Assembly (NCBI GenBank): GCA_943787575.1
Contig: CALSMY010000014.1
Span: 1 to 64,000, forward strand
Direction: 5' to 3'
Length of the DNA stretch: 64,000 nucleotides
Source: an uncultured Opitutales bacterium
GTDB taxonomy: Bacteria > Verrucomicrobiota > Verrucomicrobiia > Opitutales > Seribacteraceae
Part shown: positions 1-64,000 of the stretch, piece by piece
How positions within the stretch are numbered: position 1 is the first letter of the stretch
Layout: every line of letters starts with the position of its first letter
Position numbers and translations under genes: made by a program
Notes under the pieces: model-generated
Seen by the model: only the letters and a program-made list of their open reading frames with translations
The model's database searches: none
Told to the model about the DNA's origin: nothing

Positions 1-1260
1 CTTAAGGAAATGGTTTCTACCAGGCTTATCACAAGGATTGTTAATTATTCGGGATCCAATTGTAATTTGGATTTATTACCTTTGCTATGCTCAGGGACTC
101 TTTCCATCTTAACAACAAATACCTACAAAAATGCTTTCAGTGGGTCGGCTTGCAGTTGTATTATCCTTCTGATTAATCAAACCCATCCGGCTACCATTGC
201 CTATGGAGCCCGAACCAACCTGCTTCACTTTCCCCTTATCTTCATTATGGCCCGGGTGCTTACCTGGAATGATGTGATTAATTTTGGAAAAGCATTTCTT
301 TTACTCGCCCTGCCCATGACTTGGGTGGTCGCTCAACAATTCCAAGGAGATGCCGAAGATATCATGAATGTCGCGGCTGGAGGAACGGGTAGCCAGTTGG
401 AAACATCAGGAGGAAAAGTGCGGGCATCCGGGACTTTTACTTTTGTGAGTGGAATTGTTTTTTACTACTGCTTTACCGTAGCTTTCATTATTTACGGATT
501 CTTGATCAAGGAACCTTTCCCAAATGGATGTTATATCTTGGGTACCAGTGCTACCTTGCTTGCCATGGTAACTGCGGGAAGCCGTGCGGTGATAGCTGAA
601 TCCTTGCAGGTAGTTGGCTGTATTGCTTTTTTGGCCTACTACCGACCATCTGAATTTGGGAAAATTGCCACCTCAGTTTTGGCTTTAGTACTCTTACCTT
701 GAGTTCTTTACTCACAAATTGATCTATTTGCAGGAAGGCTTGGATTTCCTAAGTTTACGATTTGAAGAAGCGGCCAATGTGGAAGGTAACCCGATTGAAG
801 CTTACTTCAATCGCTACTTCCAAATGCTTGTCGCACCTTATTACTACAACATGTGGACGGATTGGCTGGGTAACAGTGGCTTAGGTGGAGCGACCCGGGC
901 AGGTGCGGCTCTTGGTGGAGGATGGGGAGGAGCTGAAAATGCCTGGTCCAGGCCCATTATTGAAAATGGATTAATTGTGGCGGATTATTTATTATCTGGC
1001 GAATTTGGATTACCAAAGATTTGCTCATTACTTGCATAAGGCAGTCAAGAGGGGAAGTTATCTTGCTATTTTCTTATTTGGAGCAGCTGGCCGATTCTTC
1101 TTTTGGTCTTCTCGGGCAACCAACCAATCTTGGATTTGCCGCATTTGGTAGTGGGCTATGTCTCGCCGCAGCAGTTTCGCAAAAAAGCCTACTTGAAGCT
1201 GAAGAAACAGGTCTTGGTAATTACAAATTATCGTCCAGACCAACAACAAAGCATGTTGCG
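1..1260 (+). CDS. O-antigen ligase/polymerase-like multi-spanning membrane protein; frameshifted and probably 5'-truncated by the window
   Basis: Hydrophobic fragments in successive frames (10..702, 719..1039, 1021..1287) read as one membrane protein (..MARVLTWNDVINFGKAFLLL.., ..TAGSRAVIAESLQ.., ..LGFAAFGSGLCLAAA). Confidence 0.55.
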
Positions 1261-2337
1261 CTTTGGAGACCTCCTAACTTCCAATAAAAATAGCAAAAAC
1301 CTTGATATTGAGGAATCTTATCCAACCCCCGTTTTCAGGAAAATTTGCCCCATCGGAAAACTGCGTAAATGGGCAGCCTATTTAGACAAGTACTTACTCT
1401 TCCCCAAGAGATTAAAGCGAGAGCTAAAGAGCCGAAAAGATCCACTTCACTTGATCCATATCATCGACCATTCAAATGCTATTTACCTACCCAAGCTAAG
1501 CAGGATAACTCAGGCAAAGAAAATCATAACCTGCCATGATTTAATCGCCATTCGTACCGCGAAGGGAGAATTCGCTCAGGCTCCAAAAACCTCAAAATCG
1601 GGCAAGCGTTTGCAAAATTGGATATCAGACTCTCTCCATCATGCAGACTATTACGCCTGCGACTCACGGCAGACTCAGGAAGACCTCAACCGAGTTGATC
1701 CCGATGTCCAAAGAAAAATCCTCCGTCCTTCATCTGGGAACAGAACCAGATTCATCTACAATTTCGGAAAAGAAAGACCTTTCGAAAATTCTTCCTTTTG
1801 ACCCACTAATACAAATTTTCTCCTCCATGTGGGGAGTGCCGCTTGGTACAAGAATCGAAAAGCTGTTTTTCGTTCTTTTATCCATGCTCACACATGCCTG
1901 CCCGACCAAAACCTAAAGCTTGTCTTAGTCGGACCCGAACCACAAAAAGAGGAATTGGATGATCATTTGAAGAATTGGATTAAATCTAACCCGAGTGCCA
2001 TTCACTCTTTACAGAATCTTCCCGAAAATACTTTGGACACACTCTACAAATATGCCAAAGCCTTGGTTTTTCCTTCCTTCATTGAAGGTTTTGGGTGGCC
2101 ACCATTGGAAGCTGCCGTTCGGGGATGCCCAGTAATTACAACCCGTACAGGAGCAATCTCAGATTTACTGGGTAGACTATGCAAACTATGTGGAGCCAGA
2201 AAACCAAAATCGATCGATCAAGGGGTGCTGCAAGCATTACAAGTCATCTAGTCAAACAAGAGACCATTCATTTACCAAGCCATGAAGATTGCAGAAAGCA
2301 GTATTTCGATCTCTACGAGCAGATGATGGCAAACTGA
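1190..2337 (+). CDS. GT-B (family 4-like) glycosyltransferase, split by several indels
   Basis: Fragments VLVITNYRPDQQQSM.., VHLGTEP-like, HVGSAAWYKNRK, KLVLVGPEP, ALVFPSFIEGFGWPPLEAAVRGCPVITT; out-of-frame continuation YANYVEPENPKSID and ..HLPSHEDCRKQYFDLYEQMMAN* ending at 2337. Confidence 0.7.
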
Positions 2338-2399
2338 TCAGGTTCTACTTTTATATATGCTCCTTTTTACCGCCCCGCTGCACATACTTCGAAAAACCA

Positions 2400-3198
2400 A
2401 GGTTTTTCAAGCCCTACTCAGCAGTCGATTGAATCATCCCAAAGCTTTATGATCTCGGATACAGTCATCGGGTTGCCCTAAGACCCTTCACTCATGCATC
2501 CATTCGATGGAGAAAAACAACAATTGGAGCCGGTATTAATAAACTGGTTACTCGCATCGCTAAAGAGCTTGGATAATCAAAATGATCCAGGATGGTTCTT
2601 TGATGTAGGTGCAAATGTTGGACTGTATACCTGGGAAGTTCGTAAGGTTTGTCCTAACCGAAAAATTTTGGCCTTCGAACCCGATCCCGAAAACATAAAG
2701 CTACTTGAAAAAACCCTCAGAGGAGCCAATTTACAAAATGTAGAAATTTGCAAGTGTGCTCTGAGTAATCAACTGCAGAGGTTTCCTTTTTTCAGGACAA
2801 CTTAACATCCGCTACTGGATGTGTTGCAGGAAAAGACAAGCCATGGATCGAACAATACCTAAACGGTTCCTGCAAATGAAATTAGAGTAAAAACCGAGAC
2901 TCTTGATTCAATTGTAAGAAAAGACAGGACTCCTAGCTTGATAAAGATAGATGTGGAAGGGCATGAAGTTGAAGTCTTGCAAGGTGCAAGAAATACCTTA
3001 AGCGAAGCAAAACCGCTGATGATCATTGAATCTTTTCCCCCCAAACAATCCACAGTTCTTTCTCTCTTGCACGAACTTGGCTATCATTCGATGGATGCCG
3101 ATCGTCATACTTCCATTAATCCTAAAACCACCAACCTTTTTGCATGGCATCCTCAGGGCCCCCTCAATAAAGCCACCATTCAAAAACTAATTAATTGA
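2400..3198 (+). CDS. FkbM-family methyltransferase, frameshifted
   Basis: FFDVGANVGLYTWEVRKVCPNRKILAFEPDPENIKLLEKTL in 2494..2805 and LIKIDVEGHEVEVLQGARNTL in 2938..3198; N-terminal boundary uncertain. Confidence 0.7.
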
Positions 3199-3205
3199 TG
3201 ACCCG

Positions 3206-4071
3206 ATGACCAAAGTACCTCTCAGTTTATTTGTTCCCTGTAAAAACGAGGAAGCCAATTTAGCGAGGTGCTTGCAGTCGGTACCTTGGGTAGATGAGGT
3301 CTTTGTGGTTGATTCGCAGAGCACCGATCGTACCGCAAGCATTGCAGAAGAGCATGGAGCAAAGGTCGTCCAATTCGAATACAAGGGCGGATGGCCCAAG
3401 AAAAAAAACTGGGCCTTGGAAAACCTTCCCTTTTCCCATGAATGGGTCTTGATTCTCGATGCCGACGAGTGCCTGCCTCCCGAGGCAGAAGAGGAGGTCC
3501 GAAAAATTGTCACCAACCCAGATGAGAAGCACGCAGGGTACTGGATAAACCGTAGGTACTTCTTTTTGGGCCAACCCTTAAAACATGCTTACTTTCCCAA
3601 CTGGAACCTTCGGCTGTTTCGGCACAAACTGGGGAGGTACGAAAAAATTACCGATCTTTCCACCGATAGTGGAGATCACGAAATCCACGAGCATGTGGTG
3701 GTGCAGGGAAGCACTGGTAAATTAACTTCGATCATGGATCACCATGCCTTTCCCACCATCGATAGCTTTGTGGAAAAGCACAACCGTTACTCCAATTGGG
3801 AAGCCATTGTCGAAAGCTCGGCAAAGGATGATGATACGGCCCTGCAACACGAGGCGGTGAAAGGGAAGCGAAGACTCGCCGAATCTTCCGAAAACTCCCC
3901 TTTCGCCCCACCCTACGTTTCCTCTATGTTTATTTGTGGCAGGGAGGTATTCTTGATGGATGGCCGGGCTATGTCTTTGCCCGCCTGCACGCCCAATACG
4001 AATTTTTGTCTCAGGCAAAAGCCAAAGCCGTTTTAAGAGGGAGAAAAGAGACGGGGAAGACTACGGGTTGA
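3206..4071 (+). CDS. Family 2 glycosyltransferase; frameshift near 3865-3885, true end about 4071
   Basis: MTKVPLSLFVPCKNEEANLARCLQSV..VDSQSTDRTASIAEEHGAKV..LDADE; the +1 frame continues RRIFRKLPFRPTLRFLYVYLWQGGILDGWPGYVFARLHAQYEFLSQAKAKAVLRGRKETGKTTG*. Confidence 0.8.
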
Positions 4072-4845
4072 CTTGGATAGTTTCTGACCATCCGAACCAA
4101 GAAGTAATTTGCAGTGGTAAAAACTTGGGCGTTTCCAACCCAAAGCATCAAACAGTAGGCACTGACGGGCACTGGATAGCAAAAGATCTTCCCCGCGGAC
4201 AACCTCAGTAATTCCCATGAGGTAATCATCAACCACGGTTGCCAGTTCATAGGCGACCAAACCGTCCTTTCGCCAAACTAAAAAGTCGGATAAATCTTTT
4301 CCCACAAGGAAAGATTGACCGGCTTTTTTTGCGTCCAAAAATTCCACTTTTTTTCCCGCCTGGGTTAGAAACCTCCAATTTATCATCCCGGGAAATTCGG
4401 AGTTTTTAATATCCGTTTTCGAAGAACGAAAACTCTCAGGGTATAAATATTCATTGCCCGTAGCATCCAGTAATCCATGAGCTCGAATATCTTTCCGGCT
4501 TTTTTTACAGGGATAAATTAAACCTAGCTGATACAATTTCTTCATTGCATCGATATAGAATGATGAACGTTTGCTTTGCTCGTAAGGTGCGGAAGGCCCA
4601 CCGAGATCTGGACCCTCGTCCCAGTCCAATCCCATGCCCTGCATATCCTCGATACATGCAGTTGCGTAAGCCGCAGTACAGCGATTGGGGTCAAGGTCAT
4701 CCATACGAAAAAGTAATTTGCCTTCGTATTCCCGTGCTCGCTCCCAGGCTGTCCGGAAAGTAAGAATATGCCCCTCGTGCAAATAGCCGGAGGGAGTCGG
4801 AGCTAATCGTCCGCGGTAAGGTGTGGTCGGTTTGTCCTCGCTCAT
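4033..4845 (-). CDS. gluQ: Glutamyl-Q tRNA(Asp) synthetase
   Basis: RGRLAPTPSGYLHEGHILTFRTAWERAR; RMDDLDPNRC; VVRGEDLLLSSARQCLLFDALG; GQKLSKS class I aaRS motif; short C-terminus. Confidence 0.85.
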   Translation of the reverse strand: MSEDKPTTPYRGRLAPTPSGYLHEGHILTFRTAWERAREYEGKLLFRMDDLDPNRCTAAYATACIEDMQGMGLDWDEGPDLGGPSAPYEQSKRSSFYIDAMKKLYQLGLIYPCKKSRKDIRAHGLLDATGNEYLYPESFRSSKTDIKNSEFPGMINWRFLTQAGKKVEFLDAKKAGQSFLVGKDLSDFLVWRKDGLVAYELATVVDDYLMGITEVVRGEDLLLSSARQCLLFDALGWKRPSFYHCKLLLGSDGQKLSKSTRSLPRLFSPS

Positions 4846-4925
4846 TAATGTAAACTAAGATTATGATCATTCCTTGAAAGAAAAGAAGAGCAAGAAGAAG
4901 CCACGCACCACCATCACTCAAAAAT

Positions 4926-6143
4926 ATGAAGTTTAGTGAAATGGGCTTAAGCCCAAAAATTTTACAATCCATCGAGGAGATGGGTTATGAAACCCCCACC
5001 CCCATTCAGGAAAAAGCGATTAATCCGATTTTGGAAGGACGCGACCTTGTCGGATCCGCCCAAACAGGCACAGGAAAAACCGCGGCCTTTGCCCTTCCCT
5101 GTCTCCATCGCTTGGGAGAACACGGAGCTTGCCGTGCCCTTGCCCTTGCACCGACCCGCGAACTTGCCATTCAAATTGAAGAAAATTTTAACAAATATGG
5201 AAAATTCCTCGATTTACGAATGGCACTCCTTTACGGAGGCGTAAAATACGGAAAACAACTTGAACAGTTAAACAACGAGCCCGATGTAATCGTGGCCACT
5301 CCTGGACGATTGCTTGATCATTTAAGCCAGGGAAATTTGAGTCTCCAAAAAATCGAAATTCTCATTCTCGATGAAGTCGATCGTATGCTCGATATGGGGT
5401 TTATCGAAGATGTTACCCGGATTATTCAAAAGACTCCCCGATCCAGGCAGACCCTCCTTTTTTCCGCGACTATCCCAGATTCGGTGCGTCGCCTTTCTGA
5501 TTGGGCTTTGAAAAACCCGGCAGAAGCAAAGATAGATATTAAAATATCAGCTGCCGATACAGTCAGTCATGCCTTGTACCCTGTGCCCGCCATCCAAAAA
5601 TTTGATCTTCTGATCGCCCTGCTCAAACGGATTAAATTCGATAACCTGATTATCTTTTTTCAAACTCGTAGAGGAACGGACAAAATTAGTCAGTGGTTGA
5701 CCGAACATGGACAAACTGTGTGTGTATTGCACTCGGATTTAAAACAGCGTGACCGCACTAAGGCCTTGGAAGATTTTAAGGCTGGAAATGTAAAGATTTT
5801 ATGTGCCACCGATGTGGCATCCAGAGGTTTGGATATTTCCAATGTCACCCATGTGATTAATTACGATGTGCCTCAGCACTCAGAGGATTATGTTCACCGG
5901 ATTGGACGCACCGGTCGTGCCCGAACCGAGGGTGAAGCTTTTACCCTTTGCAAACCGGAAGATATTTCGATGGTTGATTCCATTGAAAAGTTGTTGGGCA
6001 ATCCCCTACCCCGTAAGTTTGTCGACGATTTCCCCTATCGTAATGAACCTGAAAGTTTAGCCCCGAGTGCACCGGAGGTTTCGCGCAAGCGCAACCGAGG
6101 ATTTGGTAAGCAGTTAACTTTTGGCGGACGTCGGAGACGTTAA
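4926..6143 (+). CDS. DEAD-box ATP-dependent RNA helicase (RhlE-like)
   Basis: Q motif TPTPIQEKA, SAQTGTGKTAAFALP, LDEVDRMLDMGF (DEVD variant), SATIP, HRIGRTGRA. Confidence 0.95.
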   Translation: MKFSEMGLSPKILQSIEEMGYETPTPIQEKAINPILEGRDLVGSAQTGTGKTAAFALPCLHRLGEHGACRALALAPTRELAIQIEENFNKYGKFLDLRMALLYGGVKYGKQLEQLNNEPDVIVATPGRLLDHLSQGNLSLQKIEILILDEVDRMLDMGFIEDVTRIIQKTPRSRQTLLFSATIPDSVRRLSDWALKNPAEAKIDIKISAADTVSHALYPVPAIQKFDLLIALLKRIKFDNLIIFFQTRRGTDKISQWLTEHGQTVCVLHSDLKQRDRTKALEDFKAGNVKILCATDVASRGLDISNVTHVINYDVPQHSEDYVHRIGRTGRARTEGEAFTLCKPEDISMVDSIEKLLGNPLPRKFVDDFPYRNEPESLAPSAPEVSRKRNRGFGKQLTFGGRRRR

Positions 6144-6358
6144 CGTACTCGAATAACCGGGGTGACCGGTTTGAGTATTTGTGCAGTCTTGCGGATAGGC
6201 TTGCCCACCACATCCATCGTTACTCCTGCCACCGCTTTCACAGGAGTGATTACGGCCTTGGTCGCCAAGCCGATTGGCTTGGTTACGATGCTGGCACAAC
6301 TGCTAGTTAAGGAGGCACCTACTAACAGCATAAAAACCAATAAAACTTCCTTGCTCAT
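6140..6358 (-). CDS. Small putative lipoprotein
   Basis: Signal peptide with lipobox: MSKEVLLVFMLLVGASLTSSC. Confidence 0.55.
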   Translation of the reverse strand: MSKEVLLVFMLLVGASLTSSCASIVTKPIGLATKAVITPVKAVAGVTMDVVGKPIRKTAQILKPVTPVIRVR

Positions 6359-6453
6359 GGCATTGACAAGTAGTAATCAGCTAGCCTTCGCAAACAAATT
6401 CTCTTACTCCTTTGATCTTTTCCTGATTTTAATCACCTAGAAATTTTCCGCAG

Positions 6454-7065
6454 ATGACAGAAAATTCTTCCTTACTTTTCTTACTCCCCTTGATTGCAGC
6501 CCTTATTGGATGGGCAACCAATTACTTGGCGATTAAAATGTTGTTCCATCCGCGTGAACCCAAAAAGATACTTGGGCTTTCCTTTCAAGGCGTATTTCCC
6601 AAAAGGCAAAATCAAATTGCCGAAAAGCTGGGAACTTTGGTGGCCAACGAATTATTCTCGATGAAAGATATCGGGCAAAGGATCGAAGAATTGTCCACCC
6701 AACCAGAAGCAATGGAAGAAGTGGGGAAGAGAATTGAAAAGACAATACGAGGAAAACTTATTTCTGCCTTTCCTATGCTCTCGATGTTTCTAAGTGATGA
6801 TATGATTGAAAAAGTGACCAACCTATTCAAGGGAGAGCTTGAAGACTTTATGAAAGCATCCGCCAGCGGGCTAGCAGTTAAAATGGAAGAATCCATAGAT
6901 GTGGAAGCCCTAGTTCGGGAAAAGGTAAGTACCTTTTCATCCGACAAGGTTGAAGAATTACTGATCGGATTTATGGAGCAAGAATTTCGCTTCATCGAAA
7001 AAATTGGGGCGGTACTTGGTTTTTTTATCGGATGTGTCCAGGTTGCATTGGTGTTAGCCATCTGA
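6454..7065 (+). CDS. DUF445 family membrane protein
   Basis: LIAALIGWATNYLAIKMLFHPREPKKILGLSFQGVFPKRQNQIAEKLG is characteristic of DUF445/YheB. Confidence 0.85.
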   Translation: MTENSSLLFLLPLIAALIGWATNYLAIKMLFHPREPKKILGLSFQGVFPKRQNQIAEKLGTLVANELFSMKDIGQRIEELSTQPEAMEEVGKRIEKTIRGKLISAFPMLSMFLSDDMIEKVTNLFKGELEDFMKASASGLAVKMEESIDVEALVREKVSTFSSDKVEELLIGFMEQEFRFIEKIGAVLGFFIGCVQVALVLAI

Positions 7066-7119
7066 CCAAACTTTTTACCAGTTGCCAAAAAAGAAAGAAC
7101 TTTTCAGTTTTAAGGTTGC

Positions 7120-8418
7120 ATGAATGATCTGAGCCTTGCCCTCACCCAAGTGTGGGAAAACGCCTTCCAATTTTGGACGACTCCATCTGCTCGGATTCAG
7201 GCGGCAGTCATCGGACTTTCCATTTTTATTGCCTGGATAAGTAGCCAAAGAGCCAAGCCGAAAATCCTTAAATTATTACAAGATCAGACCAGACCGGCAT
7301 GGATTGAACGAACGATCCGTATCCTTGCACAACTCTTACTTCCTCTCTTCCTTCTTCTTTGCTCCCTTCTGGCTAGAGGCGTACTCGATCGCTTTGGCTT
7401 TGCATCGGTAGATTTGCTCAATCCATTTGTTCATGCCACGACTGCTTGGTTGATCTACCGTTTGGTGGCAGGTTTAACCCATAACCGATTTTGGCTTCGA
7501 TTAGCTGCGGTACTGGCTTTCGGGATGGCTGCACTACAAAGCTTTGGCCTCCTTGAGCCCACTCTTGATTTTCTAAGTTCTGCATCCTTCGCGATAGGAA
7601 AAAGTAAACTCTCAATACTCGATTTGGTAAACGGGGTTTTTATATTGCTCCTCTTATTATGGATGAGTTCTCTTTTAGGCAGTGCAGGTGAATCCCGTAT
7701 TCGCGAGCTCTCCAACCTCCCCCCATCCTTACAGGTCCTGCTCGCCAAGGTCATACGGGTATTCTTGATTTTTATCAGTTTTCTCGTAGCCATGTCTACC
7801 ATTGGGCTCGATTTATCCTCCTTTGCCCTTCTTGGAGGTGCGATTGGTGTAGGTATTGGATTTGGTCTTCAAAAGGTAGTCTCGAATCTGGTAAGTGGAT
7901 TAATTCTCCTACTTGACCGATCGATAAAACCTGGGGATGTGATAGAAATTGACGATACCTATGGTTGGATCAATTCCCTGAGAGCCCGCTATGCTTCAAT
8001 CATTACTCGAGATGGTAAAGAACATCTAATTCCCAATGAGGACCTAATCACCAATCGCGTGGTTAATTGGTCTTTCAGCGATAAAAATATCCGAGTACGT
8101 GTACCAGTAGGTATCTCCTACGACTCCGACCCCCGCCAGGCCATGAAACTTTGCGTGGATGCTGCGCTTTCATCCGGGCGTGTGCTCAATGATCCTGAAC
8201 CCCGTTGCCTGGTTAGAGGGTTTGGAGATAACTCAGTAGACCTTGAATTAAGGTTTTGGATTAATGATCCATCCAACGGAGTGGGAAATGCACGAAGTGA
8301 GGTATTGCTCAGCATTTGGGATCGCTTTCAAGAGGCTGGAATCTCCATTCCTTTCCCCCAAAGAGACTTGCACTTACGAAGCGTTCCAGAGGGATTTGGT
8401 CAAAGCCTTGAAAAGTAA
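7120..8418 (+). CDS. MscS-type mechanosensitive ion channel
   Basis: GGAIGVGIGFGLQKVVSNLVSGLILLLDRSIKPGDVIEI..GWINSLRARYASIITRDGKEHLIPNEDL. Confidence 0.93.
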   Translation: MNDLSLALTQVWENAFQFWTTPSARIQAAVIGLSIFIAWISSQRAKPKILKLLQDQTRPAWIERTIRILAQLLLPLFLLLCSLLARGVLDRFGFASVDLLNPFVHATTAWLIYRLVAGLTHNRFWLRLAAVLAFGMAALQSFGLLEPTLDFLSSASFAIGKSKLSILDLVNGVFILLLLLWMSSLLGSAGESRIRELSNLPPSLQVLLAKVIRVFLIFISFLVAMSTIGLDLSSFALLGGAIGVGIGFGLQKVVSNLVSGLILLLDRSIKPGDVIEIDDTYGWINSLRARYASIITRDGKEHLIPNEDLITNRVVNWSFSDKNIRVRVPVGISYDSDPRQAMKLCVDAALSSGRVLNDPEPRCLVRGFGDNSVDLELRFWINDPSNGVGNARSEVLLSIWDRFQEAGISIPFPQRDLHLRSVPEGFGQSLEK

Positions 8419-8513
8419 AAGATTATTCATTTTTCGCAGGTTGTACGAGTTTGCCTAGAGTGCCTTCCAAGCTTGCCAATTAGCAGGGCAATATATTTTA
8501 TAAATCTTTTCTC

Positions 8514-8849
8514 ATGATACACACTAGCTTCGACCTTTCTTCTTTTATTCAAGTGCTTGCGATGGCTCCCTCAGGAGACCCGTCATCGCCCGGAGGTGGA
8601 TTAATGGGTTTTTTACCCATGATTCTTATCTTTGTAGCCTTTTGGTTTTTATTGATTGCACCTCAAAGAAAAAAACAAAAACAGCACGACAAAATGATCC
8701 AAGCCCTTGAAAAAGGTGCCAAGGTAAAAACGGTTGGAGGTGTCTTTGGTACGGTAACTGGTGTAAAGGACGATCGTTTTGTAGTTCGAATTGCAGAAAA
8801 TGTAAAGGTTGAGGTCTCCAGAGAGGCAATATCGGCCAAGATCGACTAA
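8514..8849 (+). CDS. yajC: Preprotein translocase subunit YajC
   Basis: FWFLLIAPQRKKQKQHDKMIQALEKGAKVKTVGGVFGTVTGV; adjacent to secDF. Confidence 0.93.
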   Translation: MIHTSFDLSSFIQVLAMAPSGDPSSPGGGLMGFLPMILIFVAFWFLLIAPQRKKQKQHDKMIQALEKGAKVKTVGGVFGTVTGVKDDRFVVRIAENVKVEVSREAISAKID

Positions 8850-8908
8850 TCCTGCTATTCTCATTTCCGCGGATCTCCCGCATTTACATCCATACCAGCC
8901 TCTAATCG

Positions 8909-11587
8909 ATGAACCGCTCAAATACCTGGAAGCTTTTTTTCACCGCTCTTTTAACGGCGGTCGGCATATCCCTAATCCTCCCTTTTGAGGATCGGCCCCT
9001 TGGCGAATATGCCCTCTCCCAAGTAACCTCCGATGCCAATGCATCGAACCATGCAGGACACGAAAAGTTCTCAGAGGTGATTGATAATTTGCGTCTGCAA
9101 CTACCCGAAGACCAATCAATCGACTATGCAGCTTTGCGTGACTACGGAAAACGGAACCGTTTAGATTATGCTGCCTACTTCGAGGCCCCCCGCGGAGTCC
9201 TTGGCACAGTAGGTTCAAGGTTGGTTCCCTTTTTAGTTAAGCCAGGAATTCGAGCTGGCCATCTCAAGGATCGTGACAAACGCAACGATTTAATCCTTCG
9301 TACACTTCTTAAAAATTCACAAGCTGCAATCAAGCGGGGATTAGACCTGCGAGGTGGCATCGCATTTACCATGGAAGCGAACGACTTGAACATCTCCACA
9401 GACTTGGACCAGGCTTCAGGAGCCTCGCCCATGGACAAGGTGGTGGAGATTATGAGCGAGCGTCTCAATGCCTTTGGGGTTGCCGAGACTGTGGTACGTA
9501 AAAAAGGAGACCGGGCAATTGAGGTGCAAATTCCTGACCTTACGACCAAGCAGGATCCAGGAATTATTAATGAATTGCAAAAACCCGCGAAGCTTGAATT
9601 TCGAATCGTTAATACAAATAGCGAGGCACCCGTACCCGTGCAGGAAGGAGAGGAATGGACAGATGATGAAGGCATTCCTTACATTGCTCTTCTACGCAGT
9701 GATGCCCAACCCAATGAACGGCCGATTTGGGTTCGTAGGTTGTGGTCCGCAGATGGAGAAATTATTGCTGAGGCTTATCCCCGACAGGACCAAATGGGCG
9801 GGTGGGAAGTCGGCTTGGACTTTACCCCGGAGGGCGGACAGACTTTTGGAGATCTTACTGGCAAAATTGCTGAGTCGGCTGATTTAACTACGGGTATCCC
9901 TGGTCGTTTAGCCATCGTGCTTGACGGACAACTAGAAAGTGCTCCTACCGTAAAGGAACGTATTGGAGGTGGAAGTGCAGTAATCTCCGGAAACTTTAGC
10001 TTCCGGGAAGCTAAGATGCTATCGGATATTCTTAACAACCCCCTAAAAGTATCCCTCACCATTGGCGAGCAATATGAAGTCTCCCCCACATTGGCTGCCG
10101 GGGCTTTATCCAGTAGCTTGAACGCATGTTTGCTCGGAGCCGTGCTCGTGGTTGCTTTCATGATCGTATGGTACAAAGCAGGCGGAATGGTTGCCATTTT
10201 TTCAGTTGGATTGAATGTCCTCCTGGTAATAGCCACCTTGGCTGGTATCTTCCAAGCCACCTTTACCTTGCCTGGTATGGCTGCCTTGGTCCTTACCATT
10301 GGAATGGCAGTGGATGCTAATATTTTGATCTTTGAACGGATCAGGGAGGAATTGAGGGCGGGCAAGAGTCCGGAAAATGCCCTTGAGGGCGGATATGCCA
10401 AAGCCTTCTCAACTATCATTGACGCTAATCTTACAACTCTAATTACTGCAAGTATTTTGATCTGGCTAGGTACAGGACCCGTGAAAGGATTCGGTATTAC
10501 CCTGGCTATTGGTATTGCCACTTCTGTCTTTTGTGCCCTTTTCGTTAGCCGGATGTTGCTTACTCTGCTTGTAAAATCGGGCGTGCGCAACCTCATCAGT
10601 TTGCAAAGCATTCAAAAATCTGACCCCAAGCAAGGAATTGATTTTCACCGGTACCGCAAGGTCGCATTTCTTACTTCTTGGATCATCGTTGGAATTGGTA
10701 TTTTTTCGGTATACTCTAAACAAGACACGATTCTAGGGATTGATTTTCGTGGAGGAGAGGAATTAGTTGCTGGATTTTCTGAACCCATTGATGCTGGTAC
10801 CCTTGACGAATCATTCAAGTCCAATCCAGACCTCGGAGAAGTTCAACATGTTTATCGTTCTGAAGTGGGTTCGGGCGAAGGGGCAAGCCGTTTAGTTTTA
10901 CAGACGGAAGAAGGAAAATCCCGGGAAGCACTCGCACATTTGCAGGAAAATTTTCCCGAGGTTTCATTGGTCGAAGAAGGACTGAGTAACATTGGAGGAT
11001 CTGTCAGCGAACAAATAAAGAGCGACGCGATTCTTTCGGTATCAGTCGCCCTGTTTGGTATCCTACTCTATGTTGCTTTGCGGTTTGAGATGGGCTATGC
11101 CATCGGAGCGGTTGTGGCAACGATCCACGATATTTTAATGACCGTTGGTTTATTTGTACTCATAGGTCATTTATCAGACGGGATGCTTTGCTCCGGTCAG
11201 TTTACTGCTCCCATGCTTGCATCCATCCTCATGATCGTAGGTTACTCGATTAATGATACAATTGTGGTCTTTGACCGGATCCGGGAAGAATTGGAACTCA
11301 ACCCTGTGACCAATCTTCGAAAGATCGTAATGATTGCGATCAATCGTGTGCTTTCCCGTTCGATCCTCACTAGTTTTACCACCCTATTGGCTGCAACTTC
11401 TTTGTGGATTTTTGGAGCCGGAATTATCAACGATTTCGCCTTTGTATTTGTTATCGGTATTCTTACAGGAACTTTTTCATCCATCTTTATTGCCAGTCCG
11501 ATTTTCTACTTTTGGCACCGTGGAGACCGGAAGCATGTGGAAGAAGGAGAGTTGTTACCAAAGTACGACTGGCAAACCTCTAAATAA
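8909..11587 (+). CDS. secDF: Protein translocase SecDF fusion
   Basis: SecD (RGLDLRGGIAFTME; AAL..GMAVDANILIFERIREELRAGKS) and SecF (GIDFRGGEELV; GYSINDTIVVFDRIREEL) in one 892-aa ORF. Confidence 0.96.
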   Translation: MNRSNTWKLFFTALLTAVGISLILPFEDRPLGEYALSQVTSDANASNHAGHEKFSEVIDNLRLQLPEDQSIDYAALRDYGKRNRLDYAAYFEAPRGVLGTVGSRLVPFLVKPGIRAGHLKDRDKRNDLILRTLLKNSQAAIKRGLDLRGGIAFTMEANDLNISTDLDQASGASPMDKVVEIMSERLNAFGVAETVVRKKGDRAIEVQIPDLTTKQDPGIINELQKPAKLEFRIVNTNSEAPVPVQEGEEWTDDEGIPYIALLRSDAQPNERPIWVRRLWSADGEIIAEAYPRQDQMGGWEVGLDFTPEGGQTFGDLTGKIAESADLTTGIPGRLAIVLDGQLESAPTVKERIGGGSAVISGNFSFREAKMLSDILNNPLKVSLTIGEQYEVSPTLAAGALSSSLNACLLGAVLVVAFMIVWYKAGGMVAIFSVGLNVLLVIATLAGIFQATFTLPGMAALVLTIGMAVDANILIFERIREELRAGKSPENALEGGYAKAFSTIIDANLTTLITASILIWLGTGPVKGFGITLAIGIATSVFCALFVSRMLLTLLVKSGVRNLISLQSIQKSDPKQGIDFHRYRKVAFLTSWIIVGIGIFSVYSKQDTILGIDFRGGEELVAGFSEPIDAGTLDESFKSNPDLGEVQHVYRSEVGSGEGASRLVLQTEEGKSREALAHLQENFPEVSLVEEGLSNIGGSVSEQIKSDAILSVSVALFGILLYVALRFEMGYAIGAVVATIHDILMTVGLFVLIGHLSDGMLCSGQFTAPMLASILMIVGYSINDTIVVFDRIREELELNPVTNLRKIVMIAINRVLSRSILTSFTTLLAATSLWIFGAGIINDFAFVFVIGILTGTFSSIFIASPIFYFWHRGDRKHVEEGELLPKYDWQTSK

Positions 11588-11626
11588 TTACGAAATCTAT
11601 ATTCGTTTTTTAATTCCCGTTCGGTT

Positions 11627-13354
11627 TTGAAAAAATGGGCCGAGCGTTCGGCGGAACCAAAATCCGTTGAACTTTTACAACACAAGTTAGGAATCTCCTC
11701 ACTTTTGGCTAATCTTTTGGTTAAGCGCGGCCTGTTAAACCCAGACGAAGTCGAATGTTTCCTCAGGCCCAAGTTAAGACACCTAGAGGATCCCTTTGCC
11801 TTAGCAAATATGGACTTGGCCATTTCTAGAATTTTACAAGCCCGCGAGAAAAAAGAGAAAATCTTACTTATTGGAGATTATGATGTGGATGGAATTACCT
11901 CTTCTGTGATAACTCGCTTAGCCTTGGAGTCTCTGGGTATGGTTGTAGAAACCATCATCCCTAAGCGCTTGAGTGAAGGATATGGACTGACCCAAAAGGC
12001 TCTCGAACGAGGCCTTGGTAATGATAATTTTGGATTGGTCATGGCTTTGGACTGCGGGACCAATTCCTCGACTGAAGCAAACTACCTTAAATCTGAAGGA
12101 ATCGATTTGATCGTCGTTGATCATCATCAACTCAAGGGAGATCAAGCAGCAGATGCGATTTTGATCAACCCTCACCTTCAGGAAGATAAAGGAGAACCTT
12201 GGCGAAACCTCTGTACCGCTGGACTGTGTTTCAAATTAGTGCATGCACTTTATAAACGGGCCCGTGAATTAAACCTTCCTAACTCTTCAGAACTAACACC
12301 CAGAGATTTCCTGCCACTCTGTGCGATCGGTACATTGGCTGACCTTGTGCCCCTGAAGGATGAAAATCGGATCTTTTCGCGATTTGGAATCAAGCGATTA
12401 TTTATCGATGCCTCACCTGGTTTACTCGCTCTACTCGCTGAATGCGGCCTGGACGATTCCATTGAACCCGAAACCGAAGATATTACTTACAAACTTGCCC
12501 CCCGAATCAATGCCTGTGGAAGGTTGAATGAGCCTGAAACCGCAGTTTCCCTACTTTTAGAAAAAAACCAAAAGGAATGCAAAAGCCTTGCCCGGCAACT
12601 TACTCAATTTAACGAGGAAAGGAAGGGCATTGAAGCCAAACTAACTGCAGATGCCCTTGCACAAGCTGAGGAAAATTTCGCCAATGAACCTGCTGCTGTG
12701 GTTTGTGGCACTGGAGATGCATGGCACCCTGGAGTGGTAGGAATCGTGGCCGGAAAACTTGCCAATTCATTGAACAAACCCTGCCTGGTTTTGGCTCAGG
12801 CGGAAGGCGGAGAATACTGTGGTTCAGGACGAGGTGTAACGGGAGTAAACTTAGTCGAAATTCTCGCATCCTGCCAAGACAAGCTTACGCATTGGGGTGG
12901 ACATCCCGTTGCTGTAGGGCTCGGTTTGAAAGAGGATCAACTCGATACATTTATTGAGGAATTTTTAAAGGCCGCCAAAAGGAGTGGGTCAACAAAGGAA
13001 GAAACTCCTGAACTAATTATAGACGCCTGGGTATCGAAAAATGATTTACGCTATGAATTATTGGATGAAATTAATGGCTTAGGCCCTTTTGGGCAGGATA
13101 ATCGCGAACCCGTACTAGCTATAAAAAGGGTTTCGCTGGAGTCTCCCGTACGAAAAATTGGAAATGGAGAACATTTTCAATTTTCATTACGCAATTCAAA
13201 TGGATACATCCGAGGAATTGCCTGGAGAATGGCAGACCGAATACCCGAAGAGAATCAATCTATCGACCTCGCCTTTAAACTAAGAAGAAATTATTGGAAT
13301 GGACGAAGTTCCCTTCAACTGGTCTTGGAGGATTGGAAACCAAGTGATTCCTGA
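11627..13354 (+). CDS. recJ: Single-stranded-DNA-specific exonuclease RecJ
   Basis: LIGDYDVDGITS, VVDHHQLKG, TADLVPL-like ADLVPLKDENR, CGRGVTGVNLVEIL; DHH/DHHA1 architecture. Confidence 0.93.
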   Translation: MKKWAERSAEPKSVELLQHKLGISSLLANLLVKRGLLNPDEVECFLRPKLRHLEDPFALANMDLAISRILQAREKKEKILLIGDYDVDGITSSVITRLALESLGMVVETIIPKRLSEGYGLTQKALERGLGNDNFGLVMALDCGTNSSTEANYLKSEGIDLIVVDHHQLKGDQAADAILINPHLQEDKGEPWRNLCTAGLCFKLVHALYKRARELNLPNSSELTPRDFLPLCAIGTLADLVPLKDENRIFSRFGIKRLFIDASPGLLALLAECGLDDSIEPETEDITYKLAPRINACGRLNEPETAVSLLLEKNQKECKSLARQLTQFNEERKGIEAKLTADALAQAEENFANEPAAVVCGTGDAWHPGVVGIVAGKLANSLNKPCLVLAQAEGGEYCGSGRGVTGVNLVEILASCQDKLTHWGGHPVAVGLGLKEDQLDTFIEEFLKAAKRSGSTKEETPELIIDAWVSKNDLRYELLDEINGLGPFGQDNREPVLAIKRVSLESPVRKIGNGEHFQFSLRNSNGYIRGIAWRMADRIPEENQSIDLAFKLRRNYWNGRSSLQLVLEDWKPSDS

Positions 13355-13397
13355 ACCGCCCTTTAGAAAACCTCTCAGGATCAAATAACTCTAACGG

Positions 13398-14903
13398 TTA
13401 GGGGTTTATTTTTTCCTCCAAATAAGCAACCGCTTCATCCTCAGATAATCTTTCCTGCTTTGTGGAATCCCGATCGCGCAAGGTGATTGATCCATCCCCT
13501 TCTAAAGTGTCAAAGTCTACGGTTAATGCATAAGGTACGCCTGCTTCATCCGCCCGACGATAGCGGCGACCAATCGCTCCTGACTGATCGTACATCACAT
13601 TCCATTTTCTTTGTAACCGTTGATAAAGAGATTGAGCCTTCTCCACTAATTCCGGTTTGTTTTTAACCAGAGGGAAAACGGATGCCTTAATAGGTGCGAC
13701 CCTTGGATGAAATTTCATAACCGTTCGTTTTTCCCCACCAACTTCATCAATTTGATAGGCGGCACACAAAACTGCCAGGAATGTACGGTCTACCCCAAGA
13801 CTGGGCTCAATCACATTTGGCAGGTAGCGTTCCTTCAATCCCTCGTCAAAATACTCCAAGCTCTTTCCTGAGTGTTCCTGGTGCTGAGTGAGATCAAAGT
13901 TTCCTCGAGCGGCAATTCCTTCGAGCTCATGTTCACCGAAAGGAAATTTAAAGGTAATATCTGTACAAGCCTGAGCATAATGGGCGAGTTTGTTTTTGGG
14001 ATGAACCTCTTCCCCCAACATATCTGAGGTCAATCCAATCGATTGAAACCATTTCTTTCTGGCATCAATCCATTCGCGATGATAGCGAGGCCAATGCTCA
14101 TCTCCAGGCGGAATAAAGTATTCAATTTCCATCTGTTCAAATTCGCGCGAACGAAAGATAAAATTTCGGGGAGTAATTTCATTGCGAAAAGCCTTACCGA
14201 TTTGAGCAATGCCAAAAGGAACTTTCACGCGGCCCGTATCCACGATATTTTTAAAATTGGCAAAAATCCCCTGGGCTGTTTCAGGACGCAAGTAGCATTT
14301 GGAAGAACCATCTCTCAAAGCTCCCACATGAGTCTCGAACATCATATTAAACTCGCGCGGGGGAGTAAGAGAACCAGGCTTGCCCGTTGCCGGGGATGGA
14401 ACCAGTTGTTGCTGCTCGGTTGACAATTCGTCGTAAGGAAGAAGTTTGAGCTCGCTCAGGCTTCCCTGCTTGGCTGCTTTTCGCTTGATAGATTCTGCCA
14501 TTTTAGCCGCATCCTCCTGCATGGATTCAGACTCAAGCATAGATATCCAACCCAAGGAATCTCCATCCACCAAAACTTCTGCAGCAAAAAGCTGATCCGC
14601 ACGGTACCGCATTTTAGACTCCTTACAATCTACCATTGGATCGGTGAATCCGTCCACATGACCGGAAGCTTGCCATATCCTTGGATTCATAATGATACTC
14701 GAATCGAGTCCCACCATGTCATCCCGGCGACGCACCATATCTTCCCACCAGGCATCTTTTATGTTCTTGCGCAACTCCACACCAAGCGGGCCGTAGTCAA
14801 AGAAACCATTTAAACCGCCGTAAATTTCAGATGATTGAAATACAAATCCGCGCCTTTTGGACAGGGATATGATTTCCTCGATCAAGCTATTTTCCTTACT
14901 CAT
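13398..14903 (-). CDS. glyS: Glycyl-tRNA synthetase (single-chain class II)
   Basis: [62 protein letters not shown]. Confidence 0.95.
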
Positions 14904-14982
14904 TTTAAAAAATGATATAACCTAGCTATTACCCGGTGACTGGACAATCTAATAACAAGCCAGTTTTTGAGCAAAGTTCATG

Positions 14983-15012
14983 TTGACTCCGAGTGAGTAA
15001 AATTTTTGTATT
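14983..15012 (+). promoter_or_regulatory. Possible sigma70-type promoter
   Basis: TTGACT (14983-14988), 18-bp spacer, TGTATT (15007-15012), upstream of the ATG at 15038. Confidence 0.35.
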
Positions 15013-15037
15013 AACCTTGATGGGCAAATACTCGACC

Positions 15038-15292
15038 ATGCAAAAAAGGCTTCTTCCTCTTTGCTTACTTGCATTGGTAAGTTTGGCGTCATCCAGTTGT
15101 GGATTGAATCCTAAAAAATATTTTTCTAAAAAAGTAAATTTAGCGGGAGTGGTAACTCACGAACCTGCTTCATACACTCCTATCGAAACAGGAACCTTTC
15201 GGTTAAGCTCTGATGAGTTGGTGAACCGGAGAGACCACAAGGGTGGAAAAACCACTCTTTTTTGGGGTTTGCTTACTTACACAGATTATTAA
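15038..15292 (+). CDS. Small putative lipoprotein
   Basis: MQKRLLPLCLLALVSLASSSCGLNPKKYF lipobox; ATG at 15038 preferred over the ORF-track start at 14993. Confidence 0.55.
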   Translation: MQKRLLPLCLLALVSLASSSCGLNPKKYFSKKVNLAGVVTHEPASYTPIETGTFRLSSDELVNRRDHKGGKTTLFWGLLTYTDY

Positions 15293-15303
15293 TCCGTAAA
15301 TTC

Positions 15304-15317
15304 GCGAGTTAACTCGC
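15304..15317. promoter_or_regulatory. 14-bp perfect palindrome GCGAGTTAACTCGC
   Basis: Direct read; lies between the lipoprotein stop and the fur-like start. Confidence 0.5.
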
Positions 15318-15333
15318 AATTCTAAGCTTTTCA

Positions 15334-15350
15334 GGAATTAGAATAATTCC
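15334..15350. promoter_or_regulatory. Perfect dyad GGAATTA-GAA-TAATTCC, candidate operator of the fur-suf cluster
   Basis: Direct read; about 47 bp upstream of the likely ATG (15397). Confidence 0.5.
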
Positions 15351-15396
15351 AATTTAGCTTGTGAAGTATCTGACATTGGATAAGATTATACTTTCA

Positions 15397-15834
15397 ATGC
15401 CTAACTCACTTTCATCATTCAATAGAGATACTTTTAACACAGCTCTGCGTGAAAAAGGCCTACGCCCGACTAAACAACGAGCCTGTGTTTACGGAGTAAT
15501 TCTTGATAAGCGGGACCATCCAACTGCTGACGATATTTATGACCGAGTTAAAAGGCATTTGCCGGGAACTTCTTTTGCTACGGTTTATAACTGCCTTGAA
15601 ACCCTAGTTGGATGCGACTTGGTTAGGCAAGTTAACATGGATCGCTCCCCTACCCGCTACTGTCCAAATCTTACACCTCACGCTCATTTCAGGTGTACTC
15701 AGTCTGGCAAGATTTATGATGTCGAAATCGATAATGATACATTATCACTAATGCAAGCACTTGTACCCGAAGGATTTGAAGCAGAAAACCTAGACCTATC
15801 TTTTTCAGGAACAGCTAAATCTTCAAATAATTAG
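15397..15834 (+). CDS. Fur-family transcriptional regulator
   Basis: [63 protein letters not shown] winged-helix; [16 protein letters not shown]; first Met of the domain at 15397. Confidence 0.9.
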
Positions 15835-15866
15835 AGTCTCCAAACTTTTACACCTACCTACCAATT

Positions 15867-16622
15867 GTGAACTCATTAAAAATTGATAACCTACAAGCCT
15901 CTATAGGCGACAAAAGCATACTCCATGGACTTTCCCTGGAAATACCCAAAGGCGAAGTCCATGCAATCATGGGTCCGAACGGAAGTGGAAAGAGTACCTT
16001 GGCTAAGGTATTGTCTGGTCACCCCGATTACGAAGTAACAGGTGGAACCGCGACCTTAGATGATGACAGCCTGCTTGGTTTGGAACCTGATGAAATATCA
16101 AGGCTTGGATTATTTCTCGCCTTTCAATACCCGATGGAAGTTCCAGGGGTAAGTATCGCTAACTTTATAAGAGCGGCGCTAAATGCTCGATTAAAAGAAG
16201 GCGAAAAAATAAAGGCAGTTGAGTATTATAAAGATTTGTATGCCCACATGGATGATTTGGGTATGGACCGAAAGTTTACTTCCCGTTCACTTAATGACGG
16301 ATTTTCAGGCGGTGAAAAGAAACGTTGTGAGATCCTGCAGATGTCGATGTTAAACCCCAAGTATGCGATTTTAGATGAAACAGATAGTGGTTTGGATATT
16401 GACGCCTTGCGAGTGGTTTCAGACGGGGTTAACCGGATGCGTAATCCAGAGCGAGGAATCCTCGTGATTACCCATTACCAAAGGCTTTTAGATTACATCG
16501 TGCCGGATTATGTCCATGTGATGTCAGAAGGAAAAATTGTCCGTACCGGTGGCAAGGAACTTGCCCTTGAATTAGAAGACCGCGGATACGACTGGATCAA
16601 ACAAGAAGCTGTCGCTTCGTAG
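15867..16622 (+). CDS. sufC: Fe-S assembly ATPase SufC
   Basis: [69 protein letters not shown]. Confidence 0.97.
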
Positions 16623-16646
16623 AACCCTCCCTACCCCCATTTACAT

Positions 16647-18053
16647 ATGATTAGTCCGTCCCAACTCGATGTTGATCGCGATAAAGGTAATTTTCACTAC
16701 GATACCGATTATTCCTTCGATGCCGGTATCGGTTTATCCGAAGATGTAGTCCGCTACATTTCAGAGGTTAAAAAAGAGGATCCTTGGATGCTTGATTTCA
16801 GGCTAAAAGCATTATCCACTTTCGAGAAAAAGCCTATGCCTACTCATTGGGCAACCGATGACTTGAAAAACATTAATTTCGATGTCATTCGCTATTATTT
16901 GGCCAAAGGTCAGCAACCAAGCCGGACATGGGACGAGGTGCCGGATGATATCAAAAATACTTTTGAGCGCCTGGGTATCCCCGAGCAGGAAAGAAAATTT
17001 CTTGCCGGCGTGGAAGCCCAGTTCGACAGTGAAGCGGCTTACTCGAATATGAAAGAGGACCTAGCAAAAGAAGGGGTTATCTTCGTGGGTTCAACCGAAG
17101 GATTAAAAGAACATCCGGAAATATTCCGCAAATGGTTTGGAAAAGTTATCCCAACCTCAGACAACAAATTTTCAGCCCTAAACAGTGCGGTGTTCAGTGG
17201 AGGTAGTTTTATTTACATTCCACCGGGAGTTAAACTTGCTCAGCCTCTTCAGGCTTATTTCCGTATTAATGCAGAAAACTTTGGTCAATTTGAACGTACC
17301 CTAATCATTGCCGACGAAGGTTCTGAAGTCATGTACATGGAAGGTTGCACTGCACCAAAATTCGAAACCTCAACCCTGCACAGTGCAGTGGTTGAATTGG
17401 TCGCATTAAAGGGAGCTAAAATCCAATATGTAACCGTTCAAAACTGGTCCAATAATGTATTTAATTTGGTTACCAAGCGTGCTCTTGCCGAAGAAGAGGC
17501 TGAGGTAAGATGGATCGATTGTAATATCGGTTCTCGCCTAACAATGAAATATCCCGGAGTTATTTTAAAGGGAAGAAAAGCCCGCGGTGAAGTTGTCTCT
17601 ATAGCCTTGGCAAATGATGGCCAGCATCAGGACACCGGAGCAAAAATGGTTCATGCCGCCGATGAAACCACCAGTAATGTAGTTTCCAAGTCTATTTCCA
17701 TTGGTGACGGGCGCTCTTCTTACCGTGGATTGGTGCAAATGCCCGGACATTTGAAGGGCTGTAAAAACAATACCGAATGCGATGCCCTTTTGATTAACAA
17801 CAAAAGCCAAACCGATACCTATCCTGCGATTACCGTGCAAGGAGATGCTAATTCAGTCCAGCATGAAGCCAGTGTTTCCAAGGTCAGTGCCGAGCAAATA
17901 TTTTACATGAAGCAACGTGGATTAGGGGAAGCCGAAGCGATGAGTCTATGCGTAAATGGATTCGTCAATGATTTGATTCGAGAATTCCCTATGGAATACA
18001 GTGTGGAACTAAAACGCTTAATTGATCTGGAGATGGAGGGCTCCGTAGGATAA
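16647..18053 (+). CDS. sufB: Fe-S cluster assembly scaffold SufB
   Basis: [48 protein letters not shown]; next to sufC. Confidence 0.97.
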
Positions 18054-18062
18054 TTCGTCGTC

Positions 18063-19319
18063 ATGAGCCAAGAAACTCTTACATCTCCCGTTTCCATGCC
18101 TCCCTTCTCTTTTAATCAACCTCAAACCTTCGAACTCTTTGCTGAAGGCAGATCCTGGGAACCCGGTTGGCTGGCCGACTACCGCAAGGAATGTTGGGAA
18201 CAATTCTCCGCTTTACCAGATAGGATTCTCAAAGATGAAAGATGGCGGTTTTCTCCCCGTGCTCGTTTTGGGCTTACTAAAATCGACGGATTGGCAAACG
18301 CCAAAGAATCTCTACTTATCGAATCTGCCAGCACCGTGGATGGTATATCCTTTGATCTTTTGGATCGTTTGATCCTTGACCAAGCTCATTCACTTTCGCT
18401 GCTTCCCAAAATTTCCGGTCCAAATTTAGGGGCTGATGATTACTCCTTGCTAACCGGGGCTTTTGCAGAAAATGGGTTTATACTGCGTGCTCAAGCTTCA
18501 ACACGATCAGATGAACCTTTAATCATTGAGCATCGGGAACCAGAGGCAGGGAAAATCGCTTTTCATCACAACCTCATCGAACTGGAAGCTCATGCAGAGG
18601 TCACCTTGATTGAAAAACTTACGGCACATCCAGATAATCCGGGTGGTCATATTTCCAATCTTTTAAAAGTGCGCCTTGGGGAAGGTGCCCGCCTAAACCG
18701 AGTGGTTCTACAAGAATGTTCCCAGAGTTCATCCCTAGTACAAATGGAAAATTTCATTGTGGGGAAAAATGCCAACTTAAACACGGTTACCTTACATCTT
18801 GGATCTGGCCAATCCCGTATCGAGTCAAAAGGTGTTTTGCAGGGAGACGGGGCTAATTTTGATTACGGCTCAGTCTACCTTGGTAAGAATGATCAGCTTT
18901 TTGACCAACGGACCATCCAGGTACATGAAGCCCCTCACTGCACAAGTAATTTGCTTTGCAAAAATGTTTTGTGTAACCAATCAAGGTCGATTTTTTCTGG
19001 TTTAATTAAAGTGGAAGAGGAAGCTCAGCATACCGACGCTTATCAAACCAATCGAAACTTGCTTCTTGGATCAGAAGGAAAAGCAGACTCTTTGCCTGGG
19101 TTGGAAATTTTAGCAAACGAAGTTAAATGCAGTCATGGTGCCACCACCAGCAGAATTGATCCTCAGGATTTATTCTATCTGCAAAGCCGAGGAATTACTT
19201 CAGAAAAGTCTGAAAAATTAATTGCCCTTGGTTTCCTTAACGAGCCATTGATGGGGATAAACGATAAAAACACCAGAGAATGGGCTTTGCAATGCCTGGA
19301 ATCTTCTTTTGCGTCCTAG
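18063..19319 (+). CDS. sufD: Fe-S cluster assembly protein SufD
   Basis: SufB/D core (IFSGLIKVEEEAQHTDAYQTNRNLLLGSEGKADSLPGLEILANEVKCSHGATTSRIDPQDLFYLQSRGI). Confidence 0.94.
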   Translation: MSQETLTSPVSMPPFSFNQPQTFELFAEGRSWEPGWLADYRKECWEQFSALPDRILKDERWRFSPRARFGLTKIDGLANAKESLLIESASTVDGISFDLLDRLILDQAHSLSLLPKISGPNLGADDYSLLTGAFAENGFILRAQASTRSDEPLIIEHREPEAGKIAFHHNLIELEAHAEVTLIEKLTAHPDNPGGHISNLLKVRLGEGARLNRVVLQECSQSSSLVQMENFIVGKNANLNTVTLHLGSGQSRIESKGVLQGDGANFDYGSVYLGKNDQLFDQRTIQVHEAPHCTSNLLCKNVLCNQSRSIFSGLIKVEEEAQHTDAYQTNRNLLLGSEGKADSLPGLEILANEVKCSHGATTSRIDPQDLFYLQSRGITSEKSEKLIALGFLNEPLMGINDKNTREWALQCLESSFAS

Positions 19320-19331
19320 CTATTTAAATAT

Positions 19332-19877
19332 ATGAGCCAACAAGAAGTTGAACTTACCCGTGATGTAGTTGCTACTTTAATTCCACACGGTGAAGAATTT
19401 ACCTTAGGTCGGGGTGAGAAAGTAACCATCACCCACCGGCTTGGTGGAAACTTCACCGTTATGACCCTTCAGGGAATGTACCGTATTGCTGCCCGCGATG
19501 CCGATTCCTTGGGCGAAGATCTTAAAGAAGCGTCCAAGCTACCTGATGATGGAAATGCTAAGCCTGCAAGCGTTGAGGAGATTAAGGAAAACCTAAAGAC
19601 CGTGTTCGATCCTGAAATTCCCGTAAATGTGGTCGATCTCGGCTTAATTTACCGGGTGGAATTAGAGGATACTAATGACCATGGTCGTGTGGCCTATGTT
19701 GATCTAACTCTTACCGCCCCGGGTTGTGGCATGGGACCAGTCATTGCAGATGACTGCAAAGGAAAAGTACTTGAACTTCCAGGAATTGATCATGCAGAGG
19801 TGGAAATTGTTTGGGATCCCCCATGGACACAGGACATGATTTCTGAGGAAGGTAAAATGGAACTTGGCCTTATTTAA
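19332..19877 (+). CDS. sufT: SufT-like protein (MIP18/DUF59 domain)
   Basis: VFDPEIPVNVVDLGLIYRVE..DLTLTAPGCGMGPVIADD..VEIVWDPPWTQDMISEEGKMELG, after sufD. Confidence 0.9.
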   Translation: MSQQEVELTRDVVATLIPHGEEFTLGRGEKVTITHRLGGNFTVMTLQGMYRIAARDADSLGEDLKEASKLPDDGNAKPASVEEIKENLKTVFDPEIPVNVVDLGLIYRVELEDTNDHGRVAYVDLTLTAPGCGMGPVIADDCKGKVLELPGIDHAEVEIVWDPPWTQDMISEEGKMELGLI

Positions 19878-19904
19878 ACTTCAAGGCCACACACCACAAA
19901 TATT

Positions 19905-20339
19905 ATGAAAATAGCTCTTGGTACAGACCATGCTGGATTTACTTACAAAGAAGCCGTCAAAAAACACTTACAAAAACTTGGCCATGAAGTTCAGGACTTT
20001 GGCACTTTTTCCGAAGAATCCGTAGATTATCCTGCTTTTGTCCGTCCAGCTGCAGAAGCTGTTGCCGACGGATCTTGTGATCTTGGAGTAGTGTTTGGAG
20101 GAAGTGGCAATGGTGAAGCCATGGCGGCAAATAAAGTAAAGGGGGTACGGTGTGCCCTTTGCTGGAGTGAAGAGACCGCCCGTTTGGCTAAAGAACACAA
20201 CAATGCAAATGTTCTTTCTATTGGCCAAAGACAGATCAGTCAGGAACTTGCATTAAATATTATCGATACCTGGCTGAATGCCGAGTTCGAAGGCGATCGG
20301 CATATTCGCAGAATCGAGATGCTCGACAAAAACATATAG
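19905..20339 (+). CDS. rpiB: Ribose-5-phosphate isomerase B
   Basis: KIALGTDHAGFTYKEAVKKHL..DFGTFSEESVDYPAF..GVVFGGSGNGEAMAANKVKGVRCALC. Confidence 0.93.
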   Translation: MKIALGTDHAGFTYKEAVKKHLQKLGHEVQDFGTFSEESVDYPAFVRPAAEAVADGSCDLGVVFGGSGNGEAMAANKVKGVRCALCWSEETARLAKEHNNANVLSIGQRQISQELALNIIDTWLNAEFEGDRHIRRIEMLDKNI

Positions 20340-20361
20340 TCCGCTATACATATTCACTTTC

Positions 20362-20943
20362 ATGAGCGAAGACAAAGAAAAGGATAAGAAAGCCGCATCG
20401 GTCGCTGAGGCCATACAATCAAAGTTTATTGAAGATCGTAAGATCTTTCTATGGGGAGAAGTTAGTGACAAATCCGCCCGGGATATCACCGAGAAACTTC
20501 TTCATCTGGAAGCCACGGATCCAGGAAAAGAAATTACTTTTTATATAAATTCTCCTGGGGGCTCAATCACTGCAGGTATGGCCATTTTTGATACCATGCA
20601 ACTGATCAGCTCACCAATCAAAGTGGTGGTGACTGGCATGGCAGCAAGTATGGGATCGATATTGCTTTGCGGGGCATCAAAGGGTAGACGCTTTTTATAT
20701 CCTCACTCGCGTGTCCTCATCCACCAACCCCTGATTACTGGAAGGATGGTAGCTGCAGCTGTGGATATTAATATACAGGCTCAGGAGATGGAACGTTTAC
20801 GGGAAGAACTCAACACCATTTTGGCCCGCACTTCAGGACAACCCATGGAAAAAATCCAACAAGATACAGATCGGGATTTCTACCTCAATGCTGAGGAAGC
20901 AATTGAATATGGGTTAGCTGACAAGATCGTAGACAAAATCTAA
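20362..20943 (+). CDS. clpP: ATP-dependent Clp protease proteolytic subunit
   Basis: INSPGGSITAGMAIFDTM; catalytic GMAASMGS, RVLIHQP, DTDRDFYLNAEEAIEYGLAD; start at ATG 20362. Confidence 0.94.
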   Translation: MSEDKEKDKKAASVAEAIQSKFIEDRKIFLWGEVSDKSARDITEKLLHLEATDPGKEITFYINSPGGSITAGMAIFDTMQLISSPIKVVVTGMAASMGSILLCGASKGRRFLYPHSRVLIHQPLITGRMVAAAVDINIQAQEMERLREELNTILARTSGQPMEKIQQDTDRDFYLNAEEAIEYGLADKIVDKI

Positions 20944-20958
20944 CCTACGCCCTTTTTT

Positions 20959-22083
20959 TCATTCCAAGATATAATTAGGTTTCCCCATCTCTGACATTGG
21001 GATCCTATCTGATGTTATCCACTCCTTAGGCATCAGAGGACCTTGGAGCTTCTTTTTAACTTCTTGTTTAAGGTATTTTAGGCTCACATCTGCCGGGGTG
21101 ATAAGGGCAACAACTCTTTGCCCCCATTTTTGATCGGAAACTCCATATACCAAACAGTTTTCGATAAGACCTGTGGAATGTAGAACCTTTTCTATTCTGC
21201 TTGGGTCAACCTTTTCTCCTCCCGTGTTAATTAGACGATCCAAACGTCCCTCTATGGTTAAATTTCCTGAAGAATCAATTTTTCCAAAATCAGGGGTTTG
21301 CAACCATTCATTGGTTACAAACATACGCTTACCCCGTCTGATACAAAGACTTGAACATTTAATGAAAACTTGGCTATTCTTCTCTGAAAGCCTAACTTCT
21401 GCATGGGGCAAACAAGGCCCCACTCCATTAATTCCATTAAGAAAAGAACCTGATTCGAGCAAGGTAATCATCCCAGCCGTTTCCGACGAACCATAACATG
21501 GACAAACGGGCAAATTAAGAGAACGGGAAACATCAATTAATTGCGCATTCATGCCGGCTCCTCCAACAAAAATGCCACGGGCTTCGCTCAATGCAGTTAT
21601 GGCGGTTGGAGATTTAATAAGTTCATGCAATTGTGCAGGGACCAAAGATATTAAATTTCCGGATACTTTTCCTGCGACCTTTGGATTTTTAAGATCTCGA
21701 TAATCACAGAAATATATCTTTCCACCAGTACTCCAGGCTCTTTCTAATTGCATCCATCCACCCACATGCCAAAGGGGTAAACAACAGATGGAATTCATAG
21801 CCTGATCTCCGATACGCGAAGCTAAACCTCCTACTGCTGATTGCAAAGTCCCATGGTTATGTTCCACAAATTCTGGCTGACCACTGGTACCCCCAGACAA
21901 AAAGTTTAAGCATACTTCTTCCCCCGATTCACCACATTGAACTGCTTCGTCTTGGTCAAATTGAACAGAGAAACCCTTTTTCAAAAGGTCTAATACGCCC
22001 TTAGCGTATTTAATCAATTGGAGACCCCGTTTACTGGAGGAAGCAGTCCAACTGTCAGGTAATATAGCGTAGGGATTGTTCAC
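20959..22083 (-). CDS. menE: O-succinylbenzoate-CoA ligase-like AMP-forming enzyme
   Basis: FLSGGTSGQPEFVEHNHG, LPLWHVGGW, YGSSETAGMI, GRLDRLINTGGEKVDPSRIE; overlaps menC. Confidence 0.83.
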   Translation of the reverse strand: MNNPYAILPDSWTASSSKRGLQLIKYAKGVLDLLKKGFSVQFDQDEAVQCGESGEEVCLNFLSGGTSGQPEFVEHNHGTLQSAVGGLASRIGDQAMNSICCLPLWHVGGWMQLERAWSTGGKIYFCDYRDLKNPKVAGKVSGNLISLVPAQLHELIKSPTAITALSEARGIFVGGAGMNAQLIDVSRSLNLPVCPCYGSSETAGMITLLESGSFLNGINGVGPCLPHAEVRLSEKNSQVFIKCSSLCIRRGKRMFVTNEWLQTPDFGKIDSSGNLTIEGRLDRLINTGGEKVDPSRIEKVLHSTGLIENCLVYGVSDQKWGQRVVALITPADVSLKYLKQEVKKKLQGPLMPKEWITSDRIPMSEMGKPNYILE

Positions 22084-23033
22084 AGGGCTAAAATTCTATC
22101 CCATAGCTCAACGAGTTTATGGTTCGAAACGCACGGACTTCTTAGGGTGCCAAGATGATGTTCCATGAATTCATATTGGTTTCCACGAAAACAAGAACGT
22201 TCCAATCCAGGAGACATTAAAGAATGAGAACTTAACCTTAGTAATGCTTCATAACCAAAAGGACTTTCAAAAGCAGTTGAAAAAATAACCCGCGCGAATT
22301 GATCAGTTAATAAATTTAAGGTTTTTCCCCAATTAGGAAATAAAAGGGGCTTGATTACCAAATATAGTTGGGAAGGAAGGTTTACGAACTCTTCAAAAGA
22401 CTTAATCCGGGAAAGTCCCTCATCCAAAGCAATCGGAACTGGGGAATCCTCAGCGAATTTAAATAACCATTCGTCATCAGTGGGCCCAGTTGGTTGCTCA
22501 ATGAATTGAACTGACCGGTATTGCTGCAGGGCATCTATCCATAACAATAAATCATCTCTGGAAAAACTTTCATTGGGATCTAAACGAACTTGAATATGAG
22601 GGGCTAAGGTTTCCAACCAATCCACAATCTCAGGAATTTCATTTTGAGGAAGAGAAAGCCCAACCTTTCGCTTGATCACCCTCGCATCCTCACAGCCTGG
22701 CGTACCCCAAAGCCTGGCGGATGAAGGAAGTTTAATTTGTTTATCCCCATCTTTCCAAATATTTGACTCCAAAGAGCTTATTGCTGGCCCGATAATCGAA
22801 AATTCATCTATGTGCCCGCCTTCCCTACTCCATTGTTCCGCTTCCTTCTGGGCATCCTTAAGATTGAAATCAAAAAATCCTGGAAGAGCAGAAACTTCAC
22901 CAAAAGAAGTGAAACCATTCTCATGATCTTGTCGAAGCACCAAACTCACTCGATCTGTCCAAACACCTCGTGCAGTCTTTATGGGACAAACAAAAGATTG
23001 CCGGAAAAGCATGTATGTTCTTGGTTTAATCAT
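22080..23033 (-). CDS. menC: O-succinylbenzoate synthase (enolase superfamily)
   Basis: VRLDPNESFSRDD, QFIEQPTGPTDDEW, PIALDEGLS, LVIKPLL; 4-bp overlap with menE. Confidence 0.83.
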   Translation of the reverse strand: MIKPRTYMLFRQSFVCPIKTARGVWTDRVSLVLRQDHENGFTSFGEVSALPGFFDFNLKDAQKEAEQWSREGGHIDEFSIIGPAISSLESNIWKDGDKQIKLPSSARLWGTPGCEDARVIKRKVGLSLPQNEIPEIVDWLETLAPHIQVRLDPNESFSRDDLLLWIDALQQYRSVQFIEQPTGPTDDEWLFKFAEDSPVPIALDEGLSRIKSFEEFVNLPSQLYLVIKPLLFPNWGKTLNLLTDQFARVIFSTAFESPFGYEALLRLSSHSLMSPGLERSCFRGNQYEFMEHHLGTLRSPCVSNHKLVELWDRILAL

Positions 23034-23104
23034 TAAATATCCTTGAGAATAAAAGCGTATGTATCATTATAAAGCATACTCGATGGACAACGTAAGCACC
23101 AATC

Positions 23105-24658
23105 ATGGATAACGATTTATTCCTCGAAGCGGATGAGTTTTTTACCCGTACGCTTCCTAATGGCCTGACTTTTGACGATATTTCATTGGTCACTCGCTAT
23201 TCAGAAGTTCTACCTGGTCAAGTAAAGCTCGATACCAAGCTGTGCGAATCCATCCACCTAAGCCTACCTATCGTTTCTTCCGATATGGATACCGTTACCG
23301 AATCGGAAATGGCAATTGGTATGGCCCTTAATGGCGGACTTGGCCTGATTCACTACAACATGACTCAGCGCCAACAAGTCAAAGAGGTTACACGGGTTAA
23401 ACATCATGTGCATGGCTTAATCCAAGACCCAATTTGCTTCTCAGCAGACAAACTAATCGGAGATGTTCTCAAAACGATTGAGGAAAAAAACTTTCAATTT
23501 CGCACTTTTCCCATTGTAAACGAAGATGGAAAATTACAGGGACTTCTACCTGGCAGGGTAGTCAAAGAACGCTACAAGGATCGAAAAGTAACGGATGGAA
23601 TGCTTTCCCGAGACAAGGTCTTTACTATTCGTGAAACCGAGGTCGATGACGACCCAATTGCCACCGCCGACAAATTTTTCAGTAAGCACATGGGGATTCA
23701 TAAACTCTTGGTGGTCGACGAGGAAGACAGAATGCGCGGGCTTTACACGCTTAGTGATATCGAACGGATCATGGACGAATCCAGTGATCACTTAAAACCA
23801 TCAAGAGATACCAACTTTCGATTACTTTGTGGTGCTGCTGTCTCGGTACCCCGGGATGATGATGGGGCCATTCTCAGAGACTCTTTGGTTGAACATGTTG
23901 GAGAAATGGTAGATCAGGGGTTAAACTTGGTTGCGATCTCAACTGCTCATGGACACACCAAAGGGGTGGGCGATGCAATCCGTCTCTTAAGGGATGCATT
24001 TCCCGAACTCCCTTTAATGGCAGGTAATGTTACAACTGGAGAAGGTGTAGAGTTTTTAGGCTCGTCTGGTGCTAATGTTATAAAGATTGGACAGGGTCCC
24101 GGATCAATTTGCACCACCCGTATTGTGGCTGGTGTAGGAACCCCCCAAATGACCGCACTTTTTGCTGCGTCAAAAGCCAAGAAACAATCTGGAGTAACCT
24201 TGTTAGCCGATGGTGGGATCAATAAATCTGGAGATATTGTTAAAGCCCTAACTCTAGCCGATGGAGTAATTTGTGGTGGTTTACTTGCTGGTTGCAGAGA
24301 AGCACCTGGGGGTATCATCGAGATCGAAGGAAAGTATTATAAACAATACCGAGGAATGGGAAGCTTAGAAGCGATGCGCGAAGGATCTGCTGCACGCTAC
24401 GGTCACAAAACAACTGATCTCAAAGGTAAAAGTACCGCTGAAGGCATCGAAGCTTTAAAAGAAGTATCCGGTTCACTACGAGAAGTGCTGGAAAATCTAG
24501 CTGGTGGAATTCGTGCAGGACTTGGATATTTAGGTGCAGATGACCTGACCGAACTCTCCGAAAACGCCAGGTTTATTCGGGTGACTCCTGCAGGTCAGCG
24601 AGAGTCTGCTCCTCATGATGTCGTAGAAATCAAACGTTCCGACCTCAAGCGTTCCTAA
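23105..24658 (+). CDS. guaB: IMP dehydrogenase
   Basis: [41 protein letters not shown] pair, [28 protein letters not shown]. Confidence 0.95.
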
Positions 24659-24674
24659 CTAATTTATTTTTATC

Positions 24675-26253
24675 ATGGCTGACATGGATCAATCATTTGT
24701 ATCTTCTTTGGTTTCAGTAACCGGAATTAGTATGGGAGACGAAGGCAAGGGCCGGGTAGTCCATGAAATCCTCGAACACGAAAAGAAAAGTCTTGGCAGA
24801 CCAGCTGCTGGAGTCATGAAGGTAAACGGGGGAGCGAATGCAGGGCACACTGCAGCCGGACTTAAGCTCAACTTACTTCCCTCTGGCGTCGGGGATCCTG
24901 AGGTGGAAACTTTACTGATTGGATCAGGTGTGGTCGCGGACCCTCGCAAATTTCTCTGGGAAGCAATGCCATTAGAAGCCCGCGGGCTTGAGGTGATCAA
25001 TCGTTTGCTTATTGATCAAAGATGTCAGGTAAGTGATTTGAGCCACCGACTCCTTGATTTGGCTTGGGAAAACTACCGGGTTAATCAATTAGGTATGGAA
25101 AGTCGCGGATCTACTGGGCGAGGAATAAGCCCGGCCTACGGAGACGAAACCGGACAATGGCAAATTTTTTATCAAAGCTTTCTGGGAAATAAGGACTCTT
25201 TTGCCCAGGCCCTAAGAGAACGTTGCCAACGGGCTTTGGACACCATTCAATGGGTATGCAAAGTAAATGAGGCAGACTGGCATGGTTTTTTCAAAACCCT
25301 TACCACTGCCGAGACAAGGGCAAATCAAGCATCCCTGGATGAGAAGATTTTTTCAGTCGATGAATTCGACTTTCAACGATTCCAAGGCAACGAACCATTC
25401 TCCCTCAACCTAGACGAATTGATCGAGGTTTATTGGGAAGCAGGAAACAAACTTAAAACCTGTATAGGGGATGGCCGTGACTTCCTCCTTAGTGCTGCCC
25501 AGGAAAAACGCCTGGTAGTGGCAGAGTTCGGACAGGCTTACTGGCTGGATAAAAGACATGGATTTACCCCAAATGTAACCGCATCCCATACCACCAGTGC
25601 TGAGCTCTTTCATTCTGGAGGCATCCCGGTGCAACCCATTAACCAGGTTGGCTGTTGTAAAGCATATGATACCAAGGTTGGAACACACCACTTTCCTGAC
25701 CCAAATGGATCATCTGTCCGACCCATGGGGACAGAAACTGGCAAAATTAGAATTTGGAACCTCTACAGGCAGGCAACGTATGGTCGGTTGGTTTGATGCT
25801 GTCGAAAAAGGTAATGCATTGAGGTACGGAGGCTTTGATCAGATTGTAATCAATAAACTTGATGCCCTTACCCTTGATAGTTCCGTTCCTTCTGAACTAA
25901 AGATTTGCACGGCCTACCAACTGGCTGATGGTCAACTCACTCGGGCTGTGCCAAGGGATGAAAATTTAAGAAAAAGCCTCAAGCCGGTCTATAAAACAAT
26001 CGCCGGATGGAATGAGAACCTTAAAGGCATGAAGTCTTTCGAACAACTGCCCGCGCAAGCAAAGGAATATATTTCCGAAATGCTTGCCGCCATCATCGAG
26101 GTCGCCTACCCCAATGGTTGGTCAAACATAGCACTTCCTAAAATTCGTTTTATTGGCATTGGACCTGACCCTGGAGAAATTATCTCAGACCTGCCCACAA
26201 CCCGCCAATTATTGGAATCCCTTTCTCCAGAGCCCTTGCCGGTCGCTTCGTGA
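24675..26253 (+). CDS. purA: Divergent adenylosuccinate synthetase, frameshifted at about 25700-25745
   Basis: GDEGKGRVVHEI, NGGANAGHT, LNLLPSGV, STGRGISPAYGDE; continues in the next frame as EFGTSTGRQRMVGWFDAV..INKLDALTL. Confidence 0.88.
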
Positions 26254-27183
26254 CATCTTCCCCTGCCCGACTAAAAGATTTCCGCCAAAAGATATCATGG
26301 CGTGAGATCGAACAGTCCGAGTGTTTTTGGAAACGCCTATTGGCAGGTTGTGTGGAGGAAGATCTCGACATGCCAATTACTTCGCAAGCATGGAAAGGTG
26401 ACCTAACATCGTCTCTTTGCTCACTAAAAGGAAACGGAACTGCTGAATTAGTCGCTCGCGAACCTCTTGTTCTTTGTGGGGTTCAACTGCCTAAAATTCT
26501 TTTCGATACATTTTCTTGTTACGATCTTGAATTCTCTACTAATGGAAAAGATGGCGAAAGCTACCTAACTGGAAATAGCCTCGGCACCCTCAGAGGTTCA
26601 ATTCCGCAACTTTTGGCAATTGAAAGAACCCTACTTAATTTCATGCAACGTTTGTCTGGAATTGCAACCTATGCGGCAGAATTTGTAAAGGTTACGAAGC
26701 CTGAAAAAGTTGGCCTGCTTGACACACGCAAAACAACCCCGGGCCTACGAATTTTAGAAAAGTATGCCACTGCCTGTGGAGGCTCTTTCAATCATAGGAT
26801 GGGGCTGTTTGATCGGGCTCTTATTAAAGACAATCACCTTGCCGCTGCTGGAATTAAAGACCTCAATTCATTGGTCAATTTTCTACTTGCAGCCAGGGAA
26901 CAGGCAAAGGAGAAAATTGATTGAACTTGAGATCGATCATTTGGAACAGCTTGAATATGCAATCCTGGGAGGTGTAGATGCTGTATTACTCGATAATTTC
27001 ACGCCCCAAGAAGTTGCCCAAGCAGTAGAGATTAATCAAAACCGAGTTGTACTCGAAGCCAGTGGATGTATAAACCGCGGAAATCTCCACGAATACGCCA
27101 AGGCTAAACCTCATTTCATTTCCACGGGTGCTCCGGTTCATTCAGCCAAGTGGGTAGACATTGGATTAGACTGGATTAACTAA
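26250..27183 (+). CDS. nadC: Nicotinate-nucleotide pyrophosphorylase, frameshifted at about 26900
   Basis: LLNFMQRLSGIATYAAEFV, LLDTRKTTPGLRILEKYATACGGSFNHRMGLFDRALIKDNHL, then in the next frame LEIDHLEQLEYAILGGVDAVLLDN..LEASGCINRGNLHEYAK. Confidence 0.92.
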
Positions 27184-28239
27184 ATGGCCAAGTACCCAAA
27201 AGGAGTTAAAAAAGCTTACACCCCTAAGTTGAAACAACGCCGTGTGCGAAAACGAGAGAATCCAGACGTTTATGTTTTGCGCTGCCTGTTGCAAGCTTCC
27301 CCGCATTATGTCTCCGGTAATCATCTCGCCGAAAAATTGAAGATGTCAAGGGTAGGTGTTTGGGCACATGTGGATAAACTGCGCAAGGCTGGTCTATCCA
27401 TTGAAGCGAGTCAAAATCGTGGCTACCGCCTTGCAGGGGAACCAGACTTATTGGTTTCACCCTTATTGGAAGCTTGGTTAAAGGAATGTAAAACAGATTG
27501 TCCCTTTTACCTTTTACAAAAAACCGATAGTACAAACTCGGAAGCGGAAAGATTGTTAGCCGAGGGAGTCGAAACTCCTTTTGCCGTACTTAGTCACCAA
27601 CAAGATTCGGGCCGCGGAAGAATGGGTAGAACTTGGCATAGTCCGAAAGGTGGAAACCTCTACCTAAGCATAGCACTCAGGCCCAATGTGGAATTAGTCA
27701 AATTTCGCAACTTTACTCTATGGCAGGGAATATCCATTGGGAAATACCTTAAAGATCTTACTGGAATTCAAAACCTGCTCGTTAAATGGCCCAATGACCT
27801 GATCTGTGACAACAAAAAGTTGGGAGGCATGCTTACCGAAGCCTCAATCGATTGCGATCAGGTTAGATCAATAGTTTTCGGCATTGGCCTAAATGTAAAC
27901 TCCAAGCTCGGAGATTTCCCCAAAGACCTTCGTGACTCTTCGACCTCCTTACTTGCAGCAAGCGGAATAAGTTGGAGGCTCCATGAATTAGCAGCCAAAC
28001 TAATAAAGACCTGTCTCGTAGCAAGTAAAGAATGTTTGGGCAAAGATGCTGATACTAAACTTCTAAAAGAGTGGAAAGAAATGGATTACCTAAAGGGTAA
28101 AAAAATTAAAGTTCAAAGTGGCAAGGAGACTTACACTGGTCGGGCTGATGGAATTGATCATTCAGGTGGTTTACGCTTGAAGTTGCGAAATGGTAGAGAC
28201 CGAGTTGCTCATGCTGGTGAGGTTTCATTACTTTTATGA
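27184..28239 (+). CDS. birA: Biotin-protein ligase / BirA with N-terminal HTH
   Basis: TDSTNSEAERLL, QQDSGRGRMGRTWHSPKGGNLYLSIAL, VKWPNDLICDNKKLGGMLTEA. Confidence 0.94.
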   Translation: MAKYPKGVKKAYTPKLKQRRVRKRENPDVYVLRCLLQASPHYVSGNHLAEKLKMSRVGVWAHVDKLRKAGLSIEASQNRGYRLAGEPDLLVSPLLEAWLKECKTDCPFYLLQKTDSTNSEAERLLAEGVETPFAVLSHQQDSGRGRMGRTWHSPKGGNLYLSIALRPNVELVKFRNFTLWQGISIGKYLKDLTGIQNLLVKWPNDLICDNKKLGGMLTEASIDCDQVRSIVFGIGLNVNSKLGDFPKDLRDSSTSLLAASGISWRLHELAAKLIKTCLVASKECLGKDADTKLLKEWKEMDYLKGKKIKVQSGKETYTGRADGIDHSGGLRLKLRNGRDRVAHAGEVSLLL

Positions 28240-29000
28240 GGTATTTAAATGAGCCTCTCCTCTGCCTTGATCTGGGTAATACAACTTGCAAGATTGGAAT
28301 TTGGGAAGATGGTAAAATTAGTAAGGAACGGATAATTCCTACTCATACTTTTGTTGATTCCGAGCAACCATGGCTAAAGGAATGGTCAGCGGATGAGGGT
28401 ATTGCTTATTGTTCGGTTGTCCCTAACGCAGAATCGTCCTTACTTAAAGCTCTTGTATCAAGAAAGGTTCCTCCTTACAGCCTAACTGCTCGTACCCAAT
28501 CGATTCTTCCCATTGGATACCCGAACCCTGAAGAGATTGGTGCCGACCGGATTGCTAACGCCATCGCAGTTTATCAAAATTTTGATTTACCAGCGGTGGT
28601 TATCGACTTGGGAACTGCTACGACCTTTGATGTAGTAACGGCAAACGGAGGCTATGAGGGAGGAGTAATTATACCTGGACCTCAGGGAATGCTCGATTTT
28701 TTGGGGAACAATACCGCATTATTACCCAACCTTAGGCTTTCCCCTGACGAAACCCTCGTTGACCCAATTGGGAAAAGTACATGTGGGGCAATACAAAGTG
28801 GTTTACATTTTGGCTATCCGGCAATGTTACAGGGTATCCTCAATGCACTTGAAGAGCAATTGGAAGAGAAACATGGAAAAATTAAGTCGTTGATTCAAAC
28901 AGGTGGTGAGTCCAATCGCTTTCAAATTCAAGGGAGCTCGATTCGTCCATCTCTTACTTTGGAAGGACTTGGCTTGGCGTTCGCCAACCAACAAGTTTAA
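28236..29000 (+). CDS. coaX: Type III pantothenate kinase
   Basis: LCLDLGNTTCKIGIW, GADRIANAIAVYQ, VIDLGTATTFDVVTANGGYEGGVIIPG. Confidence 0.94.
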   Translation: MRYLNEPLLCLDLGNTTCKIGIWEDGKISKERIIPTHTFVDSEQPWLKEWSADEGIAYCSVVPNAESSLLKALVSRKVPPYSLTARTQSILPIGYPNPEEIGADRIANAIAVYQNFDLPAVVIDLGTATTFDVVTANGGYEGGVIIPGPQGMLDFLGNNTALLPNLRLSPDETLVDPIGKSTCGAIQSGLHFGYPAMLQGILNALEEQLEEKHGKIKSLIQTGGESNRFQIQGSSIRPSLTLEGLGLAFANQQV

Positions 29001-29017
29001 GGTGTTACCAACATAAC

Positions 29018-30067
29018 ATGAGTGCCGAATCAAAACCCTTGCCAATAGTAGATGTAATCAATCTGCGCAAACGGTATGGCTTGGTTCAGGCCCTTAAGGG
29101 GATAAGTTTTTCCATCGGCAAAGGGGAAATTGTTGGATTCCTCGGTCCTAATGGAGCAGGAAAGAGTACAACCCTTCGAATACTTTCAGGTCTAATTCCT
29201 GCAGACTCCGGTGAGGCAAAGGTTTGCGGGGTTGACCTAGCGGAAGAGGAAGGAGAGGTTCGTAAACACATTGGTTTCCTCGCCGAAAATAACCCATTAC
29301 CAGAAGAACTGAGGGTTATTGAATACCTTAATTTCCGCGCCAACTTAAAGGGGTTGGAAGGAAGTAGAAAGCGTGAAAGAATTCGCTTAGCCCTAGATGC
29401 CTGCGATTTAGAGAGACGGATTGCAGAACGAAAAATTGGCAATCTTTCAAAAGGCTATCGCCAAAGGGTGGGCATTGCCGACGCTCTCTTGGCTGAGCCA
29501 AGACTCGTGATTCTGGATGAACCTACGATCGGTCTAGACCCAAGACAATCTGCCATTACCCGCAAAATGATGGAAAGACTGCGCGGAGATGTATCGTTCC
29601 TTCTTTCCAGTCATATACTCTCAGAGGTAGAAGCCTGTTGTGATCGTATGATCATTCTAAGTCACGGACAAATTGTCGCAGAAGGAACCATGAATGATTT
29701 ACAAAAAATGTTTATCAATAAAACAGTTTTTGAAATTGTTTCCTCCGATAGCAAAATTGACCTGCAAAAAGCTATCCGTCGGATCGATCAAAGCTGCGAA
29801 CTTTTATACGATGATCCTGTAGAAGTTTTGTCTAAGCGCAGATTCACCTTTTCGACCAACCGGGGAGAAGAAAAAGCGGAAGAAATATTACGGGCACTAA
29901 TAAAAAATGAAGAGCTTAGCATTTCAGAGTTTCAAATCTCTAGGCCTGATTTGGAGACCATCTTCTTGCGGGCAACCAAAAAGAATTGGGAAGTGCAAGA
30001 TTATTTAGGTCGAGGAAAGAAAAACCGCTCAGCTAAGATTGAATCTCATAAGCCAAAAACCTCATGA
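29018..30067 (+). CDS. ABC transporter ATP-binding protein (GldA-like)
   Basis: GFLGPNGAGKSTTLRILSGL, LSKGYRQRVGIADALLAEPRLVILDEPTIGLDP; followed by GldF/GldG-like genes. Confidence 0.92.
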   Translation: MSAESKPLPIVDVINLRKRYGLVQALKGISFSIGKGEIVGFLGPNGAGKSTTLRILSGLIPADSGEAKVCGVDLAEEEGEVRKHIGFLAENNPLPEELRVIEYLNFRANLKGLEGSRKRERIRLALDACDLERRIAERKIGNLSKGYRQRVGIADALLAEPRLVILDEPTIGLDPRQSAITRKMMERLRGDVSFLLSSHILSEVEACCDRMIILSHGQIVAEGTMNDLQKMFINKTVFEIVSSDSKIDLQKAIRRIDQSCELLYDDPVEVLSKRRFTFSTNRGEEKAEEILRALIKNEELSISEFQISRPDLETIFLRATKKNWEVQDYLGRGKKNRSAKIESHKPKTS

Positions 30068-30843
30068 ACGGTTATTGGCACATATTAAAGCACGAGCTAT
30101 TTGGGCTTTTTATATCTCCATCAACCTATGTTGCCAGCTTCTATTTTCTCTCCCTGCTGGGCATTGGTTTTCGCTTTTTCATTGAAGGGTTTTCCAATAC
30201 TGCATGGATTCTCCCTCCCCTTTCATCCTTAGTCGTTGGATTGACCTTTGGGGCACCTGCACTTGTTCCATTCCTTACCATGCGATCATTTGCTGAAGAA
30301 AGAAGGCTGGGTACTCTTGAAACCCTGATGTCCGCTCCGGTTGGTTCTTTTGGTTTGGTGCTTGGAAAATGGACGGCTGCCCTCTTTTTCTTCCTCATTA
30401 TTTGTGCACTCGCTCTCTGCTTCCCACTTCTTCTGTGGTACGGATTCCCAGAACAAGCAGTAAGCTTGGGTTTTAACGAACTTGAGCACTGGATTGGCGG
30501 ATGTGCTTTTTTGGCCATCTTTGGAGCTAGTTTTACCGCGGTTGGAATTTTCGCTAGTTGTTTAACCAAAAATCAAATGGTTGCCGGCATGCTTACATTC
30601 ACTTTGCTTACTTTATACCTAGCAGCTATGGCTTTTACTTTTGGAGAACACCAAAATATCTCTTCCCCTTCTGACCTAAGCCAATTTCTTCAAGTTGGCT
30701 TAGGTTCTTTAAACCAGGGTTTAAATAAGGCTCAGCATTTTGCGGTTGGAATTATTGACCTCTCGACCCTACTGCATCAAGCCGTACTCACCTTTCTATT
30801 CCTCGGATTATCCACCTTGCAAGTTGAGAGGCTCAAGCACTAG
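30064..30843 (+). CDS. ABC transporter permease (GldF-like)
   Basis: ISPSTYVASFYFLSLLGIGFRFF..PFLTMRSFAEERRLGTLETLMSAPV, multiple TM segments. Confidence 0.87.
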   Translation: MNGYWHILKHELFGLFISPSTYVASFYFLSLLGIGFRFFIEGFSNTAWILPPLSSLVVGLTFGAPALVPFLTMRSFAEERRLGTLETLMSAPVGSFGLVLGKWTAALFFFLIICALALCFPLLLWYGFPEQAVSLGFNELEHWIGGCAFLAIFGASFTAVGIFASCLTKNQMVAGMLTFTLLTLYLAAMAFTFGEHQNISSPSDLSQFLQVGLGSLNQGLNKAQHFAVGIIDLSTLLHQAVLTFLFLGLSTLQVERLKH

Positions 30844-30846
30844 GCC

Positions 30847-32457
30847 ATGGATTTTAAACACGCTAAAAGAAACCGCAGGCTCGACCTATGGATTGTAGTA
30901 GTCTTACTCTTTAGCCTATCCTTTGGATTCAATTTTCTTGTCTCTGGTATAGATACTCAAATCGATCTGAGCCCTAATAAGAAATACAGCCTTTCTAGGG
31001 AAAGCCTTGCTCTATTAAATAAAATGGACCAACCGGTTGACCTGATCATTACTTTGCCGGAAAAAGCCAGCATGCCAAAGATAATTCAAAGGTTCACTCA
31101 TGACCTTGATTTGCTTTTGGATGCTTTTGAGAGAGCTGATACCCCCTTCCCGATTAGGGTCCACCGTATGGATGTTCACACTCCTCCGTCCCATGACAAT
31201 ATTTTGGACCGTTATAAAATAACCCAGCCAAACCTCGTACTTGCCGCTTCTCCACAAAATGGAACTCGTATTATTTTTAGATACAAAGATGAAAAAGGAA
31301 GTAATCCGTACGATTCCAGCCAAGCCTTTCGCTCAACCGAGTCCCTTGCTCGCCAAGCCATTTGGGAGGCGGGCTTTTATTCCGACTGGAAAGAGGTAAG
31401 GAATGGAGTCATGGAACCGGGAAAGTTCAGAGGAGAGGAAACACTCATGCGCTTTATCTTGGATTTAGCCAGCCCTGCCATGGAACGTAGGGTGATATAT
31501 TTCACCAGAGGTCACGGCGAATCGAGTCCACAAGACCTCGACCCGAGGGAAGGAAACTCGGTATTAAGAGGATTGATGGAGGATAGGAATATAAAAGTAG
31601 CTACGCTTGACTTGGGAACGATCGAAAGAATGCCTAATGATGCACTTGCTCTAGTCATTTCTGGGCCCAAAGCTATCTTTCAAGATAAAGAAGTTAAGCT
31701 TCTTCGAAATTTCTTAAATCAAAATCGGGGCCGAGTCTTGTTGGCTTTAGATCCAGTCGAGGAAATTGCACTGAGCGATCGTCCTGCTCTTGGATTACGC
31801 CCCTTACTTAAAGAATGGGGAATAAGATGTCATGATATGTTGGTTTTTGACCCCAAGAGGGAAAATTTTGATCTATTTTCTGGTGCCTATTTTTTAAGGA
31901 CTTACCAAAGAGAAGCTTCCCACCCAGTTGTTAAAAACTTGATGAACGAAGGTTTTTCAATTTTAGCAGATCGTTGCAGACCCGTGGAAATAGAAAATTC
32001 CACCCAGTCCCCCTTTGTGGGACAAGAGTTAATTTTTTCATCTCGAGATTCCTGGGCTCTTTCAAGTTGGACTGAAAGATCATTTCCTCCTGAAAAAAAT
32101 ACCCTGTTAGATTTAGCGGGACCAGTACCTGTACTTTCAGTTTCGCAGCCTAATCCTAAACAGGCATCTCAAGCAGGCTTAACTGCGGCAGGCAAATTAA
32201 TGGTTCTTGGCTCTTCGAAAATATTATCGAATGAAAAACTTCGCTCCGGCGCAGGTAATCAGGCACTGGCCCGCAACATCATTTATTGGATGGGTGAAAA
32301 CAATGAAATGTTGGATGTACCTCCAAGAATTTTACAATCTTACAGCGTTTCGATGTCCAAAAATGAGTTTGAACTTCTTTTTTATTACTTTGCCAGCGTA
32401 CCTCTTGTGGTTCTATTTAGCGGAGTTTTTGTGAGTTGGTTGAGAAAGGAATTATGA
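30847..32457 (+). CDS. GldG-like ABC-associated transmembrane protein
   Basis: TM near each end; DLSPNKKYSLSRESLALLNKMDQPVDLIITLPEKA; RVIYFTRGHGESSPQD; LLALDPV. Confidence 0.87.
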   Translation: MDFKHAKRNRRLDLWIVVVLLFSLSFGFNFLVSGIDTQIDLSPNKKYSLSRESLALLNKMDQPVDLIITLPEKASMPKIIQRFTHDLDLLLDAFERADTPFPIRVHRMDVHTPPSHDNILDRYKITQPNLVLAASPQNGTRIIFRYKDEKGSNPYDSSQAFRSTESLARQAIWEAGFYSDWKEVRNGVMEPGKFRGEETLMRFILDLASPAMERRVIYFTRGHGESSPQDLDPREGNSVLRGLMEDRNIKVATLDLGTIERMPNDALALVISGPKAIFQDKEVKLLRNFLNQNRGRVLLALDPVEEIALSDRPALGLRPLLKEWGIRCHDMLVFDPKRENFDLFSGAYFLRTYQREASHPVVKNLMNEGFSILADRCRPVEIENSTQSPFVGQELIFSSRDSWALSSWTERSFPPEKNTLLDLAGPVPVLSVSQPNPKQASQAGLTAAGKLMVLGSSKILSNEKLRSGAGNQALARNIIYWMGENNEMLDVPPRILQSYSVSMSKNEFELLFYYFASVPLVVLFSGVFVSWLRKEL

Positions 32458-32461
32458 ACAA

Positions 32462-34222
32462 ATGATCAAAAATCGAACTTTTCTACTCTTGGCGGCAAAT
32501 GTTTTGCTGGCCGTATTCATTGTATTAAATTTGGACGATGAGCCTTCATCCATAGGTAATATTGACAGTGATCTTTCTGAAATGATTGCCAACATGAATG
32601 AGATTGCAATTAGACAACCAGTCAGAGAGCAAGAAATTATCCTGAAAAAAAATCAAATGGATTGGTATCTCACTCAGCCCGTTTTCTGGCCCGTAGAACC
32701 AATCACATTGGCAAACCTTATTTCTAAAATCTCACACTTGGAGCCCACTTTTGTATGTGCAGTCGACGAGCTTTCAAGTAAAGGAGAAATTAAACAGGAC
32801 TATGGTTTTGATACGAATTCTTCCTCCCTTCAATTATCAGCTGGAAGCAAAACCTTGAATTTTACTTTAGGTGATATGACCAGGGATCAGAGTAGCCGTT
32901 TTTTAATGATCGAAAATTCAGAGGGGGAAGGAATTTGGCGAGCACCACGCCAAATTGAAGACCTATTAAACCAGACCACAGTTGATTGGACGACGCTTAC
33001 CTTTTGGGATACCCCCTTGTATGCAATTGAAGCGCTGAAAGTTGTTGAATTCAAAACCGATGAAGAAAATATTGAAACTGTTCTTACCAAGCCAAAGGAA
33101 AGCTGGGAGTTTTCATCGCCTATAAATGGACCTGCAAACAATGAAGAAGTTTCCTTACTGCTCCATAAAATTGTGTCCGAAAAACTAATTGGGTTTTCCG
33201 AGATTAAAGACGATCAGAATTTATCTAAACTTTTCGATATTTCTCTTCAAGCGATGGGAAAAACACATAGCGTGACACTTTTTCAATCTTCTCAAGATGA
33301 TGTTACTGAGTTACTGGCTTTGTTTTCAGGCAAAACACAAGCCTTCCGGGTACAGGGAGCATACGCTGAAATCTTCAAAGCTTTATCAACAAAACTTCGT
33401 GAGAAAAGATTGTTTAACCTAGAAATTGATCAAGTAAAAAGGCTTAGAATGGTCGAGGGGAATCGCTCACTGACCCTTCGGAAAAACGACATGAACTCTT
33501 GGGTTGGTTTGGAAGATAATGGAACTGACTCTTTCACATTCCAAGCTGATCTTTCTGTTATTGTAGAACTAATTCACAATTTAAATATGGTTGAAGTGAA
33601 GGACTTTATTCTTTTTAGCCCAGATCAGTCAGCTTTTCGCATGCATGGTTTTGAGCAACCTCAATTAAAACTTGAGATCGAGCAAATGGATACAACCCGT
33701 CAAAATTTATTGATCAGTAAATCTAATATCGAGTCCTCATTATGGAATACCTACATTACTGAACAGGCATTGATTTGTTTGGTTAACACGCAATGGAATG
33801 AACTTATATCCACGCGAGCCATTAATTTTAAAAACCGCGAGCTTTTACCTGATCAATTCATTTCCGACCGCGTAGTTCTAAATTCTATTACAGAAAAAGA
33901 AAATCTTCATATTTTCTCTTACGAAACGGATGGTGAAGCATATGATAGAATTATGGAGTTCCAAGCTGAGTCATTCATTGAACTTTCTTATAATGATGAA
34001 GGCGTATGGGTGGAGGGAGATTGGCTACCGTGGAAATATTCAGTTGAATTCCAGAACAATGCCGAAAATGGTGTTAATTCGATCCTTTTTAATTTAACTG
34101 ACCGATACGGGGCCACGAAATGGTTTGCGGGCTCTCCAGAGCTTGGGCTTGTCTGCAATTTACCAATATCAGTGATTGATGAATTATCAAAGGGGTTGAA
34201 TTCAAAACCTCTTGAACCTTAA
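32462..34222 (+). CDS. DUF4340-type protein
   Basis: N-terminal TM followed by repeated W-L-T-x-P / L-x-L-G-D motifs; directly follows gldG-like gene. Confidence 0.7.
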   Translation: MIKNRTFLLLAANVLLAVFIVLNLDDEPSSIGNIDSDLSEMIANMNEIAIRQPVREQEIILKKNQMDWYLTQPVFWPVEPITLANLISKISHLEPTFVCAVDELSSKGEIKQDYGFDTNSSSLQLSAGSKTLNFTLGDMTRDQSSRFLMIENSEGEGIWRAPRQIEDLLNQTTVDWTTLTFWDTPLYAIEALKVVEFKTDEENIETVLTKPKESWEFSSPINGPANNEEVSLLLHKIVSEKLIGFSEIKDDQNLSKLFDISLQAMGKTHSVTLFQSSQDDVTELLALFSGKTQAFRVQGAYAEIFKALSTKLREKRLFNLEIDQVKRLRMVEGNRSLTLRKNDMNSWVGLEDNGTDSFTFQADLSVIVELIHNLNMVEVKDFILFSPDQSAFRMHGFEQPQLKLEIEQMDTTRQNLLISKSNIESSLWNTYITEQALICLVNTQWNELISTRAINFKNRELLPDQFISDRVVLNSITEKENLHIFSYETDGEAYDRIMEFQAESFIELSYNDEGVWVEGDWLPWKYSVEFQNNAENGVNSILFNLTDRYGATKWFAGSPELGLVCNLPISVIDELSKGLNSKPLEP

Positions 34223-34238
34223 AGCCTGCAGCTTCTAG

Positions 34239-36927
34239 ATGAAGCCTGTGCGTGCATATGCCTCCCTTTATAGAGTGAGAAACAAAGTAAATTTGCTTCT
34301 CTTCATCTGTTTACTCGCACAAATATTTTTTCTTTTGACCGGTTCGCAACGGATACCATTACCAAGTAGATTTGTAGAAGTTTTGGTAAATTCATTTTTG
34401 CCGAATGATATCCTTGTAAAATTAGAAAGACCCGAAATCCTTGGATTTTCTGAACTTGAATGTGGGAAAGCAGAAATCTGGGCAAAAGGTTCTAATCTTT
34501 TAGAAATTAAAGACCTCTCAATTTCTCTCAATCCATCCGGTGCCATTAATAGGGCCCTTTTTTCAATCAATAAAATCAAGTTTTCCTCAGCTAATTTTTT
34601 AAAAGAAGACAAAGCAGGTCCAGTAATTGAAATTAAGGAATTTTCATTAAAAAATCGATCACTGGAAGAAACATTATTTCTCAAGGGAAATATTATTTTG
34701 GGTTCATTACAGTCATCTATTCATCTTGAAGTAAAAAAAATGAGTAGAATTTTCCACCAAGGTTTTGGGCAGAAGCAAAAACCAATACCTCTGGAGAAAT
34801 TTCTAGAACATGCATTCGCCTTTAAGAAAAACCTTTTACTTATGGAATGAGAAATTCCCAGTCGTTCATGTGGATACACGAGGAGTAGTTAATGGTCAAA
34901 TGGGCGAAGTTTTAATTTCACAACATAATAGTGAGGACAAAAAAATAAAAGACATGTTAGCAAGACTTTCATGGAATAAAGCCGAAAGAAACAAGCACCT
35001 GACAGTCGCATCTCTTGAGGTAACTGCTGATTCCATAAATCTTAATAATGCAGGCATTGAATTAAGTTTTTTAAAGCCATATATAAAAGCAAATAGTCTT
35101 ATTAACCTGGAAACTCTCGAGATTCCAGAAACAGATTTACTTGCATCATTCCAAAATCTTTTCTTGGAGGGTAAAATTTCTGGTAACCTCGACGAAATGT
35201 ACATCTACTACATGGGCGAAGGAAATTCTACCGATGTCCAGGTTTTATCAGACACAAATAAAACAAGGATTAGTCTAAATGCTCGAAAAAAATCTAACAA
35301 ATGGGGACTAAAAGGTTCGATGAAACTCATCCCTAAAAACTTCGATCTTTTTTGCGACCTTCCGCAGGGAAATCTTAAAGTTTTAGATGGTGAAAAGTTC
35401 AGTCTTCACTTTTGGAGCAACCCCACTCCTACGAGACAAAAACAACCTGTACAATTCTTACTTAACGCAAAAAATTTCTCTGTCCTGGAAACTCCACCAG
35501 GTAAATTTCATGCAGTTGGAGAAATTGCAGAAGATTTTACTGTTTGGGTAAACCAAGCCCATGGAAATCTTGGAAAGAGTAAGGTTACTGGAAAATATCT
35601 TCAAAAATGGAATCCTCACAGGTACAGATTTTTAATTGACGGAACTTGCCACCCTCCAGACATAAATAATTGGTTAGGGCTTTGGTGGAAACCAATCTGG
35701 GAAGATTTTTTATTCTCAGACACTATTCCAAAAGGTAATTTCTCGATTTCTGGGATTTGGGCTGGTCCACCAGGGAATTCACTTACAAAGGGCTGGATAA
35801 AAACGGAAAAATTAGGATACAGAGGCTTTGAACTCGATCGTTCATCAATCCAGGTTGAGGTCGATAAAACATCAACGCGTTTAAAAGCAAAGAATATAAA
35901 ACATGGGTACGGACAGGCGACTGGCACTTTAGTTCTCCCGAGAACTCTAGAGAAATCCAACTTATCTATGAATTTCTCCTTTAAGGGTGACTATCCAGTG
36001 AACCAAGCCAAAGAAGTCCTTGGAGATGAGGTTTACCAAGTTATATCCGATGTCAACGCAACCGTAGTTTATTGCGAGGCAACCGGGGAAATTTACGAAG
36101 AACAAAAGAACAATGAAAAGGATAAAAATGTTTCTTGGTACAAGGTCTACCTTTCTTCAAATCAACCTTTTTCATATTCGGGAATCGAACTTGATTATGC
36201 TCGTGGGAGCATTAATAGCTCAGAAGGGCTGACCAAGGTTAATTTTGATAAAATTGGAATCGCTGGCGGAGAGGGTACGCTGTCTGCTATTAAAAATTCT
36301 GAGAAAACCGATCACATTAGCTTAGACATTGAGCTTAAAAATGCTGACCGAAACCGACTGACTCGAAGCTTAATGAAAAGTTCACACCTGCAAGACCAAG
36401 AAGTTGAAGATGCTGATCAGGTTGAGAGTAACATTTACCCAGAAGACTCGGAAGAAGGTGGCCGTATCGATTTCTCACTACAAGCTGAAGGGCCTTTATC
36501 TGAACCCAGGCATTTTGAAGGAAGTGGAAACTTTGATTTTTATGATGTAGAGATTGGAACGATGCATCTTCTAGGAGGGATAAGATCAAAACTGGGAGCA
36601 TTTAATCTGCCGTTGCCATCAGATGCCCTAAGTTTTAATCGCTTAAATGCTCCATTTCTTCTGGATCACGACCGGATTCTTTTCGACCAAGCAACCCTAT
36701 CCGGTCCCTTGTCCACTTTCGACGCCAAAGGTGAAGTAAACTGGGTTAATTCGGATGTCGACTTACTGGCAGATTTAAAATTGGCAGGAAATTTAAAGAT
36801 TCCAGTATTGAAACAACTTGTAAATTTAGCCGACCCTCTATCCAGGCTAAGTACATTGAAAATTAAAGGTGACTGGGAAAACCCTGAGTGGACTATTCAT
36901 CTCAAAACCAATCCCTTGAAGCGTTAA
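34239..36927 (+). CDS. AsmA/DUF3971-like large envelope protein, frameshifted at about 34840
   Basis: 34239..34850 has N-terminal TM plus LVNSFLPNDILVKLERPEI; 34810..36927 continues with an AsmA-like C-terminus (LLGGIRSKLGAFNLPLPSDALSFNRLNAPFLLDHDRILFDQATLSGPLSTFDAKGEV). Confidence 0.65.
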
Positions 36928-36932
36928 TTCTA

Positions 36933-36960
36933 TTGTTTTTGAAGAATCCAACAAAAACAA
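36933..36960 (+). terminator. Possible terminator/dyad: TTGTTTTTG-N10-CAAAAACAA
   Basis: 9-bp perfect inverted repeat just after the AsmA-like stop; A/T-rich and therefore weak. Confidence 0.35.
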
Positions 36961-37031
36961 GCATTGCATGTAGTTCCAAATCAGCTTTGATAAAGGGAAC
37001 ATGATAATCTTCAAATTAGGAGGACCATAGA

Positions 37032-37499
37032 TTGGACTTAAGCGAGCTAAAAGGAATTGTTTCATTAATGCAAAAATCGGATCTCACAGAACTTGAGATA
37101 GAAGTAAAGGACTTGAAGCTAAGGCTATCTCGTCCAGGATCTAACCAAGGCTCGGTTTCCCATCGGGAAGTTGTGGTTCATCCGCAACCGATTCAGGCAC
37201 AGCCTCTTGATACTCCTGCATCTAGCAAACCCACAGATGCAACAAAAGATAAGGAAGACGCCAATTCATTTGTATCTCCGATGGTTGGAACATTTTACCG
37301 GCGTCCCTCTCCGGAAGATCCAGAATTTGTTAAAGTTGGAGATAAAATCAAAAAAGGCGATGTCTTGTGCATTATAGAGGCAATGAAAGTAATGAATGAA
37401 ATTCAATCTGATGTTTCAGGTGAACTTTTAGAAATCTTAGTCGAAGACGGCGTGAGCGTTGAGTTTGGCCAGGCTTTGTATAAGATCCGCCCATCCTAA
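37032..37499 (+). CDS. accB: Acetyl-CoA carboxylase biotin carboxyl carrier protein
   Basis: [51 protein letters not shown] before TTG start. Confidence 0.96.
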
Positions 37500-37506
37500 T
37501 TTCCCC

Positions 37507-38880
37507 ATGATTCGAAAGATCCTCATTGCCAACAGGGGAGAAATCGCCCTTCGCATTGTCCGAGCTTGCCGTGAACTAGGCATTCAAACGCTGGCAGTTT
37601 ATTCGGAAGCCGATGAACAGTCGCTTCATGTGCAACTTGCAGATGAAGCAATTTGTATTGGCCCAGCTTCAGGAGCTGAAAGTTATCTCCGAGCAGACCG
37701 CATATTAAGTGCTGCTGAAATTGCTGATGTCGATGCAATTCATCCCGGATACGGTTTCTTATCGGAAAACGAAGAATTTGCCGAGCAATGTGCCTCATGC
37801 AATATCAATTTCATAGGTCCTAAGGCTGAGACTATTGGTAAAATGGGAGATAAAGCAATGGCACGCGAAACCGTCAGCAAAGCTGGTGTCCCTATCATTC
37901 CCGGAAGCGATGGGCCTATTGAGAATGAAAAAGATGCGATTAAGGTTGCTCAAAAAATTGGCTTCCCGGTTATTATAAAAGCTGTTGCAGGAGGTGGTGG
38001 ACGCGGAATGCGAATAGCCCACAACGCGGTAAGCTTTGCTAAGGAATTTCAATCTGCTCGCTTGGAAGCTACCAAAGCTTTTGGTAATGGTGCCCTTTAT
38101 GTTGAAAAATATTTGGAGAATCCAAGGCATATCGAATTTCAGGTATTAGCGGACAAACATGGAAATGTTATCCACCTTGGTGAAAGAGATTGTTCTGTGC
38201 AAAGAAGACACCAAAAAGTCATCGAAGAAGCACCCTCCCCCTTCCTTGATAAAAATTTACGTACCCGCATGGGAAAAGCGGCAATTAAGGCAACCAACGC
38301 AGCAGATTACGTAAATGCCGGCACCATCGAATTCTTAGTCGATTCAAAAGGAAATTTTTATTTTATCGAGATGAACACCCGCATTCAGGTGGAACATGCA
38401 GTTACTGAAGAAGTTACGGGCATCGATTTAATTAAAGAACAAATTAATATAGCCTCAGGAAATCGCCTCAGCATATCTCAAAAAGAAATCACATTTGATA
38501 AGCACGCCATCGAATGTCGTATTTGTGCAGAAAACCCGTCTAATGGATTTGCCCCATCCCCTGGAACCATTGGCCTTTATTATGCCCCTGGCGGACACGG
38601 TGTGCGTGTAGACTCCCATGTTTATGGTGGTTACACAGTTTCCCCTTACTACGACAGCATGATTGCCAAGCTTGTTACCTATGGCAGAACGCGAAAAATT
38701 GCACTGGATAGAATGTACCGGGCACTCAGCGAATATATAATTCGGGGAATTGATACAAATATCGAATTCCTCAAGGCTATAGTATTGGATCCAGGCTTCC
38801 GCCAAGGTGAGGCTACCACTTCATATGTGGAAGAATTTTTGGCCCGGGCACCCAAAGATGTTTTTAAAAAATCTCAGTAG
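37507..38880 (+). CDS. accC: Acetyl-CoA carboxylase biotin carboxylase
   Basis: [57 protein letters not shown]. Confidence 0.97.
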
Positions 38881-38892
38881 GAGAAAATCAGC

Positions 38893-39348
38893 ATGACTAA
38901 AAAGAAAACAAATTCAGATTCTGAAGAAAGCATTCCAACCTTCTCAGAAGAAAGCGGGAACTTAGGAACCATTCGAATTAATCACAGTGTGGTTGCTGGC
39001 ATTGTAAGGCTTGCTACCCAATCGGTAAAAGGCGTTATTAATGTTGGCGGAGCAGGTGTAGTGGAAGGCTTGACTGATTTTTTCGCCAAAAAAGAATCGG
39101 AGCGCGGAGTATCGGTCACAGAAGGAGATGACGGAACTTATCAAATCGAAGTCCGAGTCGTTTTAAGGTTTGGAGTAGACCTTGCCAAAACAGGTGCCCT
39201 AATCCAAGAAGCGATTCGTGATCAAATCCTTTCAATGACTGGTAATCATGCATCTGTAATTGATGTCGTCATTGATGATATTAAACAAGAGAATCTAGAT
39301 CGGGATGAGGATGGTGAGGATACCTGGTCTGGCCCTGATTCCGAATAA
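38893..39348 (+). CDS. Asp23/Gls24 (DUF322) family protein, YqhY-like
   Basis: GTIRINHSVVAGIVRLATQSVKGVINVGGAGVVEGLTDFFAKKESERGVSVTEGDDGTYQIEVRVVLRFGVDL. Confidence 0.88.
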   Translation: MTKKKTNSDSEESIPTFSEESGNLGTIRINHSVVAGIVRLATQSVKGVINVGGAGVVEGLTDFFAKKESERGVSVTEGDDGTYQIEVRVVLRFGVDLAKTGALIQEAIRDQILSMTGNHASVIDVVIDDIKQENLDRDEDGEDTWSGPDSE

Positions 39349-39351
39349 CTT

Positions 39352-39792
39352 GTGTCGATACTTATTCAGATTCAAGACTACCTGAGTCTTGATTCAAGTG
39401 AGGCAATTGCATCCCCTGTTTTTTGGTATTCACTTGCTGTAACCTTTATACTTTTTATCACATGGTGGTTTCTTAGACTTGGAAAGCCTGAACTCGTCTC
39501 AGTATTTTCCGACGAAGAAGGTGCTGTGCAAATTACTCCTCAAGCGTTGAGGGAATTGGTTCGCAAATCTTGTTCGAGCATTCCAGGAGTACATTCACCA
39601 GCTACCAAGATTTATAAAAAATCAAATGTAATTCGTCTATTAGTTCGTTTAAGGGTGGAACCGGATTGCAAGGTTAAGGAAGTTAGGTCTCAACTCCGAG
39701 AAAAACTAGAGCATGTAATGATTGAAAATTTAAACTTTTCCAATTTTGGCGGTGTCGATGTTATTATTCGTGGCTTTCAAGACCCTAAATAG
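39352..39792 (+). CDS. Membrane-anchored Asp23-like protein (AmaP-like)
   Basis: One N-terminal TM, then GAVQITPQALRELVRKSCSSIPGVHSPATKIYKKSNVIRLLVRLRVEPDCKVKEVRSQLREKLEHVM. Confidence 0.65.
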   Translation: MSILIQIQDYLSLDSSEAIASPVFWYSLAVTFILFITWWFLRLGKPELVSVFSDEEGAVQITPQALRELVRKSCSSIPGVHSPATKIYKKSNVIRLLVRLRVEPDCKVKEVRSQLREKLEHVMIENLNFSNFGGVDVIIRGFQDPK

Positions 39793-39824
39793 TTCAACAA
39801 TCCTATAGCAATATATGGCTGAGC

Positions 39825-40931
39825 TTATTTTTTCCCCGCTGCTTTAATTCTGCCTAGAACAGGTAATCCCAAGTCCAATTGGATTTCATTATTTCTAAGC
39901 ATAGCTCTCCATCCTTTTAGGCTAAGATTTGTCGATGCAGAAGCATCTATTAGTGCAGTCCCCATCGGCTTTTTGAGCAGAGGGGAGTATCCACCTGACA
40001 AAACCGATCCAACTTCATTTCCATTCGGGCATTTAATTACACATCCATGACGGGGAATTCTTCGATCATCTACCAAATAATGAATTACCCGCTGGGATGG
40101 ACCATTTTCTCTTTCAAAACTTAATGAATTTAAACCACAAAAGTTTTGTTTTTTCCAACCAACAACCCAGGAAAGACCGGCTTTGACCGGAGAAATTTCC
40201 GGAGAAAGTTCATGGCCGTGTAAAGGAAAGCCTGCTTCCAAGCGTAGACTATCACGGGCGGCAAGACCAACCCAGGGCACATGGAACTGCTCCATTGCAT
40301 CAGCCCAGATTTCCAACTCAGGTGGAGAACAATAAATTTCAAAGCCATCTTCTCCCGTATATCCTGATCTGGCCAAAATTGTTTTTTGCCCCATCCAATT
40401 ACCCTCAAGAAAGCTCATTTTGGTAAGTTTGCTTAAGTCCTGATCAATGATTTGACTGAGTATCTTTTCAGAAGATGGCCCTTGCAAAGCGAGCTGTCCA
40501 AATGAGGAAGTCAAATTGTGAACTGAGCAATTAAATCCCAATGAACGCTCTACCAAAGTGTTGTAATCATCCTCTACATTGGATGCATTAACACAGAGGA
40601 AAAAATGGTCATTCTTTAGACGATAAACTAAAAGGTCATCCAGTGTGCCTCCATGTTCGTTACAAAGAAGACTGTATTGTGCCTGCCCCACTGAGCATTT
40701 GTTCAAATCATTGGTAAGGGCGAAATTTAGAAATTCCAAGGACTGAGGACCAGAAACCTCAATTTCTCCCATGTGTGAAACATCAAACAATCCGACATTT
40801 TCTCTTACGCTTAAATGCTCATCTATTGAACTTCGGTATGAAACCGGCATATCCCAGCCTGCAAACGGAGTGAATTTCGCCCCGTTCTTCTTGTGACGAT
40901 TGTAAAGAGTGAGTTTTTTTAAGTCTGTCAT
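39825..40931 (-). CDS. gcvT: Glycine cleavage system T protein (aminomethyltransferase)
   Basis: LYNRHKKNGAKFTPFAGWDMPVSYRSSIDEHLSVRENVGLFDVSHMGEIEVSG; internal Met at 40931 is the likely start. Confidence 0.94.
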   Translation of the reverse strand: MTDLKKLTLYNRHKKNGAKFTPFAGWDMPVSYRSSIDEHLSVRENVGLFDVSHMGEIEVSGPQSLEFLNFALTNDLNKCSVGQAQYSLLCNEHGGTLDDLLVYRLKNDHFFLCVNASNVEDDYNTLVERSLGFNCSVHNLTSSFGQLALQGPSSEKILSQIIDQDLSKLTKMSFLEGNWMGQKTILARSGYTGEDGFEIYCSPPELEIWADAMEQFHVPWVGLAARDSLRLEAGFPLHGHELSPEISPVKAGLSWVVGWKKQNFCGLNSLSFERENGPSQRVIHYLVDDRRIPRHGCVIKCPNGNEVGSVLSGGYSPLLKKPMGTALIDASASTNLSLKGWRAMLRNNEIQLDLGLPVLGRIKAAGKK

Positions 40932-41017
40932 TTTCAAAGCTTGCCAAATCCGGCAGATGAGTAGTTTGTAATAGGGATGAGCTACTGCTCTGTCAAAGTA
41001 CAAGAAATGATTTTTGA

Positions 41018-42076
41018 ATGGCTAGCCAGCTAGTAATTGCCGTAAGTTTGACTATCGGTGTTTCCGCCCTGTGCTCCATTCTCGAGGCGATGGTTCTCAG
41101 TGTAACAACTGCTGAAATTGAACAATTTAAAAAGAAAGCTCCCAAACGAGGAAGATTACTAGATCAGGCGAGGTTCGAGATTGAGGAAACAAGTGCGGCT
41201 ATCCTTAGCCTAAACACCATCGCAAATACACTCGGTGCTACACTTGCAGGCGGTTTGGCAGAGAAAACCTTTGGCGACGGTAGTAATTCGATTCTATTCT
41301 TTGCTGGAGGAATGACCTTGGGAATCTTATTTTTTTCCGAAATTCTGCCTAAGAACCTAGCCGTTAGTTATCGTGCCGAAATGCTTGCTTTTTTAATTCC
41401 TCCTCTTGTGGCTGTGCGATGGCTCATGACTCCATTTTCAAAGATCTGCAAGTTTACGATGCAGGCTATGGTTCCTCCCAAGAAAAAATCGAGTGATAAA
41501 GACGAAGAAGAAATAATCTTATTAGCTCGCAAAGGCGCAAAAGAAGGAACGCTCTCCAACGATGAAAGCGACTGGGTTACTAACGCACTGCGACTGGATG
41601 GTGTAAAGGTTAGCGAAATTATGACCCCTCGTACTGTCATGCTCGCATTAGATGAAAACTTGACGGTCGAAAAAGTCTTTCAAAATTATCCCAATGTCCC
41701 ATTTGCCAGGATTCCCATCTACTCTGATAATATTGACCATATTACCGGCGTGGTACGCCGACGAGATCTTCACAATGCAATGGTTGAGGAAAAGCCCCAA
41801 GCCTTACTAAGCAGTTTAGCCTTTAACCCGCTATTTGTTCCTGAAAATGCTGGTGCAGATAAAGCCTTAAGATTGTTACTCGGGGAGCATTCTCAACTTT
41901 CCATTGCTGTGGATGAATTCGGTTCGGTAGCTGGAGTTCTGGCAATGGAAGACATCATGGAAAGTATTTTGGGGCAAGAAATCTTTGAACATGATGATTT
42001 GGCAGTTGATATGCGCGAGTTGGCCAAACGTCGTCATGACGCTCAGTCCAATTTAGAGATAAAACCTAGCAACTAA
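41018..42076 (+). CDS. CNNM/CorC-HlyC family protein (DUF21 + CBS pair)
   Basis: DUF21 N-terminus then DGVKVSEIMTPRTVMLALDENLTVE..FARIPIYSDNIDHITGVVRRRDL..LSIAVDEFGSVAGVLAMEDIMESILGQEI. Confidence 0.91.
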   Translation: MASQLVIAVSLTIGVSALCSILEAMVLSVTTAEIEQFKKKAPKRGRLLDQARFEIEETSAAILSLNTIANTLGATLAGGLAEKTFGDGSNSILFFAGGMTLGILFFSEILPKNLAVSYRAEMLAFLIPPLVAVRWLMTPFSKICKFTMQAMVPPKKKSSDKDEEEIILLARKGAKEGTLSNDESDWVTNALRLDGVKVSEIMTPRTVMLALDENLTVEKVFQNYPNVPFARIPIYSDNIDHITGVVRRRDLHNAMVEEKPQALLSSLAFNPLFVPENAGADKALRLLLGEHSQLSIAVDEFGSVAGVLAMEDIMESILGQEIFEHDDLAVDMRELAKRRHDAQSNLEIKPSN

Positions 42077-42084
42077 GATTAACT

Positions 42085-42924
42085 ATGGATTTTCTTGCTT
42101 CATTTTGGGTTCATGACCTCAGTCCCTTTTTATGGAAATTTCCTGATTCATGGGGAGACTGGGGACCGGGAGGATTAAGGTGGTATGGCTTGTCCTACCT
42201 AGCAGGTTTTATAACCGCCTATTTTCTTTTGCTTATTGCTTACCGAAAAAATCGTAGTCCCTATGATAAGGATCAAATTGTCAACCTGATGACTTTCCAA
42301 GTGTTAGGAGTATTGCTTGGAGGTAGAATCGGTTTTGCTCTTTTATATCGGACGGAAGAACTTGTTAACGATCCATTGATGTTACTTTATGTATGGCAAG
42401 GCGGCATGGCTAGTCATGGTGGATTTATTGGAGTCATATTGGCCACTTATTGGTATGCAAAGAAATCTCATCAATCTTTTTGGCCGGTGGCAGACTTAAT
42501 TGCATGCGTTGTCCCCCCCGGTCTCTTCTTTGGAAGATTGGCAAATTTTATAAACGGAGAACTTTGGGGAAGAGCAACAGATTGCTCATGGGGAGTTCTT
42601 TTTCCCAAAGCTCCAGATTTTTTAATGGGGATAGCTCGGCACCCATCTCAACTTTATGCAGCAGTTTTAGAAGGCCTTCTTGTATTCATCTTTGTTCAAT
42701 CAAGATTTTGGAAGTCTCAAGTTACTCAGAAAGTTCCCGGAAGGTTAGGAGGAGAGTTTTTAATCGCTTATGCTATTGCACGTATTTTAGGCGAATTTTT
42801 TCGCGAACCAGATGCCTCATTGATTTTGGGGATGTCGCGCGGGCAATTCTACTCTATTTTCCTTCTTATTGGAGGCTTTCTTGTAGTATTTCTCTCTGAA
42901 AAAAGAAACAAATCTTTAGCTTAA
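42085..42924 (+). CDS. lgt: Prolipoprotein diacylglyceryl transferase
   Basis: LRWYGLSYLAGF, VLGVLLGGRIGFALLY, WQGGMASHGGFIGVI, GRLANFINGELWGR, HPSQLYAAVLEG. Confidence 0.96.
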   Translation: MDFLASFWVHDLSPFLWKFPDSWGDWGPGGLRWYGLSYLAGFITAYFLLLIAYRKNRSPYDKDQIVNLMTFQVLGVLLGGRIGFALLYRTEELVNDPLMLLYVWQGGMASHGGFIGVILATYWYAKKSHQSFWPVADLIACVVPPGLFFGRLANFINGELWGRATDCSWGVLFPKAPDFLMGIARHPSQLYAAVLEGLLVFIFVQSRFWKSQVTQKVPGRLGGEFLIAYAIARILGEFFREPDASLILGMSRGQFYSIFLLIGGFLVVFLSEKRNKSLA

Positions 42925-43038
42925 TTTGAGGCTGATCATTGCAAGTTTTCCCCAACTTATTAGCTATGTGAATGCTTTCTCTTTGACACCTGCAAGAAAA
43001 CCGAAAGAAATCATGGGTACTCTTTTGATAATAGACAC

Positions 43039-44079
43039 ATGATAAGCAACCTATTCGGCTTTCTTTCCAATGATATTGGAATAGACTTGGGCACGGCCAA
43101 CACCTTGGTTTTTGTCAAGGATCGTGGAATAGTGCTTCGTGAACCAAGTGTGGTCGCTCGCTACAAAACGAGTAAGAAAGTATGTGCAGTAGGTTCCGAA
43201 GCCAAACGTATGCTTGGTCGTACTCCCGGAACTATCGAAGCTTTGCGCCCCATGAAAGACGGTGTTATTGCTGACTTTGAAATATCCGAAGCCATGCTCC
43301 GATATTTCATCGAAAAGGTTGATAAACGAAAATTGGTTCCCCCGCGCGTTGTCATTGCTGTTCCCTCTGGTATCACTGCGGTTGAAAAACGAGCAGTGAA
43401 AGACTCTGCAATTAGAGCAGGAGCTCGGGAAGTTTTATTATTAGGTGAGCCCATGGCTGCATCTATTGGTGCTGGCCTCCCTATCCATGATGAATACGCA
43501 AACATGATTGTGGATATTGGTGGTGGAACAACCGAAGTTGCCATTATTTCAATTTCTGGGGTTTCCTTTCAACGAAGTATACGCGTTGGAGGAGATGAAT
43601 TAGATGAAGCCATAGTTGCCTACATGAAAAAAGCCTACGGTTTATTAATTGGTGAAAGAACTGCGGAAGAAATCAAGTTTTCCATTGCGTCAGCTTCACC
43701 GTTAGAATCAGGTGAGCTAAGTATGGATGTAAGAGGTAGAGATTCTACTGCGGGCTTGCCCAAAACCATTCATATCACTTCCCAGGAAATTCGAGAAGAA
43801 GCACTCAAGGAAGTGGTTCAACAAATTGTTGATTTAGTTAAAAATGCTCTGGATCGTTGCCAACCCGAACACTCCGCTGACCTGATCGATCGTGGGGTTG
43901 TACTGGCCGGTGGTGGTGCTCTTATTAGAGGATTGGATCAAGTTATCAGTGATGCAACTGGCTTAACTGTGATTCAGGCAGAAGACCCATTAAGTTGCGT
44001 GGCTAATGGCACAGGCGAATTCCTCAACCTGCTCGACTCCTTGAGTCGCGAACAGATTGATCGATTGGTAACCCAATAA
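43039..44079 (+). CDS. mreB: Rod shape-determining protein MreB
   Basis: IGIDLGTANTLVFVKDRGIVLREPSVVA; AMLRYFIEKV; MIVDIGGGTTEVAIISISG. Confidence 0.98.
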   Translation: MISNLFGFLSNDIGIDLGTANTLVFVKDRGIVLREPSVVARYKTSKKVCAVGSEAKRMLGRTPGTIEALRPMKDGVIADFEISEAMLRYFIEKVDKRKLVPPRVVIAVPSGITAVEKRAVKDSAIRAGAREVLLLGEPMAASIGAGLPIHDEYANMIVDIGGGTTEVAIISISGVSFQRSIRVGGDELDEAIVAYMKKAYGLLIGERTAEEIKFSIASASPLESGELSMDVRGRDSTAGLPKTIHITSQEIREEALKEVVQQIVDLVKNALDRCQPEHSADLIDRGVVLAGGGALIRGLDQVISDATGLTVIQAEDPLSCVANGTGEFLNLLDSLSREQIDRLVTQ

Positions 44080-44088
44080 CTTTTCACC

Positions 44089-44964
44089 TTGGCCGCTCCC
44101 AAGGACAGGCCCAAGTTTGGACCCTTTTTTATATTGGGTGTCTTTTTTGCTCTTTTTATCGGACTGCCATCTAGTTGGAAAATATTCACCCAATCAGCCT
44201 TTGATGAATTCCAGGCCCCCATTTGGGAAATTACTTCGAGAATATCAGATTTAAGTAACTACTGGGGGCACCAGGCTGATTCTAAAAAAACTCTTATCGC
44301 CAAAAACCGTGATCTTGCAAGAATTCGTGCAGATTGGACGGTTCACGAAAACAACAAAAAAAATTGGGAAAATGAAATATCCCGTCTTAAAGACCTAAGA
44401 TCACGCCTAGTTATCCTGCAAAAAGAGATCGGGATTGACCCTGAAGTTTCCTTCCAACCTATAATCGCTAGGGTTACCCACCGTAATCTCAGTTCATGGT
44501 GGCAAGAACTATCCTTACGAAAAGGAAGCAACCAAAAGATATCCCCTGGTATGGGTGTAGTTTTTTCTCATGGAATTGTTGGAAGAATTAAACGATCTGG
44601 GTTTAATTCCTCAAAAGTTGAGCTATGCACAAATCCAAATTTTCGAATCGTTGCCCACTTTCAAGGAGATGACAGACCGGTAACTTTTCAGGGTGACGGA
44701 ATCCTTCCCGGTGGTAAACCCATGGGCGTAGTCTTAGATGTGCCTCACGACATAACCATTGAAAAAGGCAAACCACTGTTTTTAAAAACATCTGCCCTGG
44801 GAGGTACCTTTCCAAGCGGCCTTCATATTGGAACAGTAAGAATGCTCGAGGAAAGTGGGGATGGACTATTTAAAAATGGTAAAGTTATCTTACATAAAGA
44901 CCTAGGAAAAGTCCCCGAAGTCTCAGTACTCAGACCTACTCCCCCTCAAGGAAAACAGGAATAA
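44089..44964 (+). CDS. mreC: Rod shape-determining protein MreC
   Basis: N-terminal TM, coiled coil, ..ARVTHRNLSSWWQELSLRKGSNQKISPGMGVVFSHGIVGRI; follows mreB. Confidence 0.9.
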   Translation: MAAPKDRPKFGPFFILGVFFALFIGLPSSWKIFTQSAFDEFQAPIWEITSRISDLSNYWGHQADSKKTLIAKNRDLARIRADWTVHENNKKNWENEISRLKDLRSRLVILQKEIGIDPEVSFQPIIARVTHRNLSSWWQELSLRKGSNQKISPGMGVVFSHGIVGRIKRSGFNSSKVELCTNPNFRIVAHFQGDDRPVTFQGDGILPGGKPMGVVLDVPHDITIEKGKPLFLKTSALGGTFPSGLHIGTVRMLEESGDGLFKNGKVILHKDLGKVPEVSVLRPTPPQGKQE

Positions 44965-44967
44965 GAG

Positions 44968-45498
44968 ATGGCTTTAAACCGACTTTTGGGCGTACTTATC
45001 TTAGCCAACTTCATATTTATCGTAACCTTATCCTTATTTAATTCGGTAATTGGGAAGTGGGGCTTTTTTCTTTATCTGCCTGGCCTTTTTTTTATTCCAC
45101 ACTATCAACTACTTGGATTGAATCGTAGTTTGCCTGCTCTTTTTCTTAGTGGCCTAAGCTTCGATCTTTTTTTTAACCATACTCTTGGTTTCCATGCGTT
45201 TGCCATGTGCCTAATTTTTCTAATCGCCCGGGAATTTTTGCACTTAGGAAAGCAAAGCTCTATCCAAATTACTATTTTTCAGCTCATTGCCAACCTGATC
45301 ATGGCTATTCTATGGGCAATACTCTGCACCTCATTCCAACCAAGCCTTTCATCTTGGACATGGACACGTTTTTTGATCGAACTTCCACTATCTATGGTTT
45401 TTCTCATTCCACTTTCGCTATGGTTTTCTAGCTTTTGTAATAGTTTGATTATGAGAATAAAGCCCACATCCGAAGGACTTCCTTTGCTTAATAAATGA
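44968..45498 (+). CDS. mreD: MreD-like membrane protein
   Basis: Five or more TM segments, position between mreC and mrdA. Confidence 0.75.
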   Translation: MALNRLLGVLILANFIFIVTLSLFNSVIGKWGFFLYLPGLFFIPHYQLLGLNRSLPALFLSGLSFDLFFNHTLGFHAFAMCLIFLIAREFLHLGKQSSIQITIFQLIANLIMAILWAILCTSFQPSLSSWTWTRFLIELPLSMVFLIPLSLWFSSFCNSLIMRIKPTSEGLPLLNK

Positions 45499-48083
45499 AG
45501 TTTTTTGAGAAATATTTTCCTGAAACTCGACGCTTTCGAATTTTTGCAGGAGTCTACCTTGGTCTTTTTCTTGTTTTATTTGGTTATTTATTTTTTAGGC
45601 AAATTTGGGAGCGGGATGCTTACCTGGAAAAAGAGCGTATTCAGGGTCAAAGAAGAATTCTAAAACCTGGAGCTAGAGGAGATGTTGTAGACCGAGAAAA
45701 TAATCTCTTAATTGGCAATCGGGCACATTATTCAGCTACCCTTCATCTTGAGCTTCTTAATAGAAAAATTTGGGAAGAAAAAGTTAAACTTCGAAGATTA
45801 TCTTATTCGATGCGAGAGGAACTCTCTAAAATTCCTCATTTGGATTTAGTCGATTTACTTAACTTTAGCTTTACTAATGATCATGTAAGCAAACGAGCAA
45901 TTACTCTTAGCGGGAAGGTTATTTCACCCGATAAAAAAGTAGCCGTATGGATAAACGAAAAACAACTAAGTGTAAAACAATCACGAAATTCATGGGTTTG
46001 CAGAATCGAAAAGTCTTTGACCAAAAAATTCCGGTCTTTTCGAGTTGTTAATTCGGAAAACCACCTAGTTGCCGATATTGGAGGTTTGTTTTCTTTGGAT
46101 TATGATCTGGATTCCCAAGGCCTGCCCCTAGCAAAGGTTAATAGTGCAAAGGTTGACCAATCGTGGCTTGGAAATGTTCTCAATGGGACCGAGGATGGGT
46201 CTCTTGATTTTTCGGTAAACGGATTTTCACATTCCTGGGAAGCAAGATATACTGTGGTACAAAATTACCTAAGTGAAGTAAATCGCTTAACTGGTCGAAA
46301 TAGCGAGTTAAGTATGAACGATATTCAAAAACATTGGCGTAGAAAACTCGTTCTTCCTCTGGAAATCTGTGGTGATTTAACGAACGAAGAATATGCAGTT
46401 CTAGTAGAGAAACTTCCCCCAGAATCGCCTATTCAGGTTCAAGCAAAAGCGGTTCGGTATTATCCGGAAAGTTACCTTGCTTCTCATGTTTTGGGATATG
46501 TGGGCAGTGGCTATGAAGCAAACTTAGATTCACTTGCCGGTGCTGACCTCGCTACTTTTGAACTCCAAGGAAGAACAGGTAAGGCTGGTGTTGAAAAAGC
46601 TTTTGACCATCAATTACGCGGCAAAGACGGTGCGGACATTTGGATCGTCAATCCAATGGGTTCGCGTTTTGAAAGAGTGCAAAGGCAAGCGTCCGAGAAA
46701 GGAAAGTCTGTCCACCTTACCCTTGATCTCGATCTTCAAAAAGTTGCCGAACAATCAATCGATCGAATGGTTACGAAAGTGGCCAGCCAAAGGATTTTAC
46801 CAGATCGGGATTGGGCTCGGACTTTAGAGCGCAGAACGAGTCGTGCCCTACTTGGGACGAATGAGACAGAAGTTCGTGCTGAATTACTACTCTCCGCTTT
46901 CAAAGATGCCCCTTTCCCCTTAACAGGAAAACAAGCATCAACCGTGGCCGGTTTCAAAGGGACAGAAGAGGATGCTCAAAGACTCCTTAGGCGTCTTTAT
47001 TCGCAAGGTGTTTTACAAAGGGCGGCAAATAACCCAGGAGCTTTTTCCCTATCCCCCCCCCTTCCGCCCCCCGGTGCTGCTGTTCTTCTAGATTTAGAAA
47101 CCTTTGAAATTCTTGCTCTTGCCAGTAAACCAAATTACGATCTTAGCAGTTTAACTCCTTATATTTCACAGGCTGCTTATGATGAAATTCAGAGGAATGA
47201 GGCTTGGTTACCTCGGGCTTGGCATCCCGGCTATGCTCCGGCATCTCCATTTAAATTAGTAACCGCACTTGCGGGACTAGGAGCCAACACGCTGGACCCG
47301 AGCGAAGAATTAAAGTGCGAGGGGATTTACCGGGGTATGAAATGCCATGTACACCCGGGACAGCATGGAGAATTGAATCTTCGTCAAGCAATTGCTCAGA
47401 GCTGCAATGTTTACTTTTTTAGATGTGCAGAAAGGATGGGACATGAGCATTTAATTTCTGAAGCAAGAAGAGTGGGAATGGACCAAAGACCTTTGTTGGA
47501 TCTCCCATCATTAAGAGACTCACCTATCGTCCCGGATCCGACTTGGAAGAAGAATCGAGTTGGAGTTAATTGGACAATGGAAGATACCTTTAACATATCA
47601 ATTGGCCAAGGCGGTCTCAGACAAAGTCCACTACAAATGGCTTGTTTTATGGCAAAATTGGCGGCCAATCTTAAGTCTTTCGACCCTAAAATCACGATCA
47701 ATCCGAAGCCTGAATCCATTCCTTTGGAACCGCTCACAGATGATGCAAGCAGGCAAGCCATCGTTGACGGTATGATCTTGGCTACTAAGGAAGGAACGGC
47801 GAGAAGGTGTCAAATTGATGGAGTCTTGGTTGCGGGCAAGACAGGTACAGGGCAATGGCGTAACCACAATATGAAATTAAACCTCGCATGGTTTATCGGT
47901 TTTGCTCCGGCAGATTCTCCCAAGGTTGCGGTATCTGTATTAATCGAAGGCGTTATTCCTCAAGACCAAGTACAAGGAGGATTGACCGCTACGCCAATCG
48001 CCCGAGACTTACTTGCGGCCTACTTTGCAAAATATCCGAATTCCTTATCATCAATAAAACATAATACCCCCCAAGCCCCCTAA
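45495..48083 (+). CDS. mrdA: Penicillin-binding protein 2 (class B transpeptidase) with extra domains
   Basis: GARGDVVDRENNLLIGNRA; SxxK in APASPFKLVTALAGLG; SxN in AQSCNVYFFR; VAGKTGTGQWRN; 862 aa. Confidence 0.93.
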   Translation: MKFFEKYFPETRRFRIFAGVYLGLFLVLFGYLFFRQIWERDAYLEKERIQGQRRILKPGARGDVVDRENNLLIGNRAHYSATLHLELLNRKIWEEKVKLRRLSYSMREELSKIPHLDLVDLLNFSFTNDHVSKRAITLSGKVISPDKKVAVWINEKQLSVKQSRNSWVCRIEKSLTKKFRSFRVVNSENHLVADIGGLFSLDYDLDSQGLPLAKVNSAKVDQSWLGNVLNGTEDGSLDFSVNGFSHSWEARYTVVQNYLSEVNRLTGRNSELSMNDIQKHWRRKLVLPLEICGDLTNEEYAVLVEKLPPESPIQVQAKAVRYYPESYLASHVLGYVGSGYEANLDSLAGADLATFELQGRTGKAGVEKAFDHQLRGKDGADIWIVNPMGSRFERVQRQASEKGKSVHLTLDLDLQKVAEQSIDRMVTKVASQRILPDRDWARTLERRTSRALLGTNETEVRAELLLSAFKDAPFPLTGKQASTVAGFKGTEEDAQRLLRRLYSQGVLQRAANNPGAFSLSPPLPPPGAAVLLDLETFEILALASKPNYDLSSLTPYISQAAYDEIQRNEAWLPRAWHPGYAPASPFKLVTALAGLGANTLDPSEELKCEGIYRGMKCHVHPGQHGELNLRQAIAQSCNVYFFRCAERMGHEHLISEARRVGMDQRPLLDLPSLRDSPIVPDPTWKKNRVGVNWTMEDTFNISIGQGGLRQSPLQMACFMAKLAANLKSFDPKITINPKPESIPLEPLTDDASRQAIVDGMILATKEGTARRCQIDGVLVAGKTGTGQWRNHNMKLNLAWFIGFAPADSPKVAVSVLIEGVIPQDQVQGGLTATPIARDLLAAYFAKYPNSLSSIKHNTPQAP

Positions 48084-48086
48084 ACT

Positions 48087-48677
48087 ATGGTTGCTACTCC
48101 ATCTACTATGCTTCCATTGGGAACAAAAGCTCCCTCCTTTTCCTTACCCGATGTTTGCACCAATCAATCTACTGATCTTGAGGCTGTCGATATTAACAAA
48201 GGATGCTTAATTGCATTCGTCTGTAATCACTGCCCTTATGTCATCCACCTCTTAGACCCACTCGTAAGAATGAGTAATGAATGGATCAAAAAAGGAATCA
48301 AAGTTTTTTTGATTTCTTCGAATGATGCGGATAAATATCCGGATGATTCTCCAGTTAAAATGAGAGAACTCGCTGAAAAAAAACAATTTCAATTCCCATA
48401 CCTCTATGATGAAGATCAATCTGTTGCCTTAGCTTACAGAGCAGCATGCACTCCAGATTTTTTCCTTTTTGATTCCAAGCTTTCTTTATTTTATCGTGGA
48501 CAGTTTGATGATTCTCGCCCCGGAAATCAACTTGAGGCAACTGGGACTGAACTATCATTGGCCGTTGATAGTCTTTTGCTAAATCAGCCAGCTCCGAAAG
48601 TCCAAAAGCCTAGCCTAGGATGTAATTTGAAATGGAAGAGTGGAAACGAACCTGAATATTTTAAGCCCAAAAAATAG
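48087..48677 (+). CDS. Thioredoxin-like/redoxin family protein
   Basis: LGTKAPSFSLPDV..GCLIAFVCNHCPYVIHL..FLISSNDADKYPDDSP. Confidence 0.85.
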   Translation: MVATPSTMLPLGTKAPSFSLPDVCTNQSTDLEAVDINKGCLIAFVCNHCPYVIHLLDPLVRMSNEWIKKGIKVFLISSNDADKYPDDSPVKMRELAEKKQFQFPYLYDEDQSVALAYRAACTPDFFLFDSKLSLFYRGQFDDSRPGNQLEATGTELSLAVDSLLLNQPAPKVQKPSLGCNLKWKSGNEPEYFKPKK

Positions 48678-48699
48678 TTTTAATTCTCAAATTAAATTA

Positions 48700-48720
48700 A
48701 ACACCTTAGTAGAAGGTGTT
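48700..48720 (-). terminator. Hairpin between convergent genes: AACACCTT-AGTAG-AAGGTGTT
   Basis: 8-bp perfect stem abutting the stop codon of the minus-strand cyclase, with an A/T-rich tract downstream on that strand. Confidence 0.55.
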
Positions 48721-51700
48721 CTATTTGGTTGTCATCACATAAACACCATCCCAATCCGCTGCTGGAGGGTTTTCTCTCATCACCTTGCAACGATCTATTA
48801 AGATCATTGATGGATTGTCTTTCACCCCTGGGGTTACGCCTGGTTTATTTGGTTCCATCCCCTTCGCTTTTTCAAAAAGGCCCAAGGCTCCATCCCAATC
48901 TTGCAACAAGTATTTGTCTATTCCCTGCTGAAAACAATCTAGGCAATCTTGTGTTTCCTGAGTTAACTCAGACAGAAAACCGGTTGGTTCATACATGGCA
49001 ACAGGTTGAGATCTGCCCTTGACCACAATTCTATCCAGATACCGAAAGGCAATATCATCTTTCGTCTTTTCAGAAGCCAACTTGGTTTCCTCAGTAACCA
49101 TGATGTATGCCCCGTAAGCTTTGGCTCCACTCTCACACCGAGCTGCCAAGTTCACCATATCGCCCATCATCGTATAATTGAAACGATCCAATGCTCCCAT
49201 ATTTCCAACCGTAGCGGTTCCAGTGTTACAACCAATACGGGTTTGCATTTGAGTGACAAGCCCATGACACTTCCCCCACTTTTCAACCTCAGGCACCCAC
49301 TTTTCCCGAAGAGCAATTTGCCTTTGCTGCATTAGGATAGAGGTCCTTACAGCTTGATACGCATGATCTTCCATAGGGATAGGTGCACCATACATGGCCA
49401 CAATTGCATCTCCTATGTATTTGTCTAATGTGCCTCTTTCCTCCTGTAAAATATTGGTCATCTCGGTCAAATACTCGTTCATTAAATCAACCAGACCCGT
49501 AGGAGTGAGAAGTTCCGAAAAACTGGAAAACGCTTGAACATCACTAAAGAAAGCGGTGATTGCCGTTTCCTCACCACCCAAGTGATGGTTCTTTTCCAGA
49601 TGCAACCATTTCCTCAACCAAATCGGAAGAAACATAACTACCGAACATACCCTTCAATCTACCCTTAGCTTTTTGTTCGATCACCACCATAGCGGCCAGC
49701 CCAATAAACGAAGTACTTAACCCAGCACAAGCAGGGACGGTAATAGGCCAGATCACATGAGTCTGGGAAAAAGTCTCGAAGCCAAAATAAACATAAGCTA
49801 TTAAAAGAATAAGACCACTAGCTTGTACTATACTTGCCCTTTTTCCTTGGTATACAGCAAGGAAAGCCATAACAAGACAAACTCCCAAAGTTGCTAAGTG
49901 ATCCGCCCTAATCGGCAAACGATGTAAGTATTCTTGGTGGGTTAAAGTTTTGATCAAGTTCCATGTACGCTAACCTTAGGGACTGAAGACTGATCAAATG
50001 GAGTAGGTGCCAAATCTTGAAATGTAGCTTCCTCAGGACCAATCAAAACAATTGAATCATTAAAAATATTAAAAAATGATTCAATTCGAGCCATTTCTTC
50101 TTTTTGACCAAGAAGAGTTTTTTTATTATTCGCGATAAGTTCCTTAACAACTTTAATGAAATTCTTATATTCCGGATTTTGGGGATCTTTAGAAAGTGCA
50201 TCTTGAGCTTCTTTTATCTTCTGTTGACCTTTTTCTATAGCTTTTTCCAATTCATTTATTTTCGCCGAGACCGTGTCGTGATATCTTCCATAATTTAAAA
50301 TATCAACCATTCCACACATAGGGTTATATTCTGACTCAATGCTTGCTGGAATAAAGTAGTAAGCAATACCATCCAACACCTGAATTAACTCATTAAGTCC
50401 GGGTAGATCTTGGAGTTTATCAGAAGAATTAACGAGTAATTTTTGGGCTATATCAATAAGTTCATTTTCCAACCCTAAATCGGTCATTGCTTGTATTAAA
50501 CCTTCGTTACCTATCAATACTTTCAAATTCTCGACACGATCTAGAGTAAGTCGAAAAATTTTGGGAATTACTGACAAATATGCTTCGATATCACCATCAC
50601 TGTAGTCTTTTTTAGCTTTCCTTATGAGCACATCTACGGTCGAAAGTTGAGACCAAGACGAGAACCAGTTTACTTCGATCCATTGCCCCTCGGTCAAGGG
50701 TGCCTCAAGCAGAACTTCCCCAGAAAGGTTATATAACACCATATTCTCCCGGTTTTGGGAAATCTCAACCTGTTCAGGACCAATTCCGTAATAAGCCAAT
50801 AATGCCTCTAAACCTAAGGTGAAAAAATTCTCATTTCTGAACAAAGGAACTTCATTAGGCAAAGAGTCGACTAAAACACCAGCCGATTTGTCTCCCTCAG
50901 CTCTTTTGTACACCAATCGCAAGGTGTGATTTGTTTCTACTAGCTCTGTGTCAACCAAACCTTGAAGCTTAGAAAGAGTAAACTGAATATTCTCCACCGT
51001 ATTTTCAGTTTCAGTGAGTTGGTCCCTTGCTTTATTAAGTTTAACTGCCGTATCTGCTAATACCGGGAGGATATCCAGTAATTCCTTATCTTTAAGAGCT
51101 TGCTTACCTGAGAGGCGTTCTAAGACATCTAATATCTCTTGGTCCGCGACTGGCTTACCAAGTGCTTCAATTTGCTTTAACAAATAAACTCGCCTCGACA
51201 AATGACCTTCAATTTGAGGGTTTATTACAGCAGACAAACCGGGGTTTGTCTTTAAAGTTTCTTTAAAGTTACCAATAACTGTATTTATTTCAGCCAATTC
51301 GGTCTGAATTTCATCAGGAGAATAAACATTTTCCCACCCACCTGTTTCCACTACTGAAAGAACTTGCCAATAAATAAAGCCTCGCTTGGAAATCCTCTCA
51401 TCTATTTGTGGCCTTAAGGTAGTTGCAAGAGTAGGAACTGCCTTCAATGTACCTTTAAGAGTAGTTATTTCATCTCCCAAACCCTTAAGATTGTCTTTCA
51501 ATTTTTGTAATCGATCAATTCCACTCTCAATTTCTATTTTCTTTTGATTGTAAGTTGAATGCTCTGCTTCAGCTTCTGCTATCTCCTTCTTACAGAAAAC
51601 CATTAAATCTAAATTCTTAGACAATTCACTCTTTAGATCGTCTATTGAGGTTTTGTTTTCTACAGAAGATTCTAATTCAAGAACATTTTGTTTTCCACCT

Positions 51701-52443
51701 AACAAGTTGTATGCGTGTGCCTTGCCACCCCCAGGGAACCATAAAGGAGCCCACCTTGGAATTTCATCTACTGCACGGAAAGGTGGCACTGAAAAAGATC
51801 CTAACCTACCAATATACTTTCCGTTTTTATAATTTTGTAAGGGGTAAGTTGGTGACTCAGGATAAGTAAAGTCACTACTATTTTCAGAATACCCCTCCGA
51901 AAAAAGAGGTGCAAATGCACTGGCATTTACAGGTTTAACGAAGGGTGTTTGTACTCCCGAATATAAACATCCCAAAATTACTTGATTTGGAAATTTATCC
52001 ACCAATTGGCCCATGGCTAAGTCACTGCGATATGAATTTTTGCGAGGTACCATTTTCGACATACTTTTGGGAGTAAAACCAAAGTCGAAGCCTATTGAAC
52101 GAGCACGCCCTTTTTCCAAAAGAGTAAAGGCAGTATCACGAAAAAAAGCACGATCCCAAGGACGCTCCCCTACTCCGTCCATTGCCAATGTAGCTGCATC
52201 AAAGTTGACATAAACTAACTTGGGTATTCTGGGAACCGTTTTGTTGTTCTTCTACTTGTAATTCTGTCCAATGCATTCTCGTCAAAATCTCTGAGGAATC
52301 TCGCCGCGGTATTGTTTTCTCAAATCGACCGATTTGATTTTTAAATAATCGAGAGTTCCGAAATGATTCAGAGCAACCCAAATAAATGGGATAAAGAGAA
52401 GGGCGAAAAAAGTAAGTTTAGATTCTTTGCTTAATTTAAACAT
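48721..52443 (-). CDS. CHASE2-domain adenylate/guanylate cyclase (class III), with about four indels across the gene
   Basis: N-terminus from ATG 52443 (MFKLSKESKLTFFALLFIPFIWVALNHFGTLDYLKIKSVDLRKQYRGEIPQRF), CHASE2 in 49954..52188, TM segments in 49571..49957, catalytic domain in 48721..49635 ([63 protein letters not shown]). Confidence 0.82.
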
Positions 52444-52599
52444 GATTAGGACATATAAATAACTAGCTCATAAGATTGTGCTAACACTACCTTCTTAAAG
52501 ACCCAAGTTTTAGCCAAGCCGAAAAAAACGGATTACTTGATTGCATTCTTTTCCCTTGGACAAAAGTAACGATTAGATACGCTATGTACTTTGTAAATT

Positions 52600-53613
52600 A
52601 TGACATCTTCTTTATCACCATCCACTCCACCAGCTCCTGAAGAGCAAGAGAAAATCAAAAACGAGGCGTCTTGGGTTTCATTACTCAAACAAGAAATCGG
52701 ACAAGTAATTGTCGGGCAAAAATACCTCATCGATCGCTTGGTGATTGGATTGCTTGCCAATGGTCATGTCTTGCTGGAAGGCGTACCTGGATTAGCCAAA
52801 ACCTTGGCGGTTAAAACCCTGTCCGATTGCATGCAGGGAGATTTTAAACGAATACAATTCACACCCGATCTTTTACCCGCCGATGTCGTGGGCACTTTGA
52901 TCTACAGTCCGAACCAAGGCGAGTTTACCACCAAGAAAGGCCCTATCTTTACCAACCTTCTTCTTGCGGATGAAATAAATCGGGCACCGGCTAAAGTACA
53001 GAGTGCCCTACTTGAGGGCATGCAGGAAAGACAAGTTACTATTGGTGACGAGACTTTTCCCCTGCCCTCACCTTTTCTGGTTTTAGCAACAGAAAACCCT
53101 ATTGACCAAGAAGGTACTTATCCTTTGCCCGAAGCTCAGATGGATCGGTTTATGCTAAAACTCGTGGTCGACTATCCAGATCGTTCTGAGGAATTAAAAA
53201 TTCTTGATGCCAATGCCAATGTATCGGTTCAACGAAAAGTCAATCCAGTGGTTGATGCAGAAACTATTTTTCGGTCACGGAAATTGGTTGATCAAATCTA
53301 TTTGGATGAAAAATTAAAGGGCTACTTGGTTGACTTGGTCCTCGCTACCCGGAAACCATCCGAACACGGACTTAGCGACCTTGAACCTTTTATCCGTTTT
53401 GGGGCATCTCCTCGGGCAACCATCAGCCTGGCATTGGCCGCAAAAGCAATTGCATTCACACAGGGACGAAGTTTTGTTACCCCGCAAGACCTTAAGGACA
53501 TTGCCCCAGATGTTTTGCGTCACCGAGTCATTGTAAGTTATGAAGCTGAAGCAGAGAATGTAAACAGCGACGAAATTATCCAAAGAATTCTCGATACCGT
53601 ACCAGTGCCCTAA
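52600..53613 (+). CDS. MoxR-family AAA+ ATPase
   Basis: LEGVPGLAKTLAVKTLSDCM, FTPDLLPADVVGTLIYSP, LLADEINRAPAKVQSALLEGMQERQVT, ATENPIDQEGTYPLPEAQMDRF. Confidence 0.97.
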   Translation: MTSSLSPSTPPAPEEQEKIKNEASWVSLLKQEIGQVIVGQKYLIDRLVIGLLANGHVLLEGVPGLAKTLAVKTLSDCMQGDFKRIQFTPDLLPADVVGTLIYSPNQGEFTTKKGPIFTNLLLADEINRAPAKVQSALLEGMQERQVTIGDETFPLPSPFLVLATENPIDQEGTYPLPEAQMDRFMLKLVVDYPDRSEELKILDANANVSVQRKVNPVVDAETIFRSRKLVDQIYLDEKLKGYLVDLVLATRKPSEHGLSDLEPFIRFGASPRATISLALAAKAIAFTQGRSFVTPQDLKDIAPDVLRHRVIVSYEAEAENVNSDEIIQRILDTVPVP

Positions 53614-53666
53614 TTTAGAAATCCTTACGCCTCTTCAATATGGTCCTAAAGTAAGGCACTTAATTT

Positions 53667-54596
53667 ATGAACGAAAATGACCCAGAATTTACGCGGGAAA
53701 TTTTGCGGAAAGTTAGGCAGATCGAAATCCGGTCCAATCGATTGGTATCAGAAGTTTTTGCCGGTTCTTACCACAGTGCATTTAAAGGTCAGGGGATTGA
53801 CTTTGAGGAAGTAAGAGAATATCAGCCTGGAGACGAAGTACGATCGATCGATTGGAATGTTACCGCCAAAACTGGAATTCCTTTTGTTAAGCAATACCGA
53901 GAAGAACGAGAACTAACCATTTTACTTATTGTCGATATTTCTCCGAGCACATCCTACGGATCGGTTCATCACAGCAAACGAGAAAAACTAGCTGAACTTG
54001 CTGCGTTACTTGCTTTCTCTGCAAATCGAAACGGAGATAAAGTCGGACTTCTTTTAGTTTCAGACCAGATTGAATTGTATTTGCCTCCAACCAAAGGTCA
54101 AAAACATGTTTTGCGAATCCTCAGAGAAGTCTTATTTCGACCCGCCGAAGGAAAGGGTACAAACCTAAGCGAAGGGGTACGAATTGCGAACCAAGTAATG
54201 AAAAGACGAGCAGTGGTTTTTTTGCTCTCAGACTTTATTATTCCAGAACATGGTTCGGAAGAGGAATCTAATACGAAGATCTTTCTTGACCAGATGGCAT
54301 CCACCCGCCGTAAGCACGACCTTATTTGTGCACGGGTTTATGACCCGGTTGAAAGAGAACTACCTGCTGTTGGCTTAGTTGAAATGGAAGATCCAGAAAG
54401 TGGAGAAAAATTCACGATTGATACATCCGATCAAAATACCCAATCACAATACAAAAACTCATTTACTGAAAAAGAAGAAGAGTTTTCTCGAGATTTGAAA
54501 AAACGCGGAATTGACGCCTTTGTTTTTGATAATCAATCCGATTATTCTAAAGAACTTTATACATTCTTCAAAATGCGAGAAAAGAGGAGACGATAA
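53667..54596 (+). CDS. DUF58 family protein
   Basis: SGSYHSAFKGQGIDFEEVREYQPGDEVRSIDWNVTAKTGIPFVKQYREERELTILLIVDISPS. Confidence 0.95.
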   Translation: MNENDPEFTREILRKVRQIEIRSNRLVSEVFAGSYHSAFKGQGIDFEEVREYQPGDEVRSIDWNVTAKTGIPFVKQYREERELTILLIVDISPSTSYGSVHHSKREKLAELAALLAFSANRNGDKVGLLLVSDQIELYLPPTKGQKHVLRILREVLFRPAEGKGTNLSEGVRIANQVMKRRAVVFLLSDFIIPEHGSEEESNTKIFLDQMASTRRKHDLICARVYDPVERELPAVGLVEMEDPESGEKFTIDTSDQNTQSQYKNSFTEKEEEFSRDLKKRGIDAFVFDNQSDYSKELYTFFKMREKRRR

Positions 54597-55215
54597 TGGT
54601 CTTTTGGACAAGCAATCAAAAACCTTATCTACTGGATCCTACTGTTCTCGTAGACTCCCCCATCCCTATTTTTAAGTCCCTTGGCCAATTAGCGAAAGAG
54701 AACATTTGGGGTATCCTCATCGTCCTGGCTTTTTTGCTAAGTACTTTATTGTTATATTTGTATAAAAAAAAGATTAGTCCAATTGAAGAAACCAAAAAAC
54801 TGAGCCTGAGATTGATCCCTTTACTGAAGCATTAAAACAATTTAACGAATTAAGCACATCAACACCCCGACCTAAAGCAAAGCCGTTTATTTTTAAGCTA
54901 TCTGAAATCTTGCGCCTCTATGTTGAAAGGCAATTTAAATTGCCAGCTATGGAAAAAACAGGGGAGGAATTCATTCAGGAAGTAAGTATTCATCCCTTGC
55001 TTCGCCAAAAGTTTGAAATGCCTTTAAGGGAGTTTGTTCAGCGGGGAGACAGGATTAAATACTCAGCTGAAAATTTCGATTCTAAAGAACTTTCAAACTT
55101 ACTTGATTCTGCCCGTGAATTTGTTTGCGATGCTCAAAAGGATTGGGAAGAAAAACGGCGCATAGACGAAGAAAGATTAAGTTCGGAAAAAGCCCTAAAC
55201 AGTCCATCATCATGA
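54596..55215 (+). CDS. DUF4381-like membrane protein, frameshifted at about 54795-54805
   Basis: 54596..54835 (TM) continues in the next frame: PEIDPFTEALKQFNELSTSTPRPKAKPFIFKLSEILRLYVERQFKLPAMEKTGEEFIQEV; position between DUF58 and batA. Confidence 0.7.
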
Positions 55216-56267
55216 GTGATTTGTGGGAAGCTTTTCATTTCGCAGATCCCGCATGGGCGTTGGGAGTTCTCGTCTTGCCTCTAATTTATTGGATTAAGAA
55301 AAAATTAAACTATGAAAGAGCGACTGTTTTTTTCCCAACTATTTCACAGGTTAAAAGATCTTTAAAACTACGCTCCAATCGATGGACTGCGCTGCCCCGA
55401 GTATTTCGAAGCCTTGCATTGATCTTTCTCTTTCTTGCTTTGTGCCGCCCGCAGTTTGATCGCAGCACGACGACCATATTATCCAGTGGCGTTGACATCG
55501 TTCTCGCTGTTGATTTATCCGCTTCTATGCTTGCTCTCGATATGAGTGAATCCAATTCTCTTGATCTCACGAGACTTGATGTGGTTAAGGAGGTGCTTAA
55601 GAAATTTATTGAGCAACGAAAGCATGATCGGATCGGAATAGTCGCATTTTCAGTCGATCCTTACTTAGTAAGTGCATTGACTTTGGACAAAGAACACTTG
55701 CAAAGGAACTTGGACCGATTACGAGTCGGTCTTACACACCAAACAGGAACAAACCTAGGATCTGCTCTGGCTGAAGGAATTAATCGATTGCGCCCATTGG
55801 AATCGAAATCAAAAATTCTCATCCTGCTAACAGATGGAAAAGACGAGCCTGCACCGCCACACAGCCCTCTAATTTACGCTAATGGTGCAAAATCTGACGA
55901 AATCAAGATCTACACCATTGCTATAGGTTCCAGCACCAGAACCCGCACCTATTTGTTTGACCCCTCCACCCGAGATCTCCTTCGTGCTCCCAACGGTCTT
56001 CCCATTGTACGGGTTGCCGACTATCCGGTAGACAAACAGATCCTTGGACAAATAGCCAAAACCACCGGAGCTCAGTTTTTTGAAGCACAAGACAAAGAGG
56101 CGCTTGAATCTATTTACAATGAAATTGACCGCTTGGAAAAATCTGATGTCGAAATGGGTGTGAATGCACTTTTTGAAGATTTATACTTTTGGCCCTTAGG
56201 TGCATCCATTCTTTTTCTATTTATTGAATTCATCCTTTCCCGGACTCGGTACCTTCGAATCCCATGA
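55212..56267 (+). CDS. batA: BatA-like VWA-domain membrane protein
   Basis: VLAVDLSASMLALDM MIDAS, GIVAFSVDPYLVSALTLD, ILLTDGKDEP, C-terminal TM; start at ATG 55212. Confidence 0.9.
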   Translation: MSDLWEAFHFADPAWALGVLVLPLIYWIKKKLNYERATVFFPTISQVKRSLKLRSNRWTALPRVFRSLALIFLFLALCRPQFDRSTTTILSSGVDIVLAVDLSASMLALDMSESNSLDLTRLDVVKEVLKKFIEQRKHDRIGIVAFSVDPYLVSALTLDKEHLQRNLDRLRVGLTHQTGTNLGSALAEGINRLRPLESKSKILILLTDGKDEPAPPHSPLIYANGAKSDEIKIYTIAIGSSTRTRTYLFDPSTRDLLRAPNGLPIVRVADYPVDKQILGQIAKTTGAQFFEAQDKEALESIYNEIDRLEKSDVEMGVNALFEDLYFWPLGASILFLFIEFILSRTRYLRIP

Positions 56268-58663
56268 ATTTCTTTGCACAACCAGATCTTCTACTTGTGA
56301 TTCCTTTAATTCTGGGAGTTCTTATTTTGGTATACTTAAACAGTCGCAAGGTTGCCCGCGAGAGATTGTCACAGCTAATCGCATCAAAACTCCTTCCGGC
56401 CGTTATTCCCCATTTTTCAAGAAAGAGAGAAGGAATAAAGATCGCATTCTTTTTTGCTGGTATGATCTTCCTCTTATTATCGCTGGCAGGCCCTCAATGG
56501 GGATTTTCTAAACGTACGGTGTCTCCCCGAGGGATTGATCTACTCATAGCCGTTGACTTGTCTAAAAGTATGCTTGCCCGAGATGTTCGACCCAATCGTT
56601 TAGAGCGGGTAAAACTGACTCTATCTAATCTGCTCGAGAAAGTAAAAGGTGACCGACTTGGACTGATTGCATTTTCAGGCTCTGCATTTTTACAATGCCC
56701 ACTGACTCTTGACCATCAGGCATTTGTAAAAACATTAGATGAATTAAAAGTGGGACTCATACCAAGGCCTGGGACGAATTTAGCACGGCCCATACAAGAA
56801 GCTGAAAGATCTTTCTCCAAAGACGACACTGATAAGTTTCTCGTGCTTATTTCTGATGGTGAAGACCTAGAAGGCCAAGGATTGATGCAAGCAAAAGAGG
56901 CCGCGAAAAAAGGCATTCGGATTTTCACCATAGGCATTGGATCAGATCAAGGGGCCCGAATTCCAACCGACCCCCTTAATCAATCACCACAGAATTTTTT
57001 GAAAGACAGAGCAGGGACTGAAATTCTTACAAAATTAGACGCAAATGCCCTAATTGACATTGCCCGAACTACTGGTGGACAATACCTTCCCATCGGCCCT
57101 ACTGGTGAAGGTCTCACTCATGTATTCTCGGAGCTACAGGCTTTTGGTCAGAAAAAATTACGTGAACAATTATCCACAACTTTACCTATTAACCGCTATC
57201 AAATATTCGTGATTCTTGGCATACTTTTTTTAGTGATCGAAAACCTTTCGCCTTCATCCAAGAAAAATATACTTAAGTCTGCGACTAAGTGTTTTCCGGT
57301 CGCTATATTCTTAATGTTTGGGTGCTCACAACCCGACAACACTAGGAGGGCGGAAGAGGCAACATTGAAAGGGAATCACCTTGAAGCAGCCAGGCTTTAC
57401 TCCAATGAAATTGATTCACTCAAAGATGGTGATGATTCCCTCAAAGTACTTCGTTTAAATGCTGGCCTCTCTTATTTACAAGCTGGCTCATTCCCAAAAG
57501 CCGAAGAATTTCTTCAGGCAACCCTTGAGCAATCGACGGATGATCCAGAAATTCAGTCAAAAGCAATCAACGCGTTGGGCAATTTATTCTACGCCAAAGC
57601 AAATTCATTTTTGGACCAGCAAAATGTAAACGAAGCTAGAAAGTCTTGGGAAAAAGCGAGAGAGTTTTACTCGGCAGCCTCGCAGATTGACGCCAACCCG
57701 TTAGCCGAAAAAAACCTGGATTCTTTAAATGATCAAATTCAGAACAGAATCGAATCTTTAGTGAGCAAGATTCAAGGATTGGTTTGGCGAGATATCAACG
57801 GAAATGGAAAACGGGAAGAAAACGAACCTCTCCTTAAAGCTAGAATTTTTTGGGATAAAAATGATGATGGTGAACACAACGAATCCTTAGAACCTGCAAT
57901 TCCTGGGAACGAAATGGGCCAGTTTGCATTTGAATGGATTTCGGGAATTTATCCAACATCCTTAAAGCTCGCCTCTATTATCCCTGATCAAAATGAAAGT
58001 TCACCCTCAATTCTCTTACCTCTTTTTCCTCCCCCCCCTCCTCCATTCGAAGCCTCTGGAACCAGAAATCATTTGGTAGAAATTGATAAGCCAGGCAGTC
58101 TTTTTATCCCTATGCCCTGGCGAGCCGCACCTTCGCTCAATGGAATAGTTTGGAATGACTCGAACATAGACGGCAAAGTTGATGATAACGAATCCGGAAG
58201 CACAGCAGCCACACTGTTCATCGATAAAAATGGCAATTTTCAACTAGACGATAATGAAACATCCTTTAAACCATCCGATGATGGCAAGTTTTCTCAAATT
58301 GTCCCACCCGGACAATATTCTTTGTGCATAAAACCAGATAACCCTGATGCAAATGTAACTTACCCAATTGAAGAGCATAAAGCTTATTTGACTTGGGTAG
58401 ATTTCGAGCAATCCTCCAAGCCTATGTTTTTTGGAATTCAAGACAGATCTGAAGGAAATAGCTCATCCGAAAGCAGTCCTCAAAACAATCCCAATCCTGA
58501 AAGAATCGAGGAAGATGAAGAAAACAAAGAGGCAAAAACTCCCTCAACTGAAGAAGTAAATGCCCTCTACGAAAGACTTTTACAAGAAACTGAATCAAAA
58601 AGTGAACCGTTGGAAAACGACATCCCAAATTCTAATCCTGTCCAAGCTGGCAGAGACTATTAA
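56264..58663 (+). CDS. BatB-like VWA protein fused to BatC-like TPR region and a C-terminal Asp/Asn-rich loop region
   Basis: LIAVDLSKSMLARDVRPNRLERVKL..LISDGEDLEGQG; lipobox-like FPVAIFLMFGC; TPR-like AGLSYLQAGSFPKAEEFLQATL; WRDINGNGKREENE, WNDSNIDGKVDDNE. Confidence 0.85.
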   Translation: MNFFAQPDLLLVIPLILGVLILVYLNSRKVARERLSQLIASKLLPAVIPHFSRKREGIKIAFFFAGMIFLLLSLAGPQWGFSKRTVSPRGIDLLIAVDLSKSMLARDVRPNRLERVKLTLSNLLEKVKGDRLGLIAFSGSAFLQCPLTLDHQAFVKTLDELKVGLIPRPGTNLARPIQEAERSFSKDDTDKFLVLISDGEDLEGQGLMQAKEAAKKGIRIFTIGIGSDQGARIPTDPLNQSPQNFLKDRAGTEILTKLDANALIDIARTTGGQYLPIGPTGEGLTHVFSELQAFGQKKLREQLSTTLPINRYQIFVILGILFLVIENLSPSSKKNILKSATKCFPVAIFLMFGCSQPDNTRRAEEATLKGNHLEAARLYSNEIDSLKDGDDSLKVLRLNAGLSYLQAGSFPKAEEFLQATLEQSTDDPEIQSKAINALGNLFYAKANSFLDQQNVNEARKSWEKAREFYSAASQIDANPLAEKNLDSLNDQIQNRIESLVSKIQGLVWRDINGNGKREENEPLLKARIFWDKNDDGEHNESLEPAIPGNEMGQFAFEWISGIYPTSLKLASIIPDQNESSPSILLPLFPPPPPPFEASGTRNHLVEIDKPGSLFIPMPWRAAPSLNGIVWNDSNIDGKVDDNESGSTAATLFIDKNGNFQLDDNETSFKPSDDGKFSQIVPPGQYSLCIKPDNPDANVTYPIEEHKAYLTWVDFEQSSKPMFFGIQDRSEGNSSSESSPQNNPNPERIEEDEENKEAKTPSTEEVNALYERLLQETESKSEPLENDIPNSNPVQAGRDY

Positions 58664-58667
58664 TTCA

Positions 58668-60458
58668 ATGAATCGATTCTGTCTCCTCATTTTTTGGCTT
58701 TTTGTCTTATTTACCCCTGCCCTATCCTCGGCCGAGGCTGTTCGCATAGAAACCTCTTTTGATCCGCCAAATATAACTCTGGCAAACACCTCAACCTATA
58801 AAATTGTGGTTCATGGAAGTCAGCAAGGACCAGCAGGTGGTCTTCCCCAAATAGATGGATTAAAGTTCTCCAACCCACCGCAAACTTTTCGATCAGCTTC
58901 GTTTATAAATGGTGTTCCATCCGTTCGATTTGAATTAAGCTTTACCGTAACACCTCAGAGGGAAGGCACTTTTGTTGTTCCGACCTTACAGCTTACCATT
59001 GAGGGCAAATCCTACCAAGCTCCTGCTGCCAAGCTTTCAGTGGTTCCTCCAACCCAAGCGGATAAAATTCGCCAAGCCGAGCGTCGCAACCAGGAGAATA
59101 ACTTAAAACAGGCTGCTTTTCTTGAATTTCAATGCCCCCGTCCATTTCTGTTTAAAGGAGAAACCGTAGAGGCAACTGTTAGTCTCTTTTTGTGGGATAA
59201 ATTACCGGTTACGCGAATCGATCAAGTTCCTTTAAAAATTGGAGACGGAATTTCCATGACGGAATTGGGCCAACCAAACGAAGAACGTGGAGTACGTAGG
59301 TTTAACAAAAGCTATTCCGTATATTCGTGGAAATTTGGCCTTACAGGAGCTCTACCCGGAAAGCATGACCTATCTTTTGGCTCATCCATTCGTGTTCGTG
59401 TTCGCAACAATAGAAACTCCCGCCTGTCTAACCCATTTTTTAATGATCCATTTTTTGGGTTTGGCAGAGAGGAAAGCCTGGAAATTAAAAGTCAACTGCA
59501 ACAGCTTGAAATTCGACCTCTGCCTTCCCTACTTCGACCTATGGGCTTTCAAGGTGCAATCGGTAAGTTATCGATAAATTCATCCCTCGATACCAATCGA
59601 GTCTCGGTCGGTGACCCCATAAAACTTACCTTGACGATAAGTGGTAGCGGAAATTTTGCAGCAATGCCGGCTCCCAAACTATCAATAGGAGAAAATTTTA
59701 AAGTCGGCCCACCCGCCTTTTCTTTTAAAGGCAACGAGGCAACTATGCAGAAAGGCTCTCAAACTTTTGAATTTGTTGTTACGCCTTTGCAGGCTGGTTT
59801 AATTGATATCCCTCCTGTAGACTTTTCCTTTTTTGACCCATCGGAAGAAAAATATTTTTCGATAAGTTCTCAATCTCATTCTATTCGTGTAGATCCTGGC
59901 GAAATATGGACGGACCCAAAGCAGAACAACCTCTCTACCCAAAACTCAGTTCCCTCTGTTTCCCGGCAAGATTTGTTCCAAACCGAATCAGAACCAGGTC
60001 AGTGGGAAGAAAACTTAAGCACCCCTAAGCCATTAAAATCTTCCATTTTTTGGATTGCTCAATTCGGTTGCACAATTGTTGCTGCCAGTATTTTGATCTT
60101 TCGTATTCGAAGAAGGAATCCAAAGCTGGAACTACGTAAGCAGAAAGAAAAACTTCTCGATGGAAAAATCCGTGAAGCTTTAAAACACAAAGATACTTCT
60201 GGATTCCACCAGGCCCTTCGAAGGAAAATTCGTTTACGGGTTGGTATCGTCTGCGATCAGACAAACACCTCTGCTCTATCGAGCTCGGAGATCATCAATC
60301 TTCTAAGACAGAAACAATTTCCCGAAAATGTTGTCACTGATATCCTCAATCTTCTCAAAGTGTGCGATGATTTGGAATATGCCCAAAATCCTAATAATGT
60401 CACCACTCTTGAACTTGTATTTAAGAATGCATCTGCAACTTTGAAAAATATTAAATGA
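58668..60458 (+). CDS. batD: BatD-like protein
   Basis: Signal peptide; SFDPPNITLANTSTYKIVVHGSQQG; FLFKGETVEATVSLFLWDKLPV; C-terminal TM; start at ATG 58668. Confidence 0.88.
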   Translation: MNRFCLLIFWLFVLFTPALSSAEAVRIETSFDPPNITLANTSTYKIVVHGSQQGPAGGLPQIDGLKFSNPPQTFRSASFINGVPSVRFELSFTVTPQREGTFVVPTLQLTIEGKSYQAPAAKLSVVPPTQADKIRQAERRNQENNLKQAAFLEFQCPRPFLFKGETVEATVSLFLWDKLPVTRIDQVPLKIGDGISMTELGQPNEERGVRRFNKSYSVYSWKFGLTGALPGKHDLSFGSSIRVRVRNNRNSRLSNPFFNDPFFGFGREESLEIKSQLQQLEIRPLPSLLRPMGFQGAIGKLSINSSLDTNRVSVGDPIKLTLTISGSGNFAAMPAPKLSIGENFKVGPPAFSFKGNEATMQKGSQTFEFVVTPLQAGLIDIPPVDFSFFDPSEEKYFSISSQSHSIRVDPGEIWTDPKQNNLSTQNSVPSVSRQDLFQTESEPGQWEENLSTPKPLKSSIFWIAQFGCTIVAASILIFRIRRRNPKLELRKQKEKLLDGKIREALKHKDTSGFHQALRRKIRLRVGIVCDQTNTSALSSSEIINLLRQKQFPENVVTDILNLLKVCDDLEYAQNPNNVTTLELVFKNASATLKNIK

Positions 60459-61285
60459 ATAGAATTTACCTAAAACTGTATTTTATTATTTCTGCAGCCT
60501 GTTTTACTTTGTTACCAAGTTTAGAGGCTTCAAATAATAAATTATTTTATGACGCAGTACGGGCTGAAGCTTCAGGAGACTTGGTTAAAGCAGTTGATAT
60601 TTACTGTAAAATTACCGAATCTGAGCACTCAGCCAACCTGCATGCGAACTTGGCAAACCTCTATTTCAAATTAGAGGATTATGCCCGAGCTATTCTTCAC
60701 TTGCGTAAAGCAATTTGGCTTGATCCTGAAAATCGCGAGCATTCAACCAACCTAGCATTTGCCATGAAAATGGGTGGGGTTGTAGATCAAACCGATCTTG
60801 ATCTTGTACCGGCTTTTTCTGTTTATTATCAGATTCATTGGTTAATCGCATTTAACCTTCTATTCTGGATAGGAATTTTTGTGGCTTCATCGTTTCTCCA
60901 GCCTTCTTTTCGAAATGCTAAAGTCTATGTGCTTGGAGCTTTTTGGATCGCTGGGCTCTTTTTTTCAGGATGGGGATGGTATCAGTCAAATTTAAGTTCC
61001 TTGAATCTAAACAGGGAAGTTATCGCAATAAATGCGACAACTCAGGAAAATGATTTAAAAGAAAACTTGGCTTTGAGAGTTTTTGCCGGAAGTGGCAGTG
61101 AGGCAAATACAGAAGTTCCTTTAGGTTCGAGTTTATTTTTGGATTTGGATGGCAATGACCTTCCCCGTTTTCATACAAGTCCGACTGGTGATAAATGGTT
61201 TTTAGCACGAAGTGCTTCAGGAACAAATAAAGGTTGGGTAAGAGAGGAAGAAATTGAATCCATTCTTGATTTCGCCATTAAGTAA
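60455..61285 (+). CDS. batE: BatE-like TPR/SH3-like protein
   Basis: ANLHANLANLYFKLEDYARAILHLRKAIWLDPENREHSTNLAFA; two TM; SH3-like C-terminus. Confidence 0.82.
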   Translation: MNRIYLKLYFIISAACFTLLPSLEASNNKLFYDAVRAEASGDLVKAVDIYCKITESEHSANLHANLANLYFKLEDYARAILHLRKAIWLDPENREHSTNLAFAMKMGGVVDQTDLDLVPAFSVYYQIHWLIAFNLLFWIGIFVASSFLQPSFRNAKVYVLGAFWIAGLFFSGWGWYQSNLSSLNLNREVIAINATTQENDLKENLALRVFAGSGSEANTEVPLGSSLFLDLDGNDLPRFHTSPTGDKWFLARSASGTNKGWVREEEIESILDFAIK

Positions 61286-61317
61286 AAAAACTCATCCAAA
61301 CCTTGCACAGGGGGAAT

Positions 61318-62844
61318 TCAAATTAATTTGTCAGGATCTATTCGTTCCAAGGCAAAATATTCTCCACGGAACTTTTCTTCCACTACCTTGCGAACTGCTG
61401 GTGGTAAAGATCCTATTCTTTCCTTAATTTTGTCTGGGTCCGTTGATTGTCGGGGGGGAGCACTTTCAATATCCTGCGTATCAACATTTGGAAGATCTGT
61501 ATCTGCTAATTCACTTTGCACAGATTCCTCCACTTGAACAGATTTGCCTACCGAAGCATTTTCAATTGTTTCGGCAGGCTTAACCGGGTTTTTATCCAAT
61601 CCGAGAATTTCACTCGGTTCCCCGCTAGCCAGGACTTTTTCATCAGAAGTTCTAATGCTTTTTACTGGATCCTCCCTAGTAAGATCCAACACGGGTTCTT
61701 TTATAGGTTCAGGTTTGGCTTTTAGATTCGTTTTTTTTTTCGCTTCTCGGGGAACCAAGTTCGATATTTTACGAATCACCTGATCGATCGAGCGGGTACG
61801 ACCCGCTTCTATTGCACGAAAAAGAGTAACTTCAAAATTAGCTTTTTCAGAAAGGCCTGAACGGACTAGAGATTCTCCATCCCTTAAAGCATCCAAAATC
61901 CGGGATACTTGTTCAGGAGATATATCTTGGCTATCTGATACGCTTAAAGACTCGACTAAGCTCGAGCGGAATCTCTCGGAAAGATCTAATAAAGCTCGGT
62001 AAAAATCCAATCCATTCTCTGAAAATTTATCGGTTATATTTAAAATGGTGTCGTAATTAGCCGTAAGGACTGACTCGCTTAATTGATTGATCATATCAGA
62101 TGATGCTAATCCATAGACCTCCAAAACATCCGATTGGGATATGGATTTTCCACAAAATGAAATCATCTGGTCTAAAATGCTCTGAGCATCCCGCATTCCC
62201 CCCATCGCCATACGGGAAATAGCATCTAAAGCATTTTCGTCTGCATCAATCTGTTCATACTCACAAATTTCTTTGAGTTTACCAGTTATTAGAGGAGCAG
62301 GGATAGATCGAAATTCAAACCGTTGGCAACGAGATACAATGGTGGGCAATACCTTTTGTGATTCAGTGGTTGCGAATACAAATTTCACATGCGGGGGTGG
62401 CTCTTCCAATGTTTTTAACAAGGCGTTAAAAGCCTGCTGACTTAGCATATGTACCTCATCAATCACATATATCTTAAATCTGCATTGAGACGGAGCGTAT
62501 TGGCACTCGTCCCGCAAGTCTCTGACCTGCTCGACCGAATTATTTGAAGCCCCGTCAATTTCGATTACATCTAAGCACCGACCCGCCATAATCGATTTAC
62601 CTATCTCTGAATCTTCTGGCACTTCAAGGGATGGGCCATCCTCCCAATTCAAGGATTTAGCAAACAAACGAGCAGATGTAGTTTTGCCCGTACCCCGAGG
62701 TCCAACAAACAAATAGGCATGGGCAATTCTCCCCAACTCAATTGCATTGCCCAACGTACGCACCACATGGTCTTGACCGACAAGTTCGGAAAATTGCTTG
62801 GGTCGCCAACGGCGGGCGATTACTTGATAGGCTTCGGAGGACAT
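61318..62844 (-). CDS. dnaX: DNA polymerase III subunits gamma/tau
   Basis: [97 protein letters not shown]; start at ATG 62844. Confidence 0.97.
61731..61740 (-). promoter_or_regulatory. A10 homopolymer (coding sense) in dnaX, candidate slippage/recoding site
   Basis: gaa gcg AAA AAA AAA Acg aat; both alternative frames meet early stops. Confidence 0.6.
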
Positions 62845-62929
62845 GGTGAAAGGAATATCTATTGTTCCTCTTTGCCAACCGTGCAAGTCAAACTAAACAA
62901 GTTTGAAAATTAATGGCAAAAAAAGGCAC

Positions 62930-63031
62930 AAAAAAGGCCAGGCACCCCACAGCACACAACTCTTGCGATTACCGCTGCTTCCTTCCGGACCTCACGGAGT
63001 TCATCCAATCGTCGTCGCATGGGACCCGACC
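62930..63031 (-). ncRNA. ffs: Small bacterial signal recognition particle RNA (4.5S-like)
   Basis: Minus strand carries GTGAGGTCCGGAAGGAAGCAGCGG with pairable flanking arms, ending in a U-tract. Confidence 0.93.
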
Positions 63032-63040
63032 TTAAATCTA

Positions 63041-63069
63041 ATTATCAATTATTCGACTGGTCTAAGCAA
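63041..63069 (-). promoter_or_regulatory. Promoter of the SRP RNA
   Basis: Minus strand TTGCTT-N17-GATAAT, about 10 bp upstream of the inferred RNA 5' end. Confidence 0.6.
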
Positions 63070-63159
63070 CGACTTTTTCAAATTTTATGTAGTTAACAAA
63101 TTCCATACCCCAATCTTTTTAACTTTGCCATTTCCACCTTTAATCATTTGAAAAACTTA

Positions 63160-64000
63160 ATGGGAAATTCATTTGGAACGCTCTTTCGTATAAGTTCCTG
63201 GGGGGAAAGCCATGGCGGTGGCATTGGTGTGGTCATCGACGGTTGCCCGCCCAGACTGCCCCTCAGCGTTGAAGATATTCAACCTGACTTAACCAGACGG
63301 CGCCCCGGACAAAGCAAAATTACCACCCCAAGGGATGAAGCCGACCAAGTGGAAATTCTTTCCGGGGTGTTTGATAGCCTAACTTTGGGAACCCCTATCG
63401 CCATGCTTGTCCGCAACCAGGATGCCCGACCACAAGCCTATGACGAAATGAAGGAAAAGTTTCGCCCATCTCATGCCGACTTTACTTATCAATCCAAGTT
63501 TGGTCACCGAAACCACGAAGGCGGTGGTCGCTCATCTGCACGCGAGACTATTGCAAGAGTGGCGGCTGGAGCCGTGGCTAAAAAAATTCTTTCCTACGAT
63601 CACATTGATATCCGTGCCTATGTTGAAAGAATTCACGATATACAGGCCCCATCAATCGAGGAATTGCCCACACTCGAACAAGTGGAATCAACCCCTACCA
63701 GATGTCCACACTCTGAAACTGCCGAGCTCATGGAAAAACGCATACTCGAAGCCAAAAAAGCCGGTGATTCTGTAGGAGGATCAATCCTTTGTCGGGTCTC
63801 CGGACTTCCTGTTGGCTGGGGGGCTCCAGTCTTTGATAGGCTCGAGGCAGATTTAGCTAAAGCTATGCTCAGCCTACCCGCCACCAAAGGATTTGAAGTA
63901 GGCAGCGGATTTGACGGGACCTATTTAAAAGGTTCCGAACATAACGATCTTTATGAATCGAGAGATGGTAAAGTTAGTACCTCCTCAAATCGATCGGGAG
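63160..64000 (+). CDS. aroC: Chorismate synthase (3' end outside window)
   Basis: ATG 63160: [83 protein letters not shown]; open to the window end, so missing from the ORF track. Confidence 0.96.

Follow-up and report, generated by a model that had tools for sequence, protein, structure and literature searches.

How does a sensor domain that is usually compact come to span about 760 residues, and what could the additional sequence do? CHASE2 is a common bacterial sensor domain that is ordinarily extracytoplasmic, runs from TM1 to TM2, and occupies ~250-300 aa. The window analyzed here, a stretch of 64,000 nucleotides from an uncultured Opitutales bacterium, contains a minus-strand ORF (49954..52188, open up to 52248; 764 aa) in which the initial annotation had recognized a CHASE2 sensor split by long inserts. 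That reading held: PF05226 matched the ORF in two separated stretches (E = 2e-11, 44.4 bits against a gathering cut-off of 26.3), and a whole-genome profile search placed the CHASE2 halves ~1.7 kb apart. No NCBIfam family scored above its own cut-off for this ORF. The catalytic domain matched PF00211 (78.7 bits, E = 5.6e-22), and all of the class III catalytic residues are present (FSDVQ, DKYIGD, MMGD and NLAAR, which supply the metal Asp pair, the Lys/Asp specificity pair and the Asn-Arg pair). Judged by its sequence, the gene 52443->48721 on the minus strand is a CHASE2-type transmembrane class III adenylate cyclase, with cAMP as its predicted product.

The gene had been described as in need of repair, and we found that single-base indels do break its frame. 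The comparison was made by tblastn with L073, an intact ortholog from the Opitutales MAG HE327_NSB097 (85% identical over the sensor; open frame of 1,251 residues), which matched the window at 52443-49960, 49960-49577 and 49593-48724 in alternating frames. Relative to L073, the indels fall near 52291-52250, 49961 and 49583. The same architecture occurs uninterrupted in a single frame in more than 20 relatives; the frameshifted sequence was left unmended and intact orthologs were substituted for it. When the window was compared with 55 matched ORFs of a same-genus relative, five genes, including the cyclase, changed frame; a sixth flagged case was a match between BatA/BatB paralogues and was discounted. 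The changes in the four other genes lie at ~3890, ~25700, ~26915 and ~54795 relative to the same-genus genome G006. Sequencing or assembly error is therefore the simpler and likely reading of the cyclase frame breaks, and the pattern suggests scattered single-base errors in the assembly. The gene and its parts are as follows.

48721..52443, minus strand: CHASE2 class III adenylate cyclase gene, frameshifted in the assembly (tblastn with intact ortholog L073)
52360..52443, minus strand: N-terminus and TM1 (MFKLSKESKLTFFALLFIPFIWVALNHF) (translation; hydropathy peak in L073)
51688..52221, minus strand: CHASE2 core block 1 (YVNFD...PWDRAFFRD...FDFGFTPK...GKAHAYNLLGG) (Pfam PF05226; alignment with compact relatives)
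50938..51687, minus strand: insert 1, ~250 aa, predicted coiled-coil stalk with NP-box hairpins (compact relatives have at most 41 aa; ortholog-model helices of 72, 30, 24, 27 and 60 residues)
51355..51501, minus strand: NP-box copy 1 (...TLKAVPTLATTLRPQIDER...) (leave-one-out HMM E = 5.6e-11)
51163..51306, minus strand: NP-box copy 2 (...TLKTNPGLSAVINPQIEGH...) (leave-one-out HMM E = 8.4e-18)
50650..50937, minus strand: CHASE2 core block 2 (TLRLVY...FTLGLEALLAYYGI...NWFSSWS) (aligns to compact relatives)
50332..50649, minus strand: insert 2a, helical domain of ~106 aa (lengths in members; helices 601-702 in the model)
50284..50331, minus strand: CHASE2 core strip (NPMCGMVDIL) (N, P and C invariant in the alignment; found in compact relatives)
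50077..50283, minus strand: insert 2b, helical hairpin of ~70 aa (model helices of 41 and 36 residues; lengths in members)
49958..50076, minus strand: CHASE2 core block 3 (FFNIFNDSIVLIGPEEATFQDLAPTPFD) (Pfam PF05226 profile positions 183-220)
49577..49957, minus strand: membrane bundle TM2-TM4 and linker, in a shifted frame (tblastn, 93% identical to L073; L073 hydropathy)
48721..49593, minus strand: cyclase catalytic domain (FSDVQ, KYIGD, MMGD, NLAAR) and C-terminal tail (PF00211 E = 5.6e-22; sequence)

Alignment with relatives revealed a sensor with three insertions, ~430 aa in total, in an otherwise ordinary CHASE2 core: insert 1 follows GKAHAYNLLGG, 2a follows NWFSSWS and 2b follows NPMCGMVDIL. 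The initial annotation had proposed inserts of about 260 and about 180 residues. Long inserts are real, and relative to compact relatives the spacers measure 250 and 191 aa, but the inserts number three, not two. The core strip NPMCGMVDIL lies inside the second spacer and divides it into 2a (~106 aa) and 2b (~70 aa), so what had been counted as one spacer is 2a plus 2b. In compact CHASE2 cyclases of Opitutaceae, Cerasicoccus and one Akkermansia MAG, the insert 1 site holds 0-36 aa and the insert 2 site mostly 32-48 aa; over all compact relatives, the range at the first site is 0-41 aa. Nearly all inserted members carry 106-118 aa at the 2a site (133 in one fragment), compared with 8-22 aa in the measured compact or intermediate relatives, and nearly all carry 72-75 aa at 2b. 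Hydropathy of L073 places the CHASE2 region between transmembrane helices, as is usual, but at ~760 aa it lacks the usual compactness; because three insertions account for this span, we filed the protein as a CHASE2 variant rather than a typical member. None of the inserts aligned to ordinary CHASE2 structure. No Pfam family covers them (none matches more than 2 of 20 insert 1 members or 2 of 22 insert 2 members), and no known domain was matched consistently within the inserts.

Insert 1 had been thought to hold a diverged internal duplication, and this was borne out by two certain copies, 64 aa apart, of a 49-aa motif that we call the NP-box (consensus LxxxIxNFxxTLxANPxLxAVIxPQIxxR). With the window and L073 left out of its construction, a profile still detected the two window copies (E = 5.6e-11 and 8.4e-18), and a profile from second copies alone detected the first at E = 1.7e-8. 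In a control of 500 residue shuffles and 500 heptad-column shuffles, no sequence scored above 3.8 bits, whereas the genuine copies score 27.9 and 49.7 bits. Boxes were called confidently in 32 proteins, of which 21 carry two copies, eight carry three and three carry one; 27 of the 37 spacings are 56, 63 or 70 aa, and most of the remainder are 64. Two relatives carry in-frame tandem duplications at the DNA level, one within the cyclase gene of L100 (6838-7360; 210-bp unit, 91% match) and one in insert 2 of L042 (4942-5269; 174-bp unit, 97%). Judged by these DNA matches, each is recent growth of the repeat array. We also considered the NP-box as a general domain of other genes and rejected this, as every match in 57 relative genomes falls in the cyclase gene. 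An hhalign comparison of insert 2b with the NP-box gave a probability of 49% over 21 columns, which is no more than a hint that the two are homologous and that insert 1 arose as a duplicate of 2b.

We examined the shape of the inserts by AlphaFold2 on an intact ortholog (948 aa, 33 sequences, pLDDT 85.6, pTM 0.73). Insert 1 was modeled as helices at 263-334, 336-365, 375-398, 400-426 and 433-492, with breaks at each NP-box; the outgoing helix has 72 residues and the returning helix 60. At 1.5 Angstrom per residue, a 72-residue helix would span ~108 Angstrom. Inserts 2a and 2b were modeled as a helical domain (601-702) and a helix pair of 41 and 36 residues, respectively. The model of L100, which has three boxes (pLDDT 82.4), has helices of 57 residues out and 56 back, with three 27 + 29-residue units between these outer helices and loops of low confidence from one unit to the next. 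With its long outgoing and returning helices and a break at each NP motif, insert 1 is most readily interpreted, on these models, as an antiparallel coiled-coil stalk. Since one, two or three units occur, the NP-box would most simply be a hairpin turn, with each unit adding no net rise; both this and the stalk direction are argued from helix lengths alone and not from model coordinates. By fold and by sequence, the closest solved match to insert 1 is an Smc antiparallel coiled coil (Foldseek E = 4.9e-3; sequence HMM E = 1.3e-4); the fold hits to this insert are generic, weakly significant coiled coils. Fold searches of the PDB returned just coiled coils and large assemblies, mostly with poor TM-scores and with no single structure spanning the whole sensor, and a sequence search found no solved CHASE2 structure. 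Three observations support the proposal that the inserts form a periplasmic stalk or docking element: compact relatives lack them, AlphaFold2 predicts long helices, and they lie between TM1 and TM2, where CHASE2 is extracytoplasmic.

The inserts diverge in sequence at nearly constant length. Across 17 two-box members, mean identity is 28% for insert 1 (length SD 2.1 aa), 38% for 2a (SD 0.6 aa) and 46% for 2b (SD 0.5 aa). When the window was compared with L073, CHASE2 block 1 had a dN/dS of 0.06, and the values for insert 1, 2a and 2b were 0.24, 0.18 and 0.23, with the 2a/2b split in this test off by about 10 residues; insert 1 is the fastest-evolving part (dN 0.136). Diverging sequence at constant length suggests that the length of the inserts is under selection. 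Together with the heptad-multiple steps, this constancy suggests that selection acts on reach or on coiled-coil register.

The inserted form is narrowly distributed. Whereas the CHASE2 domain is widespread, being present in 239 of the class's 384 genomes, insert 2 was found in 37 genomes out of 373 from the order Opitutales, 35 from the window's own family and two from one other; within the former, nearly every genome that yielded the gene has the inserted form. An even sample of 388 genomes from the phylum Verrucomicrobiota showed insert 2 in the window's genome only, and this sample included no other identifiable member of the two families. Found in just two families, the inserted form is not a widely annotated one. 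A literature search for CHASE2 with coiled coils or in Verrucomicrobia found nothing relevant, and CHASE2 with a coiled-coil arm is apparently a new sensor layout. A search for the cyclase in phages gave no match. One MAG, AC_MB256, holds two different insert-bearing cyclases, L076 and L084; the ORF of L084 equals in length that of L086 from another genome and has an identical catalytic domain, making contamination a possibility.

A core tree built without the insert columns is nested, running from the compact relatives through L104, also compact, and L107 to L105 and the family with all three inserts. L107 is intermediate, with an insert 2 of 123 aa that is mostly 2b. Inside the family, the clade L042-L045 (100/100 support) has just 20 aa at site 1 and an insert 2b of 209-283 aa (for L045, the value is that of insert 2 as a whole). 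NP-boxes occur in the enlarged 2b of three of these four members and were detected with a profile that left these members out. The flanks of L042, L043 and L045 place all three at the same genomic position, and these genes are therefore orthologs in which the array is gone from one loop and present in another. The series can be read stepwise: compact, mostly 2b, all three inserts, array lengthened, array in another loop. As such, it offers a natural set of variants for studying the signal route to the CHASE2 dimer and selection on the length of a periplasmic sensor.

The cyclase adjoins mreB-mreC-(mreD-like)-PBP2-redoxin (43039-48083) and MoxR-DUF58-BatA/B/D (52600-60458). It lies on the strand opposite to these neighbors, so no shared operon is implied. 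The neighborhood is conserved across the family and also in the compact relative L104; thus, location beside rod-shape and Bat genes does not explain the inserts. Sensing of envelope strain by the inserts, as the initial annotation had suggested, is possible but not supported: the sole hint of it is this location beside mreB-mreC-mreD-PBP2 and MoxR/Bat, which the compact relative shares. The genome encodes three class III cyclases and four cNMP-binding proteins. Two of the four cNMP-binding matches, L177 and L178, lie in long ORFs (472 and 1,076 aa), which by sequence are possible cAMP effectors other than a small CRP.

With moderate confidence, we propose a sensor enlarged by three loop insertions, with a stalk that would reach toward an envelope partner and alter cAMP synthesis. 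Sequence and prediction show the insertions and where they lie, the repeat, the restriction to this one gene and the constant lengths at diverging sequence; reach and signaling are the inferred parts. In this lineage of marine Opitutales, three helical insertions enlarge loops of the CHASE2 fold. The stalk of insert 1 would bear one to three helical hairpins at its far end, each turning at an NP-box, while 2a would add a small helical domain and 2b a second, shorter hairpin. From the inner-membrane sensor, the stalk may extend toward a partner in the cell wall or outer membrane, or toward another protein of the periplasm. Once the stalk or the helical domain is engaged, the CHASE2 dimer could shift and with it cAMP synthesis, and the cAMP might be read by the cNMP-binding proteins of the same genome. 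There is a precedent in S. meliloti, whose CHASE2 cyclases act, directly or indirectly, downstream of the outer-membrane receptor NsrA (PMC13001267, PMC7529298). A more speculative version, which we consider a long shot, is that the NP-box array is a new helical-hairpin repeat family acting as an adjustable periplasmic ruler, in which the number of heptad-step units or the insertion site would set the reach of the cyclase to the wall or outer membrane and cAMP would report envelope geometry.

We weighed the proposed stalk against other explanations. Class III cyclases function as dimers and coiled coils are typical oligomerizers, so the inserts could be a device for dimerization or oligomerization, in which the stalks of two protomers pair or cyclases cluster and stabilize the catalytic dimer without touching the outer envelope. 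Self-pairing would likewise give constant lengths. However, compact relatives with a catalytic domain about 50-56% identical lack the inserts, which are therefore not required for dimerization; insert 1 is predicted by the models to pair within its own chain, and the 2a domain is left unaccounted for. We consider this explanation unlikely.

Near-neutral, lineage-specific expansion of helical loops, which would be tolerated as they point outward from the sensor, would fit the rapid evolution of insert 1, the recent tandem duplications and the copy number of one to three; a passive spacer with no specific partner would likewise evolve faster than the core, as insert 1 does. Yet dN/dS is 0.18-0.24, length is fixed at 28% identity, nearly all family genomes with the gene found have the inserts, and the clade that lacks insert 1 has an enlarged 2b instead. 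We regard such expansion as distinctly improbable. The several single-base indels in the frame would also be expected of a decaying pseudogene whose architecture is a by-product of decay, but this is highly improbable for the window gene, given intact relatives, purifying selection relative to L073 and the frame changes in four other window genes; as a source of the architecture, decay was rejected.

The proposed stalk-bearing sensor resembles several known systems in part. Sinorhizobium meliloti CyaD1, CyaD2 and CyaK (PF05226 + PF00211) have the same order of TM1, extracytoplasmic CHASE2, further transmembrane helices and a cytoplasmic cyclase with all catalytic motifs. To such known CHASE2 cyclases the window protein adds three helical insertions (~430 aa), one with the NP-box repeat; in compact CHASE2 members from the same class the whole match covers roughly 270-400 aa, compared with about 760 aa here. 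Smc/Rad50-type arms, the best Foldseek and HMM analogue, likewise have long outgoing and returning helices joined at the far end, whereas insert 1 is a loop insertion in a periplasmic sensor with predicted hairpin repeats at its tip. We treat the likeness to Smc as an analogy and claim no homology, as the matches are at the level of coiled coils (E about 1e-4 to 5e-3). In FtsEX-EnvC, which has an M23 peptidase, a periplasmic antiparallel coiled coil couples an inner-membrane signal to the cell wall. The predicted stalk is also a periplasmic antiparallel coiled coil, and the insert match to 8tzk is weak, at the level of coiled-coil background; EnvC is a different protein, and the cyclase is without a peptidase domain.
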